From the NCBI RefSeq assembly GCF_030684675.1, contig NZ_JAUXXZ010000058.1:1-64000 (forward strand): a stretch of 64,000 bases of DNA, given 5' to 3'. Origin of the DNA: Daejeonella sp. Lineage in GTDB: Bacteria; Bacteroidota; Bacteroidia; Sphingobacteriales; Sphingobacteriaceae. Position numbers and translations under genes: made by a program. Position 1 is the stretch's first letter; each line of letters opens with the position of its first letter. Under the pieces are notes generated by a model, which worked only from the letters and a program-made list of their open reading frames with translations, was not told where the DNA came from and made no database searches. Shown here in pieces: positions 1-64,000 of this stretch.

Positions 1-220
1 TAAGACTTACGAATTTACCTGGGCGTCATACCGGTTAAATTCGTCAGTCACTTTTCTGGTATGCGAAGACGAAATCGAATTTCTAAACACCCAGGTGATT
101 TCGCAAGTCGGAAAGTTAAGACTTACGAATTTACCTAGGCATCATGCAAGATAAATTCGTCAGTCGCTTTATTTGGGCGAATTTACCTAGGCGTCATGCT
201 TTTAAAATTCGTCAGTCGCC
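1..220. repeat. Left flank of RAYT: REP-like palindrome array
   Basis: Two kinds of imperfect hairpin alternate here. Type A has arms GACTTACGAATTTA and TAAATTCGTCAGTC (4-49, 120-165, truncated copy 178-220). Type B has arms like GACTGACGAAATC and GATTTCGCAAGTC (about 66-109). Type B is close to the reverse complement of type A, so the array consists of paired inverted REPs, like BIMEs. The array starts at or before the left window edge, so its true extent is unknown. The last A copy contains the stop codon of the transposase gene. Confidence 0.85.
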
Positions 221-762
221 TTTGTTATTAACTTATGTGCCTCAATAAAGCAATTAATTCCCCCAAACCATTCTAAAACTTCCTTTCTTTTTAAAATGGT
301 TCTTTTATTGGAAAGATATGCTTTGTAGGAGGAGAAACGATAATCCTCTAATGATTTTGACAATCCTGCTGCCATAGGGTTTTGGTGGATATAGGTTACA
401 ATTCGTGTAAAATGAGCATTCGTTTTTACTTCTGATAGCTTATATCTTCCTTGGAACAATGAACCAACTCTTCCATATTTTTTATTGATGGTTTTTGAAT
501 ATGAGATAAGAAAGTTCTTAATCCCTTTTTCAAACCCGGGACCATTATTTATCCTAATAAAAAAGTGGAAATGATTTGGCATTAAGCAATATGCAAAAAC
601 GTCAATATGAGGACCTAAATAATTGTTGAATTGAATCAGGAAATAGAAATAGTCATTTATATCAAAGAATATCTTTCCTTTATTGTTACCACGATTGAAC
701 AAGTGGTAATAACTCCCTTCCTGATTAATAGGCATGATTATAATATTTGAATACTCAAACAT
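202..762 (-). CDS. REP-associated tyrosine transposase (RAYT, Y1/HUH family)
   Basis: This 186-residue protein belongs to the Y1/HUH single-strand transposase family related to IS200/IS605 TnpA. Visible marks are an N-terminal YHLFNRGNN segment, the metal-binding HUH motif in LMPNHFHFFIR (about residues 61-71), the family block GRVGSLFQGRYK, and YIHQNPMAAGL, which should carry the catalytic tyrosine. Family members nick single-stranded REP hairpins, and this gene is flanked on both sides by palindromic repeats. The listed start gives a nine-residue extension; the internal Met at about 735 (MPINQEG) is a more family-like start. The stop codon (202-204) and last residues lie inside a REP hairpin. 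The ORF is intact and may be active. Confidence 0.9.
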   Translation of the reverse strand: MFEYSNIIIMPINQEGSYYHLFNRGNNKGKIFFDINDYFYFLIQFNNYLGPHIDVFAYCLMPNHFHFFIRINNGPGFEKGIKNFLISYSKTINKKYGRVGSLFQGRYKLSEVKTNAHFTRIVTYIHQNPMAAGLSKSLEDYRFSSYKAYLSNKRTILKRKEVLEWFGGINCFIEAHKLITKATDEF

Positions 763-810
763 TATAAATATTATGAAAATCAGGGTGAAAATATTAGTTA
801 ACGGTTCCTG

Positions 811-1265
811 AATTTCGACTTAAGCAGCAAGTTGGTTAATTCGTCAGTCACTTTTCTGGTTGGCGACTGACGAAATCTACTTTCTAAACGCCCAAGTGAT
901 TTCGCAAGTCGGAAAGTTAAGACTTACGAATTTACTTAGGCGTCATACCGGTTAAATTCGTTAGTCGCCAATCTAAGTTTGCGACTGACGAAATCTACTT
1001 TCTAAACGCCCAAGTGATTTCGCAAGTCGGATCGTTAAGACTTACGAATTTACTTAGGCGTCATACCGGTTAAATTCGTTAGTCGCCAATCTAAGTTTGC
1101 GACTGACGAAATCTACTTTCTAAACGCCCAAGTGATTTCGCAAGTCGGAAAGTTAAGACTTACGAATTTACCTAAGCATCATGCAAGATAAATTCGTCAG
1201 TCGCCATTATAGGATGTGACTGACGAAATCAACTTTCTAAACGCCCAGGTGATTTCGTAAGTCCG
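811..1265. repeat. Right flank of RAYT: tandem 118-bp REP-pair array
   Basis: A truncated A hairpin (about 811-850) is followed by units starting at 863, 981, 1099 and 1216, a period of 118, 118 and 117 bp. Each unit contains a B hairpin (865-910, 983-1028, 1101-1146, 1218-1263), and between them lie A hairpins (921-966, 1039-1084, 1157-1203). Units 863-980 and 981-1098 differ at only about two bases (AAAG versus ATCG after the B hairpin), which points to recent duplication. The array ends sharply near 1265, about 90 bp before the next gene. Confidence 0.9.
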
Positions 1266-1354
1266 GTAGCAGATAAATTACGCACTCCTTCTCTATTCTA
1301 TCCAAAAAATTTCTAATTTGAATCCGAATTCAATCACTGTTTTAAAAATTTTAA

Positions 1355-2746
1355 ATGACTCCTGATTCTACCTCTCCCGAATTAGCAAATGATGCTAATG
1401 TGACCCCTGAAAAAAAGAATAACCTGAAATTGGTTATAGTTGCTTCATCTGTAGGTACGCTGATCGAATGGTATGATCTTTTGCTGGCTGTTATTATGGC
1501 TAACATCTTGTCTATGCAACTATTTCCTGCCGGGGGCAATAATTTCATTGAAACACTGGGGATTGTTGCGACCACCTATCTGATCAGGCCATTCGGGTCA
1601 TTATTGTTTGGAAATTTCGGAGATAAGATCGGACGAAAACACACCTTTTTGGTTTCACTCTTACTGATGGGTGGAGCCACTTTCCTGATCGGCTGTATCC
1701 CTACCTACGAGCAGGCAGGATGGGTTTCACCCATTCTGTTCTTAATACTCAGATTAATGCAGGGTTTAGCTATCAGCGGCGAGTATTCGGGGGCGGTAAT
1801 CTATGTTGCAGAACATTCGCCAGCTCATAAACGCGGGTTTTACACAGGTTTTATACAGACAACTTCTTCCATTGCCCTGATTCTTGGGCTTGTTGTTGTT
1901 TTTACGATTAAAAGCATTATGACTGAAGAGAGTTTCAACTCTTTTGGATGGAGAATTCCATTTCTTTTTAGTGCGGTATTGGTAATTGCGAGTTACTTTA
2001 TTCGTCGTAAGCTGCATGAAAGTCCGGTTTTTGCCCAATTGAAAAGTGAAGGTAAGACGAGCAAATCTCCGGTTAAAGAAACCTTCAAAACCAAAAAGAA
2101 CATTGGTCTTATTCTAGCTGCTGTGTTCGGGGGGAATGCTGCTCAGAGTGCGATCATGCAGGTAAATCAGATCATTACTTTGTTCTTCCTGCAACGTACG
2201 GTTAAACTGGAAGATACTACCGCGCTGTTGATCATGGCTACCGGAATTCTTCTTGCCGGACCATTCTTTCAGATTTTTGGAGCAATCAGCGATCGCGTTG
2301 GCCGTAAAAAGATAATGCTCCCGGGAATGATTTTGGGTTTGCTGGTAATACCGCTTATGTTTTACTTATTCCTTGAGCTTGGAAACCCACAGCGTTTGGA
2401 TACTATCCAGTATATAGATACCCAAACCAAGATCATATTCATTGGGCTGGTATTTATGCTGACCATTTCTGGTACAATGGTCTATGGTCCGATGGGTGCT
2501 TTCCTAATGGAAATGTTCCCTACTAAAATCCGATATACCAGTATGGGATTTGTATATAACGTTGGAAATGGCGCAATCGGAGGATCAACCCCTGTAATCA
2601 CCGAACTGATCAAATCATCTGTTGTTATTGGATTTGCACTTTCACCTTTTGTCGGACTGGTTTATCCGCTTTCGCTGATTTTGATTGGAATTATTGTCAA
2701 TATTTTTTGGGTTCCTGAAACCTATAAGAACAACTTGACTGATTAA
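1355..2746 (+). CDS. MFS transporter, metabolite:H+ symporter (MHS) type
   Basis: This 463-residue protein has about 12 hydrophobic segments and sits in the inner membrane. The MHS-subfamily signature GTLIEWYD is at about residues 34-41, and the MFS loop 2-3 motif FGDKIGRKHT is at about 87-96. A second DRVGRKKI loop at about 323-330 marks the C-terminal half. Relatives such as ShiA, ProP and KgtP carry organic acids or osmolytes with protons. The next two genes encode exported carbohydrate-type enzymes, so a uronic or other organic acid product is a reasonable substrate guess. It is the first gene of a co-directional set to 6486, with 19 bp to the next start. No Shine-Dalgarno sequence is seen. 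Confidence 0.85.
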   Translation: MTPDSTSPELANDANVTPEKKNNLKLVIVASSVGTLIEWYDLLLAVIMANILSMQLFPAGGNNFIETLGIVATTYLIRPFGSLLFGNFGDKIGRKHTFLVSLLLMGGATFLIGCIPTYEQAGWVSPILFLILRLMQGLAISGEYSGAVIYVAEHSPAHKRGFYTGFIQTTSSIALILGLVVVFTIKSIMTEESFNSFGWRIPFLFSAVLVIASYFIRRKLHESPVFAQLKSEGKTSKSPVKETFKTKKNIGLILAAVFGGNAAQSAIMQVNQIITLFFLQRTVKLEDTTALLIMATGILLAGPFFQIFGAISDRVGRKKIMLPGMILGLLVIPLMFYLFLELGNPQRLDTIQYIDTQTKIIFIGLVFMLTISGTMVYGPMGAFLMEMFPTKIRYTSMGFVYNVGNGAIGGSTPVITELIKSSVVIGFALSPFVGLVYPLSLILIGIIVNIFWVPETYKNNLTD

Positions 2747-2765
2747 CTGAACCTATATTATTCTT

Positions 2766-5135
2766 ATGGCAGATAAATTAAGCAGGCGAAAAGTTATAAG
2801 CAGTTTTGGCCTGACTGGTCTTGGGTTGCTGGCATCTAACGTTCAGGCTGGTACAAGTAATTCTATATCCCTGATCAAGGAAGGTGAAAATATTCTGTTT
2901 TATTCGAGTTTAACGGAGTTGAAAGAAAGCACTGTTCTAAGGGTTGGAAATGTTGTCCAAACCGGAGGATATTATCAGATTGGTGATGGTGGTCAGGGAA
3001 CCTATATCATCAGGACATCAGCTTCTGAATTTACTGCTGATGGCGGTGGAATCATCAGTTTAAAAAATAACCTGATTGCTGTCTTAATCAATGTCAGAGA
3101 AGTAAATTATAAATTATTCGGGGCTGTTGGTGACAAGAAAAATGATGATGGGTTGCAGATTAAGGCGGCACATGAGTATGCAAATAGACATCGTATTCCA
3201 GTTGTTAACCTGAGTGGAGAGTACTGGTTCAGAGAGACAACCGCAATTGTAATTAAAACAAACGTGGATTGGGGACAAAGTATTTTTCATTTCGATGAAA
3301 AATACAACGGTAAAGAGCCCCGTTTTAAGGTGTTGAGCGATGTCGCACCTTATCCAATCGAACTCTCTGAGAACGCTAAGAATTCATTAATCAGCCAGTT
3401 AAAGCCAGGGGCTCAGGTTATCCCCGAATTGGCTCCCTATAAAAATTGTCTGGTAATTGTAGCCGATTCAACTGATATGATCGGACTGAGGAATCAGAGT
3501 ACCGGTATCAGCAGAGGATGGGCCAGAGAAGAACTTTTTTATGTAGAGGAGCATGGGCGCATCGTAGGGGAAATGGCATGGACTTTTAAGGATTATACCA
3601 GTTTAATGGCTTATCCGGCTAGTGACAGTTACTTAACTATTAGCGGTGGCACATTTTATCTTTCGGGAGATAATGAAGGAAATTATGTCGAAAATGGCAT
3701 CTGCATTGAACGGAGCAGAACTCTTGTGTCAAATCAATGGGTTGGTCTGGAGCCGGGTAAACAGGATGTGGCTAAAATTCAGCGGAGTGGTTTCTATTCG
3801 CTGAGAATGGTTTATGATGTAGTGGTTGAAAATATCAGGCTCATCCCATGGGAAAAAGACAGGCCTGGTGTGCCGATGGTACCACAGGGTACTTACGGAA
3901 TCTCAGGCAACCGATGGATGAATGTTACATTTCGGAATATTACCGCTGAAGGAAGTCCGGTGCACTGGGGTGTTTTTGGTACCAACTTAACCAAGAATTT
4001 CAGAATAGAAAACTGTATGCTTAACCGTGTAGATGTGCATTTCCATTGCTGGAATCTCTATATCAAAGACAGTAAGGTAGGGCAGAGGGGTTTGACTTTA
4101 ACAGGTGGAGGGGATCTCTTCGTTGAAAACACATTGGTGAATGCCAATGCATTCATCTCATTTAGAGCCGATTATGGGGCTAAATGGGATGGGGATATTC
4201 GTATAAAAAATTGCAGACTGGTACCACGAACCGGTGCAAGCCAGGTTTCGGTTTTGCAGTTTGTTACTGCTGATTTTGATTTTAAATATCCAATAGGATA
4301 TGGCCGTACACTCAGCTTGCAGGATATGGTTGTTGATTTTACCGGGCAGGAACAAAGTAAGGCTGTTTGCTGGCTGATGAAAACTTCGGAGTGGGTAAAT
4401 AATGCCGATAAGATAAAACTGTTTTTTCCGGAGCAAATGGACATTAATAATGTGAGTATTCGTGGCCGTAAACAGGGTCTTCGCTTATTCCAGTTATATG
4501 ATTGCTCAAAATATTATATGAATAAGCAGGGCTCTTATGACGGTGTCAGGATGGAAAGTAATTGCCGGATCCTTGTCCGGAATGTTGATCTCGAAAAGTT
4601 AAATCCTGCTCCAATGAGTGTCATAAAGGATAATGTTCATTTCTATCTGAACGATTCTTCAACTGATAAAGGCCCGGATGCTTTATATCCAGACATCAGG
4701 TTTGAAGGCTGCCGGAATATGGATATTTATGCCGGAAAGGGAACTGCAAATCTGAGATTCGAAAATTGCTCTATCAGCCGGATCACAAAAGACGTCTCTC
4801 CTTTCAAAGGGCGTCTGTCATTTACGAATTCTGAGTTCGTCCCTGAAGTAGAAGCGGGTGCTGAACGAATTTATGATCTGGATTCAGAGTTGGGTGTGAG
4901 TTTTAGCGACTGTGCCCTTCATATGCCTGAAAAAGCCGGACAAAAAATGTCTGAATGGCTGTCTAAAATTGGCTTTCTGCAAATCAATAAGCAGGTTCGT
5001 TTTAATCATTCAAATACCCGTTTAGGAAATGATATTATTCAGTATTGTAAATCGAATTCAATTAAACTTAATCCAAATTTCATTGGGATGCTGAAAAGTC
5101 ATCATGAATTGGAATCAGATAATATCAAAGCTTAG
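2766..5135 (+). CDS. Exported right-handed beta-helix protein (pectate-lyase-like fold)
   Basis: This 789-residue protein begins with a Tat-like signal (SRRKVISSFGLTGLGLLA, residues 5-22). A short region with GGYYQIGDGGQGTYIIR resembles the head segments of tailspike and pectate-lyase-3 proteins. The strand-turn-helix KLFGAVGDKKNDDGLQIKAA (about 117-136) is the usual entry into a parallel beta-helix. The rest is rich in short repeats of the type VRNVDLEK and FENCSI, as expected for helix coils. The fold suggests a polysaccharide lyase, hydrolase or epimerase, but no family-specific catalytic residues could be assigned. It lies between a transporter and an AGE-type epimerase, so a carbohydrate role is inferred. 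Confidence 0.7.
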   Translation: MADKLSRRKVISSFGLTGLGLLASNVQAGTSNSISLIKEGENILFYSSLTELKESTVLRVGNVVQTGGYYQIGDGGQGTYIIRTSASEFTADGGGIISLKNNLIAVLINVREVNYKLFGAVGDKKNDDGLQIKAAHEYANRHRIPVVNLSGEYWFRETTAIVIKTNVDWGQSIFHFDEKYNGKEPRFKVLSDVAPYPIELSENAKNSLISQLKPGAQVIPELAPYKNCLVIVADSTDMIGLRNQSTGISRGWAREELFYVEEHGRIVGEMAWTFKDYTSLMAYPASDSYLTISGGTFYLSGDNEGNYVENGICIERSRTLVSNQWVGLEPGKQDVAKIQRSGFYSLRMVYDVVVENIRLIPWEKDRPGVPMVPQGTYGISGNRWMNVTFRNITAEGSPVHWGVFGTNLTKNFRIENCMLNRVDVHFHCWNLYIKDSKVGQRGLTLTGGGDLFVENTLVNANAFISFRADYGAKWDGDIRIKNCRLVPRTGASQVSVLQFVTADFDFKYPIGYGRTLSLQDMVVDFTGQEQSKAVCWLMKTSEWVNNADKIKLFFPEQMDINNVSIRGRKQGLRLFQLYDCSKYYMNKQGSYDGVRMESNCRILVRNVDLEKLNPAPMSVIKDNVHFYLNDSSTDKGPDALYPDIRFEGCRNMDIYAGKGTANLRFENCSISRITKDVSPFKGRLSFTNSEFVPEVEAGAERIYDLDSELGVSFSDCALHMPEKAGQKMSEWLSKIGFLQINKQVRFNHSNTRLGNDIIQYCKSNSIKLNPNFIGMLKSHHELESDNIKA

Positions 5136-5136
5136 G

Positions 5137-6486
5137 ATGTCAGGGAAGAGCTTTTCCAGAAGGAATTTTATCAGGAGTAATGCAATTGCGGGAATTGGAC
5201 TCAGTGGATTAGCTGGTTTATCCGGGTTCGCAGTAGATAGTTCTGAATCGGAAAATTCTGTGCAGGGTAAATCACCCATTAAAACCCTTGCAGGATTAAA
5301 TCTGCAGCAACTCCATGACCGTTATCATGATGAACTTTTCAAGCGCTTTTTACCGGCAATGGAAAGTTTATGCATTGACCCTGTATACGGTGGGTTTATG
5401 TGTGATGTGGACATTTCCGAGAGGAAGTTGGTTAACACCATAAAAAGGGTATGGAATCAGGGTCGTGGTATTTGGGTCTATTCATTTCTTTACAATAATT
5501 TTGAAAAGAATCCCCGATATCTCGAGGTCGCAAAGAAGGCTATTGATTTTATACTGAAGCTTAAGCCGAAGGATGATAATTTCTTCGATGGCAGCTATAG
5601 CAGGGAAGGGAATAGAATTTCAGGCCCCGGTGATATCTATGGAAATCTTTTCGTAGCCGAGGGACTGGCAGAGTATGCGAAAGCCAGTGGCGACAAATCC
5701 TACCTGAAGATTGCCAAAGAGATGATCTTAACTTGTCTTGAGCAATACGATCGCCCGGATTATGTTTATGACATTAGTTATGTGCCGGGTAAGCCAAAAA
5801 TGCAGGGTCCGCGTAATCTGGGTCACTGGATGATCTTCCTCAGTCTTTCTTCCCAGATACTTACGCAAGGACCAGATCCTGAATTGGAGAAGCTGGCGGA
5901 CCGTTGTATTGATGCAATCATGAAACAGCATGTGAATGAAGAATTTAATATTCTGAATGAGGTGCGAAATCATGATTTTACTCTTCCAAAAAACGAATAT
6001 GCCGATTTCGCGGTTATTGGACATGGTATTGAGACGCTTGCTTTTGTAATGGCTGAGGCAGTCAGGCGTAAGGACCCAGCTCTATTTATTGCTTCGGAAG
6101 CTGCTTTTAAAAGACATGTGGATGTAGCAGCCGACAAGCTTTATGGTGGGCATTTTGAAGTGCTATACAATGCAAATACTTATTCCTGGTCGCCGAGTAA
6201 GTCGGCATGGTGCCAGCAGGAAGTTTCGATTGGAGCCTTGCTTAGCATAGAGCATACCGGAAATACCTGGGCTCATGAATGTTTCTCAGAAGGGGATGCC
6301 TATATGCTGGAGAAAATGAGTTGCCCGGATTATGCTTTCTGGACTTTTGGAGGAAACAGGAAAGTTGTAAATCCAAGTACTAAAACCATTGAGCATTATC
6401 ATATGCCGCGTTATCTGATGCGGAATATGCTTGCCCTGCAGCGTATCATGAAACGCAAGGGGAAATTATCAGACCTTATATCCTGA
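5137..6486 (+). CDS. Exported N-acylglucosamine 2-epimerase (AGE/RnBP) family protein
   Basis: The protein has an (alpha/alpha)6-barrel epimerase pattern. It shows QGRGIWVYSF (active-site Arg region), IGHGIETLAF (His region) and, near the C-terminus, EHYHMPRYLM, equivalent to the YHxPR block of AGE and cellobiose 2-epimerases. I chose the start at 5137, one base after the upstream stop, because it places a Tat-like signal (FSRRNFIRSNAIAGIGLSG) at the very N-terminus. An in-frame ATG at 5104 overlapping the previous gene would add 11 residues. AGE enzymes are usually cytoplasmic, so an exported copy is uncommon. The substrate is probably a sugar released by the neighbouring beta-helix protein (inference). 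Confidence 0.75.
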   Translation: MSGKSFSRRNFIRSNAIAGIGLSGLAGLSGFAVDSSESENSVQGKSPIKTLAGLNLQQLHDRYHDELFKRFLPAMESLCIDPVYGGFMCDVDISERKLVNTIKRVWNQGRGIWVYSFLYNNFEKNPRYLEVAKKAIDFILKLKPKDDNFFDGSYSREGNRISGPGDIYGNLFVAEGLAEYAKASGDKSYLKIAKEMILTCLEQYDRPDYVYDISYVPGKPKMQGPRNLGHWMIFLSLSSQILTQGPDPELEKLADRCIDAIMKQHVNEEFNILNEVRNHDFTLPKNEYADFAVIGHGIETLAFVMAEAVRRKDPALFIASEAAFKRHVDVAADKLYGGHFEVLYNANTYSWSPSKSAWCQQEVSIGALLSIEHTGNTWAHECFSEGDAYMLEKMSCPDYAFWTFGGNRKVVNPSTKTIEHYHMPRYLMRNMLALQRIMKRKGKLSDLIS

Positions 6487-6579
6487 AGTATTGTGCATAA
6501 AACCTGAACTTCCAAAACGGCAAGCTGTTTTAATAGTACTTTTTGTACTATCCTAAATTTACCTGGATATTAATATTTT

Positions 6580-7434
6580 ATGAAAGATTCAGATCCTTTG
6601 TACTTAATTCATAAATCTGAGCTCGCTTACCCATCCGGTTCGACGATCTGTTTTATGAATGACTTGTTTTACATAATGGGCGATGATGCTTCAGAGATTC
6701 TTGTTTTAAACGATAAGCTGGTAGAAGTGGAGCGTGTTCCGCTTTTTCCGAAAGATGAAAATATCAGGATTCCCAAATCACTTAAAGCTGATATTGAGGC
6801 ATCTGTTGTCATCAGTCAGAATGGCATTGACTGTATTCTGTTTCTTGGGTCAGGTTCAGTCAGTCCCCATCGTGACTATGCTTATCTTTTTGAACCTGAA
6901 AGTAAAAATTTCAGAAGGATTGATTTCAGTAGTTTTTATGATCAGCTTAGAAATCAGTTTGCCCAGCTGAATATCGAAGCGGCCACCTTGCTTGGTGATA
7001 GCTTAGCTCTGGGTATCCGGGGTAACAGATCTAACCCGGATAATTATATTGCATTAGCAATCCCCGGCAAACTCTCTCCTGAATTTCAAAGGAAAGTACT
7101 TTTAAAGCTTCCTGTTGAACATACAGGTATATCAGGGATGGATTATGATGGTGTGCGGGATATTTTATTTATCACATTTTCTTCTGAAAATACCAGCAAT
7201 TCATACGATGATGGGGAAATTGGAGAAAGTTATCTCGCTATCATTCAGGAAGCCGCTGATCAAATTCAAAAAAATGAACTGTACATTTCTTCTTTAACTA
7301 AACTAAGTGATTTAGGTCCTGAACTCAACTTTCAAAAGGTCGAATCTGTGGCTCTGACAACAGATAATCGTCAGCTTCTGGTCGTTGCCGACAATGATCA
7401 GGGCAATACCAATTTGTTCGTTATCGGTTTTTGA
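6580..7434 (+). CDS. Uncharacterised beta-propeller-like protein
   Basis: This 284-residue protein has no signal peptide and no catalytic motif that I recognise. It consists of alternating strand-like segments such as FMNDLFYIMGDD, DCILFLGSGS and VALTTDNRQLLVVADNDQGN, which resemble propeller blades. It may belong to a Bacteroidota DUF family with this architecture, but I could not assign one. It lies 93 bp after the epimerase gene. That gap contains a weak stem (AAAACGGC/GCTGTTTT) that could separate the transcripts. It converges with the next gene, leaving only about 20 bp between the stop codons. Confidence 0.55.
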   Translation: MKDSDPLYLIHKSELAYPSGSTICFMNDLFYIMGDDASEILVLNDKLVEVERVPLFPKDENIRIPKSLKADIEASVVISQNGIDCILFLGSGSVSPHRDYAYLFEPESKNFRRIDFSSFYDQLRNQFAQLNIEAATLLGDSLALGIRGNRSNPDNYIALAIPGKLSPEFQRKVLLKLPVEHTGISGMDYDGVRDILFITFSSENTSNSYDDGEIGESYLAIIQEAADQIQKNELYISSLTKLSDLGPELNFQKVESVALTTDNRQLLVVADNDQGNTNLFVIGF

Positions 7435-7456
7435 ATTTCAGCCATTCCGCAGATTA

Positions 7457-8572
7457 TTACCTGGGAAATTGTGAACTATCAATTCCGGGTATCAGCCTGA
7501 TCGCATTCTTATAATACACTTTCTTTAATACCTCATCACTCAGCCCGAGGCCATACATTTTCCAGTAAGCATGGTATTTTTTATGATAAGGAAAATATTC
7601 ATCTTCAGTTTCAAGGACTCTGAAATAGGTAGTATATTCAGAAGGAACCCAGCTGTCCTTTCCGAACAGAATCCGGTCCTGGTATTTTTCAAAGAACTGC
7701 TTTGCCCGGCGTGGTTGACGGCCCAGTTCGGCAATGATGGCTCCAAATTCAACGTTCATGTTCTGATATTTATCGAGTAGCGTACCTAAGAAATCTAAAT
7801 TGTTTGCATACCATCCAAAATGAGCAATAATGAAATTGGTTTTAGGATTATTTTTAATCAGGTTGTGTTGTTGTTTAATTAATTCTTCCCATGAAAAGCC
7901 ATCCGACGCACTTCTGTTCCGTCCGGGTTGGGTTAGTAGTTCAAGCCATCGCTCATTTTGTTCATTAGGCTCATCCCAGAATTGTTTGGGATCTGCCGTA
8001 TGAATCAAAACAGGTATTCTGAGCTGAGCACATTTTTCCCAGATTGGTTTCAGCCTTTGATCATCAACTGCAACCAAGGCTCCCTTATTATCTTTGACAG
8101 AAAATCCAAGGCTTTTGAATATTTTCAGGCCCTGTGCACCTGCTTTTACATCGTCTTCAATCTGTTTTGCAGCTTTATTCCCATAGTCACTTTCACCAAT
8201 TCCTGAAAAATTGGGATTCGCAAAAACGATTAAACGACCCGGTTCTGCAGCTTTGGCATTTTTTACTGCAAGTGCAAGGAAATCGCCGCTGCGACCACTT
8301 AAATTCACCATGGTCTTCATGTTAAGCTTATCCATTTCTGAAAGGAGAACTTTGAGATTTTGAGTGGGCATATTCCCCTGATGATTATGTACATCAATGA
8401 ATGGAAATTTAGCTCTTGTAAGAACATGCTCAGGGACGACCAGTGAGGATGGGGGATTATAGGTTTCGAAATCAATTCTGCCCTTGTTGTTTTGTGCGAG
8501 GCTGCACTGACTAAACAATAAAAAAGCGGTAAGATAAGTGGATCTCAATCTGAGTATTTGCGTCATATTCAT
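7457..8572 (-). CDS. Exported amidohydrolase (amidohydrolase_2 family)
   Basis: This 371-residue protein starts with a Sec signal peptide ending near CSLAQ. It then shows the TIM-barrel metal motif FIDVHNHQG (HxH, about residues 58-66). Later segments VLIHTADP, FIIAHFGW and ILFGKDSWVPSE match the ordered metal and proton-transfer positions of amidohydrolase_2 enzymes (HxH, H, H, D). Members decarboxylate or hydrolyse aromatic acids or lactones, and the substrate here is unknown. The gene stands alone, convergent with the preceding plus-strand gene, with a 480-bp palindrome-bearing gap upstream. It belongs to a different branch from the amidohydrolases at 18011 and 25386. Confidence 0.75.
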   Translation of the reverse strand: MNMTQILRLRSTYLTAFLLFSQCSLAQNNKGRIDFETYNPPSSLVVPEHVLTRAKFPFIDVHNHQGNMPTQNLKVLLSEMDKLNMKTMVNLSGRSGDFLALAVKNAKAAEPGRLIVFANPNFSGIGESDYGNKAAKQIEDDVKAGAQGLKIFKSLGFSVKDNKGALVAVDDQRLKPIWEKCAQLRIPVLIHTADPKQFWDEPNEQNERWLELLTQPGRNRSASDGFSWEELIKQQHNLIKNNPKTNFIIAHFGWYANNLDFLGTLLDKYQNMNVEFGAIIAELGRQPRRAKQFFEKYQDRILFGKDSWVPSEYTTYFRVLETEDEYFPYHKKYHAYWKMYGLGLSDEVLKKVYYKNAIRLIPGIDSSQFPR

Positions 8573-8688
8573 TTCTTTAATCCATGAAAATACTATAAAG
8601 TGGCTAAATTTCGAAAAATCCTTTTAACTGTTTAGACAAAGCTCTCATCTTTTGTCTACAACTGTTGTAAATATCTTGTTCTGGAATG

Positions 8689-8708
8689 GAGGAGTCTGAA
8701 GACTCCTC
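8689..8708. repeat. Short perfect hairpin
   Basis: Arms GAGGAGTC and GACTCCTC are separated by a TGAA tetraloop. No T-tract follows on either strand, so it is unlikely to be a simple terminator. It sits about 50 bp from a larger palindrome. Confidence 0.6.
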
Positions 8709-8756
8709 ATCATTTGAGAATCCGGAGAGACGCTCCGCTAAAACTGTACAACAGCT

Positions 8757-8799
8757 ATTAAACTCATCGGATGACTCCAAGTCATCCGATGAGTTTAAT
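8757..8799. repeat. 43-bp palindrome, 20-bp perfect arms
   Basis: The left arm at 8757-8776 and right arm at 8780-8799 are perfect reverse complements around a 3-bp CCA loop. The core is CTCATCGGATGACT. It may end transcription of the channel gene, although there is no strong T-tract. It looks more like a genome-wide short palindromic repeat. Confidence 0.75.
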
Positions 8800-9052
8800 A
8801 ATTAATGTTGTGCTAAAAAATCAATTTTAGTAATCGATGGAAACTCTCCGGACAGTGTGGAAATGACAGGGGAATTGTTAATTACGATCAGCTTAGGGTT
8901 GGGATGCAATTCTTGAAATCAGGAGATTGCTTCGTCGTACCTCCTCGCAAAGACAATTTAGCTAATACATTGCTAAATTAAAGTGTTTAAAGCAAATCAG
9001 TATCCCTTTGGTCGGTGTTATCACCGTACCGCTGCCCCTCTCATCATTGTTC

Positions 9053-9868
9053 TCACCGTACCAGTTCCTTCCCACAGTTCGCACAAAATTTTGCTGTTTT
9101 TGGATAAATTGGAGCTTTACAATCCGGGCATTTTGCCATGGCCTCATCATTGGCCCTTGCCATTTCTATAGTTACAATCCCTGTTGGGACAGCAATAATT
9201 CCATACCCTATGATCATCAGGAAGCTGGCTAAAAATTGCCCTAAGGGACTTTGAGGAGAGATATCGCCATAACCTACGGTTGTGATGGTTACGATTGCCC
9301 AGTAAATACTAATAGGTATACTCGTAAATCCGCTTTCATCACCTTCAATGATGTACATCAATGTACCCACTATAGTTACCACGGTTATAACAGTTGCAAT
9401 AAAAACGATAATTTTATGTACACTCGCTTTTAGTGCATTTTTAAGGATATTACCCTGATCAAGAAAGCGGCTTAGCTTTAAAATTCTGAATATTCTCAAT
9501 AGGCGCAAGGCCCGGATAACCATCAGATATTGCAAGCCGGCAAAGAAGAAGGTCAGGTAATTTGGTATGAATGAAATAAGATCCACCATTCCGTAAAAAC
9601 TGAAAATATATTTCAGTGGTTTATGGCTACTATATACTCTCAATATATATTCTATTGTAAACAGGATTGTGAAAATCCATTCAACAATATGAATCTGAAC
9701 AAGATATTTTTCCCGAAAGCTTGCCACACTTTCCATGAAAACCGAAAGAATACTTATTACAATAAGCCAGAGCAGGATTAGGTCGAAAAGTCTTCCGGCA
9801 CGGGTATCCGATTCAAATACAATGCTATAAACTTTGCTTCTGAATTCGTGGTTTCTTCTCTGTATCAT
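9053..9868 (-). CDS. Voltage-gated potassium channel with C-terminal zinc ribbon
   Basis: This 271-residue inner-membrane protein has the six-helix layout of Kv-type channels. S1-S3 occupy about residues 25-110. S4 carries regularly spaced arginines (RALRLLRIFRILKLSRF, about 120-136). The pore loop has the K+ selectivity filter TVGYGD in ITTVGYGDIS, followed by S6. After S6 a hydrophilic tail contains CPDCKAPIYPKTAKFCANCG, two CxxC pairs about 12 residues apart, typical of a zinc ribbon. Voltage gating and K+ selectivity follow from the family. The ribbon may serve assembly or regulation (inference). It is an isolated gene, downstream of which lie only palindromes. Confidence 0.9.
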   Translation of the reverse strand: MIQRRNHEFRSKVYSIVFESDTRAGRLFDLILLWLIVISILSVFMESVASFREKYLVQIHIVEWIFTILFTIEYILRVYSSHKPLKYIFSFYGMVDLISFIPNYLTFFFAGLQYLMVIRALRLLRIFRILKLSRFLDQGNILKNALKASVHKIIVFIATVITVVTIVGTLMYIIEGDESGFTSIPISIYWAIVTITTVGYGDISPQSPLGQFLASFLMIIGYGIIAVPTGIVTIEMARANDEAMAKCPDCKAPIYPKTAKFCANCGKELVR

Positions 9869-9943
9869 TAATCCAAGATACTAACAAATTAATAATCATG
9901 AGGTTTGAACGGATAGAAACAGATTCCTGAACAAATTGAAAAC

Positions 9944-9974
9944 AAAAACGGCATCTTGTAGGGATGCCGTTTTT
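9944..9974 (-). terminator. Intrinsic terminator after susD-like gene
   Basis: A 12-bp perfect stem AAAAACGGCATC/GATGCCGTTTTT (9944-9955 and 9963-9974) has a 7-nt loop. On the minus strand it begins about 22 bp after the SusD stop at 9997 and ends in a U-rich tract. The A-run on the other side makes it potentially bidirectional. Confidence 0.85.
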
Positions 9975-9996
9975 GATAACACAATAAATTTAATAT

Positions 9997-11319
9997 TTAG
10001 TACCCCGGATTTTGAGGTAGTAATTTGGGATTTCTTGCTAGCTCTACTGATGGAACCGGCCAGATTGATTTATTATTATCTGTGATTCCAAGAACAGCCT
10101 GAAGTCTTCCTGTTCTTACAATGTCATGCCACTCATGGCCTTCAAAGCAAAGCTCAAGCCTTCTTTCTTTGTATAACGCAGTTCTGAATGCAGCCAATGT
10201 TGCAGGGTTAATTGCTGCAAGACCTGCCCTTCTGCGAACCTCATTTAAAAGCTTTAAAGCATCAGCACTTGGATAGGAAGTTTCTGCCAATGCTTCAGCT
10301 TTAGCAAGCATAACTTCGGCAATACGGAAAACAATGATATTATCATCTCTTGTACCACCTCTCGAATACTTTTTCATATAGTTTGCAGCATTCGCAAAAC
10401 CATAAGTTGCATCCTTTCTAAGATCACCAGTCTCATAAGCATTGAAGATATCATTGTTGACTTCAATTGTTCTTGTACCGCTGAGAGAACCCGGAAGGAA
10501 GGTAGTTGCCAGGTTATTTTGCAATTGAGTATCATAATTGATTTCAAAAATTGACTCAGCAGAATTTTTGGTCAGGAATAAGTTAGCATAAGCTACACTT
10601 AAAGTTTCTCCCTTTCTTGAAGCAACCTGATTTGCATCAGCAATTGCCAATGCATAGTTCTTTCTGGTCAGATGAATTCTGGCACCCAATGCATAGGCGG
10701 CAGCTTTGGTTGCTCTGGCCGTTCTGCCCAAACCTGTATGTGTTTCAGGCAAGTTTAATTTCGCAAAATCAAGGTCTGCAATAATTTGGGTATAAACATC
10801 TGCAACAGGCGTTCTTGAAATCTGTAATGCAGCTACATCCGGACTTTCAGTAGGCTCAGTAACCAATGGTACTGCTCCGAAGTATCTGATCAGATTGAAA
10901 TAGGTAAATGCTCTCAGGAAACGGGCCTCTGCAATCACTGAATTTTTAGCTGCATCAGACATCCCGGGAATTTTCGGAACATTTTTGATTACCACATTCG
11001 CAGAATTAATCAATACGAATTGCTGATCCCAGAGTCCGGTGAATTGTGAATTGTCAGCTACAATGATCAGATTGTTTAATTGCTCAAACTGTCTGTTCAA
11101 TGCATTTCCTTTGCTATTTTTTGTAGGTAATTCTGCAAAGTAGATATAATTGGATCCGAGATTGGCCAGATGACGATAAGTGCCAATGATTGCTGCATTT
11201 GCATCAGATTCCCTGGTAAATAAAACCTGGGTACTTACTGAATCTATCGGTTCCTGTTCGATTACATCACAAGATGAAACCGTTAGGTATAAGAAGATTA
11301 TTAAATATATTCTTTTCAT
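9997..11319 (-). CDS. SusD/RagB-family outer-membrane nutrient-binding lipoprotein
   Basis: This 440-residue protein has a lipoprotein signal (YLTVSSC, Cys17). N-terminal sequence of the type DVIEQEPIDSVST and helical TPR-like segments (ARFLRAFTYFNLIRYFGAVPLVTEP, about 132-156) are typical of RagB/SusD proteins. The C-terminal RRLELCFEGHEWHDIVRTGR and final LLPQNPGY are also diagnostic. It forms the lid of a SusC channel and binds the incoming glycan or peptide. It follows the SusC gene by 11 bp and is the last gene before a strong terminator. No glycoside hydrolase is nearby, so the ligand cannot be named. Confidence 0.92.
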   Translation of the reverse strand: MKRIYLIIFLYLTVSSCDVIEQEPIDSVSTQVLFTRESDANAAIIGTYRHLANLGSNYIYFAELPTKNSKGNALNRQFEQLNNLIIVADNSQFTGLWDQQFVLINSANVVIKNVPKIPGMSDAAKNSVIAEARFLRAFTYFNLIRYFGAVPLVTEPTESPDVAALQISRTPVADVYTQIIADLDFAKLNLPETHTGLGRTARATKAAAYALGARIHLTRKNYALAIADANQVASRKGETLSVAYANLFLTKNSAESIFEINYDTQLQNNLATTFLPGSLSGTRTIEVNNDIFNAYETGDLRKDATYGFANAANYMKKYSRGGTRDDNIIVFRIAEVMLAKAEALAETSYPSADALKLLNEVRRRAGLAAINPATLAAFRTALYKERRLELCFEGHEWHDIVRTGRLQAVLGITDNNKSIWPVPSVELARNPKLLPQNPGY

Positions 11320-11330
11320 GACTTTTTATA

Positions 11331-14300
11331 TTAAAATGTAGCATTTAAACCTAAAGAGAATGATCTTGCCTGAGGATAAGAACTCATGTCAAAACCAAGC
11401 GTTGTATCATTCCCATTAGCGTTAACTTCTGGATCATATCCGCGGTAATCAGTCCAGGTGAAAATGTTCTGACCAGCTGCATAAACCCTTATGTTCTGAA
11501 TACCGGCTTTCTTAAGTGTAGCATTTTGGATGTTATATCCTAAAGCAACATTTTTAACTCTTAAGAATGAACCATCCTGCAATACACGGTTAGAAACTGA
11601 TCCATTTCTTGTTGGATCACCCCATGCTGCGCGGTGTAAGCTTGCAACATCACCTGGTTTTCTCCAGCGGTTTCGCGCTAAAGTTGAAGAGTTAAACCAG
11701 GTATGAAGTCTTCCGTAAGAATATTCAGCCTGATTGAAAATCTGGTTTCCATAAACAAAGTGCATGAAAACGGAAGCGTCGAAATTTTTATAGGAAACAG
11801 AATTGGTAAAGCCACCTGTAAATTTAGGTTGAGCACTGCCTAATACCACATTATCGAGTGTAGTTGAAGCCAAAGGAATATTTCCATCACCATCAACATC
11901 CTGTATATCATAATTACCTGTTGCAGGATTAACACGAAGAATATTCCAGCCAAAGAATGTACCTAATGGATAACCTTCTTTAATTACACTGGCGTAACCA
12001 TTAAATCCAAGTGGAATATCGCCGCCTGGCAGGTTTGTTACTTTGTTCCTGTTAAATGAAATATTGAAATCAGTAGACCATTTGAAATCTTTCTTATCAA
12101 TATTCACAGTGTTCAGGGCAAACTCTATACCCTTGTTTTCAACATTACCTACGTTTTGTATTGAACTTGTAAATCCTGAAGATCTTGGCAATGAAACTGC
12201 AAGCAATAAACCGGATGTATTTTTCTTATAAACATCAGTACTGAAGGTAATTCTTCCTTTGAAGAAGCTAAGGTCTAAACCAATATTGGTTTGCTCTGTG
12301 CTCTCCCATGAAAGGTCAGGATTTGATAATTGTGTCTGAGAAAGACCACTTGCTCCGATGTAGTTGAAGCCACCTGAAAATAATCCTCTTGATGTGAAGT
12401 TACCAATCTCCTGGTTACCTGTTTGACCCCAGCTTGCCCTGATTTTTACATCTTCAACCCAGTTCAGGTCTTTTAAAAAATCTTCCTGACCAAGGCGATA
12501 TGCCGCAGAAACAGAAGGAAAACTTCCGTATTTATTGTTTTCTGCAAATCGTGAAGATCCGTCAATACGGTAACTGGCTGCCAAATTGAACTTGTCCTTG
12601 AAAGAATAATTTAACCTGCTGAAATAGGAGGTAAGTCCCCAACTGCCACCAGTAGAACTTGAGTTCTTGATGGATGCCGATCCCAGTGTTTGAATAGCTT
12701 CAAGCGCGAAATTTGTTGCAGAAGCCACAGTACGGTTAAATTTAGATTCCTGATTAGAGTAACCTAAAAGCATATTGAAACGGTGATTTTCTTTGATAGT
12801 TTTGCTGTAGTTCAGGGTGTTTTCATTGATCCATCCCAAATCCTGGGTCATACTGTTTGTACCAGATCCATTGGTTGTTCTACCAAGTACAGTTAATTTA
12901 TTAGGTGGTACAAAGTAAACTTCATCCAGACTAAGATAATCAAGACCAACGCTGCTTCTGAAATTCAGACCTTCAAGAATCTTGAATTCAACAAATGCAT
13001 TACCTAAAGCTCTGTTGCTAAATGCATCATTTCTAACCTGATCTGCAATGATTAAGGGGTTATCAATATTGCTGATATACGGATCATTTGGATTTAATGA
13101 ACCATCGGCATTTCTTGCCGGAACAGCAGGTGATTTTACGATTGCTACCGCTACGATACCATCACGGTCACCAGTACTTACCCGGTCAGTTTTTGAGCGG
13201 TTCATACTCATGTTGATACCTGCTTTTAGCCTGTCATTGATTTTCTGATCAAAGTTAAATCTGAAATTTCCTCTGCTGAATCCGCTTCCGATAACAACAC
13301 CTGTTTGATTCAGGTAACTTCCGGATAAGAAGTATTGCGTTTTTTGAGTTCCTCCGGATAATGAAATTTCATTATTTGAAATTGGGGCTCTTCTGAATAT
13401 TTCATCCTGCCAGTCTGTTGTTGTTAAAGCACTTGGATTGGCAATTGGTGGTGCATTGCCTACGTTTACGTTAGCTTCATTAATCAGTTCACCCCATTCA
13501 GGGCCTCCTAAAAGTGGAATTTTTTTGGCCACTTCCTGGAATCCGAAATAGGAATTATAGCTGATTTTTGTCTGATCTTGTTTACCTCTTTTAGTAGTAA
13601 TCACGATTACGCCATTTGAAGCTCTTGATCCGTAGATCGCTGCAGCTGACGCATCCTTTAAGATGTCAATTGACTCGATATCATTCGGACTAATATTTGA
13701 AAGAGGGTTTTGTGGAACCGCACCTCCAGCCGCACCATTGTAATTTCCTGCATTAATTGGCACACCATCAACAACGTATAAAGGATCGTTTCCACCTGTG
13801 ATGGAACTAGCTCCCCTGATTCTTACTGTTGAACGGCCACCCGGAGTACCTGTATCCTGTGTGATATTTACACCGCCAACCCTTCCTTGTAATAATTGCT
13901 CCGGACTTGTGATTGGCAGATCTGCAAGTTTCTTGTTTCCGACTGAAAGAGAACTGATTGCACTGGAAACATCCTTCTTACTTTGGGTTCCGTAACCAAT
14001 AACAACAACCTCACCCAAAGCCTGCTGATCTTCAAGAAGTACTACATTGATTGTGGTTCTGCCTGAGGTAGAAATTTCCTGAGTTACAAAACCAATATAG
14101 GTGAATTCCAATATACCTGCATCAGGGATATTTAGTGTGAAATTACCGTTGATATCTGTGCTTGCACCAATCGTAGTGCTTTTCAATTTTACACTTACTC
14201 CCGGAAGTGGCACCCCTTTAGAGTCTGTTACCTTTCCTCTTATTTCCTGTGGTGGGGCAACTTCTTCGACCTCAATAACATTTGCCTCAAGCTTGATTTG

Positions 14301-14654
14301 CTTTTTTGAAACAATGATTGTTTCATCAACAATTGAATAGGTGAGAGGCTGATCAGCGAAGCATTGCTTTAATACTTCTTCCAAAGAGGAATTGTTCGCA
14401 CTGATAGTTACGGGTTTAGCTGAGCGTAACATCTGTGTATTATAAAGGAAGCTATATTTAACCTGCTTCTGAATCTCTTTCAAAGCCTTCTCCATTGGAG
14501 CGTTTTTGACAGTAAGACTTATCTTCTGTGCATAGCTGGTAGCATTAACCTGCAACAGTGAGGTAAGACATAAAATAATTACGAGTTTCATAACCCTGAT
14601 AAATTTTAATGACATGCAAGGTTCCTTGCACTTAAACAACATGTAAAGTTTCAT
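11331..14654 (-). CDS. SusC/RagA TonB-dependent outer-membrane transporter with STN domain
   Basis: This 1107-residue protein has, in order, a signal peptide ending near NATSYAQ, an STN (secretin/TonB short N-terminal) domain at about residues 45-120, a carboxypeptidase-regulatory-like domain (REIRGKVTDSKGVPLPGVSVKL, about 137-220), a plug with LQGRVGGVNITQDTGTPGG and DPLYVVDGVPI, and a long beta-barrel ending in a terminal Phe (LGLNATF). The STN domain is the part that signals to FecR-type anti-sigma factors, which fits the FecR gene just upstream. Several Met codons precede the hydrophobic core; 14654 is kept, and starts at about 14615 or 14591 are possible. The substrate is unknown. Confidence 0.93.
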   Translation of the reverse strand: MKLYMLFKCKEPCMSLKFIRVMKLVIILCLTSLLQVNATSYAQKISLTVKNAPMEKALKEIQKQVKYSFLYNTQMLRSAKPVTISANNSSLEEVLKQCFADQPLTYSIVDETIIVSKKQIKLEANVIEVEEVAPPQEIRGKVTDSKGVPLPGVSVKLKSTTIGASTDINGNFTLNIPDAGILEFTYIGFVTQEISTSGRTTINVVLLEDQQALGEVVVIGYGTQSKKDVSSAISSLSVGNKKLADLPITSPEQLLQGRVGGVNITQDTGTPGGRSTVRIRGASSITGGNDPLYVVDGVPINAGNYNGAAGGAVPQNPLSNISPNDIESIDILKDASAAAIYGSRASNGVIVITTKRGKQDQTKISYNSYFGFQEVAKKIPLLGGPEWGELINEANVNVGNAPPIANPSALTTTDWQDEIFRRAPISNNEISLSGGTQKTQYFLSGSYLNQTGVVIGSGFSRGNFRFNFDQKINDRLKAGINMSMNRSKTDRVSTGDRDGIVAVAIVKSPAVPARNADGSLNPNDPYISNIDNPLIIADQVRNDAFSNRALGNAFVEFKILEGLNFRSSVGLDYLSLDEVYFVPPNKLTVLGRTTNGSGTNSMTQDLGWINENTLNYSKTIKENHRFNMLLGYSNQESKFNRTVASATNFALEAIQTLGSASIKNSSSTGGSWGLTSYFSRLNYSFKDKFNLAASYRIDGSSRFAENNKYGSFPSVSAAYRLGQEDFLKDLNWVEDVKIRASWGQTGNQEIGNFTSRGLFSGGFNYIGASGLSQTQLSNPDLSWESTEQTNIGLDLSFFKGRITFSTDVYKKNTSGLLLAVSLPRSSGFTSSIQNVGNVENKGIEFALNTVNIDKKDFKWSTDFNISFNRNKVTNLPGGDIPLGFNGYASVIKEGYPLGTFFGWNILRVNPATGNYDIQDVDGDGNIPLASTTLDNVVLGSAQPKFTGGFTNSVSYKNFDASVFMHFVYGNQIFNQAEYSYGRLHTWFNSSTLARNRWRKPGDVASLHRAAWGDPTRNGSVSNRVLQDGSFLRVKNVALGYNIQNATLKKAGIQNIRVYAAGQNIFTWTDYRGYDPEVNANGNDTTLGFDMSSYPQARSFSLGLNATF

Positions 14655-14722
14655 ACATTTGTGAGTTTGGTTTGATTTAAATTATTGGTTTTACGATCGG
14701 TTATTTTTAGCGCCAAATTTTG

Positions 14723-14754
14723 CCGGAGGCGTTCGCGGCGCTTCCGGTTTTTTT
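14723..14754. promoter_or_regulatory. Hairpin between fecR and susC (locus 1)
   Basis: Arms CCGGAGGCG and CGCTTCCGG (14723-14731, 14739-14747) flank the loop TTCGCGG, with a T7 run on the plus strand directly after. Relative to the minus-strand genes, the order is fecR stop, A-run, hairpin, susC. The same arrangement occurs at 36116-36146 and 43883-43913. It may be an mRNA boundary or attenuator, or a terminator of antisense transcripts. Confidence 0.65.
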
Positions 14755-14775
14755 GCCGCCAATTAAAGGCATTGG

Positions 14776-15927
14776 TCAAGGCATAACAGTTATCCTCCTT
14801 CCTTCAATTCTAAAGTGGACTGCACCTGTTAATTCCAGCATTTTTAATATTTCAGAGATGTTTTTATCACGTGAGATTGTTCCCACGAAATCTTTATTGC
14901 TCAAATTACCCTGATAATCTACCTCTACATTATACCATCGTGAGACTTTGCGCATAATACTTTCTATGTTTTCATTTGAGAAAATGAAGAATCCGTTTTT
15001 CCATGCTACGGCCTCCTCAATATCTGCTGCCGCTACTTTGATTTTTCCGGTACCTTTATTTAGTATTGCTGCCTGACCAGGCTCCAGAAATGCAGTTCCT
15101 GATTCTTTCAATATTTGTACAGAACCTTCAAGCAGCGTGGTATTGATATTTTTTTCATCATCATAGGCCATTACATTGAACTGGGTACCCAGAACCCTGA
15201 TATCCATGGAGTTGTTTGTACGAACAATGAAAGGCATTTTCTTGTTCTCTCTGATGTCAAAAAAGGCTTCCCCTTTTAGTTCAATAATTCTTTCCTTTCC
15301 GATAAAAGCGGTCGGGAAACGAATACTTGAGCCAGAGTTAAGCCATACCCTGCTTCCATCTGGTAATGAAAGCTGATACTGTCCGCCCATTGGGGTACTC
15401 AAGGTGTTATATTTTACAGTTTCGATGAGTTTAACGCTTGCTGAATACTCTAACTGTCCTGATCCGATTTTCCGGATGTCGGTATTGTCTTCACTCGCGA
15501 GAACGCCGTTTTGGGCATCATCAAGATTGATCTGAGAGCCATCATCCAGAGTAAGTATCGCCCGGTTATCGCCCGGTAATACATCATTCTTAAAACGTGG
15601 TGATTCTGTTTTTGCAATTACAGTGGTCTTTTTTTTCAGGTTGTTGAAATACAGTCCTGATGACAGAATTAAAAGTATTACCGCGGCTGCAGCATACCAG
15701 GTTCTGATCCTATGTATTTGCCTGCGTTTCTGTCTTGCAATACTGTTTAAAAGTTCAGAATGGATAGTTTCTTTAACAAGTTCCTGTTCACCCATTTGAT
15801 CTTTAATCCAATGATGACTATCCAGATCAATACTGTCCTGATAGTTTTCAATTGCTTCCCTTTCCTCGCTGGTACAATTCCCGGAGAGGTATTTCTCGTA
15901 AAGCGCATTATATTCTTCTCTGGTCAT
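14776..15927 (-). CDS. FecR-family anti-sigma factor
   Basis: This 383-residue protein has a short cytoplasmic N-terminal region (MTREEYNALYEKYLSGNCTS) that would bind the sigma factor. One membrane segment (about residues 74-91) follows, then a periplasmic FecR domain (LPGDNRAILTLDDGSQINLDDA through PDGSRVWLNSGSSIRFP) and a C-terminal DUF4974-type region (NENIESIMRKVSRWYNVEVDYQG). It should relay the STN-domain signal of the SusC protein encoded next to it. The matching sigma gene lies divergently at 16191 rather than directly upstream as in the other two loci. A conserved hairpin follows its stop. Confidence 0.92.
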   Translation of the reverse strand: MTREEYNALYEKYLSGNCTSEEREAIENYQDSIDLDSHHWIKDQMGEQELVKETIHSELLNSIARQKRRQIHRIRTWYAAAAVILLILSSGLYFNNLKKKTTVIAKTESPRFKNDVLPGDNRAILTLDDGSQINLDDAQNGVLASEDNTDIRKIGSGQLEYSASVKLIETVKYNTLSTPMGGQYQLSLPDGSRVWLNSGSSIRFPTAFIGKERIIELKGEAFFDIRENKKMPFIVRTNNSMDIRVLGTQFNVMAYDDEKNINTTLLEGSVQILKESGTAFLEPGQAAILNKGTGKIKVAAADIEEAVAWKNGFFIFSNENIESIMRKVSRWYNVEVDYQGNLSNKDFVGTISRDKNISEILKMLELTGAVHFRIEGRRITVMP

Positions 15928-16190
15928 TCTGAGGCTTTAATTTATAGAGTCAATTTTGGGGTTCAACACACATAGAAAAATGCTTTTTTTTGATTTTGCA
16001 TCCGGGATATCCCAAAAACAGCTATCCGGATAGTTTCTGAGCTTGAGAATCTAATAGACTTGGTAACCATTTAGAATGTTTCCGGAAGTGTAACGAATTT
16101 GAATCAGGGCTTAATTATCCCTGATATTTTTCTTTATGTTATTAGATTTAGTAAATTTAAATTTCAAAACCAGCGAAAAGCAAAACCTAC
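15928..16190. promoter_or_regulatory. Divergent fecR/sigma promoter region
   Basis: This 263-bp spacer must contain the start signals for both the FecR gene (-) and the sigma gene (+). A stem ATCAGGG/CCCTGAT at 16103-16125 is followed by a T-rich run on the plus strand, about 65 bp before the sigma start, and could be a leader attenuator. No convincing TTTG/TAnnTTTG promoter pair was identified. Confidence 0.45.
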
Positions 16191-16781
16191 ATGTCTGAAA
16201 AAGCACCTTCTGATGAGATTCTGCTCAATTTGATGAAGGCGGGAGACCTTGACTCTTTTAATATTTTGTTTGAAAGGTACTGGGAGAAGCTATTCACCAC
16301 TGTTTTTTCAATCTGTCCGGATACGGAGGTCTGTTCTGAAATTGTTCATGATATTTTCCTAAATCTATGGTTAAAGCGGGAAAAGCTTCAGATTGAATAT
16401 TTCAAAGGATATATAACTGCTTCTGCCCGGTATCAGGTTTACCGATATGTCAAAAGCATCAAAAAGAAAACGATTGAATACAGGGAAGAACTTGACTATG
16501 GCAATCTTGTAGCTGTAAACGATGGTGAAAGCAGTATTCGGTATCGAGAACTGGAGAAGAAAGTAGAAGAGGAGCTCGAAGAGCTGCCAAGTCGTTGCAG
16601 GGAAATTTTCACTCTGAGCCGTATGGAACAGCTAACTAATGACGAAATAGCTGCTAGACTTGATATATCGAAGCGCACTGTGGAGAATCAGTTAACCTAT
16701 GCTTTGCGACATTTAAGGTTATCCATCAGGCATTTTCTGTTTATACTACATACATTACTGGCGTTTAACTCCATCAGTTAG
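16191..16781 (+). CDS. ECF RNA polymerase sigma factor
   Basis: This 196-residue protein has sigma region 2 at about residues 22-90 (FNILFERYWEKLFTTVF, EIVHDIFLNLWLKRE) and region 4 at about 130-180 (LPSRCREIFTLSRMEQLTNDEIAARLDISKRTVENQL), the helix-turn-helix that reads the -35 element. A hydrophobic C-terminal tail (HFLFILHTLLAFNSIS) is common in Bacteroidota SusC-linked sigma factors. It is divergent from the FecR gene. The usual model is that it activates the SusC/SusD operon when the transporter is loaded. The split, divergent arrangement is a departure from the sigma-FecR-SusC order seen at 37982. Confidence 0.93.
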   Translation: MSEKAPSDEILLNLMKAGDLDSFNILFERYWEKLFTTVFSICPDTEVCSEIVHDIFLNLWLKREKLQIEYFKGYITASARYQVYRYVKSIKKKTIEYREELDYGNLVAVNDGESSIRYRELEKKVEEELEELPSRCREIFTLSRMEQLTNDEIAARLDISKRTVENQLTYALRHLRLSIRHFLFILHTLLAFNSIS

Positions 16782-17139
16782 AAAATCAGATTATTTTTTT
16801 AATGAAATGTCTCTGCTTGTTATAAGCATGTTAATCAATCACCTGTTATTGCATTTTGTACAGCAGTTAAGTGCATGAAATCCTTCTTTCTCACTTATCT
16901 GTACCCTTATGGATTTGATCCGGTTGGGGACGGGCAGATTTCTCTTAATTTCTGACCAGATCAGGGTCTGCATTAGCAAAGTATTTTATTTCAAAATCTT
17001 TCCGACAAATCACTCTTGCTAACTTCAGTTGATTGGATAATTACAGTTTATTTTGAACTAAACATAAAATTTTCAATATACCAATATGTGAGTATTTCAT
17101 TTTAATAAAGCCCTCAATACTTTTGAGCAAAGAATTACT
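16782..17139. other. 358-bp intergenic region
   Basis: No gene, tRNA-like fold or strong hairpin was seen between the sigma gene and the lipoprotein gene. The sequence is AT-rich near both ends, with a GC-richer patch around 16915-16975 that has no recognised motif. Confidence 0.5.
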
Positions 17140-17913
17140 ATGAGAAAGAAATCCATCTTATTTAATGTACTGGCATCCTTTATGCTGGCTATTTTTTTAA
17201 CGACCAGTTTATCAGGTTGTAAAAAAATTTCTGAAACAATTGAAGAAATATGGGAAGGTTATTGGGCGGGAGTCTTTGATCTGGGTGAGGGATGGCAGGT
17301 TGAACTTAACGGAGATCGGGCAATATATGTTACTGCCGGAACTACCAAAGTTGGTACAAATGTAGGGGATTCATTTGCTATTGGAATGGAACTAATTGGT
17401 AATAATAAATGGAGGGGATACATTCGTGAGAAAAACGGTTTTGGGTTTTTGGGATTAGGTACTGCAGAAATAATTGACAATAAACTTAAAATAACTCCCG
17501 ATGGAGCTGCTCCTTACACAATAAACAAGGGTGTTAAAAATACTGGTACAGGTGGTAGCAGTGGAAGTAATGCTCAGATTTTAACAGATCAGAAAGTTGA
17601 GGGTGAAAAGGGAGATAGAAAAATATTTAAGGTCACTCTCCCAACAGGTGTTAAACAAATGGAAATAAGGACTACAGAAGTTGCCGGCGTGTATTATTAT
17701 AACCTCGCTGATTTATTTGTGAGGAGAGGAAGTGATCCAACGGTTTCACTTACGCCCCAGTATTCTTGGACAGCCGATTGGCACAGTGTTAATCCTAACA
17801 GAGAAGATGAAGTTATTCTAATTACAAATCCGCCTGCCGGAGTATACCATATTATGTTATATGGATATAATAGTTATTTCACATCTCAGCTAGTTGTTAA
17901 GATTGTAAAATAG
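17140..17913 (+). CDS. Lipoprotein with C-terminal PPC-like domain
   Basis: This 257-residue protein has a lipoprotein signal (TSLSGC, Cys27). A first domain (about 40-125) contains WQVELNGDRAIYVTA and GFGFLGLGTAEIIDNKL and is not recognised. A Gly/Ser-rich linker (TGTGGSSGSN) separates it from a C-terminal region of about 115 residues. That region (LPTGVKQMEIRTTE, DLFVRRGSDPTV, NPPAGVYHIMLYGYNSYF) matches the pattern of bacterial pre-peptidase C-terminal (PPC) domains, normally found at the ends of secreted proteases. No peptidase domain is present. It is probably surface or periplasmic and stands alone. Confidence 0.65.
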   Translation: MRKKSILFNVLASFMLAIFLTTSLSGCKKISETIEEIWEGYWAGVFDLGEGWQVELNGDRAIYVTAGTTKVGTNVGDSFAIGMELIGNNKWRGYIREKNGFGFLGLGTAEIIDNKLKITPDGAAPYTINKGVKNTGTGGSSGSNAQILTDQKVEGEKGDRKIFKVTLPTGVKQMEIRTTEVAGVYYYNLADLFVRRGSDPTVSLTPQYSWTADWHSVNPNREDEVILITNPPAGVYHIMLYGYNSYFTSQLVVKIVK

Positions 17914-18010
17914 GATAGCCTCAATACGACTTGTATAAAGGCAAAAAGAGCAGAGTAATTTTGTGTTCGGCGCTACAAACCGATCAGGATTTTTTGATTT
18001 ATGATCTAAA

Positions 18011-19255
18011 TCAATGAGCCTGTCCGCGTCCGCCAAGTATCACCGGATCGGAAATCCCATTCAGATTATACACAATTTTACCTGCCCTGATTGTCAGTTC
18101 ACATTCAAGTTTTTTACTGGCATTGATTTTATATCCGGTATAATCGAAGAAACCAAATTTTCCTTCTCTCATATTAAAAACAGAAAGATCAGCAATTGAG
18201 CCAACAGAAAGTGTTCCAAGATCTTCCCTTTTAATTTCTTTGGCAGGATTTAAGGTAGTGGCTTTTATTACAGCCGGCAAATCCATTCCCATTGCCAGGA
18301 ATCTCGACATCACAGTTAACAGATCTTTCATAGCTCCATTGATAGCTCCCTTATTCATATCTGTGCTAATGGAATTTGGATAGAATCCCTGCTCTAAAGC
18401 CGGAATAGCCTGCGAGTAGGCAAAGCTGATACCGCCAAAACCCACATCAAATACAATTCCTCTTTTTTGAGCTTCAAAAACGAATGGTTTTACTTTTTTA
18501 GTTTTCGGATCAACTATAGACTCCCTTGAATCACCAAGTTCTGCAAAGCAATGGGTGAAAATATCACCCGGGCGGAGATGTTTGAAAAATAGTTCTTCAA
18601 TTGAATGTGCTGGTTTAGTTCCTCCAAAATCAACCATTACCGGAATATTGCCTGCAAGTTTACCGGCTTCAACTGCCCGGTCGACCGGAATCCATTCTGG
18701 TCCATTATAATGCGAAGTCTTAATTCCTACGATGTGATCTTTATATCTGCGGGCAACAATTGAGGTCAGTTTTGCATCCATATCCGTGAGGTTTTGCTCA
18801 TATGCCCCTCCTCTGTAACCTTCACCTACAATATTCAGCCATGCCAGAACGCGGGTTTCCGATTGATCTATTACCTCTTCTTTGAACCTCTCAAATGACC
18901 TCCAGCCGGAACTCCCGGCATCAACGGTAGTTGTAATTCCGCTGCGGAATGTGAAGCCATCCGCAACCGGATCACCAGGTCTCATGCTATGAAAATTGTG
19001 GGAATGTATATCAACAAGTCCCGGAGTAACATACAAACCGGTGGCATTTACTACCTGCTTTGCTGTTTTTGAGTCGATATTCTTTGCAACAAGGACTATC
19101 TTATCGCCGTTAATAGCAATATCCATAAGCTCATTGATATTGTTTTTGGGATCAATTACATGACCGCCTTTTACCAGTATGCTGTAATTCTGTGCCCGGC
19201 TTGAGAAAGCAAGGATGCTTAAGAAGATGAATATTATCTGCGGTATCCTTTTCAT
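18011..19255 (-). CDS. Exported amidohydrolase/deacetylase-family metallohydrolase
   Basis: This 414-residue protein has a signal peptide ending in SSRAQ. It continues as a cyclic-amidohydrolase barrel: LVKGGHVIDPKNNINELMDIAI, then the metal motif VDIHSHNFH (about residues 82-90), the carboxylated-Lys candidate in VGIKTSHYNG, FTHCFAE, SISTDMNKG, and a composite small domain at the C-terminus (IADLSVFNMREGKFGF). This matches the amidohydrolase/deacetylase subfamily (EF_0837/Atu3266-like), whose members cleave N- or O-acetyl groups from small acids. Most relatives are cytoplasmic, so the signal peptide is notable. It is the last gene of the minus-strand oxidative set. Confidence 0.8.
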   Translation of the reverse strand: MKRIPQIIFIFLSILAFSSRAQNYSILVKGGHVIDPKNNINELMDIAINGDKIVLVAKNIDSKTAKQVVNATGLYVTPGLVDIHSHNFHSMRPGDPVADGFTFRSGITTTVDAGSSGWRSFERFKEEVIDQSETRVLAWLNIVGEGYRGGAYEQNLTDMDAKLTSIVARRYKDHIVGIKTSHYNGPEWIPVDRAVEAGKLAGNIPVMVDFGGTKPAHSIEELFFKHLRPGDIFTHCFAELGDSRESIVDPKTKKVKPFVFEAQKRGIVFDVGFGGISFAYSQAIPALEQGFYPNSISTDMNKGAINGAMKDLLTVMSRFLAMGMDLPAVIKATTLNPAKEIKREDLGTLSVGSIADLSVFNMREGKFGFFDYTGYKINASKKLECELTIRAGKIVYNLNGISDPVILGGRGQAH

Positions 19256-19315
19256 TTTTTTTTAAAATCGGGTAATCGTTTAATGATGTTAAAACTGATA
19301 TTAGAATCCTCAGAC

Positions 19316-20731
19316 TTATTTAGGCAGACTTATCTTCCAGATATTACCACCGGTAGCTCCATATTCTATAACAAATACATTGTTTTTTATCATAACTGCA
19401 TCAGTAGCTCCATTAAAACCCTCTACTATGCGCTTAGTTTTTACAAAATAATTATCTGTGGCTTTATCATACGACAGATCCAGGTGCAGTAAATCAGCAC
19501 CCTGGTCCGTAAATGGTTTCATCAGCGCTGATCGTGCCCCCAAAGAATAGCGGATAGTAAAACCATCGCCTCTCAGATCTTTGGATAGATTCTTCTTACT
19601 GTCAAAAAACAATGCGAGTGGAGAACTGTGCGGCGTAAAGGTGCTTACTGTTACACCAGTGAGGTCGCCATCCAGTATTTTCCCGGAATGTCCCCGATAT
19701 TCATTGGCATCGGGCCCGAGGTTTTGTATACCAGGAGAAAACTTTACCCCTGCCGGAATTTTTGGAAAATCAGGGTCATTCCTGAAATATCTTACAGCCC
19801 AGGCATGGGCACTTCTGGGAATGAATGGATCGGTATCCGGATTTGGCTGCCAGTCAGGATATTGCTGGGGATTTTCAATTCCGCCAACGATCCATGGAAA
19901 ACCATAATGATGGCCCTCTCTGATCCAGAACATATCTTCATTGTGATCGTAATCAGATGAATTCGATACACCATACAAATTCCCTGAGCCGTCAAAAGCA
20001 ATATCATAGGCATTACGTATGCCTTCAGCAAAAATATAACCATCTGCTTTTAGCTTTGCTTCATCATCAGGAAGTAAAAGATCCTTTGAATCAATTGGGA
20101 ATCTAAAAACCTTTGAAGTTAAAGCCCCATTTCGGGCATTAGGCCATGCACCATTGTTATCCTGTACTTCGCCATGGTCGGTACGCGCACCACTGTTCAC
20201 AAAGATGTACTTTCCATCAGGACTTATCTCAAGGGCATTCCAGCCATGGTCAAACACAGTCCGGTTCGTGCCATACTCAGCCGTATTAAATACCACAGAC
20301 ATTACTGGCTTTTCATTTGGTTTAAGATCATAACGAACCATCAGCCCTTTGTTTCCAAGGCCATTGTTTACCCTGGTATTGCCAGTGAGAAACAAGGTGT
20401 TTTTATAAATTGCTGCTCCCTGCAGGCGCGGAATGCCATGGTCCTCAACAGAAAGGATTTTTTCTGCAACGGGATTTTTATCATGTATATTTTTTATTCT
20501 GTACACCTCCCCATCATAACAGGTAAAGTATACAGCCTTTGTAGATTCGTCGTATAATATGCGTACACTTTTGGGTGCTACAGCCATGACATGCTCAACT
20601 TTAATATCGGGTCTTAAAGCTACCGGAGGTACAATCGCTTTTGGAGCCCTCGTATTCTGAGCATTTAAAATTGCAGCAGAAAGTAAGAGTGTGGTTAAGA
20701 GTATTTTGCTGTAGAATGTGTGTTTATTCAT
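19316..20731 (-). CDS. Secreted PQQ-dependent sugar dehydrogenase-like propeller protein
   Basis: This 471-residue protein has a signal peptide (LLLSAAILNAQ). Segments such as VFDHGWNALEISPDGKYIFVNSGAR, AEGIRNAYDIAFDGSGNLYGVSNSSDYDHNEDMFWIREGHHYGFPW and FIEYGATGGNIWKISL match the soluble aldose/sorbosone-dehydrogenase propeller. That fold binds PQQ and Ca2+ and oxidises sugars in the periplasm. The GIRN and GxxYGFPW blocks are typical of this superfamily. It lacks a heme motif, so electrons would pass to a separate acceptor, plausibly the cytochrome-bearing neighbours. There are 60 bp to the downstream gene and 51 bp to the upstream one. Confidence 0.75.
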   Translation of the reverse strand: MNKHTFYSKILLTTLLLSAAILNAQNTRAPKAIVPPVALRPDIKVEHVMAVAPKSVRILYDESTKAVYFTCYDGEVYRIKNIHDKNPVAEKILSVEDHGIPRLQGAAIYKNTLFLTGNTRVNNGLGNKGLMVRYDLKPNEKPVMSVVFNTAEYGTNRTVFDHGWNALEISPDGKYIFVNSGARTDHGEVQDNNGAWPNARNGALTSKVFRFPIDSKDLLLPDDEAKLKADGYIFAEGIRNAYDIAFDGSGNLYGVSNSSDYDHNEDMFWIREGHHYGFPWIVGGIENPQQYPDWQPNPDTDPFIPRSAHAWAVRYFRNDPDFPKIPAGVKFSPGIQNLGPDANEYRGHSGKILDGDLTGVTVSTFTPHSSPLALFFDSKKNLSKDLRGDGFTIRYSLGARSALMKPFTDQGADLLHLDLSYDKATDNYFVKTKRIVEGFNGATDAVMIKNNVFVIEYGATGGNIWKISLPK

Positions 20732-20782
20732 TATTTATTTTCTTCTGATCTCAAATCATAAAAATGAGCAAATTCTTATTGT

Positions 20783-23002
20783 TTATTTGGATGGCAATGC
20801 AAATGTTACCATATATCCGGCAGGATTTTCAGAATCTCCACCTACAGAAATCGCTACATATTGTTTCCCCTTGCTCCAATAAGTTGATGGATTCGCATTT
20901 GCAATTCCGGGCAAAGTGGTTTCCCAAATTTTTTCACCTGTTTTTTGATTAAAGGCCCTGAATTTTCTGTCGCGGGTGCTGCCAATAAAGAGTAAGCCAC
21001 CTTTCGTTAATAATGGGCCAGCCGAACCACTTGCTCCGGTTTCTGGTGTTCCTGGTAGCTGCCCTTCCGGCTGATTCCCGAGGGTGACTGACCATTCAAA
21101 TTCACCGGTATTCAAATTAATTGCATGTAATTGTCCCCATGGAGGTTTGATCCCCGGACGACGCTGATTGTCTAAGAATTGACCATAAGCAGTTAAATTC
21201 AGGTATTTATCCTCTTTTGGAGTGCTGATTCCTGATTTATTGGCCAGTTCATTTTCTTGTATTTCTTTTAAGAAGCTTTGCTCTATGGAAGGACGCGCTG
21301 TTGAAGACTCTTTATCAAAGAGATATGAAATAATTGCTTCTTCTTTTCCGGCAATTACACTGGCGAAAGATGGCATTTTACCTCCTCCGCGTTTGATCTT
21401 ATTCAATGCATCCTCACGACTCAATCTGGTTTCTATCGCTAAAAGAGAAGGGTTTCCGGATTCATCCCCATTTTTATCTGCCATATGACAGCTGATGCAA
21501 TAGGTAGAATAAAGTGCTTTACCCTGATTAAAGACAGAAAGGTTGGCCGTTTCATTTTCTACTACTTTTTTCATCGTAGCAATTTCCGGAGAGTCATTGG
21601 ACTTGACATAAATTATTCCATTGATGGGATCAACTGTACCACCTCCCCAACTTGAGCCTCCACGGCTGCCCGGGAGCATGAAAGTTCCCTGAAGAGCAGG
21701 AGGAGTAAATGGACCTTCATACCTGAATGCATTGAAGCGCATCATTAAGCTGTCATGAGAGCCCCTGGAATAATTGCTTATATCATCTTTTGTAACGAAT
21801 TGTCGGGCATAAGGTGCCGGTTTTGTTGGAATGGGTTGTGTTGGCCATGCCTGCTCACCCGGAATATCGGATGCAGGAACTGGTTTTTCCTCGATAGGGA
21901 ATAAGGGTTCTCCGGTATCGCGGTTAAAGGTGTAAATATAGCCCAGTTTCGAAGTTTGAGCCACTGCATCAATCTTTTTGCCATTATGCACTACCGTGAT
22001 CAGGTTGGGTGGGGCTGGTAAATCATAGTCCCAGAGATCATGGTGAACAGTTTGAAAATGCCATCTATATTTACCTGTAGCTGCATCCAGTGCGACTACA
22101 GAATTTCCGAAAAGATTCATTCCAAGCCGGTCCTTACCATAATAGTCATAGGTAGGTGATCCGGTTGCAAAAAATACCATTCCCCGTTTCTGATCCAAAC
22201 TCATTCCTCCCCAGTTATTGGCACCTCCTACATATTTCCAGGCATCTTTCGGCCAGGTATCATAACCAAATTCTCCCGGCTGTGGTACGGTATGGAATGT
22301 CCATTCCAGTTTCCCTGATTTGATATCATAGGCACGTACATGACCCGGTTCGGCACCGTACAATTCAGATACTTCATTTCCAATAATCAAAAGGTTTCGG
22401 AATACAATTCCAGGACTTGTTGGTATCACCGATATTTTAGCGGGATCGCCACGCATGCCAACATTCATGCTTACCCAGCCATTATTTCCGAATGAAGGGA
22501 TAGGTAAGCCGGTCTGAGCGTTTAATGCAAAGAGTTTATCACCTGCGGTTAGCAGAATTCTTTTATCAGTTCCTTCTTCCCAATAAGTAACCCCTCTGCC
22601 GATGCCACCTCCGGCTTCTCCATTGAATGGATCAAATGCCCAGATTTGCGTACCTGTTGTTGCATCCAGTGCATAGGCTCTGTGCCTTGCAGACAAGGTG
22701 TACATCACACCATCTACAATGATTGGATTACTTTCACTGTTTCCACCCCGCGATCCGGCAGGAGCATCACTGAACTTGTGAGTCCAGGCTATTTCCAGAT
22801 TTTGAATATTATTCGTATTGATTTGATCCAGTATTGAATACCCTGTTCCTTCAGCATCAGCTTTATAAACAGACCAGCTGCGATCAAGATTTACTTTTTT
22901 ACCCATTTCCGGATAAACTTTACATCCAGTGTAAACCAGAATAGCAAAAAAGGAAAGCAGAAGAATTGGTCTTATGTTAAAGGATTTGTAAAGTTTTGCC
23001 AT
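20783..23002 (-). CDS. Quinoprotein (PQQ) dehydrogenase with inserted cytochrome c domain
   Basis: This 739-residue lipoprotein (Cys at LVYTGC) has an eight-bladed PQQ-propeller pattern: RSWSVYKADAEGTGYSILDQIN, NSVVALDAATGKYRWHFQT, VHHDLWDYDLPAPPNL, as in glucose dehydrogenase-type quinoproteins. A cytochrome c domain with heme motif CISCH (about residue 502) and likely Met ligand in GGKMPSF is inserted before the last blades, which resume at PPWGQLHAINLNTGEFEW. Such enzymes oxidise sugars or alcohols and pass electrons to the respiratory chain. It is a paralogue of the next gene. No PQQ synthesis genes are in the window. Confidence 0.88.
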   Translation of the reverse strand: MAKLYKSFNIRPILLLSFFAILVYTGCKVYPEMGKKVNLDRSWSVYKADAEGTGYSILDQINTNNIQNLEIAWTHKFSDAPAGSRGGNSESNPIIVDGVMYTLSARHRAYALDATTGTQIWAFDPFNGEAGGGIGRGVTYWEEGTDKRILLTAGDKLFALNAQTGLPIPSFGNNGWVSMNVGMRGDPAKISVIPTSPGIVFRNLLIIGNEVSELYGAEPGHVRAYDIKSGKLEWTFHTVPQPGEFGYDTWPKDAWKYVGGANNWGGMSLDQKRGMVFFATGSPTYDYYGKDRLGMNLFGNSVVALDAATGKYRWHFQTVHHDLWDYDLPAPPNLITVVHNGKKIDAVAQTSKLGYIYTFNRDTGEPLFPIEEKPVPASDIPGEQAWPTQPIPTKPAPYARQFVTKDDISNYSRGSHDSLMMRFNAFRYEGPFTPPALQGTFMLPGSRGGSSWGGGTVDPINGIIYVKSNDSPEIATMKKVVENETANLSVFNQGKALYSTYCISCHMADKNGDESGNPSLLAIETRLSREDALNKIKRGGGKMPSFASVIAGKEEAIISYLFDKESSTARPSIEQSFLKEIQENELANKSGISTPKEDKYLNLTAYGQFLDNQRRPGIKPPWGQLHAINLNTGEFEWSVTLGNQPEGQLPGTPETGASGSAGPLLTKGGLLFIGSTRDRKFRAFNQKTGEKIWETTLPGIANANPSTYWSKGKQYVAISVGGDSENPAGYMVTFALPSK

Positions 23003-23158
23003 ACAATAAATAATAATTGAGCTATCAAATTAAAAACAATTTGATAATATGTTGTACGGCTATTGAAAATAATACAATGATTATTTAATCCATCCGCGAG
23101 AAAATAACTTATTCAAGGGTAGCGTGTTAATGGCTTCATATTTTCAGATACTTTATTT

Positions 23159-25360
23159 TTATTTATCAGGCAGTGAAAAAGACACATAAGCATCTGCTGA
23201 TTTAGTTCTCATTTTACCACCCCCACAGGCAATCACTACATATTGTTTTCCTTTGATACTGTAAATTGAGGGACTTGCATATCCTCCAGCCGGAAGTTTG
23301 GTTTCAAAAAGCAGTTTCCCGGTCTTTTTATTGTAGGCCCTGAACATTTCATCACTCGTTGCAGCAATGAATACCAGGCCGCCAGCAGTAACTACCGATC
23401 CTCCCCAGTTCTCAGTACCCGAATGTATACCCTTAGCTTTCATGTCCGGATGATCGCCCAGTGTTTCTTTCCAGACAACCTTGCCATTGTTAAGGTCTAT
23501 AGCCTGAAGCGTACCCCATGGCGGACTTACTGCCGGGTATCCTTCGAGGGTTAAAAATTGCTTAATTCCTCCTAAACGATAGGGTACCTCATAAAATGGA
23601 TGTTTCTTTTTCTTTTCAGCGATATACTCCTCTTTTTGCAGGGCTGCATTGTTGAGCAGGTACGATGCAATAGCAGTTTTATCGGCCTCGCTAAGGTTTT
23701 TGAAAGCGGGCATCATCCTTCTACCGGAACTGATCAGGTTTTGAAAATCTAAAGTTTTGTATCTATTGTTCAGATCAACTAAAGCCGGGAAATTACCTGA
23801 ACCTTTAAGATCGGCACCATGGCAACCGCTGCAATTTTTGGTGTAGAGCGAGGTGCCAGCTTCAAGATTGCTTTGCCTTTTTATGACCGGCTTATCAATG
23901 CGATTATCTGCTATGGTAACGATCCAGGGTAATTCATTCGCATTGATATACATAATCCCTGTTTCGGGGTCCACTGATGGACCACCCCATTCGCCACCAC
24001 CGGTGAGGCCAGGGAATACCAAAGTTCCTTCAAGACTAGGGGGTGTAAACATAGGTCCGCCTTTAAATGTGCGGAAGCGCTTGACAAGTTCCTGATAGGA
24101 AGAGTCCGGAATATTTTTATTGAGATCTGCCTCTGAAATCCCTTGTCTTGCAAATGCCGGTATGACTGTTGGGATGGGCTGAGTGGGAGAAGGTTGTTCG
24201 CCATCCAGATCAGAGTGTGCAGGTACAAGGGTTTCAACAATAGGGTAGACTGGCTTGCCTGTGACCCTGTCAAGGAGATAAACATAGCCTTGTTTACTTG
24301 TTTGTACAAGGGCGTCTATCGCTTTACCATCTTTTTTAACAGTTAACAGGGTGGGGGCATTTGGGAAATCCCAATCCCATAGATCATGGTGAATGGCCTG
24401 GAAATGCCAGATATATTTTCCGGTTTCGGCATTCAATGCCAAAATACTGTTCCCAAAAAGATTATCGCCTCTCCGTTTGCCCCCATAGTAATCTGCATTT
24501 GCAGTACCTGTAGAAGCATATAAAATTCCTCTTTTTTCATCCAGACTGAAGCCACCCCAGGCATTAGCACTACCCACAAATTTATAGGCTTCCGGATCTT
24601 CCCAGGTTTCATAACCCTTTTCACCTGGTGCCGGGATAGTTCTGAAAAGCCACTTCAATTCGCCCGTATAAACATCGTAGGCTCTGATATGCCCGGGAGC
24701 TGATTCTTCTTCTTCAGAAAGACTACTACCCATGATGATCAGATCCTTGTAGATCATGCCTGCTGATGTAGAAGTTACTCTCAGATCACTGATATCCCTG
24801 TTCATTTCCAGATTGTCATGTAATGAAATCCGGCCATCTTTTCCAAAGCTGCTGATAGGTTTTCCTGTTGAACTATTTATACAATAAAGGGATGATCCGG
24901 CAGTATAAAAAATCCGGTTTTCATTGTTTTTGCCTTTATGTACAGCAATCCCGCGACAAACATTCAAACCATAACTTTGCTTTCCGGCATTGTCAATAAG
25001 CATGCTTGCTGTTGGATCGAAAATCCATTTTTCTTTGCCGGTAGCGGCATCAGCAGCAAATAGTTTCAACTGAGGAGATGTGCCATACAGAACACCATCA
25101 ATGATCAATGGGTTGGTTTGGATCTGACTTGATTTATCAGCGTCTTTGGTATGGTAAACCCATGCAACTTTAAGCTCCCCGACATTATTTGTATCAATTT
25201 GATTTAGCGGAGAATAGGCCTGCCGATCTTTGCCTCCAGCATAAACATCCCATTCCTTATTGCTCAGATTATTCTGGCAGGAATTGAGAGCAATAGATGT
25301 TAATATGCAGCAAAGAATTAATGACAGGGTATTTTTCCTTTGGGATGAATAGAATATCAT
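23159..25360 (-). CDS. Quinoprotein (PQQ) dehydrogenase with inserted cytochrome c domain (paralogue)
   Basis: This 733-residue protein has the same layout as its neighbour at 20783: lipoprotein-type leader (ALNSC), propeller with NSILALNAETGKYIWHFQ and IHHDLWDWDFPNAPTL, a CSGCH heme motif at about residue 509 with Met ligand in RRMMPAF, and closing blades from PPWGTLQAIDLNNGKVVW. The two paralogues probably arose by tandem duplication but are clearly diverged along their length, so they may act on different substrates. Its stop is 155 bp from the paralogue's start. It follows the lactonase-type gene at 25386 by 25 bp, suggesting co-transcription. Confidence 0.88.
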   Translation of the reverse strand: MIFYSSQRKNTLSLILCCILTSIALNSCQNNLSNKEWDVYAGGKDRQAYSPLNQIDTNNVGELKVAWVYHTKDADKSSQIQTNPLIIDGVLYGTSPQLKLFAADAATGKEKWIFDPTASMLIDNAGKQSYGLNVCRGIAVHKGKNNENRIFYTAGSSLYCINSSTGKPISSFGKDGRISLHDNLEMNRDISDLRVTSTSAGMIYKDLIIMGSSLSEEEESAPGHIRAYDVYTGELKWLFRTIPAPGEKGYETWEDPEAYKFVGSANAWGGFSLDEKRGILYASTGTANADYYGGKRRGDNLFGNSILALNAETGKYIWHFQAIHHDLWDWDFPNAPTLLTVKKDGKAIDALVQTSKQGYVYLLDRVTGKPVYPIVETLVPAHSDLDGEQPSPTQPIPTVIPAFARQGISEADLNKNIPDSSYQELVKRFRTFKGGPMFTPPSLEGTLVFPGLTGGGEWGGPSVDPETGIMYINANELPWIVTIADNRIDKPVIKRQSNLEAGTSLYTKNCSGCHGADLKGSGNFPALVDLNNRYKTLDFQNLISSGRRMMPAFKNLSEADKTAIASYLLNNAALQKEEYIAEKKKKHPFYEVPYRLGGIKQFLTLEGYPAVSPPWGTLQAIDLNNGKVVWKETLGDHPDMKAKGIHSGTENWGGSVVTAGGLVFIAATSDEMFRAYNKKTGKLLFETKLPAGGYASPSIYSIKGKQYVVIACGGGKMRTKSADAYVSFSLPDK

Positions 25361-25385
25361 AGAAAGATAGGCTTATTTGAGAGAC

Positions 25386-26351
25386 TTAAATATTGTAGAA
25401 TTTAACAGCATTATCATGGAACAATCTCTTTTGTTCTTTATATGGTCTGTTTTTGACGATCTCTTTTAGAATATTTACCCAGTTTTCAAGTTCACTGTCT
25501 TTTAAACACCACGGCCAGTCGCTGGCGAACATTACACGCTTCGACCCAAAAATATTAAGGCAATGGTTTATTCCAGGGGCAAGAGTTTCAGCAGATTTTG
25601 GATATCCTGAACTAACAGAGATGATACCCGAAATTTTGCAAACTACATTTTTGTTTTCTGCGACAGTTTTCATTGCAGCGATCCATTCATTCGCATCATG
25701 ATTTGCTTTGCCACCTGTTATTGCAGGATCCAGAAAAGCTCTTGGATCAACATTGCCGCAATGGTTTACAAGAAACCTTGTGCCGGGACATGTCTTAATT
25801 AATTCGGCAACTGAGGGTAACCATGCGGGTGAAATAGTGAAATCCAGGCTCAGATTCAGTTTGCCCAGAACTTCTACGTTTCTGATCAATAGAAGGTCTT
25901 TCATCTCCGCAACCGATCTGAAGCCATACCTGATGCCCTTAATGTATTCAGAGCCTTTAAATTGGGCAATGTAGCTCTCGAAATCCGGGCTCATCAGGTT
26001 GGCACTGATTACAGCTGCTACCGTAGGATTGGACTTGTCCTTACACATCTCTATGGCATATAATGCTTCTTCATAACGTTTTGCAGCAGGTACACCAACT
26101 TCCATATAAACTGCTTTCACCATGTTGACATTTTGAACGGCATGCATATAGGCCTTCATATCATAATTTCCTGGAATCGGCGGGGATGTCCAGCTTTTTC
26201 CAAACCGAACCAGATCTGCAAGGTGCTGATGGGTATCAATTAAAGGAAGTGGTTTTGACGGATTTCTAAGGGTCTCAGAAAGCAAAGAACCTACGGGAAA
26301 AGAAGCTAATGCGAGGACTGATGTGGATGTTATAAATTTTTTTCTGTTCAT
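25386..26351 (-). CDS. Exported lactonase-type amidohydrolase (COG3618/L-fuconolactonase-like)
   Basis: This 321-residue protein has an N-terminal export signal (MNRKKFITSTSVLALASFPVG), of twin-Lys/Arg type. The barrel shows LIDTHQHLAD (HxH), LDFTISP, FLVNHCGN, NVVCKISGIIS and GSKRVMFASDWPW, the order seen in L-fucono-1,5-lactonase and 2-pyrone-dicarboxylate lactonase relatives. It is the first gene of the block that continues with two quinoprotein dehydrogenases. Hydrolysis of a sugar lactone made by them is the simplest joint role (inference). A 770-bp gap with no gene lies upstream. Confidence 0.78.
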   Translation of the reverse strand: MNRKKFITSTSVLALASFPVGSLLSETLRNPSKPLPLIDTHQHLADLVRFGKSWTSPPIPGNYDMKAYMHAVQNVNMVKAVYMEVGVPAAKRYEEALYAIEMCKDKSNPTVAAVISANLMSPDFESYIAQFKGSEYIKGIRYGFRSVAEMKDLLLIRNVEVLGKLNLSLDFTISPAWLPSVAELIKTCPGTRFLVNHCGNVDPRAFLDPAITGGKANHDANEWIAAMKTVAENKNVVCKISGIISVSSGYPKSAETLAPGINHCLNIFGSKRVMFASDWPWCLKDSELENWVNILKEIVKNRPYKEQKRLFHDNAVKFYNI

Positions 26352-26828
26352 TGCAATATCTGATCATTTTAAACATTTATGTCGACCTGAAAAGTACAGG
26401 CTTCAAAATCTTTATCCCTGATTATTAAGAATTTTCAATTTAATAAATATTCCAATAAATTTTCAGTTGAGTTGTAATTTTAGTTTAAGCCACAGCTTAT
26501 TTCCCTGTATTTATTTTTTATTACTCCGAAATGTAATTTGGAAGCATAAATGTCAGACTGCACAAAGAACAAGGATTTTTTGGGAATTTTTATTCTCGGT
26601 ATGCGGCATAGTGAATACCTAATCTAACGTGAGTTCGAAATATAAAATGATTCTGGGGTAAATTTAGATTGAAGATGTTCTATTATTTTAGAAAGCAGGG
26701 TCTGTGCTTCTTCGGTCCTGCCGGTCCCGTGTTCTGCCCTTATTTTTGCAGCAGATTTGATAAATATCATGAAATTCAGTATTACAAAAAAGGTAGAGCT
26801 GCCACGGGTTTATTTGGAATGGCAAATG
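26352..26828. other. Gene-free part of a 770-bp intergenic region
   Basis: No credible gene is present. A 68-codon frame at 26669-26875 runs into the dispersed element and has no family features. The first 150 bp should contain the promoter of the lactonase-type gene starting at 26351. The remaining part up to 27121 holds the dispersed repeat listed separately. Confidence 0.5.
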
Positions 26829-27030
26829 GTCCTTTTGCCGGGCTGCCCGTCCCGATGAAAAACAGCTCCGGGTAAAATAAACCTTGCCGAAGGAGGTATC
26901 TTCCGGCTATTGGTAATCTGAAATAGAATGCGATTTCTTGCCGGAAATACTCCGGAGGAAAGGGCTGAACTAAGCTATAACACACAGGTATTGCTTTCCA
27001 AAATCAATTATTGTGGCTCCAGAGCCTTAT
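26829..27030 (+). repeat. Dispersed intergenic element, copy 1
   Basis: About 200 bp beginning near GGTCCTTTTGCCGGGC aligns colinearly, with almost no gaps and roughly four-fifths identity by eye, to 53378-53580. Shared blocks include GTAAAATAAACCTTGCCG, GATTTCTTGCCGGAA, GGAGGAAAGGGCTGAAC and ACACAGGTATTG. Inside is a GCCGaA/TTCCGGC stem. Both copies lie just downstream of a minus-strand gene. It could be a structured RNA, a non-autonomous mobile element, or a transcript-end element. Confidence 0.75.
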
Positions 27031-27121
27031 TAGATCAATTATAACCGTATTTTGTATCCTTCCTTATACCGAACTCAGGTTAATCTAAATTCTAAAAAGG
27101 CTTAGCGTTAGTTTATTTTTC

Positions 27122-28243
27122 TCAATCTATCGCAACAAATTTCAAACAAACCGGTTTATCAACCATGATCTTCTGTCCGCTTGGACTAATTAAGCCGGAT
27201 TTCTTATCCCGTTTAAAAATCATTATTTCATTACTCGCACTGTTGCCAACCAGAAGAAAATTTCCACTGGGATCTATTACAAAATTCCGGGGTGTGTTAA
27301 TATTAGTAGTTTGGCGACCTGCATATTTCAAAATGCCATTTTTGGCGATCGAATAAATGACTATTTCATTAGCATCAGCCCGATTTGATCCATATAAAAA
27401 TTTATCATCGGGAGAGACATGGATATCAGCAGCTTCAACTGTACCTTTAAATTCCGGTGAAAGCATCGTTATAGTCTGCTTGGTTTCCAGTTTGCCGTCT
27501 TTATAATCAAATCCAACAATCGAAGCTCCCATCTCTAAAATAAGATAGGCATACTTTCCGTTAGGATGGAAAGTTAAGTGTCTTGGACCTCCGCCCTTAT
27601 TGACACTTGTAAAAGGTATTTTAGCGGGTATTAATGCTTCAGATGAGGCCGGGTTTATTTCATAAGTTTTCACCTGATCAATACCTAAATCTGCAGCAAG
27701 TAAGTAGTGTCCGTCAGGTGTTAAAACGACGGCATGAGCATGAGGTTTTGCCTTAGAATCGGAACTATCTTCATGTTGTATTTTTTGTATTTCAGGATTT
27801 AGAGAACCATTTTTTTCAACGCGTATTGCAGCTAAGCTACCTGAATCATAATTGGCTGCGAATACCAATTCTTTTGAATCATTTACAGATACATAGCAGG
27901 GACCATCACCGCCTGAACTGACACTATTTAAAAAGCCAAGTTCACCGGTTTGGGCATTAAAAGAAAACGCCTGAATTGTGCCCTTGTCAACTTCACTAAC
28001 TGAGTATAAATTCTTTCTGTCTTTACTGACCGCCAGATAAGATGGATTTTTGATGCCGAGTGTTTTCGAACGAAAGCTTGACTGACCTGTTTTGGTATTA
28101 AAACTAAAAACATGAATGCCATTCGTTTTTTCCTTGTTTGTATAGGTACCTACGATGAGATTATAGTTCTTGCCTCTTTTCGATTGTGCATTTGCCGATA
28201 GAGTAAGCGAAATAAAGACTGCGAATAAAGCTATAGTTCTCAT
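27122..28243 (-). CDS. Secreted lactonase, YbhE/6-phosphogluconolactonase-type propeller
   Basis: This 373-residue protein has a signal peptide (LTLSANAQ). It is a seven-bladed propeller of the lactonase (PF10282) type: NLIVGTYTNKEKTNGIHVFSF, KNPSYLAVSKDRKNLYSVSE, KPHAHAVVLTPDGHYLLAADLGIDQV, KGGGPRHLTFHPNGKYAYLI, TPRNFVIDPSGNFLLVGN. The conserved HAH and GGGPRH blocks are characteristic. Cytoplasmic relatives hydrolyse 6-phosphogluconolactone. This exported copy more likely opens unphosphorylated aldonolactones made by the adjacent quinoproteins (inference). It follows the CBM9-like gene by 92 bp. Confidence 0.85.
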   Translation of the reverse strand: MRTIALFAVFISLTLSANAQSKRGKNYNLIVGTYTNKEKTNGIHVFSFNTKTGQSSFRSKTLGIKNPSYLAVSKDRKNLYSVSEVDKGTIQAFSFNAQTGELGFLNSVSSGGDGPCYVSVNDSKELVFAANYDSGSLAAIRVEKNGSLNPEIQKIQHEDSSDSKAKPHAHAVVLTPDGHYLLAADLGIDQVKTYEINPASSEALIPAKIPFTSVNKGGGPRHLTFHPNGKYAYLILEMGASIVGFDYKDGKLETKQTITMLSPEFKGTVEAADIHVSPDDKFLYGSNRADANEIVIYSIAKNGILKYAGRQTTNINTPRNFVIDPSGNFLLVGNSASNEIMIFKRDKKSGLISPSGQKIMVDKPVCLKFVAID

Positions 28244-28335
28244 GTATTCAGGATTTTTATTTCAGATTATTAACGGATCTACTTTAATTGATTTAACCCG
28301 TTTTCTTTAATCTCAAATTAACAATTAAAATAACG

Positions 28336-29088
28336 CTATTGAAATTTTAGTGTTCCAAAATATTGGGGCAAATGAAATTGTGGTTTTGGATGAGTGATAG
28401 GCGACCAAGATGCATAATGAGGATTGGAAGTAATTTCGGCTATTTTGTAGAAGTTAGCTTTCCAGATAACACCTTTTTTGGGCCGGCTGATTTTTGAATA
28501 ATTTTCGAGCATATTAAGCGGTATTCTATATTCTACAGTCCAGGTAAGTGGTCCCGAAATTTCGGGATCCACTATTTTGGGTAAGGAATGCCCGATTTCT
28601 ATCTTTTTTATATCCCCAGGAACAGGTTTAGGACTAATGCGCGGATTGGGATTGTATTCAAGAAGTGGTGTTCCCCCGCAATTAACTTCCAGATTAAAAA
28701 AATTTAAGGGGAATTCAGCGTTTGGAGAAAAGAAGAATTCTACTGCAGAATCTTTCCAGACTGGTCCATTGATTTCAGTTGTTACGCTTCTGACATTTCG
28801 ATCCTGAACATGAAAAATAACATATACATTTTCAGAATCATACATCATTTTTGCCTGTGCCAATGGGCGAAATTCGGGTTCCATACGAATGAAATTTATA
28901 ATCTCAATTGATTTAACTTTCTTCCATTCAGGTTTATCCCAATTCCCATCTATTTTAATTGCATGCTTCAACCTTCCTATATTATAAACAGGAGAGAACG
29001 TTCCTGAATCCAGCCTGTTTACCTGAGCAATTGCATTAAAACCTGCAAATAAGATAATTATGCCTGTTACAGCTTTACTGAGCCTCAT
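28336..29088 (-). CDS. Secreted CBM9-like carbohydrate-binding protein
   Basis: I place the start at 29088 because it yields a proper signal peptide (MRLSKAVTGIIILFAGFNAIAQ). The longer frame from 29163 overlaps the upstream gene. The mature domain has KIDGNWDKPEWKKVKSIEI, AKMMYDSENVYVIFHVQDRNV, VWKDSAVEFFFSP and WTVEYRIPLNML. These are hallmark segments of the family 9 carbohydrate-binding module (DOMON-like fold), which binds sugar ends. No catalytic domain is attached. It sits between the cytochrome-fused dehydrogenase and the lactonase, so it may present a sugar to them (inference). Confidence 0.8.
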   Translation of the reverse strand: MRLSKAVTGIIILFAGFNAIAQVNRLDSGTFSPVYNIGRLKHAIKIDGNWDKPEWKKVKSIEIINFIRMEPEFRPLAQAKMMYDSENVYVIFHVQDRNVRSVTTEINGPVWKDSAVEFFFSPNAEFPLNFFNLEVNCGGTPLLEYNPNPRISPKPVPGDIKKIEIGHSLPKIVDPEISGPLTWTVEYRIPLNMLENYSKISRPKKGVIWKANFYKIAEITSNPHYASWSPITHPKPQFHLPQYFGTLKFQ

Positions 29089-29134
29089 GCATGTAACTAT
29101 TTGTAATAATCCCGGCTTTATCTTTAGCACATCA

Positions 29135-30928
29135 CTATTTTTTCTTCCCGGCATTTCTGACAATGTTTACATCTGAGCTGGTAATTACACTTGCTTTATT
29201 CCCAAAATTCTGACGGATATAGGTTGCAATCGATGCAATTGCATGATCGTCCAGGAATCCTGCATGGGCGGGCATCAATCCATCCCATTTTTGTCCGTTA
29301 ACTTTAATTTCCCCTTGCAATCCATTTAATATTGCACCAAGAAGTCTTGATTTATCACCGGTAACCCAATCTGAGCCAGCCAGTGGTGGGAAACGGTTAT
29401 TATCTCCTTTGCCATCTTTCTGATGACAATTGGCACAATAGGTATCATATAATATACTGCCTGCAAGCATATCACCGCTTGGGAGTTTGTCTTTGATTAC
29501 ATCAGGCTCTTTTATATAAGATCTGCTTTTGCGTTTTTCCATTTTCGCCAACTGGTCTTCGCCAAATTTCTCCTTATCGCCTTTATACATGATCCGCCAT
29601 ATTTTTCCCTTATTCGACTCAGAAATATATAGAGATCCATCCGGGCCTGTTGATAGTCCCATCGGTCTGTAAACAGCATCGCTGGTATTTACTACCGTAT
29701 CTATCCCGGTAAAGCCATCTGCAAAAACTTCTATTTCACCCTTTGCTTTTCCATTCTCAAATGGAACAAAACAAACGATATAACCAGCCTGAGGATAGGG
29801 GGAACGGTCTGTTGAACCGTGAAGCGCGACAAAGGCTCCCTGCTTGTATCTCTCAGGGAATTGATTTCCCTGATAAAACAGGATGTCCATAGGTGCCCAA
29901 TGACCCGGAAAGCCTATAACAGGTACATCAAATTCAGCAGCTCTGCCAATTATTTTACCATCTCCACCATAACCTGGCTGCAAAACATTCTTTTTGAGTA
30001 AATGGTCATAATAAGCATATGGCCAGCCAAAGTCAGACCCCTCAGTTACTTTTAAAAGAGGTTCAGAAGGGAGTACAGCACCCTGCCATGCCGAATAAAG
30101 ATCCGGGTAAATGGTATGAAAATTATCGATTCCATTCATTACTGCATATAAATGATCATCCAGCGGGTTCCAGGTCATTCCAACCACACTTCTGATGCCA
30201 GTGGCAAATTTATAACCATCCTTTTGAGTCTGATTGTTCTTATTTGCATCGAATCGCCAGATACCAGCATGATTTATCCGTTCTGGTGATGGGTCCAGGC
30301 CTTTGCCACCCGGTATGCCGATTGGGCCATATTTGCTGATATCCTGTCCGGCATCAGATGGGGATCCAAAAGGAACATACATAAATCCTTTGCTATCAAA
30401 AGCTAAAGGTTTTGTTGTATGCCAGTTCCTTGCCACATTAGTGTCCAGATCAGTAAGGATCACTTCGGTCTTGCTTGTAGGAACAAGTTCTCCAGGTTTC
30501 AATTTATTTCTCAATACCTGATTAACGGTACTGGTGTATAAATAACCATTGTGAATAGTAACACCAACTGCAGAGCTGCCAACATCTTTGTAATCGCCAA
30601 AATAGATGATAGAATCTGCCTTGCCATCATTATCCAAATCACGTAATCCAACTGTACCTCCAGAACGATCCATTGCACGGTTGAAAGTCAATTTGACATA
30701 AATGTCTCCATTATCGTTGACTGCTAAATGCCTGGCCTTCCCAATGCTGTCTACAACAACCAGTGCTTCAAAATTATCGGGCAAATAGAGACCTCCATTA
30801 TCAGGATCTCCTTTAAGGGAGTTTTTAGAATTTTCGCATGAACTGAACAAAATAATTAACAACAAAAAGCTTGTTAAATGATGCCGGGAATTTAAAATTG
30901 GCGTAAGGAGTTGGTTTAGAAATTTCAT
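29135..30928 (-). CDS. PQQ-type sugar (sorbosone-like) dehydrogenase fused to cytochrome c
   Basis: This 597-residue lipoprotein (Cys at LFSSC) has an N-terminal propeller of the L-sorbosone/aldose dehydrogenase type. It shows NNGDIYVKL-like blades, FDSKGFMYVPFGSPSDAGQ, KFATGIRSVVGMTWNP, VTEGSDFGWPYAYYD and MGLSTGPDGSLYISESNKGKIWRI. A C-terminal cytochrome c domain follows with CANCH at about residue 498 and a Met-ligand candidate in DGLMPAH. The fusion would let electrons from sugar oxidation pass directly to heme. It is the first enzyme gene after the SusC/SusD pair, 142 bp downstream of SusD across a perfect palindrome. Confidence 0.87.
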   Translation of the reverse strand: MKFLNQLLTPILNSRHHLTSFLLLIILFSSCENSKNSLKGDPDNGGLYLPDNFEALVVVDSIGKARHLAVNDNGDIYVKLTFNRAMDRSGGTVGLRDLDNDGKADSIIYFGDYKDVGSSAVGVTIHNGYLYTSTVNQVLRNKLKPGELVPTSKTEVILTDLDTNVARNWHTTKPLAFDSKGFMYVPFGSPSDAGQDISKYGPIGIPGGKGLDPSPERINHAGIWRFDANKNNQTQKDGYKFATGIRSVVGMTWNPLDDHLYAVMNGIDNFHTIYPDLYSAWQGAVLPSEPLLKVTEGSDFGWPYAYYDHLLKKNVLQPGYGGDGKIIGRAAEFDVPVIGFPGHWAPMDILFYQGNQFPERYKQGAFVALHGSTDRSPYPQAGYIVCFVPFENGKAKGEIEVFADGFTGIDTVVNTSDAVYRPMGLSTGPDGSLYISESNKGKIWRIMYKGDKEKFGEDQLAKMEKRKSRSYIKEPDVIKDKLPSGDMLAGSILYDTYCANCHQKDGKGDNNRFPPLAGSDWVTGDKSRLLGAILNGLQGEIKVNGQKWDGLMPAHAGFLDDHAIASIATYIRQNFGNKASVITSSDVNIVRNAGKKK

Positions 30929-31018
30929 TTTGACAATGATTAAATGTAATTGAAATGTAGACCGGAGTACATACCCGGGATTTCAGATTGAAATATAATG
31001 CGGGAAAGCAGTCAATTT

Positions 31019-31060
31019 TTAATTCATCCCGGATATTTTAAAATATCCGGGATGAATTAA
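31019..31060 (-). terminator. 42-bp perfect palindrome after susD-like gene
   Basis: Positions 31019-31039 and 31040-31060 are exact reverse complements with no spacer, centred on TATTTTAAAATA with core CATCCCGGATAT. It begins about 11 bp past the SusD stop and precedes the dehydrogenase gene. The stem is strong but lacks a long U-tract, so it may be a partial terminator that sets SusD versus enzyme levels. Confidence 0.65.
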
Positions 31061-31070
31061 GGGTTTTAAT

Positions 31071-32633
31071 TTAATGTTTTACATCCCACCACAATCTTGT
31101 GGCAGCGTTATCCGGGCCACCCAACAGGGCTTCTGCTGCTTTTACTGCAGCGGCATTTCTGTCCCTGTCATAATTTAGGAATGGGATACGTCGGATAATC
31201 TTATTTGCAGGAACATCCGGGTTATCTGAATGTATCAGGGGATATAATTTAGGATATCCGGAGCGTCTGATAGATGCCCATGCTTCATGCCCTTCAGGAA
31301 ATAATGCGATCCATTTTTGGGTCAGGATTTGTTCACGCTGTTTCTCTGGAATAGCAGAGAATTTTACCGGAATGTCCGTCAGGGCAGGAGTATTAAAGTA
31401 CCCGCCCGGAGCTTTAGGTAGATTTGGGCTTTTTATATAATTATTGATCGCGGCATTATCAGTTATCCCCCATGTTCTGAGCGACATTTCTATTCCCTTT
31501 TCATACATTGCTTCGGCAGTGCCACCCATATTCCATCCATTTAATGCACCTTCAGCACGCAGAAAATATGCTTCGGCAGTGTACATCACTGTTGAAGGCG
31601 TTTTAAACATGCTGCCTGGAAGCAGAGCATCACTTGGTCCGGAGGTATTATCAGGGTCATTTGCCGGTGCAACAATTTCTGCCACATTCATTCCGTTTCT
31701 GACACCCGCATATTTACCGGTATTCACAGATGGAGCCCAAAATTTACTCATTCTTGGATCGTCATAACCTCCTAAAACACTTTCCATTGTAGAACTCATT
31801 CTGAATTCATTCCAACCGGATTGTCTGTTGTATCCGTTATAATTCACACCACCAACTTTAAGATAGGCATCGTCACTTAATTCAGCCATCGTTCCACCCG
31901 CCACTGCAGCTTCAGCTTCTGTTTTTGCCATTGCCGGTTCTACGTCAGATATTCTTAAGGCTAAGCGTAAACGCAGTGTATTCGCAAATCTTACCCATTT
32001 TCTATTATCTCCATTGTAAATAACATCTTTATCTCCATAAGATGGTTGAGCTATATTGGCGTTGAGTGCATCAGTTGCTTCTTTTAGTTCTTTAAAAAGA
32101 TCCATATAAATACTTTTTTGAGAATCATAGGATACTACGGTGCTGTCGGAACCAATTTTTGAGTAAGGAATAGGACCATAATAATCTGTAGCACGGTGCA
32201 TTACAAATACCTTCCATATCCTTGCTATAGAATTCAAAGCCTTCGTTTCAGGAGTCTTTGTTTCCTTTAATATGGACATTAATGGTGGAAGAGATTTTGT
32301 ATAAGTAGCTATCCATTGCTCCTGAATCCACTCTTGCGCAATATTGTATCGGTCTGTAGGGTCGAATGTTGCAGTGATCGCTGAATATTGAGCAAACAAA
32401 TCGGCAAAAAAGCCTTGAGCATACTGATACTCTGCTGAGGATCTGCCAGAATACATGGCCATGTATTGTGCATTTGTAAATAGCCCCTTAACATCCCCAG
32501 AGTTTAACGTTGTTAATCTTGTTGGATCTGTATTTAATTCCGAATAATTTTTAGTGCATCCGGAGCCAATTGCCAGGATCACTAGACTTAAGCAGAGATA
32601 TACTCTGAAATGTGTTAATATTTGATGTTTCAT
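31071..32633 (-). CDS. SusD-like nutrient-binding lipoprotein (SusD-like_2 type)
   Basis: This 520-residue lipoprotein has its lipobox at AIGSGC (Cys26), followed by the diagnostic NYSELNTDPTRLT of the second SusD-like branch (PF12771). Helical segments IARIWKVFVMHRATDYYGPIPYSKIG and RFANTLRLRLALRISDVEP, and the C-terminal EGHEAWASIRRSGYPKLYPL, agree with that branch. It partners the SusC-type channel encoded 44 bp upstream. It differs in branch from the SusD at 9997, so the two loci probably import different ligands. The enzymes encoded downstream suggest a sugar or sugar acid. Confidence 0.9.
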   Translation of the reverse strand: MKHQILTHFRVYLCLSLVILAIGSGCTKNYSELNTDPTRLTTLNSGDVKGLFTNAQYMAMYSGRSSAEYQYAQGFFADLFAQYSAITATFDPTDRYNIAQEWIQEQWIATYTKSLPPLMSILKETKTPETKALNSIARIWKVFVMHRATDYYGPIPYSKIGSDSTVVSYDSQKSIYMDLFKELKEATDALNANIAQPSYGDKDVIYNGDNRKWVRFANTLRLRLALRISDVEPAMAKTEAEAAVAGGTMAELSDDAYLKVGGVNYNGYNRQSGWNEFRMSSTMESVLGGYDDPRMSKFWAPSVNTGKYAGVRNGMNVAEIVAPANDPDNTSGPSDALLPGSMFKTPSTVMYTAEAYFLRAEGALNGWNMGGTAEAMYEKGIEMSLRTWGITDNAAINNYIKSPNLPKAPGGYFNTPALTDIPVKFSAIPEKQREQILTQKWIALFPEGHEAWASIRRSGYPKLYPLIHSDNPDVPANKIIRRIPFLNYDRDRNAAAVKAAEALLGGPDNAATRLWWDVKH

Positions 32634-32677
32634 TTCGTGCGTTTTTAATAATTATTTATCAAAAGAGGATTAGATTG

Positions 32678-35600
32678 TCAAAATGACACTTTCAGGTTCA
32701 GACCAAAATTGCGGGTTGTAGGTAAAGCTGCATATTCTAAACCTCCGCCATTTAAACCTCTGGTTACCTCCGGATCTATTGGTGCATCTTTTTTGAAGAA
32801 GAATAAATTCCTTCCAACTAATGATAATTTTGCACTTTTTATAAACGGATATTTACTTATTAATTTATCACTAAGCTGGTATCCTAATGTAAATTCACGC
32901 AATCTGGTATTCGTTGAAGAATAACTGTAAAAACCTGCAGAGGGATATCTTCCTCCTATTAATCCAAAGTATTTTTGTGAAGCAATAGAGGTTGCATTTT
33001 TTGTTCCGTCTTGTCTGTAAGCGTCCAGTACAATACCTCCTTCACGACCTAAGAGAGAGTTTTTTGAATGGCCATATGCATCAATTAATGCTTGTGTGCC
33101 ACCAATCACTGTACCTCCTTGTCTGTGATCAATTAAAAAACTCATGGAAAGATTTTTAAATGAAAATTCATTTGAAAAACCGAGCATATAATCAGGGTTA
33201 TAATTCCCAACAAATTGATCCAGACCGTCAGTCAAAATTGGTGTGCCGTCATTTTCAACCAGCTTTCTTCCCTGAGCATCCGCTTTCCATCCCCTGACAT
33301 ACATATCACCATAGCTACTTCCTTCGTCAACTTTGATCAGATAAACATTATCACCTTCTCCAATAACAATTGATTTTATCGTTTCAGTAAGTTCCTTGAC
33401 CTTGTTATTGTTTTTAGAATAGTTCAATCCCATATCCCATCTAAAGTTTTTACCTGCAATTGGAGACACATTAGCAACAAGTTCAACTCCATGGTTTTGG
33501 ATTAATCCGGCATTAATATATTTCCGGTCAAATAATGAAGCTGCGGGTAATCCTATTAATAAAAGTTGATTCTTGGTTTGGGTATTATAGTAGGTGAAGT
33601 TCAGACCTAATCGGTTGTTGAAAAATTTCCAGTCTAAACCGGCTTCATACGAAGTGGTCAATTCAGGTTTATAGGTTCCCAATGACTGAATATTGGGTGT
33701 AATAATTGCACCCCCGATACCCACTGAGTAATAGTTTCGGTCAAGATATTGAGTCCCACCATAGCCCGAATTTGCCATTGTCAGGCTGGCCTTTCCATAT
33801 GAAACCCATGACGGTAGTTTAACCATATCTGATACAATTGCGGATAAACCAACTGATGGATAGAAGTAAGATTGGCTTTGCTCAGGTAGTGCAGATGACC
33901 AATCATTTCTGGCTGTGACATCTAAATACAGATAGCTATTATATGCAAAAGTCGCAGTACCATATAGCGATTGAACACGTGGAGTTCTTCCATCAGCCGT
34001 TGTAAAGAATGGTGACTTCGCATTGTGCATATAGAAAAAATTCGGTTTATTTAATCCATTTGCACTACCGCTAATGCTTTCATATTTACTTTCTTGTAAT
34101 GAAGCTCCTAAATTTCCTGTAACATCGAATTTCTTTCCAAGGTTGCGCTTAAAGGATAATAAGGCATCTACATTTATCCCCTGACTTCTGTTGGTGCTAT
34201 AATCATAGTTTGATCCAACCTGGCTGAAATAGGAATCTGCATATACTTTTCTGTCGTTGTTTTGAATAGTCTTATCGATACTACCACGAACCTGAAGATT
34301 TAACCAATCATTAAATTCATATTTTGCTGAAACCAAACCAAGAATACGATCCCTTTTTTGGTAGTAATTTATTCTGTTTAATGCCCAATAGGGATTCACC
34401 AGAACTGAAGAGCCAGGTAGCCAATAGCTTTGCTTTTCAGTACCTGTATTATCAGTATAGGCGTAGTTTTTCATTTCGTCCAAAGGAATAGATGTAGGGG
34501 CGCTAAAAATTGAAGGTAATACATAGCTTCCACCTCCTCCCGGAACTGGCCGATTATCTACATCTTCAAAAATATAGCTCATTTTGGTAGACACAGAAAG
34601 TCTGGATGAGATTTTATTATCTGTTTTAAGATCTACATTATGGCGTGTAAGGTCATTGTTTGTAAGGATACCCTGTGCCATTGTATTTCCATAAGAGAAA
34701 TAGGTTTGCATTTTTTCACCACCTCCGCTAACACTGAGTGTATTGTTGAATGTATGGCCGGTTCTGAAAAAATTCTTTAAATTATCTGGTTGTCCCAGTA
34801 AGGGAACACTTTTTCCATTCCAAAGAGTAACCGTTTGTCCTGTAGCTTTTGGACCCCAGCTTCGTTCTGAATTCGAGCCATAAATCCCGGCATCTCCCTG
34901 TCCATATTCATATTGCAATTCTGGCAGTACAGATGCCTTATCCATACCCAGTCCGCTAATGAAGTTAACTACTGTCTGATTTGCTTTCCCCCTTTTGGTG
35001 GTAATAATTATGGCTCCATTTTGCCCCTGACTACCATATAATGCTGCAGCAGATGCACCTTTAAGGATTGTCATACTTTCAACTTCGTCCGAGTTCAGCA
35101 TCCCAACGTTCCCACTTAAAGGGACACCATCAATTACATATAAAGGTTGATTACTATTAGTTATGGATCGATTCCCACGTATTAAAACCTTGGAATCACC
35201 ACCCGGTCCGGTTGCATCTTTTGTTATTGTAACACCTGCAACTTTCCCCTGTAATGAATTGATTAAGTTGGTCTCTTTTGCTTCATTCATCTTGTCGCCT
35301 TTGATGTTTTGAACAGCATAAGTCAGTGATTTGGCTTCCCTTTCAATACCAAGGGCGGTCACTACAATTTCTCCTAAAACCTGAAGATCTTCACGCAGGA
35401 TAATATTTAATGTAGTTCTGCTATTAACTGCAACTTCCTGGGGAAGGTATCCCACATAACTGAAAATCAAAATATCAGTATCAGAAACATTTAGTGTATA
35501 ATTTCCCTGCAAATCAGTCGCTGTTCCCAAAGCGGAACCTTTGACACGAACACTTACTCCGGGAAGTGACTCACCTTTTGAATCGCTTACCTGCCCTTTG

Positions 35601-36028
35601 ACTGTAATTGGCGGCGCATTCTCAATAAGTGGAGTAATGTCTGTAATCCTTGGCTGCTGAAAGAGAAGAGGTTTTCTTTTAACTATTACAATGTTGTCAT
35701 TAATTGTATAAGTCAAAGGCTGATCAGTGAAACAGCGGTTAAGTACACTTTCAACCGTTGAGTTTTTGAATTTTACATCCACAGGTTTTGCTTCTTTCAG
35801 CATGGCTGCGTCATACACAAATTCATATTTACTTTGGCTGCTTATTGACCAGAATATCTGTTCAAGAGTAGCGTCTTTCTGAGATAAAGTAATCTTTTGA
35901 GCATACCCTGCGGCACTGGCCTGGAGTATGGTAAAGATCATTAAAACAATAGAAAGTTTCATAATCAGAAGTAGTTTATAGGCGGTGGAATATTGCACAC
36001 TGCATATCCTATGAGAAGGAATTTTCAT
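32678..36028 (-). CDS. SusC/RagA TonB-dependent outer-membrane transporter with STN domain
   Basis: This 1116-residue protein has a long leader with a hydrophobic signal (ILQASAAGYAQ), an STN signalling domain (about residues 46-120), a carboxypeptidase-regulatory-like domain (VKGQVSDSKGESLPGVSVRV), and a plug with LQGKVAGVTITKDATGPGGDS and QPLYVIDGVPLSG. A barrel ends in NFGLNLKVSF. The STN domain and the sigma/FecR genes immediately upstream indicate transporter-triggered autoregulation. Import of the substrate of the quinoprotein set, or of the PQQ cofactor itself, are both possible; the sequence does not decide. Confidence 0.93.
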   Translation of the reverse strand: MKIPSHRICSVQYSTAYKLLLIMKLSIVLMIFTILQASAAGYAQKITLSQKDATLEQIFWSISSQSKYEFVYDAAMLKEAKPVDVKFKNSTVESVLNRCFTDQPLTYTINDNIVIVKRKPLLFQQPRITDITPLIENAPPITVKGQVSDSKGESLPGVSVRVKGSALGTATDLQGNYTLNVSDTDILIFSYVGYLPQEVAVNSRTTLNIILREDLQVLGEIVVTALGIEREAKSLTYAVQNIKGDKMNEAKETNLINSLQGKVAGVTITKDATGPGGDSKVLIRGNRSITNSNQPLYVIDGVPLSGNVGMLNSDEVESMTILKGASAAALYGSQGQNGAIIITTKRGKANQTVVNFISGLGMDKASVLPELQYEYGQGDAGIYGSNSERSWGPKATGQTVTLWNGKSVPLLGQPDNLKNFFRTGHTFNNTLSVSGGGEKMQTYFSYGNTMAQGILTNNDLTRHNVDLKTDNKISSRLSVSTKMSYIFEDVDNRPVPGGGGSYVLPSIFSAPTSIPLDEMKNYAYTDNTGTEKQSYWLPGSSVLVNPYWALNRINYYQKRDRILGLVSAKYEFNDWLNLQVRGSIDKTIQNNDRKVYADSYFSQVGSNYDYSTNRSQGINVDALLSFKRNLGKKFDVTGNLGASLQESKYESISGSANGLNKPNFFYMHNAKSPFFTTADGRTPRVQSLYGTATFAYNSYLYLDVTARNDWSSALPEQSQSYFYPSVGLSAIVSDMVKLPSWVSYGKASLTMANSGYGGTQYLDRNYYSVGIGGAIITPNIQSLGTYKPELTTSYEAGLDWKFFNNRLGLNFTYYNTQTKNQLLLIGLPAASLFDRKYINAGLIQNHGVELVANVSPIAGKNFRWDMGLNYSKNNNKVKELTETIKSIVIGEGDNVYLIKVDEGSSYGDMYVRGWKADAQGRKLVENDGTPILTDGLDQFVGNYNPDYMLGFSNEFSFKNLSMSFLIDHRQGGTVIGGTQALIDAYGHSKNSLLGREGGIVLDAYRQDGTKNATSIASQKYFGLIGGRYPSAGFYSYSSTNTRLREFTLGYQLSDKLISKYPFIKSAKLSLVGRNLFFFKKDAPIDPEVTRGLNGGGLEYAALPTTRNFGLNLKVSF

Positions 36029-36115
36029 ACATTTGTATCGTTTAGGTTTATAAGTTTGTCGATATCACGTTATTTATAAGCGGGTAGGCCTGAAACTGTC
36101 CTAAAGACAGATTTG

Positions 36116-36146
36116 AACCGGTGCGTTCGTAGCGCTCCGGTTTTTT
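36116..36146. promoter_or_regulatory. Hairpin between fecR and susC (locus 2)
   Basis: Arms AACCGGTGCG and CGCTCCGGTT (36116-36125, 36133-36142) flank loop TTCGTAG, with a plus-strand T-run at 36141-36146. Position and orientation match the hairpin of locus 1, and five of seven loop bases agree. Confidence 0.65.
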
Positions 36147-36170
36147 CAATTACCCCTTTTTTAGTATGGG

Positions 36171-37325
36171 TCAGGGCATAACTACTATCCTCCTTTCTCT
36201 CCCCTTAGAATCACCGGGGATAATTTTAAATCGTATTGAACCAGTTGATTCCAGAATTTCAAGCACCTCGGATACATTTCTTGTGCGGGATATTTTTCCG
36301 CCAAAAACTTTCTCAGGAATAGGCCCCTCGTACTTTACTTCCAGATTATACCAGCGGGATATTTGTCTCATTATACTTTGGATATCCTCGTTTTTGAACA
36401 TGAAATAACCTTCTTTCCAGGCTGTAACCTGAGTGACGTCAACAGAGGCTACATCGATGTCTCCATTTTTAACTCTTGTTTGTTGGCCGGGTGATATTAC
36501 TTTGCTTTTATTTTCTTTAATAATTCTAACAGAGCCCTCAAGTAAAGTAGTATTTGTACTGCTTTCATCGGGGTATGCCATTATATTGAAATGAGTTCCT
36601 AAAACTTCAACTATTTGACTACGATTGATCACCCTGAATGGCATTTTACTGTTATGTGCAACTTCAAAATAAGCTTCTCCGCTTATTTCAACCTTTCGTT
36701 CATTGCCGCTAAATCTCACCGGGTAACGTAATGATGAAGCTGAATTTAACCAGACTTTACTTCCATCAGGCAAGACTACCTGATATTGCCCGCCAGGAGG
36801 TGTTTCGATGATGTTATACGAAAGCGATTGAGAAGAGTTTTTTGAATTGGATATGCTGTAAACCAATTGCCCATCAGCGGTCTTACTAATCTTTATACCG
36901 GATTGCTCAGCAAGCTGGCCATTTTCAGCATCAGTCAGACTGATCTTGCGACCGTCAGCTAAGGTTAAGGTCGCAATATTGCCACCGGGGGAAATATCAT
37001 TTTGTGCTTCTGAAATCACATGTTTCACCTTAGACTTCTTTATATAATCCAGATAAAACAATGTTCCGATTGAGATAATGATGATAATAGCTGCTGCGGA
37101 TATGACTCGCGGCCAAAGGGTATGTAGGCTGGATGTGCTTATTTCAGCGGCTATTTTCTTGCGGAATTCTTTCTTTGCAGCTTTTAGGTCGGTTTCTGTA
37201 AGCCCAGTTAATTCATCTTCATTCAGGTGATGAAACCATTTTTGAAGAAGTAGTTTTTCTCTTGGACTACATTTCCCCGACTTGTATTTTTCAAGCAATT
37301 CCTTTGCTTCCTTCATGAGCTTCAA
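36171..37325 (-). CDS. FecR-family anti-sigma factor
   Basis: This 384-residue protein has a cytoplasmic N-terminal sigma-binding region (KELLEKYKSGKCSPREKLLL), a membrane helix (ISAAAIIIIISIGTLFYLDYI, about 90-110), the FecR core (SPGGNIATLTLADGRKISLTDAENG; PDGSKVWLNSASSLRYP) and a C-terminal DUF4974-type domain (NEDIQSIMRQISRWYNLEVKYEG). The order sigma, FecR, SusC, SusD here is the standard one. The final RRIVVMP matches the C-terminus of the FecR at 14776, showing common descent. Confidence 0.93.
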   Translation of the reverse strand: MKLMKEAKELLEKYKSGKCSPREKLLLQKWFHHLNEDELTGLTETDLKAAKKEFRKKIAAEISTSSLHTLWPRVISAAAIIIIISIGTLFYLDYIKKSKVKHVISEAQNDISPGGNIATLTLADGRKISLTDAENGQLAEQSGIKISKTADGQLVYSISNSKNSSQSLSYNIIETPPGGQYQVVLPDGSKVWLNSASSLRYPVRFSGNERKVEISGEAYFEVAHNSKMPFRVINRSQIVEVLGTHFNIMAYPDESSTNTTLLEGSVRIIKENKSKVISPGQQTRVKNGDIDVASVDVTQVTAWKEGYFMFKNEDIQSIMRQISRWYNLEVKYEGPIPEKVFGGKISRTRNVSEVLEILESTGSIRFKIIPGDSKGRERRIVVMP

Positions 37326-37397
37326 AAGACTTTATTCTCTTTATACTCCTAAGACGGCAAAGCTAGTATTGGGTAGGTACTGGGAATTTAAATAAAT

Positions 37398-37982
37398 TTA
37401 AAATTTATTTAAAAGCAACATAATCAGGAATGTGATTAACCCCAAACGTACACGAAGAATACGTAATGCTTTTTTAATTTGAGTTGAAACGGTTTGCTCA
37501 GATATGTCCATCAGATTTGCTATTTCTTTATGGCTAAGTTTGTCCTTCCGGCTTAACTGAAACACTTCTTTCATTCTTGGTGGAAGTGCCTGAATTTCTT
37601 TTTCGATCAGATTTTTTAAATCGTTTTCGCGAATCAGAAAATCTGTTTGAACTCCGGCATCTTCTATGAAATTTTGCAATGATGCCAGGTATCTTGCTTC
37701 AACTTTTTTATGCGAAAAAAGATCCAGGGCTTTGTTACGAACTGCCGTGAAAAGATATGATGGAAGAGAAGTTTGCATTGAAAAATCGAAGCGCCTGGTC
37801 CATAATGCGGTCAAAACCTCATGGATAATATCCTGTGCTTCTTGTTTATTATTCAGCTTTTTATGAGCATAGCTATAGAGCAGGCTATGGTAACGTTCGT
37901 AAATTTCGGTAAAGGCCCTTTCATCCCCTTCATGCAAAAGAGTTGTCAATTCCTGATCGGACAGTGTTTGATAATAGGACAT
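37398..37982 (-). CDS. ECF RNA polymerase sigma factor
   Basis: This 194-residue protein shows region 2 (FTEIYERYHSLLYSYAHKKLNNKQEAQDIIHEVLTALW) and region 4 (LPPRMKEVFQLSRKDKLSHKEIANLMDISEQTVSTQIKKAL), followed by the hydrophobic C-terminal tail seen in this Bacteroidota group. It lies 72 bp upstream of its FecR gene and should drive the SusC/SusD operon and probably the following dehydrogenase genes. A 197-bp AT-rich spacer separates it from the upstream RraA-like gene. Confidence 0.93.
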   Translation of the reverse strand: MSYYQTLSDQELTTLLHEGDERAFTEIYERYHSLLYSYAHKKLNNKQEAQDIIHEVLTALWTRRFDFSMQTSLPSYLFTAVRNKALDLFSHKKVEARYLASLQNFIEDAGVQTDFLIRENDLKNLIEKEIQALPPRMKEVFQLSRKDKLSHKEIANLMDISEQTVSTQIKKALRILRVRLGLITFLIMLLLNKF

Positions 37983-38179
37983 TGATACTATAGGTAGACG
38001 ATCAAAACGAAAGACTAATATAGTAATAATGTAAAAATATATACTCAGAGGATTTTAGGAAAATGAATTAATTTGATAAGGTGATGAAAAATCTGACAAA
38101 TGAGATCATAAATGGATATTTTTTTTTAGTTTTTATTTTCTTTTGAATATAAAAGTTAAAAAAATGAGATATTTCTAAT

Positions 38180-39109
38180 CTACCAGGTCCTTTCCTTCAA
38201 CAATTCCTGCATTTCTGCCTGAGAATAGGGTAATTTACCAGGGTTGGCACTAATCCACTTCGCAAAATCGGCTTCAATTTCTGCTGTCCAGCGGTTATCA
38301 ATCTGGCCGGAGGTATATTTGCCTTCTTTTAATCGGATTTGCCCAAATTCATCCCTTACCAGAATCAATTCTCCAACTTTTACTACTTTTTCGGCAAGGT
38401 GAGGTGGAATAAAGGCAACACCATCCAGATATCCCAAAATTACATCTCCCGGCAAAACAGTTACCGGGCCAATCCGGATGGCCACATTTACGCCTTTAAG
38501 CATCATTTCTGTCTGGTGCGAAGGATGATCCCCCCTGATAAAGGAGGTAAAGCCGGGCATAGCTTCAAGATCCCTCAGATCTCTTACCGCACCATTAAAA
38601 ACTACACCATTACCTGATTTGGCCAGAATTGCAGTTCCAAGGTTACTTCCGATTATCGGACCATCCACTACCTTGCCATAAGAATCGGCCACATAAACAT
38701 CGCCTTTGCTTAGCATATCGATAGGCCAGGAAACCATATCACCAATCCGGCCATCTGCCTTGCCCTCTTTTTCGAGATGTTCCCTTACTTCTGGTCTGAT
38801 GGGCATGTATTGTGCAGTTAATGCCCGCCCAACTAATACCTCTCCCGAGTGAATATTTTTCCAGTTACCCTCATATTGGTGTAAATAGCCTGCTGCCTTA
38901 AGTACTCCCCATGCCTGTTCCAACGGGACTCTTTTCATCCGTTTGAGCAGGTCATCTGATACTTTTGGCCTTCCATCAGGAAAGCGTTCTCCCGTCCATT
39001 TCGGGGTAAGCTCAAACATTTCCTGCTGGCTAATAGTTAAGTTCTGTGCCTGAATTGATGTAGAAAGCAATATGAATACTGCTATGATCTGTATTTTTAA
39101 AAATGCCAT
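38180..39109 (-). CDS. Exported RraA-like aldolase-family protein
   Basis: This 309-residue protein begins with a signal peptide (FILLSTSIQAQ). The body has the RraA/HMG-aldolase fold marks: VLVGRALTAQYMP, GDVYVADSYG, GSNLGTAILAKSGNGVVFNGAVRDLRDLEAM and VLPGDVILGYLDGVAFIPP. The G...RD pair in NGAVRDLRD is the substrate and metal-binding site of 4-hydroxy-4-methyl-2-oxoglutarate/oxaloacetate lyases. These are normally cytoplasmic, so a periplasmic member is uncommon, and flanking extensions make it longer than the roughly 160-220 residues usual for the family. The aldol substrate is unknown. It lies 63 bp after the amidohydrolase fusion. Confidence 0.8.
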   Translation of the reverse strand: MAFLKIQIIAVFILLSTSIQAQNLTISQQEMFELTPKWTGERFPDGRPKVSDDLLKRMKRVPLEQAWGVLKAAGYLHQYEGNWKNIHSGEVLVGRALTAQYMPIRPEVREHLEKEGKADGRIGDMVSWPIDMLSKGDVYVADSYGKVVDGPIIGSNLGTAILAKSGNGVVFNGAVRDLRDLEAMPGFTSFIRGDHPSHQTEMMLKGVNVAIRIGPVTVLPGDVILGYLDGVAFIPPHLAEKVVKVGELILVRDEFGQIRLKEGKYTSGQIDNRWTAEIEADFAKWISANPGKLPYSQAEMQELLKERTW

Positions 39110-39171
39110 GGATTAGATAGTTTAACCGATTATTATTTACACTTTTTACATTAAATGATTGTTAATAGTTT

Positions 39172-42165
39172 TTAATACAGCAAGGATTCAATGGTGTGGG
39201 GCTTACCGTTTTTAATTGCTGTTCTGACCTTCATGGCATCCTGAATTCTTTTTAGTGGGTCTCCATCTACAATGATGAGATCGGCTAGTTTTCCTGCTTC
39301 TATGCTGCCCAAATCCTTGTCAACTCCGACTACTTTTGCAGCCTGTATGGTTGCCGATTGCAAAGCCTTGAAAGGAGATAGTCCTGCATCAACATACACC
39401 CAAAGTTCCGAATGGAGACTGCTGCCGAATGGCGCAAATGGTGCATCAGTCCCAGCGGTAATACTTCCCCCGGCATCAGATATCGCTTTAATTGTTTTTA
39501 GCAGTGCCTTATAATTAGCATCTGCTTTTGGTGTTCTCAGCGAGTCGAACTTGTTGGTTTGGGCATACAGACCTTGTAGAAATTCAGGTGTAAGGAATTT
39601 CCTGTTCCTTTCGTCATTTAGTAATTCATCATATTGTTTAGCCAGTCTGAAATATCCTGTTCTTAAGCATGCCGTTGGGGTGATATTGATTCCTGATTTA
39701 GCAACCAGTTGAACCACATCCTGGTAGCTTCTGAAATTAGCATCAAGAAGCATTGAATAACCTCTTCGGCTGGTTCCTGAAAGATGTTCAATAGCGTCAA
39801 CATTGTATTTTGTGGCAGGATAAAGTTCATGAGAGGAGAGCGGAATGCCAATTTTATGGGCACCTTCAGTAAGGACTTTTTGAATGGAATCAGGCATTCT
39901 GACATAAGTCTTGATCAGACTATAGCCAAGTTTTTTAGCCCTTTCCAATTCCATTCTGATGTGATTTGCTTCGGTTACGCTATTTGCCAGTCCATAAGCT
40001 ATGCGTGTACCATCGGTTAATCCACCTGTAAAGAACAGTCTTGGGCCGGGACGAACACCGCTTTCCCAGGCCTCTTTACGTTCAAGCGCATCATAAGGAT
40101 CAGCTCCCGGCTCCCTGACTGATGTGATGCCATAAGACAGCCAGATCTTACCGAGTTTTTCGCCAACATTTGAACTTTGATGGGTATGCATTTCGAAGAG
40201 TCCTGGCATAATTACCTTGCCTGAGGCATCGATAATTTTAGTGCCGGGTTTATGATTTTGATGGGGCTTAATGTCTCTGATCCGGTGCCCCTTAACATAG
40301 ATATCCATATTTTCCTGGTAAGTGCTGTCTTTACCATTAAATACCTTACCTGCATGGATAATATATTCTTCAGTAGGGATCTCGGTTTTCCATTTTAAGT
40401 CAATAGCTATTTCCTTTACTTTTCCGCTGTTTACATCGATCTGCTTTAATTTATCAGTGGCGATATAAACTATGGTTTTTGAATCTCCGGTCCAGCTCAG
40501 GTTATCTGCAAGTTCATCAGTGAGTTTTCTCTCTTTACCAGAAATTTCACCGTTCATGTTTACCGGAATAGTCCAAAGCGTACCATCTTTTGTATAAGCC
40601 ATGGTTTTTCCATCCGGTGACCAGGCCGGGCCATTCTGGACACGCATTCCAAGTGGCTTGTCTGAATCAGGGCTAACCAGAATAGTGGTGTCTTTTTCAA
40701 GTGATACAAGCATGAAGTTATTAAAGCCTTCCCGGAAACGGGTGGAATGAGCTTTTAAGGCCATCATGGCCACTGTTTTACCATCCGGTGACCAGGAAGG
40801 TTTGCTGGGTACCCAAACCGTTTTGTTTGCTACTTTAACTTCTCCACTGGCCACATCGGCAATATGCAGAATGCCATAGCCCCATTTCTTCATGTAGTTC
40901 TGGGTATAATAGGCAATTTTTTTACCATCCGGAGACCAGGTAGGGTAGGATGTATCTTCTATGATTTGTTTGGAAAGCAGGCGACTCTGATTTGTTTTCA
41001 GATCGTGTAACCAAACATTCATGATGCCTCCCCGATCAGAAATATAGGCCAGAGTATTGCCATCAGGCGACCAGTCGGGTTCCAGATCTACAAAAGAATC
41101 ATTGGTCAGCTGTATAAGTTTACCATCAATTTCCTGGATAAAGATGTCGCCTTTGGCTGCAAAAGCTATTTTCTTTCCATCATCAGATACCACCGGACTT
41201 GCAATTCCCAAGGCTTTATGATCTTCTGTATTATCAAAATCATATTTTTTCTTTTCGTAAGGCTTGCGGTTGAGGGTAAAAGTAGCTTCAAAAGGAATAG
41301 TTTCAATCGTGGATTGTCCGATTATCCTTTTTCTGATATGCCCATCGGCTGTATAAATTAGTTTGTTGTCAGATGCCCAGTTAATCCGAAAAGGGAACAG
41401 ATCTTCGTCCCCGGTTGATATTTGTTCAGTACTGCCATCATTCAGGTTAGCCAGATAAATATAACTTGTATTTTTATCATCAAAAAGCATTGTTTTGCCG
41501 GTGAAAGCCACATAGCTTAGCTTGCTGTCATCAGTATTCCAGGAAGGTGCAGCAATACGCATAGCTTCAGGGACGGCCAGTTTTTCTGTTCCGTTTTCAA
41601 GAATATAAATACCGGATTCATCCCTTTGTGAAACAAAAGCGATTTTGGTTCCGCTGTTTGAAAAGGCAGGATTTGAATCATTTGCCTTATCGGTTGTGAG
41701 TTGGTTAAGCTCTTTGCTCGAAAGATCGATTTTCCATATATCGTAATTTCCACTTCTGTCAGAAGAGAATACGATTGATTTACCATCAGGCGACCAATCC
41801 GGTTCCCTGTTATCCGATGTGCCAGAGGTTAATTGCGTTAAATCTGAGCCATCCTTGTTGATTGTCCAGATATGATAAGTACCATCCCGGTAGGAGTGAA
41901 AAACAATTTTTCCCCCATCCGGTGACCAATCAGGTTCCTGAGAATCTCCCATTTCATCGGTTACACTTTTTGCTTTTCCACCTTCAACAGGGATAGTCCA
42001 TATTGTGCCTTGAAGACTCATTGCTAAAGTCGACTGGTCGGGTGACAGGGCAGCGGCCATATTGGTGCCTTCTGAAACAGTAACTTCAATTGCATCATTT
42101 TTACAGGATGTAATGAGGAAGCTTAAAACAAGAATATAGCTCAGGAATAGAATTTTTTGTTTCAT
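39172..42165 (-). CDS. TolB-type propeller fused to amidohydrolase, lipoprotein
   Basis: I chose the start at 42165 because it gives a clean lipoprotein signal (MKQKILFLSYILVLSFLITSC). A frame from 42198 adds 11 residues. The first 600 residues hold about eight PD40/WD40-like TolB repeats of the form DWSPDGGKIVFHSYRDG. The last 370 form an amidohydrolase: VIMPGLFEMHTHQSS (HxH), LIKTYVRMPD (Lys), SSHELYP, DAIEHLSG and ITAGTDAPFAP (Asp). Such fusions resemble secreted prolidase or imidase-type hydrolases with a recognition propeller. The substrate is unknown. It forms an apparent operon with the Gfo/Idh gene upstream and RraA downstream. Confidence 0.85.
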   Translation of the reverse strand: MKQKILFLSYILVLSFLITSCKNDAIEVTVSEGTNMAAALSPDQSTLAMSLQGTIWTIPVEGGKAKSVTDEMGDSQEPDWSPDGGKIVFHSYRDGTYHIWTINKDGSDLTQLTSGTSDNREPDWSPDGKSIVFSSDRSGNYDIWKIDLSSKELNQLTTDKANDSNPAFSNSGTKIAFVSQRDESGIYILENGTEKLAVPEAMRIAAPSWNTDDSKLSYVAFTGKTMLFDDKNTSYIYLANLNDGSTEQISTGDEDLFPFRINWASDNKLIYTADGHIRKRIIGQSTIETIPFEATFTLNRKPYEKKKYDFDNTEDHKALGIASPVVSDDGKKIAFAAKGDIFIQEIDGKLIQLTNDSFVDLEPDWSPDGNTLAYISDRGGIMNVWLHDLKTNQSRLLSKQIIEDTSYPTWSPDGKKIAYYTQNYMKKWGYGILHIADVASGEVKVANKTVWVPSKPSWSPDGKTVAMMALKAHSTRFREGFNNFMLVSLEKDTTILVSPDSDKPLGMRVQNGPAWSPDGKTMAYTKDGTLWTIPVNMNGEISGKERKLTDELADNLSWTGDSKTIVYIATDKLKQIDVNSGKVKEIAIDLKWKTEIPTEEYIIHAGKVFNGKDSTYQENMDIYVKGHRIRDIKPHQNHKPGTKIIDASGKVIMPGLFEMHTHQSSNVGEKLGKIWLSYGITSVREPGADPYDALERKEAWESGVRPGPRLFFTGGLTDGTRIAYGLANSVTEANHIRMELERAKKLGYSLIKTYVRMPDSIQKVLTEGAHKIGIPLSSHELYPATKYNVDAIEHLSGTSRRGYSMLLDANFRSYQDVVQLVAKSGINITPTACLRTGYFRLAKQYDELLNDERNRKFLTPEFLQGLYAQTNKFDSLRTPKADANYKALLKTIKAISDAGGSITAGTDAPFAPFGSSLHSELWVYVDAGLSPFKALQSATIQAAKVVGVDKDLGSIEAGKLADLIIVDGDPLKRIQDAMKVRTAIKNGKPHTIESLLY

Positions 42166-42242
42166 CGGATTATGCGAATTTATAAATGGTAAAAACATAT
42201 TTTATCGATTAAGGGTATGTATAAATAGGTTTAAATCAAATT

Positions 42243-43295
42243 TTATGATTTTGCTTTCGCTAATATTGCCTGCATACTTACAGGTACTCCTCCCTGCCTT
42301 TTACTTTCATCTGCCGCTTCCATAAATACATGTATTGCCAGAGTTTCTTCTATGTTTATGGGACTTATTCCGGTTTTGAAGAATTTTAACATGTCTATTA
42401 CCAGTGGACGGTGACCAACATCATTAAAAGAACCAGCCGGGAGGATTTCGTTTAATCCATAGGCAATACCGCTATGTGTAACTTTCCCTTTTCTGATTCC
42501 CCTATAGGTTCCGATCCGGTCATTGTCCCAGATTCCGACTACATGATCCGTATTCAGAGTATGTTTGCGCTGTACGGTATGGCAGTCTTTGCCCATAATA
42601 GTGAACAGAATTTCAATTCCGTGAATTCCATACCAGTAAAAATCAGGGTGTGTTGGTTCAAGAGGACAGCCGCTGTAAGAATCTGCTCCCATAATATCAC
42701 CGATCGAACCATTACGGGCGGTCTGAGCACCTTTTAAATATCGTGTTGGTGAAGAGGAAAAAATGGGGCAATTATATTTTTTTGCAGCATCTATAATTTT
42801 AATTACATCCTTTAATGATGCTGCGAAAGGTTTGTTGATGAACAGTGGTTTACCAGCTTTTATTACTTGCATTGCCTGTTCAACGCGCGGATGACCGTCG
42901 AATGTCATCAGCATAACGGCATCTACCCTGGTTAGTAAAGCCTGAATAGAGTCTACCAGTTCGACTCCATTTTCTTTCATCTTCCCAACATAGGTTGGGA
43001 TTTGTTTTATACTGGATTCTATTTTTTTACTTCCATAAGGATAGGCTGCTGTAACCCTGAATCCTTCGAATGAACTATCCCAAAGGGGTTGTACAACATC
43101 GTATCCCGGTCCGGGAATGTTGTTGATATGGCTGATAATCATAGTCACCTGTGAGGTATCGAGCCCGATTATTCCAATCCTGATCATTTTTTGTGATTGA
43201 TTATTTGCCAAAACTTCAATCGGATTAATAGATGCCAAGCCTGCTCCTGCGATTGCAAGACCAGATATAAATTTCCGCCTGTCTATAGATTTCAT
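42243..43295 (-). CDS. Exported Gfo/Idh/MocA-family oxidoreductase
   Basis: This 350-residue protein has a Tat signal (DRRKFISGLAIAGAGLASI), consistent with export in folded form together with its nucleotide cofactor. The Rossmann motif is IRIGIIGLDTS (about residues 38-48), where the third glycine is replaced. The family EKP motif appears as FINKPFAASLKDV (NKP in place of EKP), and DFYWYGIHGIEILFTIMG supplies the usual His region. Relatives oxidise or epimerise sugars and inositols with tightly bound NAD(P). The replaced residues in both motifs leave catalytic activity uncertain. Confidence 0.82.
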   Translation of the reverse strand: MKSIDRRKFISGLAIAGAGLASINPIEVLANNQSQKMIRIGIIGLDTSQVTMIISHINNIPGPGYDVVQPLWDSSFEGFRVTAAYPYGSKKIESSIKQIPTYVGKMKENGVELVDSIQALLTRVDAVMLMTFDGHPRVEQAMQVIKAGKPLFINKPFAASLKDVIKIIDAAKKYNCPIFSSSPTRYLKGAQTARNGSIGDIMGADSYSGCPLEPTHPDFYWYGIHGIEILFTIMGKDCHTVQRKHTLNTDHVVGIWDNDRIGTYRGIRKGKVTHSGIAYGLNEILPAGSFNDVGHRPLVIDMLKFFKTGISPINIEETLAIHVFMEAADESKRQGGVPVSMQAILAKAKS

Positions 43296-43961
43296 AGCTT
43301 ATTATGAAAAGGACTTAAATTGAAATTATTATGAAATGTGCTTATAATTTATGTATTTATTCTGGGGATCTTCAATAGATTACAAGGTGGGTAATTTCAA
43401 ATTCTCGCTCTTACCTGTAATATGGGAGGGAATTACATCCGGATTGATTGTGTTTACGTCCGACTTGAATAAACTCAGAGACTCCAGTTCGATGGTGCTT
43501 GCACCCACTCCCGTAATGGATTTTAAAAGGGTAAATCTTCCCATTTTGGTTATATATTTTAATATTTCTGCTTCCTGAATAAGATTTAGCAAAGGATAAA
43601 GCGATTTATATGCTTATCAGTATATCCATATACCATTTGTGAAGTATCATTATTAAGACTTATATCAAATCTATCTTACCCGACTTCATTATCCTGCTAC
43701 TTTCATTTTTATTTATAATACTATCTTCGATAAGATGTATGAATTTGCCTAAGACTCAAAGTATTTATCATCAACTTAATGAATGGGCATTTTTGCAAAA
43801 AGCAGTAATTTGCATAACTTTACATGATTTAGGGTGAATAGAATATTACTTAAGTTGAGTTTTTAGCCCCCTTTATTTTATGTCCGGGAACGCTGCAACG
43901 TTTCCGGATTTTTATTGGGCCTTTTTTTGGAAGTAGATTTATGGGTCCATAGGCTATGATT
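43296..43961. other. 666-bp intergenic region where susC/susD would be expected
   Basis: No SusC or SusD remnant was recognised. Two overlapping small frames (43351-43578 plus, 43380-43592 minus) lack family features. The part next to the FecR gene keeps the conserved hairpin at 43883-43913. The rest is AT-rich. Confidence 0.55.
43883..43913. promoter_or_regulatory. Hairpin downstream of fecR (locus 3, orphan)
   Basis: Arms TCCGGGAACG and CGTTTCCGGA (43883-43892, 43899-43908) flank loop CTGCAA, followed by T5 on the plus strand. It lies about 50 bp past the FecR stop, the same position and orientation as in loci 1 and 2, but no transporter gene follows. Confidence 0.6.
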
Positions 43962-45110
43962 TTAAGGTAAAACAATAATTTTTTTCTCTTCAATTTTAAA
44001 TTTTACTCCGCTGAGTTCAAGCATCTTTAAAACTTGTGATAGCTTTGAATCTCTGGAAATATAACCTCCAAAATGCTTTTCAGGCACCAAGCCTTTGTAT
44101 TCAACCGAAACATCATACCACCTGCTTATTTGATTCATCACTGTGCGCATATCAGTATCGTTGAATTGGAACAAACCGTTTTTCCAGGCTATATTTTGTT
44201 CTACATCCGCAAGACTCTTGCTGAGTTTTGCACCTTCATTTGAAACTACTTGTTCACCGGGTTTGAGAACAATGTTACTATTGAGATTACTTACATTGAC
44301 AGAACCTTCTATGAGTGTAGTAGCACTATAGTTTTCATCAGAATAGGCCATCACATTAAACTGGGGCCCGGTCACAAACACATTCATGTCATTAGTCTTT
44401 ACAATAAATGGTTTATTGATATTTTTGGCAACCTCGAAAAATGCTTCTCCGGTAAGTTCTACATTTCGCTCCCTGCCACTAAATATTGCAGGAAAACGAA
44501 GGGAAGAGACTGAGTTTAGCCAGACTTTTGATCCATCCGGCAAGATGATCTGATACTTACCCCCTTTAGGGGTTTCAATTGTGTTAAAAAGAGCTGTTTC
44601 AGAGTTATTCCCTGCCATTTCTGGCATATCATAGATAATGGATCCGTCTGCAGCCTTGCTGATATTTATTCCTCCCTGTTTGGCAATAGTCCCATTAACA
44701 GCATCGTCAAGTACAATTTTGGTTCCATCTGCAAGGGTTAAAACGGCTTTGTTTCCACCAGGATTTTTGTCGTAAACCCTTGGTCTTGTTTCTTTCAGAA
44801 CCAATTTTGTTTCGTTTGTGTTAAAAAAATTGCTTCCAAAACTGATTGTGATTAAAACTGCGGCTGCAATTGAAGTCCCCCAAAGAATGATTCGGGAGAT
44901 TCCGCTTTTATTTTCAATACCGCTCATTTCACTTATTTCATACCACATCTGAATCTTTTCAGCGGTAAAATCGTCCTGGTCCTGATCTTCGTTTAAAGTT
45001 TGTTTGGATGACTCCGATAAGTACCATCGCTCCACCAAGGCCTTTTCCTCAGCTGTGCAATTGCCTTGATTATATTTTTTTAGGAGCTGTTTGGCTTCCA
45101 GTCCGGTCAT
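43962..45110 (-). CDS. FecR-family anti-sigma factor (orphan locus)
   Basis: This 382-residue protein has the layout of its two paralogues: N-terminal LLKKYNQGNCTAEEKALVERWY, a membrane helix (IILWGTSIAAAVLITISFG, about 74-92), FecR core (PGGNKAVLTLADGTKIVLDDAVNG; PDGSKVWLNSVSSLRFP) and C-terminal DUF4974-type part (DTDMRTVMNQISRWYDVSVEYKG). The ORF is intact. No SusC with an STN domain lies beside it, so its signal source is either encoded elsewhere or lost. It follows its sigma gene by 89 bp. Confidence 0.92.
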   Translation of the reverse strand: MTGLEAKQLLKKYNQGNCTAEEKALVERWYLSESSKQTLNEDQDQDDFTAEKIQMWYEISEMSGIENKSGISRIILWGTSIAAAVLITISFGSNFFNTNETKLVLKETRPRVYDKNPGGNKAVLTLADGTKIVLDDAVNGTIAKQGGINISKAADGSIIYDMPEMAGNNSETALFNTIETPKGGKYQIILPDGSKVWLNSVSSLRFPAIFSGRERNVELTGEAFFEVAKNINKPFIVKTNDMNVFVTGPQFNVMAYSDENYSATTLIEGSVNVSNLNSNIVLKPGEQVVSNEGAKLSKSLADVEQNIAWKNGLFQFNDTDMRTVMNQISRWYDVSVEYKGLVPEKHFGGYISRDSKLSQVLKMLELSGVKFKIEEKKIIVLP

Positions 45111-45199
45111 AACTATTGTTTAATTTATGATAAGACAATTTAAAGGGGGTCAGGTAGTAGGGAAATTGAAAATAAATTTCTGAGGTCCGAAACGAGGTA

Positions 45200-45802
45200 T
45201 TATAACTGTGAGATACTGCTTACGAGGCTAAGGTAGATTGTAAGGATAAGAATAAAAATATTTAGCCTTAAACGTAGAATTTTAATTGCATTGTTGATCT
45301 GCTTTTTAACTGTTTTGTCAGAAATCTGTAGCTCCTCAGCGATTTCTTTGTGCGTACGGATTTTTTTACGGCTAAGTTCAAAAATCTCCCGCATTTTAGA
45401 CGGCAGGTTCTGAATCTCTCTTTCAATTGCAATTGAAAGATCTTTTGCACTTAATTGTTCAAGAATTGAATTCTGATGATGGTTTGCGAAATTACTTAAT
45501 GAAGATAAATAGTTGTTCTTAACCTTATCATGCCTGATCAGGTTAATTACTTTATTTCTTGCGGAAACATAGAGGTAAGCAGCAATGTTGGTTTCGGGTT
45601 CTATTTGTTCAACATTTAACCAGAGGTTTGTAAAAAGCTCCTGAACAAGATCTTTCGTTTCATCCTTATCGCCTGTCATTTTGAGTACATGATGGAACAT
45701 AAGCCCCCAGTATCGCTCATAGATTTCAGCGAAAGCTTTTTCATTACCCGACCTGAGGAGGCCCAGTAACTCACTATCCTTAAGGGAATTATAGATACTC
45801 AT
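45200..45802 (-). CDS. ECF RNA polymerase sigma factor (orphan locus)
   Basis: This 200-residue protein has region 2 (FAEIYERYWGLMFHHVLKMTGDKDETKDLVQELFTNLW) and region 4 (LPSKMREIFELSRKKIRTHKEIAEELQISDKTVKKQINNAI), plus the hydrophobic tail typical of the SusC-linked group. It precedes the orphan FecR gene. Targets might include the Gfo/Idh, amidohydrolase and RraA genes that come next in the same direction after the 666-bp gap (inference). Confidence 0.92.
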   Translation of the reverse strand: MSIYNSLKDSELLGLLRSGNEKAFAEIYERYWGLMFHHVLKMTGDKDETKDLVQELFTNLWLNVEQIEPETNIAAYLYVSARNKVINLIRHDKVKNNYLSSLSNFANHHQNSILEQLSAKDLSIAIEREIQNLPSKMREIFELSRKKIRTHKEIAEELQISDKTVKKQINNAIKILRLRLNIFILILTIYLSLVSSISQL

Positions 45803-45851
45803 TTTAAGTTAACCTCAAAACGAATATAAGAAATTTTGGTTTAAGTTTATC

Positions 45852-45900
45852 GAAGTCTGAGGTCTGAGACCTGAAGTCCGACCTCAGACCTCATACTTCA
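45852..45900. repeat. Hairpin of GGTCTGAG-type repeats
   Basis: The segment GAAGTCTGAGGTCTGAG pairs with CTCAGACCTCATACTTC (one mismatch) across a short spacer that repeats the same words (ACCTGAAGTCC). It lies between the phosphatase stop (45915) and the sigma start (45802), so it may end the phosphatase transcript. Its low-complexity make-up suggests a slippage-prone intergenic repeat. Confidence 0.6.
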
Positions 45901-45914
45901 GACATCAGGAAAGG

Positions 45915-47582
45915 CTATTTCAAAGCTTCATTAACTGCCCTGCCAATATTTCCATTCGGTTCCTGAATACGCAGGATTCCGCTGATGGTAGGAGCGATAT
46001 CGGTCATGTTATATGAATTGTTTGTTTTTCCCTGTTTGATACCCCAACCCATGAAAACCATTGGAATATGAACGTCGGCAGGGTTCATAGTGCCATGGGT
46101 TGCTCCGGTAGACCGTGGTGATGAGCCTGAATACCATGCCGGTTCAAGTACAATCTGAATTACTCCGCTGCGATCAGGATGATATCCGTTTATTATTTTT
46201 TCTTTATAGACTTCGGGAATTGTAGCATTCTGAGCATTTGGGATATCAACTACAAAAGCAACACCTTCCTGCTTTTTCAGAAATTCCATTGTGATCTTCT
46301 TAATTGCTTCTTCGTTTAATTTATTTGTTTCTATTACTGAATAGTTAAAACTAACTGCGTAATTACTAAAACTTAGTGCAATATTTTTCACCTTAAACCC
46401 GGCCTCAAGCTGCTTATTTAATTCATTTAAAACTGCAGAACTAGGAAAGACTCCGGCACTGATTTTATTGTCATTTAAAAACCCTGCATTATGTTGAGCG
46501 GCATGATCGGCTGTTAGAAATACAGTATAATTCCCTTTTCCGACCTTTGTGTCAAGATAGCTAAAGAATGTTGCCAGATCACGGTCAAGTCGCAGGTAAG
46601 TATCTTCAACTTCAACAGAATTTGGACCGAACTGATGTCCAATATAATCCGGAGAGGAAACACTGATCGCAAGAAAATCTGTGATCGCATCGGCTCCCAT
46701 TGCTTCATTTTCAACTGCGGCTTTTGCCAGATCCAGAGTCAGGGAACTTCCATAAGGAGTACTGGTTAACAGACCTAATCCGCGGCTCAGCATTTCTGAA
46801 GTTTTGACGGGAAGTGTTGAGGTACTCATCCCCGGAAATTTCCCTTCGTAAGGAACATCATCCTTAGTGCTTTGAAGGTAGGTTTCAATTGGATAAAGTG
46901 TATTCCAATCCTGCTTCAAATATTTTTCGGGATATTTTTGTTCATTGAACTTTGTAAGCCAGACAGGAAGCTGCTTCATATAATAAGTGCTTGTAATCCA
47001 GTTTCCGGAACTTCCATCGTACCAATATGCTGCATTGGCGCTATGCCCGCCGGGAATAATGGAACCGCGGTCTTTTGATGCAATGGCGATAACTTTAGAT
47101 CTGAAATTTGTAGCAAGTCTGAGTTCATCAGTCATACTTGTTACCAATAAGTTCTTTGGAGACATCTTACCGGCTGATACTGAATTACTTCCTACAGTAG
47201 CCACTGTTGAATCCGCAGAGCAATACATGTTTTGTCCTGTAGCCTGGATAATCCAGTCATTGCCGGTGATACCATGGATCGCAGGAACAGAACCCGTATA
47301 AACTGTTGCATGCCCAATCCCGGTAACACTGGGTACATAATTGATGTATGCGTTTTCGCATGAAAATCCTTCGTTCAGCATTCGCTTAAATCCACCATTC
47401 CCATAACGCTCATAGAAACGATATAAATAATCCCATCTCATCTGATCTACCATTAATCCTACTACTAATTTTGGGCGGGGTAAATTGGTATTTTTGACTT
47501 GTATTTGTGCTTTAGATTGTTGTGCATTTGTGGTAAGTGTTGCAAGCACTAGAAAAGTAAAAATCAGAAATTTTATTCTCAT
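45915..47582 (-). CDS. PafA-like alkaline phosphatase (type I phosphodiesterase superfamily)
   Basis: This 555-residue protein has a signal peptide (LATLTTNAQ). LVVGLMVDQMRWDYLYRFYERYG carries the first metal Asp. VPSVTGIGHATVYTGSVPAIHG holds the Thr nucleophile of the superfamily and GITGNDWI the partner Asn. SSPDYIGHQFGP and FLTADHAAQHN supply the Asp/His and DH metal ligands. This pattern fits the Bacteroidota periplasmic alkaline phosphatase PafA, which releases phosphate from monoesters. It is a single gene, with 212 bp separating it from the bactofilin stop upstream. Confidence 0.85.
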   Translation of the reverse strand: MRIKFLIFTFLVLATLTTNAQQSKAQIQVKNTNLPRPKLVVGLMVDQMRWDYLYRFYERYGNGGFKRMLNEGFSCENAYINYVPSVTGIGHATVYTGSVPAIHGITGNDWIIQATGQNMYCSADSTVATVGSNSVSAGKMSPKNLLVTSMTDELRLATNFRSKVIAIASKDRGSIIPGGHSANAAYWYDGSSGNWITSTYYMKQLPVWLTKFNEQKYPEKYLKQDWNTLYPIETYLQSTKDDVPYEGKFPGMSTSTLPVKTSEMLSRGLGLLTSTPYGSSLTLDLAKAAVENEAMGADAITDFLAISVSSPDYIGHQFGPNSVEVEDTYLRLDRDLATFFSYLDTKVGKGNYTVFLTADHAAQHNAGFLNDNKISAGVFPSSAVLNELNKQLEAGFKVKNIALSFSNYAVSFNYSVIETNKLNEEAIKKITMEFLKKQEGVAFVVDIPNAQNATIPEVYKEKIINGYHPDRSGVIQIVLEPAWYSGSSPRSTGATHGTMNPADVHIPMVFMGWGIKQGKTNNSYNMTDIAPTISGILRIQEPNGNIGRAVNEALK

Positions 47583-47794
47583 TGGATTTGGGATAAATAA
47601 TTAATATGGTTTTTGCGCAGGATATTGCGGTTTTTGTTTAATTTTTGTTAATCTGTTGCTATATTTTCACGGCAGCAAATATCGGTTTAATAAATAAATC
47701 CATTTGTAAAAATATACAATAGGCTAAAAAGAATAATGGGAATTATTAACAGGATTTTTCACAGGAGAGGAAATTAGATGAGGTAATAAATAAA

Positions 47795-48172
47795 TTATTT
47801 CAGGATGGCAGTACTTTCTTTTTTAAGCTGCACCTTATCCATGATGACATTACCTATATAGGTAGCTCCTGTTTCAACCTGCAACGAATTTGTATGAAGT
47901 TCGCCAAGAATATTACCTGAACTTTTTATGTCAATAGAATCTGCGGTAACACTTCCGTTAACGGTACCAAAAACTACAATTTCCCTGGCTTTAATATTTC
48001 CCTCAATTATTCCGTTCTCGCCAATGATTAATCCCTCGCCAATAATCAGGTCGCCTTTTATATGCCCATCAATTCTCACAAAAACATCCGACTCTATCCT
48101 GCCATGGACCACACAACCCTTACTGATTAGTGTCGGGGCAGGATTGCTTTGTCCGTTTTTAGAGCCAGCCAT
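47795..48172 (-). CDS. Bactofilin (polymer-forming cytoskeletal protein)
   Basis: This 125-residue protein is almost entirely the bactofilin beta-helix: KGCVVHGRIESDVFVRIDGHIKGDLIIGEGLIIGENGIIEGNIKA..., with short repeats about one helical turn long, and an Asn/Gly-rich N-terminal tail (AGSKNGQSNPAP). Bactofilins polymerise without nucleotide and position peptidoglycan enzymes. It starts 4 bp after the stop of the M23 peptidase gene, matching the bactofilin/M23 pairing known from other bacteria (for example Helicobacter CcmA with Csd1). Confidence 0.92.
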   Translation of the reverse strand: MAGSKNGQSNPAPTLISKGCVVHGRIESDVFVRIDGHIKGDLIIGEGLIIGENGIIEGNIKAREIVVFGTVNGSVTADSIDIKSSGNILGELHTNSLQVETGATYIGNVIMDKVQLKKESTAILK

Positions 48173-48176
48173 TTGT

Positions 48177-49025
48177 TTAATTTATACTTAGGAAGCTCTT
48201 CGGATTGACAGGTTTGCCATTCTTCCTGACTTCATAATGGAGGTGATTTCCGGTAGAATATCCGGTTGATCCAACCTGCCCTACAATTTGACCTGTATTT
48301 ACCGTTTGCCCTACTTTAACATTGATCTTTGACAAATGGCCATAAAGAGTTTCAAGATTGTTTTTATGCCTGATTTTTACACATTTGCCATATCCCTGAA
48401 ACCAGCCTGCAACCACAACTTTCCCGTCTGCCGTACTCTTTACTGCATCACCCCTTCGTCCTTTAAAATCTATACCGGGATGAAACTCAACCCTTCCCCG
48501 CCTGATTGGATCACCACGGTAACCAAAGGTTGAATTTATTACATAATTTGCAGGATATCCAATTGGGGTAAAGGCAACACCGAGGAGAAAATCTTCAAGT
48601 CGCTCATCATATAATGCATAAGTTTCTTCTGTACTAAGTTCCGTCGTCGTCTCATTATTACCACCAATTTCGTCTACTTTAAATCCCTTTATTCCTCTTT
48701 TAATGAGGTATTGATTGATTTTTTTCAGCTTGTTTTCGATATTCTGTATGTAATTCCGGGCTTGGGTGCTATCTGTTGGTGGCGGAATCTGTTTTTTTAG
48801 ATGTGCGATTTCTCTGTTGTAGGCAATTCTTTCCTTTTCAATCTTGCTAAGTTCAAGTGAAAGGAAAATTATTGTACAGGTCAGAATAAAGATTGTTATC
48901 CCAATGGTAAGGGCGTAATGTTTTAAGCGGTTGAGGTGTTTTGTTTTGACACGCAGAGATTTTGTTTCGCCCTTGTTAGAGCCTACGATCAAAACAGTAC
49001 TGAAATCTGATTTCGAAAATATCAT
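48177..49025 (-). CDS. Membrane-anchored M23 (LytM) peptidase
   Basis: This 282-residue protein has a cytoplasmic head, one membrane helix (YALTIGITIFILTCTIIFLSLEL, about residues 37-59), a coiled-coil segment with KIEKERIAYNREIAHLKKQ, and a C-terminal LytM domain. Active-site motifs HPGIDFKGRRGD (HxxxD) and GNHLHYEVR (HxH) are intact, so it should cut peptidoglycan cross-links. It sits upstream of, and nearly touches, the bactofilin gene. It is divergent from the actin-like/bactofilin pair, and the shared 273-bp gap is likely a common control region. Confidence 0.93.
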   Translation of the reverse strand: MIFSKSDFSTVLIVGSNKGETKSLRVKTKHLNRLKHYALTIGITIFILTCTIIFLSLELSKIEKERIAYNREIAHLKKQIPPPTDSTQARNYIQNIENKLKKINQYLIKRGIKGFKVDEIGGNNETTTELSTEETYALYDERLEDFLLGVAFTPIGYPANYVINSTFGYRGDPIRRGRVEFHPGIDFKGRRGDAVKSTADGKVVVAGWFQGYGKCVKIRHKNNLETLYGHLSKINVKVGQTVNTGQIVGQVGSTGYSTGNHLHYEVRKNGKPVNPKSFLSIN

Positions 49026-49214
49026 TTATCTCATTATTTTAGGAATAGACACGATTTTTTCTGTAACTATTCACAAAGCTATGATACAGCATTTTATTGT
49101 TTTTTTAAAACATTTTATCAATTTAATTGTATGTTTATTCTAATTCAATAAAATTATCCTAATTTAGATTCCATTTGTTCGGTTCCTATTATCGCGACAT
49201 GAACAAATTTATTC

Positions 49215-49239
49215 TTTCGGGAAATTATTTTTCCTGAAA
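49215..49239 (+). promoter_or_regulatory. Leader hairpin upstream of actin-like gene
   Basis: Arms TTTCGGGAA and TTCCTGAAA (one G-U pair) flank the loop ATTATTT, about 60 bp before the ATG at 49299, within the 273-bp divergent spacer. A purine-rich GGGGAGG follows the stem but is too far from the start to act as a ribosome site. A role in the 5' leader is only a guess. Confidence 0.4.
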
Positions 49240-49298
49240 GGGGAGGCTTATTAGAAATCGAAATTAACACATGTATAAACTCTAATTTATATAACAGA

Positions 49299-50315
49299 AT
49301 GTTTGCAATTCAGTCGTTTTCCAGCTTAATAGAAAATAGTAACGCCAACCTTAGTAATACCTCAAAGGACTTATTGAACGGGCTGAAGATCTTCCATGAA
49401 AATCAGTGGTATATCTGTGGTAACTTAGCTATGAGTGAGGGGCAATTGCCACATAAATTCATTAATTCAGCTCCAACAGATCTTGATTATCAGCTACTTG
49501 TTAAAGCAGCATTGCTCCTGGTATCTGATTCGGCTGAGCAGCCATTAACAATAACAACTGGTTTTCCGTATTCTACTTACAGGATATACAAGGATATGGC
49601 AACTGAGTTTCTAAGGAAGACTCATATCATTGAGTTTGATGCATCTACTTACAGTAACAGTGGTAAGAGATCTGTTATTTTGGACGTTCAGAATGTTGAA
49701 GTAATACCTGAGATTGTAGGCTGTACCATTGCATTGAGAAAAGGGGAACATCAGGCTGAAGGGAATTTCTTTGTGTTAAGTTGTGGATTCGGAACATTTG
49801 AATCTGTTCTAAGTATGGAATCAGGAATTGTTGAGCAGACTATGGTCAGTACTCATGGACTGAAATATGCCGTAAACATGATGATGAGTGAGCTTGAGAA
49901 GAGCCATTATCTTGGTTTCAGAAATGCACACCTGATGGATGAAGCATTCCAGAAGGGTTATATAATTCTGAACAGAAAGAATGTTGATCTGAGAGAGATC
50001 AGAAGAAATGTTCTAAGATCATATTATAATGAAGTTATCTCTCCAAATCTGAGAAATGTAATCACGGATGCGAACCTCATGAAATCTAACAAGGTATATC
50101 TTTGCGGTGGCGCCATGTTGTATCAGGATCTGGTTGAGTGCTTTAAAAATGAATTTGGGGAAATCGCTCAACTTGAGTTTGTAACTGATCCTGCCAGTCT
50201 GGCAAGTAAGGGTTACACACTTAATTCACTTCGTGTTTCGGGAGGTAAAAAGCAATCTTCAGTTGGATTAGATATTGGTAATGCAACAACTGTTGTAACT
50301 ACATTGACGGAATGA
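49299..50315 (+). CDS. Circularly permuted ParM/actin-like ATPase (proposed)
   Basis: This 338-residue protein reads as a ParM-type actin homologue whose first strands have moved to the C-terminus. N-terminal WYICGNLAMSEGQLPHKF (about 37-54) matches the segment that normally follows phosphate-1. The phosphate-2 equivalent is VLSCGFGTFESVLSMESG (Ser161 replaces the usual Asp). The adenosine motif is VYLCGGAMLYQDL (G270-G271). DPASLASKGYTL matches the usual ParM C-terminus. After a linker (SGGKKQS) comes VGLDIGNATTVVTTLTE (D325), a textbook phosphate-1 hairpin, ending the protein. The in-frame sequence upstream of the start, open to a TGA near 49197, contains no phosphate-1 motif. Its stop overlaps the start of the next bactofilin gene (ATGA). 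Confidence 0.72.
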   Translation: MFAIQSFSSLIENSNANLSNTSKDLLNGLKIFHENQWYICGNLAMSEGQLPHKFINSAPTDLDYQLLVKAALLLVSDSAEQPLTITTGFPYSTYRIYKDMATEFLRKTHIIEFDASTYSNSGKRSVILDVQNVEVIPEIVGCTIALRKGEHQAEGNFFVLSCGFGTFESVLSMESGIVEQTMVSTHGLKYAVNMMMSELEKSHYLGFRNAHLMDEAFQKGYIILNRKNVDLREIRRNVLRSYYNEVISPNLRNVITDANLMKSNKVYLCGGAMLYQDLVECFKNEFGEIAQLEFVTDPASLASKGYTLNSLRVSGGKKQSSVGLDIGNATTVVTTLTE

Positions 50316-50947
50316 TCGGCAGGGCTGTAAATTTTATTAAGAAATATCTCGATAAAAAGAACCGCCAAAAGGAGATCGTTGCAGACTTTCACACTACAAT
50401 AATCAGGGTTGATGATAATTTTATTTCATCAAGTTCTATAATCCTTGATGAAAGGCTTATAGGAAACATTTATTCACTGAAAGAAGTCACCGTAGCCCCG
50501 ACTGCAGAAATATCAGGCAATATCACTTCCAGAACCTGTAATATTAATGGAAAAGTAATCGGAGACATTATTTCTACTGAGTCTGCGCTCATTAAAAGTT
50601 CGGCCATAATATGTGGTAATATCAGGGCTAAATCTATTAATGTAGAGCCCGGATGTATTATCAATGGAATGATCCGGATTGAAGGGAATATTGATGAGCG
50701 TGATCTTATTGAGAAGGTAGGGAACCGGCTACCTCCAAAAGTCCAGAAAGAGATTATTACTATGCCTTATCTGATTTCTGAGCCCCTTGAAGTTGAAAAG
50801 GAACCTGTAGCTAAACCGGTTAGTCAGCCTGACAGGCCATCCGAAATCAATAAGAGGGCTCCGGTTCCTGTAACGAAGACTAAGGCTGTTGTTCAAGCAA
50901 CAGAGCCCGAGGAGGCTCACAAGCCAAACACAAACAGCTGGTATTGA
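50312..50947 (+). CDS. Bactofilin with N-terminal helix and long C-terminal tail
   Basis: This 211-residue protein has a basic, amphipathic-looking start (MIGRAVNFIKKYLDKKNRQK) that could bind membrane or partner. A bactofilin helix domain at about residues 28-128 (SSIILDERLIGNIYSLKEVTV, AEISGNITSRTCNINGKVIGDI) follows, then a disordered Pro/Lys/Glu-rich tail of about 70 residues ending NTNSWY. It is longer than the 125-residue bactofilin at 47795. The start codon overlaps the stop of the actin-like gene, a strong sign of coupled translation and joint function. Confidence 0.87.
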   Translation: MIGRAVNFIKKYLDKKNRQKEIVADFHTTIIRVDDNFISSSSIILDERLIGNIYSLKEVTVAPTAEISGNITSRTCNINGKVIGDIISTESALIKSSAIICGNIRAKSINVEPGCIINGMIRIEGNIDERDLIEKVGNRLPPKVQKEIITMPYLISEPLEVEKEPVAKPVSQPDRPSEINKRAPVPVTKTKAVVQATEPEEAHKPNTNSWY

Positions 50948-51068
50948 TCACATAAGCTCTGCTTGTATTGTGACACTCAGATTATACCTGGAGCCATAAT
51001 TGAAATCTAAAATCTTAATTTTGCAGAATATTTCCAGGACATAATCTCCGGGAATATCCTGTAAAATT

Positions 51069-52097
51069 ATGCAAGATTCTTCTGTCTCAGTTTCAAACTT
51101 ATCTATCCCATTTTCTGTTCTTGATCTTGTTCCGGTTCTGTCCGGAAAAACGCCATCCGACTCATTTAAAAACAGTTTGGATCTGGCAAGGAATTGCGAA
51201 AAATTCGGATATTCCCGTTATTGGATGGCAGAGCATCACAACATGGCAGGGATTGCAAGCTCAGCCACCTCTATTCTGATCTCACATATAGCAGCCGGAA
51301 CCAATTCCATACGGGTTGGCTCTGGTGGAATTATGTTACCCAATCATGCTCCATTGATTGTTGCAGAGCAGTTTGGTACGCTTGAATCTTTATTTCCAGG
51401 AAGAATAGATCTTGGCCTTGGTCGCGCTCCTGGTACAGATCAGTTAACGGCTATGGCATTACGCCGGAACCTGGAAGGTGCCGGAGAAGATTTTGCCAAA
51501 AGTCTGATGGAATTGAGAACATATTTGTCATCAGATAATTCAGAGTCGGTAGTAAGAGCAATCCCCGGTGAAGGTTTGGATATTCCAATATGGTTGCTAG
51601 GTTCCAGTACCTATAGTGCCCAGTTAGCAGGAATATTGGGTTTGCCATTCGCATTTGCAAGTCATTTTGCGCCTGCTCAGCTATTTTCTGCACTGCAGGT
51701 TTATCGTGAAAGCTTCAGACCGTCAGAATCTCTGAAAGAGCCCTATTCAATGGCTTGTGTAAATGTTATTGCAGCCGATACAGACAAGGAAGCCGAATTT
51801 CAGTCTACTTCATTATTTACTACATTTCTTAATGTAATTAAAGGCAAACGGACAAGTCTTCAGCCGCCTGTCGCTTCGATGGATTCGGTCTGGAATGAGG
51901 CAGAGCGTTTTGCAGTAATGCAAATGTTGAAATATACTTTTGTTGGTTCAGGAGCTAAGGTGAGATCCGAGCTGTCTGAATTTGTTTTAAATACCGGCGT
52001 GAATGAGATTATGATTAATTCTCATATTTTTGATCATAATGCAAGGGTTCGGTCCTATGAAATTATTTCGGAATATGCCTCCGGAAGAATCAAATAA
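51069..52097 (+). CDS. LLM-class flavin-dependent monooxygenase (luciferase-like)
   Basis: This 342-residue protein is a bacterial-luciferase-type TIM barrel: [85 protein letters not shown] and [30 protein letters not shown]. These fit the MsnO8-like group that uses reduced FMN. The AEHHN and GGIMLPNH blocks are strongly conserved in the family. The substrate is unknown. It lies 49 bp before the DisA_N-like gene in the same direction, possibly co-transcribed. Confidence 0.9.
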
Positions 52098-52145
52098 AAA
52101 TTTGTTCATAACAAAGCGAATCTGTTTTAGCTGAATTTCTAAATT

Positions 52146-53285
52146 ATGTCTACTCTTTCGACTTACAAAGCAGCATCAGCTGTTGCATTAATTGCAGAAA
52201 AGCATTTTGCAGACCATTTGCATGAAGCCGTGCAAAGGGCTGAACCAGATCTGGCTGCTGCACCCTCAGCAATCCAGATTGAAATCATGCTGGATATAGC
52301 ATTTTGGGCAAGCTTAAGAAGAGAGGAGGGAAGTTCTCCAAAAATTTCAATTGCCTTCCTTTCCCCAGTGCAGGCAGGTTCTGCACTTCAGTTTGAGCAA
52401 AAACTTGAATTCAGTAGCAAAGTCTTGACCAAGCTGGGTCCCGGGGTTGAGCGTCCGGGAGTTCATTTGGGAGTATGGTATGATGAAAGTGGCTTGTATG
52501 TTTGGGGTACAACCCATAAAATTCCTAATTGTTGTTTTGTGCTGGATGTTTCTGAGCCTGGTTTATTGGTTATCAAACACAGGAGGATGCATGGTTTCGG
52601 GAAATTTACCAATATAATGGTTCTTCGCGGGGATCAAATTAAGGTAGTGGATGAGAGTAGTGCAAATTTACCGGATTGCCCTATTTTACTGACTTCTCTA
52701 CTTGGGTTTACGTCAGATTCCGATGATAATTCTGTAAATGTGCTGATTCAGCTTGCCACTTCCATGCGTGCACACAAGCATGGCGGAATCTTACTTGTGG
52801 TTCCTTCAGGAACTGATGCCTGGCGTGAATCTATATTGAAGCCTGTTAAGTATGCTGTTTCTCCGGCATTCACTGGCCTGACTGACCTGATGAATGATGA
52901 TCAGAGTAAATGGACATCAAGTGTATGGCTCGGAGAACTCAGCCGGGAGATTGAAAGTATCGCCGGACTTACCGCTATTGACGGTGCAACAGTGATCAGT
53001 GATCATTATGAGGTGCTGGCTTTTGGTGCGAAGATTGGCAGGATTGATGGTAGCCCGAGAGTTGAGCGGGTACTCTTAACTGAACCTGTGGTTGGCGGGG
53101 AAGGAAAAATCGTTAACCCAGCGAGCAGCGGAGGTACAAGACATATTTCTGCAGCACAATTTGTTCATGATCAGCGCGATTCAATCGCTCTTGTAGCTTC
53201 TCAGGATGGTCATTTTACCATTTTCACATGGTCACCATGTGAGAATCTGGTACATGCGCACCGGATAGATAGTTTACTGCTTTAA
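52146..53285 (+). CDS. DisA_N-like (DACNV-type) putative nucleotide sensor protein
   Basis: This 379-residue protein carries in its C-terminal half the marks of the diadenylate-cyclase (DisA_N) fold. These are GGILLVVPSG, the DGA motif (D279-G280-A281 in IDGATVISDHYEVLAFGAKIG) and GTRHISAAQFVHDQRDSIALVAS (R332-H333), then a closing strand GHFTIFTWSP. True cyclases have RHR and SEETG at the last two positions; here these are RHI and ASQDG, and the DGA-RH spacing is about 20 residues longer. This fits the DACNV class of predicted sensor relatives, so synthesis of c-di-AMP is doubtful. The N-terminal half (about 1-180) has no assigned fold. Confidence 0.7.
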   Translation: MSTLSTYKAASAVALIAEKHFADHLHEAVQRAEPDLAAAPSAIQIEIMLDIAFWASLRREEGSSPKISIAFLSPVQAGSALQFEQKLEFSSKVLTKLGPGVERPGVHLGVWYDESGLYVWGTTHKIPNCCFVLDVSEPGLLVIKHRRMHGFGKFTNIMVLRGDQIKVVDESSANLPDCPILLTSLLGFTSDSDDNSVNVLIQLATSMRAHKHGGILLVVPSGTDAWRESILKPVKYAVSPAFTGLTDLMNDDQSKWTSSVWLGELSREIESIAGLTAIDGATVISDHYEVLAFGAKIGRIDGSPRVERVLLTEPVVGGEGKIVNPASSGGTRHISAAQFVHDQRDSIALVASQDGHFTIFTWSPCENLVHAHRIDSLLL

Positions 53286-53377
53286 TTTGAAAATTTGGAA
53301 ATTAGCAAATTAGTAAATGGGAATCGTGTATTCAGCGATGTGTATTACCAGGCATTAAATTGATGTGTGTTTGATAG

Positions 53378-53580
53378 GTACTTTTGCCGGGCCGTCCCTC
53401 CCTATGAAATACAGCTCTTTGTAAAATAAACCTTGCCGGAGGAGGTAGCTTCCGGCCATTCGTAATTTTTAATAGAACGTGATTTCTTGCCGGAACTACC
53501 CCGGAGGAAAGGGCTGAACCAGCCTATAAGACACAGGTATTGGTTTCAAAAATCTATTAATGTTTTCGGAGCCTTTTCTG
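53378..53580 (+). repeat. Dispersed intergenic element, copy 2
   Basis: This second copy of the element at 26829 shares GTAAAATAAACCTTGCCG, the GCCGGA/TCCGGC stem around GGAGGTAGCT, GATTTCTTGCCGGAA, GGAGGAAAGGGCTGAAC and ACACAGGTATTG, in order. It fills most of the 378-bp convergent gap between the DisA_N-like gene and the agmatine deiminase gene. No reading frame in it is conserved with copy 1. Confidence 0.75.
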
Positions 53581-53663
53581 ACAAATTGTAAAGTACTCTT
53601 TTACCCTTCCCCATCAAAAACTCAGATTAAATTAAATAAAACTCAACCCTGCCCGGTAACATA

Positions 53664-54701
53664 TTACTCCGGAATTTGCTGACTTAAGCAATGCAAAGTT
53701 CCAAATCCCCAGATCAGGTCGGTCGCATTTATTGGAATGATCTTTCGGTCAGGGAAACAACCTGCAATTATATTTAATGCCTCAAGATCTCTGTAATCAT
53801 TAAATACTGGAACAAGAACAGAATTATTCAATATCAGAAAATTAGCATAGCTGGCAGGTAAGCGTAGTCCGTCGAAATCAAGTCGTGAAGGCATAGGCAA
53901 ACTGACTATTTTGGGTGATTTCCCATTCTCTAATTTTGCATCCTGAAGCCGTTTCAGATTATCTTGTAATGCTTTATAATTACTGTCCTTAGGGTCTGAT
54001 TCTACAACAGTGATAATTGTATCTTCATTCACAAAGCGGCAGAGATCATCAATATGTCCATGCGTATCATCTCCGGTAATTCCATCTCCAAGCCAAATCA
54101 CATTGCTTACTCCAAGGTACTCCCTGAAGACTGCTTCATAATCGGCACGGCTGAAGCCCGGGTTTCTAACCTGGATATCCGGATGCATCAAACACTCTTC
54201 GGAAGTAAGGAGCGTGCCCTTTCCGTTCACATCAATGGCACCACCTTCGAGAATAATCGGTTTACCATCACGAAAAACTGGTGTCAGTGGGATTTTAAGA
54301 TGATTAGCTACAGTTGATGGAACGTGTCTGTCGAGCTTGTAGTTCTTGTATTTTGCCCATCCATTGAAATGGAAATTTAAAGCTTCCCTCTTATTGCCAT
54401 TTTTAACGATGATAGGGCCGGAATCACGCATCCAGCTTCGGTTAGTTTTTTGAAAAATAAAACTCAGCTTTTTGAGATCTACATGAGCCTTTTCAAGCAT
54501 TTCAAAGACTTTATTTTTCTGTTGTTCATCTTTGACCAAAAGAAAGACTTCTTCAAATTCAGCTATTTTTTTGATGAATTCAACAAAATCCCATTGAACA
54601 GCAGCAAATTTGCCGGGCCAGTCCTTGCCATTGTGTGGAAAGCAAAGTAATATACCCAGCTGTTTTTCCCATTCAGCAGGAAATCTTCTACCTGTACTCA
54701 T
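53664..54701 (-). CDS. aguA: Agmatine deiminase
   Basis: This 345-residue cytoplasmic enzyme is a member of the peptidyl-arginine-deiminase-like family that converts agmatine to N-carbamoylputrescine and ammonia. Seen motifs are WMRDSGPIIVKNG (substrate loop), ILEGGAIDVNGKGTLL, the DDTHGHIDDLCRF block with the catalytic His/Asp, and the C-terminal FGTLHCLSQQIPE with the nucleophilic Cys. The start lies 1 bp from the stop of the upstream amidase gene, so the two act as one operon for putrescine synthesis. Confidence 0.93.
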   Translation of the reverse strand: MSTGRRFPAEWEKQLGILLCFPHNGKDWPGKFAAVQWDFVEFIKKIAEFEEVFLLVKDEQQKNKVFEMLEKAHVDLKKLSFIFQKTNRSWMRDSGPIIVKNGNKREALNFHFNGWAKYKNYKLDRHVPSTVANHLKIPLTPVFRDGKPIILEGGAIDVNGKGTLLTSEECLMHPDIQVRNPGFSRADYEAVFREYLGVSNVIWLGDGITGDDTHGHIDDLCRFVNEDTIITVVESDPKDSNYKALQDNLKRLQDAKLENGKSPKIVSLPMPSRLDFDGLRLPASYANFLILNNSVLVPVFNDYRDLEALNIIAGCFPDRKIIPINATDLIWGFGTLHCLSQQIPE

Positions 54702-54702
54702 A

Positions 54703-55590
54703 TTAATCTATGGCTCTTTTTGTGATATCGCCAAAGGCATCAATTCTTCTGTCTCTGAAGAAGGGCCAGTTTTGACGCACATTTTCCTGTAGTTCGAGAT
54801 CAACCTCTGCAATAAGAATCTCTTCCTGATCATGTGATGCCTGGGCAAGGATCTCCCCCTGCGGGCCAGCTATGAATGATGAACCCCAGAATTGAATACC
54901 TGCAGTATCAGGTAAATATTGTTCGAGGCCAATACGATTTGCTGCGGCAACATATACTCCATTTGCAACGGCATGTCCTTTCATTACATTCATCCAGGCC
55001 CCATGCTGTTTTTCACCATATTGTTCCTTTTCGAGCGGATGCCAGCCAATAGCCGTTGGATAAAATAATACTTCAGCACCTTGCAAAGCCGTTAATCTTG
55101 CGGCTTCAGGATACCATTGATCCCAGCAGATCAGCGTGCCAATCTTTCCTTTTTGTGTTGGAAAAGTTTTAAAACCGATATCTCCGGGAGTAAAGTAGAA
55201 TTTTTCATAAAAATGAGGATCGTCAGGAATATGCATCTTTCGGTACAATCCGGCCTCCGAGCCATCAGTATCAATGATATAGGCACTATTATGATAGATG
55301 CCTGCCATTCTTTTTTCGAAGAAAGGAACGATAATCACCACCCCAAGTTCTTTTGCCAATGCACTGAAAGCAATAAATGAAGTGCTGTAGAGTGGTTCTG
55401 CCAGAGCAAAATTTGCGGTGTCTTCAGACTGGCAGAAATAATGACTGCTATAAAGTTCCGGTAATGAGATTACTTCGGCTCCCTGTTTTGCAGCATTACG
55501 AACCCAAGTCAGGCATTTTTTCAAATTGTTTTCTGCAACATCATTCAGGTTAAGCTGAAGCACAGCTATTTTATAGGTACTTTTTGACAT
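54703..55590 (-). CDS. aguB: N-carbamoylputrescine amidase
   Basis: This 295-residue protein is a nitrilase-superfamily enzyme with an intact Glu-Lys-Cys triad: VISLPELYSSHYF (Glu), YRKMHIPDDPHFYEKFYFTPG (Lys) and GTLICWDQWYPEAARLTALQGAEVLFYPTAIG (Cys). It removes the carbamoyl group of N-carbamoylputrescine to give putrescine. Its length and motifs match AguB closely, and the adjacent aguA supports the call. It is the promoter-proximal gene of the pair; a 13-bp palindrome lies about 60 bp upstream. Confidence 0.93.
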   Translation of the reverse strand: MSKSTYKIAVLQLNLNDVAENNLKKCLTWVRNAAKQGAEVISLPELYSSHYFCQSEDTANFALAEPLYSTSFIAFSALAKELGVVIIVPFFEKRMAGIYHNSAYIIDTDGSEAGLYRKMHIPDDPHFYEKFYFTPGDIGFKTFPTQKGKIGTLICWDQWYPEAARLTALQGAEVLFYPTAIGWHPLEKEQYGEKQHGAWMNVMKGHAVANGVYVAAANRIGLEQYLPDTAGIQFWGSSFIAGPQGEILAQASHDQEEILIAEVDLELQENVRQNWPFFRDRRIDAFGDITKRAID

Positions 55591-55652
55591 AATGGAAGCT
55601 TATAGGAGCCGTAAAACTGCAAAATTAATGAATTTAATTTAATAAGGTTGAA

Positions 55653-55681
55653 TGGCTGACAGGGTTCTAAACCCTGTCAGC
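55653..55681. repeat. Palindrome GGCTGACAGGGTT type
   Basis: A perfect 13-bp stem (55653-55665 and 55669-55681) has a CTA loop, 63 bp upstream of the aguB start. No T-tract follows. This looks like one of the short palindromic intergenic repeats common in Bacteroidota genomes. Confidence 0.7.
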
Positions 55682-55881
55682 CTTAAGATCGCAAGTCACC
55701 AGTGTCCGGATAAAATTAAGTTCAGAAAAACAATATGTATTTCATTGAATTTTTTTTAGCCGATTTTTAAAAGAAAGCCCCTTCAATCTGGACAGACAAG
55801 CTTGATCCCAAAAGTCCAATTTCATCATTTAATGGGTTTGTCAATCCTGATGAATGCACTTTCAGCTTGAGATTTTTCTAG

Positions 55882-56040
55882 TGACCCTGAAGGGGTCGTA
55901 TGTTTATAGAATTACGTTGATAAGGAAATCCCGACCCTGAAGGGGTCGTATGTGAAATTCAAATACATTCGACCCCTTCAGGGTCGGCAAAGGATTTTTT
56001 TTTGGTTGGTTCTATAAACATACGACCCCTTTAGGGTCGA
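55882..56040. repeat. Cluster of four GACCCTGAAGGGGTC palindromes
   Basis: Two copies read GACCCTGAAGGGGTCGTATG (near 55883 and 55933) and two are inverted (near 55970 and 56021). The outer copies extend into matching arms TATGTTTATAGAA/TTCTATAAACATA, so the block as a whole is also an inverted repeat. Each short unit is itself a palindrome. It lies in a 541-bp gap with no gene between aguB and a barrel protein gene. Confidence 0.8.
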
Positions 56041-56131
56041 AGAACAAAATTTTTACTGGACACTACTAGATCACAAGTACTGAATCAAAGGTCTGCCCAA
56101 ATAAACAGCCTTGATAAATTAAAACAATAAC

Positions 56132-56686
56132 TTATTTAAATGTTAATCCAAGCCCCAAACGTATGGTACCCATATCAAAGTTCTCTGAAATCTGGAAGTT
56201 TGCGGGGAAGTCGATCTTCTGATAATTATAACCTGTTTGCAGGCCTAAATTAAGTCCTCCATTTACGGGTATGGAGTACGAAAGTCCTGCACCGGCAGTC
56301 AAACCTTTGCTTAAATTATTAAAGAGCTTCACTGCATACCCGCCATAAGCATCTAATTTGAGTCCGCTGAGTTTAGGGTCGAGGTAATAAGCTGCATTGA
56401 GTGTGATGGGCAAAGTATTGTAATTGCCTCCACCCGATTTCCGATAATTATCTGTTCCCAGGGCAAATCCAATTCCGAAATTCTCATTAAGGAGTTTTGT
56501 AACTCCGGTACGTGTTCTGAATCCATTGAATGTTGGGTTGCCTGTCAATGAGGTGCTGCCATGAATCAGAGCACTTATTTCAGTATAATTTATCAAACGT
56601 CTTTGCTGAGATATAGCACTGTTGCTAAGCAACAGGAGGGCAGCAAACAAAAACAGGTTTCGTGGAGAAAATGATTTTATATTCAT
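56132..56686 (-). CDS. Small outer-membrane beta-barrel protein
   Basis: This 184-residue protein has a signal peptide (LLLLSNSAISQ). The rest alternates polar and apolar residues in strand-length blocks (FGIGFALGTDNYRK, LPITLNAAYYLDP, LKLDAYGGYAVKLF, GLNLGLQTGYNYQKI) and ends in LGLGLTFK, close to the aromatic C-terminal signature of barrels. This fits an eight-stranded OmpX/OmpA-type barrel. Its function is unknown. It is divergent from the MBL-fold gene, with 120 bp between. Confidence 0.78.
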   Translation of the reverse strand: MNIKSFSPRNLFLFAALLLLSNSAISQQRRLINYTEISALIHGSTSLTGNPTFNGFRTRTGVTKLLNENFGIGFALGTDNYRKSGGGNYNTLPITLNAAYYLDPKLSGLKLDAYGGYAVKLFNNLSKGLTAGAGLSYSIPVNGGLNLGLQTGYNYQKIDFPANFQISENFDMGTIRLGLGLTFK

Positions 56687-56806
56687 ATTTTTCAGTTGCT
56701 GATCGGTTTATTTATCCCGCTAATATAATCACATAAGCTGATGTCTTTAATCCTTTTTCTGTAATTTTATGGCCAAAGGAATCTTCCAAATCAACAATTA
56801 GCTCAA

Positions 56807-57625
56807 ATGGCATTAAGCTTTGCATCATTAAATTCTGGCAGTAATGGCAATTGCTATTATCTTGAAAATGAGCATGATGCAATACTTGTTGATGCAGGAA
56901 TTTCCTGTCGTGAAACTGAAAAAAGGATGGAACGGTTGGGGCTTGCTATGAGAAAAATCAGGGCGATTTTTGTTTCACATGAACATGCCGATCATATCCG
57001 GGGAATCACGGTGATTGCTAAAAAATACAGACTTCCGGTTTACATCACTAATTTGACGCTCAGCCGGTCAGGGCTTAATCTGGATTCTGACCAGATCAGA
57101 ACATTCATTGCCCATCAATCTGTCAATATCGGGGACCTTGTCATTACGCCTTTCCCTAAATTTCATGATGCTTCTGAGCCACATAGTTTTACGATAAAGT
57201 GCAAAGGTTTTACGGTTGGGGTCTTCACGGATATTGGATTTCCATGTGAACATGTTATCCGGTACTTCGGCGAATGCCACGCTGCATTTCTTGAAGCTAA
57301 TTATGATGAGGATTTGCTTGAAAATGGAAGATATCCCTATCATTTAAAAGCCCGGATTCGCGGAATAAATGGTCACCTTTCGAATGCGCAGGCTTTTGAA
57401 CTTTTTTCGGGCAATGGAACTCATATGAGTCATCTCCTGCTCTCACATCTTTCGAGAGATAATAATGATCCCCGAATAGTGATGGAGTTATTCAATCAGA
57501 TTAAATGTAATACTAAAATTACGGTAGCATCAAGAGATCAGGAATCAGAAATTTACCATATTACTGATTCTGATGTGCCTGCCGAAAGATCAAATTCTGA
57601 AACAATCCAATTTTCCTTATTCTGA
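56807..57625 (+). CDS. MBL-fold metallohydrolase, YycJ/WalJ type
   Basis: This 272-residue cytoplasmic protein has the metallo-beta-lactamase motif FVSHEHADHIRG (HxHxDH, about residues 58-69), preceded by SLNSGSNGNCYYLEN and AILVDAGISCRETEKRM, the entry pattern of the YycJ/WalJ group. HDASEPHSFTIK, FTDIGF and LLSHLSRDNNDPRI supply further metal ligands. Relatives are nucleases or phosphodiesterases with suggested roles in DNA repair and cell-wall coordination. It is a single gene, followed 78 bp later by the TMEM220-like gene. Confidence 0.85.
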   Translation: MALSFASLNSGSNGNCYYLENEHDAILVDAGISCRETEKRMERLGLAMRKIRAIFVSHEHADHIRGITVIAKKYRLPVYITNLTLSRSGLNLDSDQIRTFIAHQSVNIGDLVITPFPKFHDASEPHSFTIKCKGFTVGVFTDIGFPCEHVIRYFGECHAAFLEANYDEDLLENGRYPYHLKARIRGINGHLSNAQAFELFSGNGTHMSHLLLSHLSRDNNDPRIVMELFNQIKCNTKITVASRDQESEIYHITDSDVPAERSNSETIQFSLF

Positions 57626-57703
57626 AATTGTATTGTTGTGGAATTATCATTGTTCTAATCAGCCTGAATGTTTATATTCGAATTGTGTTTTAGTTAATCA
57701 GCT

Positions 57704-58078
57704 ATGGTCTTAATAATCCTGAATATTATTTTCTGTCTTTCCTTCCTGGTCTTTGCCTGGTTTAATGTGAATGACAATGATTCCTGGCTTTGGGTTCCGA
57801 TTTATCTTGCGGCTTCTGTTTTTTGTGGACTCGCGGGCTTTGGGATGTTCTTCCCGGTAACTTATTTGTTCCTGATCGGGTTTTACCTGGTTTATGCTAT
57901 AATTTTATTCTTTAGGAAGGATGGGGTTAAAGACTGGATTTTTAAATATAAACAACCAAGTATTACTGAAAGTATGCAGGCAACGAAGCCTTATATTGAA
58001 ATGACCAGAGAGTTTTTTGGTCTGCTGATTATTTCTGCTGCACTGGCTTTGAATTATTTTATGGCAGGCGGCATTTGA
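57704..58078 (+). CDS. TMEM220-family small membrane protein
   Basis: This 124-residue protein has four predicted membrane helices. The block FNVNDNDSWLWVPIYLAASVFCGLAGFG near the N-terminus matches the NDPD..W.PIY pattern of the transmembrane 220 family. A cytoplasmic loop (FFRKDGVKDWIFKYKQPS) separates helices 3 and 4. Its function is unknown. It lies between the MBL-fold gene and the ebo operon, 110 bp before eboA. Confidence 0.7.
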   Translation: MVLIILNIIFCLSFLVFAWFNVNDNDSWLWVPIYLAASVFCGLAGFGMFFPVTYLFLIGFYLVYAIILFFRKDGVKDWIFKYKQPSITESMQATKPYIEMTREFFGLLIISAALALNYFMAGGI

Positions 58079-58188
58079 GATAATTTTCTAATGCCGGTAA
58101 ATTCATCGTTTTTACTTCATATTATCGTTATTTTTTGATATTTTTCGCAATATTTAGTCCTCCCGACTAGAAAAAAAATTCAATTTCT

Positions 58189-59073
58189 TTGGATATGTTC
58201 GATTACGATGCAGAAAGATTAAGGGCACTCATTACAGAAGTAAGCCGTTCAAACCTCAGTCCGGATACCTGGACCTGGCTAAGTGAAAATTTATCGTCGG
58301 ATGATTCGAGGCAGATCAATACTGCATTTGCGGTAATGCCCAGAAAGACCGGGAAATCTGTTATTCAAATCAGTAAGGATCTGATAAGTAAAGTTGATCA
58401 TGTAAAACCCGGATTTACAGTAGAAAACTGGACCATGGATAAACTTGGCCGGTTATGCTTATTGTTACATCTTAATCCTTCAGATCAGGAAAAGTATATT
58501 AAAACTATTGAAAATCTGTTCCTGGCTGCAGAGGTTTCCGAGCTCGTTGCTCTGTATTCATCCCTGCCAGTATTGGCCTGGCCTGATTGCTGGAAGTTGA
58601 GATGCGCAGAAGGAATTCGCAGCAATATCGGTCTTGTACTCGAAGCGATCATGTACCATAATCCCTATCCTGAGAAATACCTGGATGAAAAGGCCTGGAA
58701 TCAACTTATTCTGAAAGCCTTTTTTACTGATAAGGATATTATTCAGATTCCTGGAATTGATGAAAGAGCTAATGCTGAGCTTGCCCTTACTCTCACAGAT
58801 TATGCACACGAAAGGTGGGCTGCAAAAAGAAAAATCAATCCATTTTTATGGAGGTTTGCGAGTAAGTTTTTGGATGAAGGTTTAATTCATGATCTTCAAA
58901 AAGTGCTTTTTGAGGGGAGTTTGAGAGAGAAGCAGGCTGCAGCATTAACCCTGGTTCAATCCGGCTCTGCATCAGCTTCAGAGCTTCTGAAAAGCTATCC
59001 GGAGCTTATGGATGCAATTAAAAATAATGAACTAACCTGGGCTAGTCTGGCTCAGGATGAAGAAAAAATATAA
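58189..59073 (+). CDS. eboA: EboA-like metabolite traffic protein
   Basis: This 294-residue mostly helical protein opens with DAERLRALITEVSRSNLSPDTWTWL and contains AFAVMPRKTGKSVI and MDKLGRLCLLLHLN, the pattern of EboA proteins. The assignment rests mainly on the following genes, which match eboB to eboE in order. In cyanobacteria the ebo genes are needed to move a scytonemin precursor to the periplasm. The biochemical role of EboA itself is unknown. Its end overlaps the longest possible start of eboB. Confidence 0.8.
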   Translation: MDMFDYDAERLRALITEVSRSNLSPDTWTWLSENLSSDDSRQINTAFAVMPRKTGKSVIQISKDLISKVDHVKPGFTVENWTMDKLGRLCLLLHLNPSDQEKYIKTIENLFLAAEVSELVALYSSLPVLAWPDCWKLRCAEGIRSNIGLVLEAIMYHNPYPEKYLDEKAWNQLILKAFFTDKDIIQIPGIDERANAELALTLTDYAHERWAAKRKINPFLWRFASKFLDEGLIHDLQKVLFEGSLREKQAAALTLVQSGSASASELLKSYPELMDAIKNNELTWASLAQDEEKI

Positions 59074-59086
59074 ATTAATATTCAAT

Positions 59087-60070
59087 ATGTGTTGCAGCCA
59101 TTCATTTGAAGACAGAAGACCACAGGTGCCTTCTGAAGCCATGGATCTAGAGATCATAAATGGCATGAAATTCTTCGACCCTCATGTTCACATGAGTTCA
59201 CGTACAACTGATGATTATCAGGCAATGGCCGATGCCGGGGTGGTAGCATTGATTGAGCCCGCGTTCTGGCTGGGTCAACCCCGTACCGGCATTGACAGCT
59301 TCAGGGATTATTACAGCAGTCTGGTAGGTTGGGAAAGGTTTAGATCCTCTCAATTTGGGATTAAGCATTACTGTACAATAGGGCTAAATTCAAGAGAAGC
59401 AAATAACGAGAAGCTGGCTACCGAAGTGATGGAGATTTTGCCTCTATTTATCTACAAAGAAGGGGTAGTGGGAATTGGGGAGATTGGTTTCGACGATCAG
59501 ACTGCTGCAGAGGAAAAATATTATCGCCTTCAGCTGGAGCTTGCCAAAGAGGCCGGACTTCCGGTTCAGGTTCATACTCCTCACCGTGATAAGAAGAGGG
59601 GAACCCAGCGTAGTATGGACATTGCAATTGAGCATGGTATTGACCCCTATATGGTTATCATTGATCATAATAATGAGGAAACGGTTAAAGAAGTTCTGGA
59701 CAGAGGCTTCTGGGCTGCTTTTACGATCTATCCTTTTACCAAAATGGGCAATGAGCGTATGGTTGAACTAGCCAGACAGTATGGTCCGGAGCGCATCATG
59801 ATCAACTCTGCAGCCGATTGGGGAATCAGTGATCCTTTAGCTATTCCAAAAACCGCTGCCCTGATGAAATTGCGTGGAATTAGTGATGAGGATATCCGCC
59901 TGATTACCTATTCTAATGCAATCACAGCATTTGCCCAGAGCGGACAGATCGACGAGAATGATTTTACAAGTCCCAAATCTATTGATCAATCAGAAAAGTT
60001 TGAAGGCAATACTGTACTTCGTGGAGGGCAACAGCCAAGAACGGATAAATCTTCCATGATTATCAGTTAA
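59087..60070 (+). CDS. eboB: EboB-like TatD-family hydrolase
   Basis: This TatD-type metal hydrolase has MKFFDPHVHMSSRTTDDYQAMADAGVVALIEPAFWLGQPRTG (HxH motif), GVVGIGEIGFDD (Glu), PVQVHTPHRDK, VIIDHNNEETV and INSAADWGISDP (Asp). I place the start at 59087, just past the eboA stop. A frame from 59057 overlaps eboA by 17 bp, and downstream Met codons at about 59141 and 59165 are also possible because the conserved core begins there. It acts on an unknown metabolite within the ebo traffic system. Confidence 0.85.
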   Translation: MCCSHSFEDRRPQVPSEAMDLEIINGMKFFDPHVHMSSRTTDDYQAMADAGVVALIEPAFWLGQPRTGIDSFRDYYSSLVGWERFRSSQFGIKHYCTIGLNSREANNEKLATEVMEILPLFIYKEGVVGIGEIGFDDQTAAEEKYYRLQLELAKEAGLPVQVHTPHRDKKRGTQRSMDIAIEHGIDPYMVIIDHNNEETVKEVLDRGFWAAFTIYPFTKMGNERMVELARQYGPERIMINSAADWGISDPLAIPKTAALMKLRGISDEDIRLITYSNAITAFAQSGQIDENDFTSPKSIDQSEKFEGNTVLRGGQQPRTDKSSMIIS

Positions 60071-60074
60071 TGCC

Positions 60075-60956
60075 TTGAAAAAACTCCTGGTTTTTCTGCG
60101 TCTGATGAGGCCAGCCAATATCGTAACCTCGGTTGCAGATGTATTGGCAGGAATAGCTATTTCGGGCTATTTTCTTGGGGCTGGACAGGAATTTTTACCG
60201 GTATTTCTGCTTTGTCTGTCAACAATTGGTTTGTACGGTGGAGGGATTGTATTTAATGATGTTTTCGATGCCGAACTTGATAAGATTGAAAGACCTGAAA
60301 GGGCAATACCCAGTGGGGCTATAAGTATAGGGGAAGCCACAGTGCTTGGAATCATCCTTTTAGGAATAGGTCTTTCAGCGGCCTTTGCATTTTCAGTCTG
60401 GTCGGGTATGATTGCCTTTCTGATTCTTGTTTTTGCCCTGGTTTATAATAGATTTGGCAAACACCATTCCTTCATTGGTCCATTGAATATGGGTCTTTGC
60501 CGTGGATTAAATCTCCTGCTGGGAATCAGTATTCTCTCCCTTTCACTACAAAGTCACTATTTTCTGGGTCTGATCCCATTGATTTATATTTTCTCAATTA
60601 CGATGATCAGTCAGGGGGAGGTTCATGGATCAAACAGAAACAAACTGTATACCGGAGCCTTTTTATATTTAATCGTGATCGGATCCATCCTGTATTCTGC
60701 TTACCTGCAGCAGCATTTGCTGTACGCAGGTCTTTTTCTGATTGCTTTTGCCTGGATGATATTTAAGCCTTTGTTTGTGGCTATAAAGGATCCGGTTGGC
60801 AGGAATATAGGAAAGGCAGTTAAGGCAGGTGTAATCTCTCTAATTTTGATGGATGCGGCATGGGCTTCAGCTTCTGGACAGATCTATTTTGCTTTGCTGA
60901 TCGCAGCGCTTCTGCCACTATCTTTATGGCTGGCAAAATGTTTTGCAGTTACTTAA
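60075..60956 (+). CDS. eboC: EboC-like UbiA-family prenyltransferase
   Basis: This 293-residue protein has about eight to nine membrane helices and UbiA signatures. The first Asp-rich motif is IVFNDVFDAELDKIERPERAIPSG (about residues 60-83), and NRFGKHHSFIGPLNMGLCRGLN marks the second half. The frame opens at a TTG (60075), because the ATG at 60070 that overlaps the eboB stop reads only two codons; an internal ATG at 60105 is the alternative. UbiA enzymes attach prenyl chains to aromatic acceptors. The EboC acceptor is not known. Confidence 0.87.
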   Translation: MKKLLVFLRLMRPANIVTSVADVLAGIAISGYFLGAGQEFLPVFLLCLSTIGLYGGGIVFNDVFDAELDKIERPERAIPSGAISIGEATVLGIILLGIGLSAAFAFSVWSGMIAFLILVFALVYNRFGKHHSFIGPLNMGLCRGLNLLLGISILSLSLQSHYFLGLIPLIYIFSITMISQGEVHGSNRNKLYTGAFLYLIVIGSILYSAYLQQHLLYAGLFLIAFAWMIFKPLFVAIKDPVGRNIGKAVKAGVISLILMDAAWASASGQIYFALLIAALLPLSLWLAKCFAVT

Positions 60957-61027
60957 TTGAAATTTATCTTTATCAAAAATAATCAGCTCCTACAGCTTGT
61001 TTGAATTTAGCCGGAGTATCAATCTTT

Positions 61028-62194
61028 ATGAATTACTTACAGCAGTCATTTACCATTAAGTTCGAATACAAGGTCTTTTTCACATCCGGTCTTTTTAGTC
61101 CGGCGAACCCCCTGTTCAATGATTTTTTGAATGGTATATCGACTGGCAATAATCCCCGTAAAATATTATTCGTAATTGATCAGGGGTTCATAGATGCCGG
61201 GAATGATGTAATTACTGAAATAAGAACATATTTTAAGGTTCATCATGCAGTACAATTGGTGCCTGAGATCATTATGGTTCCGGGAGGAGAAATTGTAAAA
61301 AATGATATTACCTATTTTGACCGGATAATTGAAGCAGTCAATACCTGCAAAATAGACAGGCATTCCTATATTGCTGCAATTGGAGGAGGATCAGTCCTCG
61401 ATCTGGTTGGTTATGCAGCAGCTGTTTCACATCGTGGTATCCGGCATATCCGGATTCCCACGACAGTATTGTCACAGAATGATTCAGGCATTGGAGTAAA
61501 GAATGGGATCAATTACTTTGGTAAGAAGAACTTTCTTGGAACCTTTGCACCTCCGGTAGCAGTATTCAATGACCAGGAGTATCTGAAAACCTTAAATGAA
61601 AGGCACTGGCGCTCCGGGATTTCAGAAGCAGTTAAGGTTGCCCTGATCAAGGATCCGGAATTTTTCCTCTGGATAGAAAACAATGCAGGTGCACTGGTTG
61701 AGAGGGATATAGACACGATGAACTATCTGATCAAGAGATGTGCAGAACTCCATATGCAGCATATTGCAGGTAAAGATCCATTTGAAAGCGGTTCTTCACG
61801 CCCACTGGATTTCGGTCATTGGAGTGCCCATAAGCTAGAACAGCTTTCAGATTTTGAAGTACTCCATGGTGAGGCTGTTGCGATGGGGATGGCACTTGAC
61901 ACAGTTTATTCTAATTTATCCGGACATTTGACCGATACTGAAAGCCACAGAGTTTTGGATTTATTAATTAAACTGGGATTTGAAATTTCGCACCCAATCA
62001 TGCAGATATCTGCGAACAATTCAGCAATCTTATCAGGGCTTGAAGAGTTCAGGGAGCATTTGGGTGGTGAACTTACGATCATGCTGCTCAATGGTATAGG
62101 TAAAGGTTTGGAGGTGCATCAGATTGATAATGAAATACTTATACAGGCCTCCGGATATTTAAAGGGCCTCCATCTTGAAAGCAGCAAAGCTTAA
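61028..62194 (+). CDS. eboD: EboD-like 3-dehydroquinate-synthase homologue
   Basis: This protein has the dehydroquinate-synthase fold: VPGGEIVKN, YIAAIGGGSVLDLVGYAAAVSHRGI, RIPTTVLSQNDSGIGVKNGINYFGKKNFLGTF (NAD and substrate loops), then metal ligands in SRPLDFGHWSAHKLE and VLHGEAVAMGM. I use the ATG at 61028 (MNYLQQSFTIKFEYKVFFT), which fits the family, rather than the TTG at 61001. In the ebo cluster it probably acts on a sugar-derived cyclitol-type substrate rather than in the shikimate pathway (inference). Confidence 0.87.
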   Translation: MNYLQQSFTIKFEYKVFFTSGLFSPANPLFNDFLNGISTGNNPRKILFVIDQGFIDAGNDVITEIRTYFKVHHAVQLVPEIIMVPGGEIVKNDITYFDRIIEAVNTCKIDRHSYIAAIGGGSVLDLVGYAAAVSHRGIRHIRIPTTVLSQNDSGIGVKNGINYFGKKNFLGTFAPPVAVFNDQEYLKTLNERHWRSGISEAVKVALIKDPEFFLWIENNAGALVERDIDTMNYLIKRCAELHMQHIAGKDPFESGSSRPLDFGHWSAHKLEQLSDFEVLHGEAVAMGMALDTVYSNLSGHLTDTESHRVLDLLIKLGFEISHPIMQISANNSAILSGLEEFREHLGGELTIMLLNGIGKGLEVHQIDNEILIQASGYLKGLHLESSKA

Positions 62195-62215
62195 CCCGTA
62201 TCTCTGATTTAATTT

Positions 62216-63442
62216 ATGAAACTCACATCCGGACATTTAAGCTATTGTACCAATATCCATTCGGGTGAGAGCTGGAAGGATCATTTTGCTGCATTAAAAG
62301 AAAATTTTCCAGGCATAAGGAAACAAGTTTGCGGGAACCAGGCTATGGGCATAGGTTTAAGGCTTTCCAATTCGGCAAGTTTGGATATTCAGGGTGCAGA
62401 AGAACTGAGAGAGTTCAAGGAATGGCTGTCAGCCAATAATGCTTATGTATTTACGATGAATGGATTTCCTTACGGAGATTTTCATCATGCTGTGGTAAAG
62501 GATAATGTTCATGCCCCTGATTGGACCAGCAAAGAAAGAGTAGATTATACTATCCGGCTTTTTAATACGCTTGCTAAGCTTTTACCTGAAGGAATGGAAG
62601 GGGGGATCTCGACCTCTCCACTTAGTTATCGCTTCTGGTTTCCGGATAAGAATGATTTTCAAAATGCAGTATTCACTGCTACTAAAAATATTATTGAGAT
62701 AGCAGAAGAGCTGATCAGAATCAGGCAAAATAGCGGTGTGAAAATGCATTTGGATATTGAACCTGAACCCGATGGTATTCTGGAGTCGGCTTCCGAATTT
62801 GTCGACTGGTTTGAAAGTGTGCTTATACCCCTTTCAAAGCAAATTTTGCCGGGTCGGCTAAGTATCAGTCCCGAAGAAGCTGAACAACTTATAAGAGAAC
62901 ATATCTGCCTTTGTTATGATGTATGTCATTTTGCAATAGGATATGAATCGCATTCAGACGTTATTGAACTCCTTGGCAATAAGGGAATTCGGGTGGGTAA
63001 AATTCAAATCAGTGCTGCCTTAAAGGCAGACCTTCCGCTTAATCCGGAATTCAGGTCGGGTATCGCTGATGCATTTGCGAATTATAATGAACCGACCTAT
63101 CTCCACCAGGTTGTGGCAAGAAAGGATGATGGGCTTTTGATACGATATCGTGATCTGCCCGAAGCATTAAGTGATTATACTAATCCATTGGTCAGAGAAT
63201 GGCGGGCACATTTTCATGTACCCGTATTTATCAGAGAACTTGGCTTGCTTCAGTCGACTCAGGATGATATCTCTGAAGTTTTGAAAATTCAGAAGAACAG
63301 GCCATTTACTGAGCACATGGAAGTTGAAACCTATACCTGGGAAGTGTTGCCTGAGGCATTGAAAATACCAATCGGGGAGAGTATTGTCAGGGAACTGAAC
63401 TGGGTGAAAGAATTATTGCTTAAAAATCAGGGTCATGAATAA
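62216..63442 (+). CDS. eboE: EboE-like sugar-isomerase-fold metabolite traffic protein
   Basis: This 408-residue TIM-barrel protein of the xylose-isomerase-like type starts with MKLTSGHLSYCTNIHSGESW, a signature of EboE. It contains MHLDIEPEPDGILESASEFVDWF, ICLCYDVCHFAIGYES and VGKIQISAALKAD, which supply the metal-binding Glu, Asp and His positions. It overlaps the next gene by 8 bp, supporting a single transcript with eboF. The exact reaction is unknown. Confidence 0.85.
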   Translation: MKLTSGHLSYCTNIHSGESWKDHFAALKENFPGIRKQVCGNQAMGIGLRLSNSASLDIQGAEELREFKEWLSANNAYVFTMNGFPYGDFHHAVVKDNVHAPDWTSKERVDYTIRLFNTLAKLLPEGMEGGISTSPLSYRFWFPDKNDFQNAVFTATKNIIEIAEELIRIRQNSGVKMHLDIEPEPDGILESASEFVDWFESVLIPLSKQILPGRLSISPEEAEQLIREHICLCYDVCHFAIGYESHSDVIELLGNKGIRVGKIQISAALKADLPLNPEFRSGIADAFANYNEPTYLHQVVARKDDGLLIRYRDLPEALSDYTNPLVREWRAHFHVPVFIRELGLLQSTQDDISEVLKIQKNRPFTEHMEVETYTWEVLPEALKIPIGESIVRELNWVKELLLKNQGHE

Positions 63443-64000
63443 AACTGTAGTTATTGATGTTGTTGGATTGTCGACCTCTGTGATGGGTGAATACATGCCC
63501 TTTTTAAGAGAATATACTGAACGCAAAAACCTCATAAGAATTGAGCCTGTATTGCCGGCACTGACTACCTCTGCCCAATCTACCTATTTGACGGGGAAAT
63601 GGCCATCAGAAACAGGAATTGTTGGAAATGGATGGTATGACCGGATTGATTGTGAAATCAAATTCTGGAAACAATCCAATAAGCTTGTGAATGGTGAGAA
63701 AATCTGGGAAAGAGCAAAAAAAGTTGATCCGGCATTCACCTGTTCGAAAATGTTCTGGTGGTATAATATGTATTCGACAGCCGATTATGCCGTGACACCA
63801 CGCCCAAATTATCTCGCAGATGGCCGAAAAATGCCGGATTGTTATTCCCATCCTGCGGGTCTGCGTGATATTCTTCAGAAAAAACTCGGTGCTTTCCCCC
63901 TTTTTCAGTTCTGGGGACCGGGTGCCAATATTGAATCTTCAAAATGGATTGCTGAAGCATCTATGATCACAGATGAACTTTATGACCCGACACTGAGCCT
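63435..64000 (+). CDS. eboF: EboF-like alkaline-phosphatase-superfamily protein (partial, cut by window end)
   Basis: The frame opens at the ATG at 63435 and stays open to the window end (about 188 codons). VVIDVVGLSTSVMGEYMPFL holds the first metal Asp. PVLPALTTSAQSTYLTGKWPSETGIVGNGWYD holds the Thr nucleophile and partner Asn of the nucleotide-pyrophosphatase type. FWWYNMYSTADYAVTPRPNYLADGRKMPDCYS continues the family pattern. It matches EboF, the last gene of the ebo cluster. It overlaps eboE by 8 bp. The C-terminal metal ligands lie beyond the window. Confidence 0.85.
   Translation, partial: MNKTVVIDVVGLSTSVMGEYMPFLREYTERKNLIRIEPVLPALTTSAQSTYLTGKWPSETGIVGNGWYDRIDCEIKFWKQSNKLVNGEKIWERAKKVDPAFTCSKMFWWYNMYSTADYAVTPRPNYLADGRKMPDCYSHPAGLRDILQKKLGAFPLFQFWGPGANIESSKWIAEASMITDELYDPTLS

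Follow-up and report, generated by a model that had tools for sequence, protein, structure and literature searches.

The window analysed is a stretch of 64,000 nucleotides of Daejeonella sp. DNA (RefSeq assembly GCF_030684675.1, contig NZ_JAUXXZ010000058.1, positions 1 to 64,000). It contains a gene for a homologue of ParM/Alp-type actins, designated cpActin, which is followed by a bactofilin gene on the same strand and preceded by genes for an M23 peptidase and a second bactofilin on the opposite strand. The features discussed below are the following.

47795–48172, minus strand: second, short bactofilin (125 aa, PF04519) without the aromatic tail, downstream of the M23 gene
48177–49025, minus strand: divergent M23 peptidase (282 aa, PF01551) with an N-terminal hydrophobic segment, similar to LmdC in position and layout
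49299–50315, plus strand: cpActin, circularly permuted ParM/Alp-type actin homologue of 338 aa, intact open reading frame of 338 codons
49299–49337, plus strand: new N-terminus (residues 1–13), a strand equivalent to canonical beta3 according to VIA alignments and to hhalign in the native order
49710–49712, plus strand: Glu138, the equivalent of catalytic ParM E148 by alignment, invariant in 55 of 55 proteins
49779–49802, plus strand: phosphate-2 equivalent S161-C-G-F-G-T-F-E168, with Ser161 at the position of ParM D170
50100–50117, plus strand: adenosine motif LCGGAM (residues 268–273), by alignment
50232–50258, plus strand: linker RVSGGKKQS between the old C-terminal helix and the old N-terminal strand, from the family alignment and models
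50250–50312, plus strand: relocated phosphate-1 hairpin beta1-beta2 (residues 318–338), with invariant G323-x-D325-x-G327-N328
50312–50947, plus strand: bactofilin (211 aa, PF04519), whose start overlaps the cpActin stop by 4 bp (ATGA)
50933–50944, plus strand: tip NSWY of the C-terminal aromatic tail of this partner bactofilin, from tail comparison

A protein 100% identical to cpActin is present in the MAG Sphingobacteriales 16-39-50, and the closest named records belong to Daejeonella. The gene is carried by a 75-kb contig and its relatives by contigs of up to 1.7 Mb; the cpActin gene is therefore chromosomal. Scans for promoters and terminators at the locus showed nothing remarkable. Searches with the cpActin sequence alone returned no significant match in Pfam, NCBIfam or the PDB; the relation to ParM/Alp proteins is visible only with the family. 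Along the chain, the motifs occur in the order YICGNLAMSEG (38–48), VIPEIVGC (135–142), FFVLSCGFGTFE (157–168), LCGGAM, DPASLASKGYTL, and VGLDIGNATTVV, the last of which spans residues 322–333 and ends five residues ahead of the stop. The ParM-like order with a C-terminal phosphate-1 motif, which an earlier note on this DNA had claimed, was thus confirmed on the complete open reading frame.

A search of whole genomes and of a genome-contig collection identified 59 loci beyond the window that match most of cpActin, and a sample of the phylum Bacteroidota revealed matches in 24 of 395 genomes. The loci are distributed among Daejeonella, Mucilaginibacter, Sphingobacterium, Parapedobacter, Olivibacter, Dysgonomonas, other Bacteroidales, and Balneolaceae, and cpActin belongs to a conserved family of Bacteroidota and Balneolota. 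We aligned 55 distinct full-length proteins, with identities to the window protein down to 35–40%. All 55 start at a beta3-like strand, (F/I/L)(P/S)S(V/L/I)xE (FPSVxE or SSLIEN), and all 55 end with the invariant G323-x-D325-x-G327-N328 followed by a strand, in place of the canonical order in which the phosphate-1 hairpin is N-terminal. The same order in every full-length relative bears out the argument of the earlier note that a wrong start is no explanation for the missing N-terminal motif. A phosphate-1 motif additionally present at the N-terminus of homologues, which would have spoken against a permutation, was found in none of the 55. The linker is variable among the relatives and reaches about 20 residues. 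Dysgonomonas mossii DSM 22836 harbors at least three cpActin-bactofilin loci, which are located on different contigs (L031, L032, and L034). In Dysgonomonas sp. Marseille-P4677, the cpActin gene (L033, 9980–11000) is split into two overlapping frames by a frameshift or a sequencing error. No permuted relative of cpActin was detected in the plasmids, phages, and viral contigs searched; the plasmid and phage matches were mostly annotated as ParM/StbA or partition proteins, and those that were translated open with the phosphate-1 motif.

The comparison of re-cut profiles proposed in the earlier note was performed as a rotation scan, in which the family alignment was cut at positions along the sequence, rotated, and compared by hhalign with nine canonical ParM/StbA proteins from plasmids and a phage. 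In the native order, cpActin residues 1–311 aligned to ParM 22–320 with a score of 148.6. The score was maximal for cuts at positions 318–320 (169.6–170.3), which also gave the best full-length alignment among the rotation points tried, spanning ParM 1/2–320. In a control run, the re-cut alignment scored 172.5, the native alignment 150.3, and the alignment deleted for the hairpin 150.5. In the same run, 150 shuffled hairpins gave a mean of 151.1 (sd 2.0, maximum 159.7), and other segments of 20 columns reached at most 158.9.

The Pfam profile ALP_N (PF17989), which was curated independently of this analysis, matched 28 of 34 cpActin members (best E-value 4.2e-14). Members in the native order matched from profile position 17 or 18 to 148, and re-cut members from 1 to 148. 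The score of the L031 protein increased from 44.3 to 54.3 bits (profile 18–148 to 1–148) and that of the L044 protein from 31.5 to 41.9 bits, and the L038 protein, undetected in the native order, was recovered above the cut-off with 32.9 bits. Homology to ParM/Alp profiles is apparent both from these matches and from the hhalign score of about 170. Searched against the PDB, the native-order family profile matched the Hsp70 SSB1 non-collinearly (query 312–338 to chain 3–29, 126–187 to 168–230, and 251–307 to 323–380). A re-cut profile of nine rows performed no better against the PDB than the native profile of 34 rows, a comparison that is not a test since the depths of the profiles differ. A rotation scan by hmmsearch, run against Hsp70s, MreB, and two R1-type ParMs, lacked the sensitivity needed for a decision.

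An AlphaFold2 model of cpActin was obtained with high confidence (pLDDT 92.5, pTM 0.91; pLDDT 91–98 across residues 291–338). Its top Foldseek match was pCBH ParM (E-value 4e-15), and Foldseek and VIA-align grouped the model with pCBH ParM, Dh-cParM1, Ta0583, and CorM. VIA Z scores of 20–27 to ParM, actin, Hsp70, and MreB assign the predicted structure to the actin fold (ASKHA superfamily); for Dh-cParM1, the Z score was 26.9 with an rmsd of 2.9 over 301 residues, model residues 1–316 being aligned to chain residues 23–360. Structure prediction and superposition, also proposed in the earlier note, yielded the pattern expected for a permutant. Model residue 1 paired with residues 19–24 or so of the shorter canonical chains and later in longer ones (49 in BiP and 60 in CorM), and the alignments stopped near model residues 313–318, leaving over the C-terminal hairpin 318–338. 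A divergent member, 38% identical to cpActin, showed the same alignment behavior. VIA reports collinear ranges, from which the position of the hairpin in the sheet is not readable; we infer from the high confidence of the model, its topology, and the conservation of the motif that the hairpin docks beside the N-terminal strand. We consider it nearly certain that cpActin is a natural circular permutant in which the phosphate-1 hairpin has been transferred from the beginning to the end of the chain.

In the alignment, residues D7, E148, and D170 of ParM correspond to D325, E138, and S161 of cpActin. D325 and E138 are invariant in the 55 proteins, and the GxDxGN, GxGTxE, and GG motifs are conserved in all or nearly all of them. 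The earlier note had reported the replacement of the phosphate-2 Asp by Ser in a single protein; the substitution is real, but it is a trait of the family and not a peculiarity of this protein, as position 161 is occupied by Ser in 51, Gly in three, and Asn in one of the 55 sequences and never by Asp. The D170A substitution in ParM abolishes filament dynamics, although static filaments are still formed (PMC5539076), which leads to the prediction that cpActin filaments would be slow or static.

The bactofilin and M23 context had not been considered in the earlier note and provides the best clue to the function of cpActin. The M23 peptidase and second bactofilin genes located upstream from cpActin form a bactofilin-M23 module, defined by adjacent PF04519 and PF01551 matches. 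In the DNA surrounding each of the 59 loci, a bactofilin gene was found near cpActin in 43 cases, often together with an M23 peptidase gene. The remaining 16 loci, in which the surrounding DNA contained no bactofilin gene, include second copies in Parapedobacter and their relatives, several Balneolaceae, and others; the partnership of cpActin with bactofilin is therefore not universal. Bactofilins were present in all 20 cpActin-bearing genomes tested (1–4 copies) and in 11 of 20 genomes lacking cpActin. In one lineage (L062–L064), the gene order is M23, cpActin, a conserved gene of about 377 codons (L062, 2539–3672; L063, 2538–3671; L064, 256–1383), and bactofilin. No ParR-type gene was recognized by eye among the neighbors of cpActin.

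Bactofilins encoded directly downstream from cpActin on the same strand end in an aromatic residue in 34 of 34 cases. A Trp residue is located within the last two positions in 32 of these 34 proteins versus one of 53 other bactofilins, and this exception is also encoded downstream from a cpActin, slightly further off. The tips are SWY, WW, LW, EW, or DW, and the preceding tail is otherwise variable. The tail-bearing arrangement is clustered in the tree of the 55 cpActins, requiring about four changes, and a Fisher p-value for these counts overstates the evidence since related loci are not independent. Two Daejeonella genomes (G001 and G002; loci L130 and L131) have lost cpActin from the same locus and kept the M23 gene and both bactofilin genes, and the SWY ending is missing from their orthologous bactofilin. 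In a further genome, G012, an in-frame actin remnant of 95 aa is followed by a bactofilin devoid of the tail tip. The remnant frames of two Daejeonella genomes (L012, 1501–1788, in G012, and L013, 1501–1788, in G008) are both still open; they combine about 33 N-terminal and 60 C-terminal residues, share an internal deletion, and display a decaying phosphate-1 motif. The Trp tail and its disappearance along with the actin are correlative observations that point to an actin-bactofilin interface.

Among known systems, cpActin resembles the ParM/StbA proteins (R1 ParM, pCBH ParM, and the chromosomal Dh-cParM1) in its fold, phosphate-1 motif, catalytic Glu, and adenosine motif, and tblastn matched it to a ParM/StbA protein from a Thermoanaerobacterium plasmid (E-value 7e-5). 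It differs from them by its permuted chain, by Ser, Gly, or Asn in phosphate-2, by its chromosomal location, and by having a bactofilin as partner instead of ParR. FcmB/CorM are chromosomal, ParM-derived actins of filamentous cyanobacteria that probably contribute to cell shape (PMC12645912; PDB 9rmi), and no link to bactofilins was noted in the portion of that article consulted. CorM, likewise chromosomal and derived from ParM, is among the top fold matches of cpActin (VIA Z score 24.6), but the alignment of the first residue of cpActin with CorM residue 60 is that expected for an unpermuted CorM chain. In the BacA-LmdC system of H. neptunium, a bactofilin and an M23 peptidase form an experimentally established cell-shape module (PMC10945521). 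The cpActin locus likewise has adjacent bactofilin and M23 genes, and its peptidase resembles LmdC in carrying a hydrophobic segment at the N-terminus, but the locus adds an actin and a second bactofilin gene, the one specifying the Trp-tipped tail. We found no report of an actin in bactofilin-M23 modules. MreB shares with cpActin the actin fold and, probably, a context of cell shape, but the families differ, and the genome also keeps an MreB-type gene of its own (an MreB-like open reading frame in L078, matched by the HSP70 profile).

The permutation and its conservation, the gene linkage, and the aromatic tail with its loss alongside the actin are read from sequences and predicted structures. 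The mechanism that we propose starts from a chain with beta3 at its beginning and the phosphate-1 hairpin at its end; most probably, the hairpin folds back onto the same molecule in cis and would complete the nucleotide site. cpActin would bind nucleotide, presumably ATP, and polymerize into filaments predicted to be slow or static because the phosphate-2 Asp is lost and the catalytic Glu kept. The bactofilin encoded together with cpActin would dock on it through the terminal Trp of its disordered tail; the corresponding role is played for ParM by the C-terminal peptide of ParR. The composite scaffold could then position M23-dependent remodeling of the cell wall. We moderately favor this combination of static filaments, tail docking, and M23 positioning by a permuted ParM/Alp-type actin. 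The likely role of cpActin is that of a static scaffold which docks to bactofilin and acts in cell-envelope morphogenesis, and the simplest reading of the comparisons is that cpActin adds an actin-based layer to the bactofilin-M23 cell-shape module. The more specific version, in which a static, phosphate-2-deficient actin is recruited or capped by the Trp tail and directs M23 activity in the Bacteroidota envelope jointly with the bactofilin, appears to us evenly poised between right and wrong.

The foremost alternative is a monomeric nucleotide switch of the FtsA or Hsp70 type, which would dock the bactofilin tail without polymerizing and regulate bactofilin assembly or the M23 peptidase. The loss of the phosphate-2 Asp, the weak profile similarity to Hsp70, and the membership of the partner bactofilin in a family that forms polymers of its own are all compatible with such a switch, which is nonetheless rather unlikely since cpActin is closest in fold to filament-forming ParMs and to ParM-like actins and since the ParM D170A protein still makes static filaments (PMC5539076). 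The proximity of bactofilin could also be incidental to a chromosomal, ParMRC-like DNA-partition actin, as the nearest relatives in sequence and fold are ParM/StbA proteins. This is improbable in view of the lack of a ParR-type gene recognizable by eye alongside, the direct linkage, in most loci, to a bactofilin gene whose product has a tail tip that is lost together with the actin, and the lack of permuted relatives in the plasmids, phages, and viral contigs searched.

Two further explanations concern the hairpin itself. The permutation frees it at a chain terminus, and some members have a long, disordered linker, so that the hairpin might be swapped between neighboring subunits and complete the nucleotide site of the next protomer in a strand-swapped filament. 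The linker is short in the cpActin of the window and in most relatives, however, and the model of the monomer is confident in cis across residues 291–338, making the swap highly improbable. The last explanation, an artefact in which a wrong start codon, a frameshift, or an assembly error masks an N-terminal phosphate-1 motif, was refuted by the homologues: the 55 proteins come from many genera and independent assemblies and are encoded by open frames of the expected length. Nothing was found in its favor, and its probability is negligible.

In agreement with the earlier note, to whose author no described permuted ParM or actin homologue was known, the open-access literature, to which the search was confined to the exclusion of subscription papers and most preprints, yielded no description of permuted actins or of permuted ASKHA proteins. 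Within the same scope, nothing was found on bactofilin with ParM or on a C-terminal tryptophan of bactofilins. CIRPIN (PMC12667903) was checked for its match to "parm" and set aside, as the word actin is absent from that article and "parm" is the name of an author in its references.

Actins are generally viewed as fixed in a single order of the chain. In cpActin, the chain ends have moved to between beta1-beta2 and beta3, which brings the two termini next to the nucleotide site, and the family therefore tests which features of the actin topology are needed for folding, hydrolysis, and filament polarity. The Trp-tipped tail offers a concrete hypothesis of peptide docking. The conserved link to bactofilin, together with a Trp tail that vanishes with the actin, suggests that two polymer families operate as one machine, and the operon of permuted actin and bactofilin may represent an undescribed two-filament cell-shape system.
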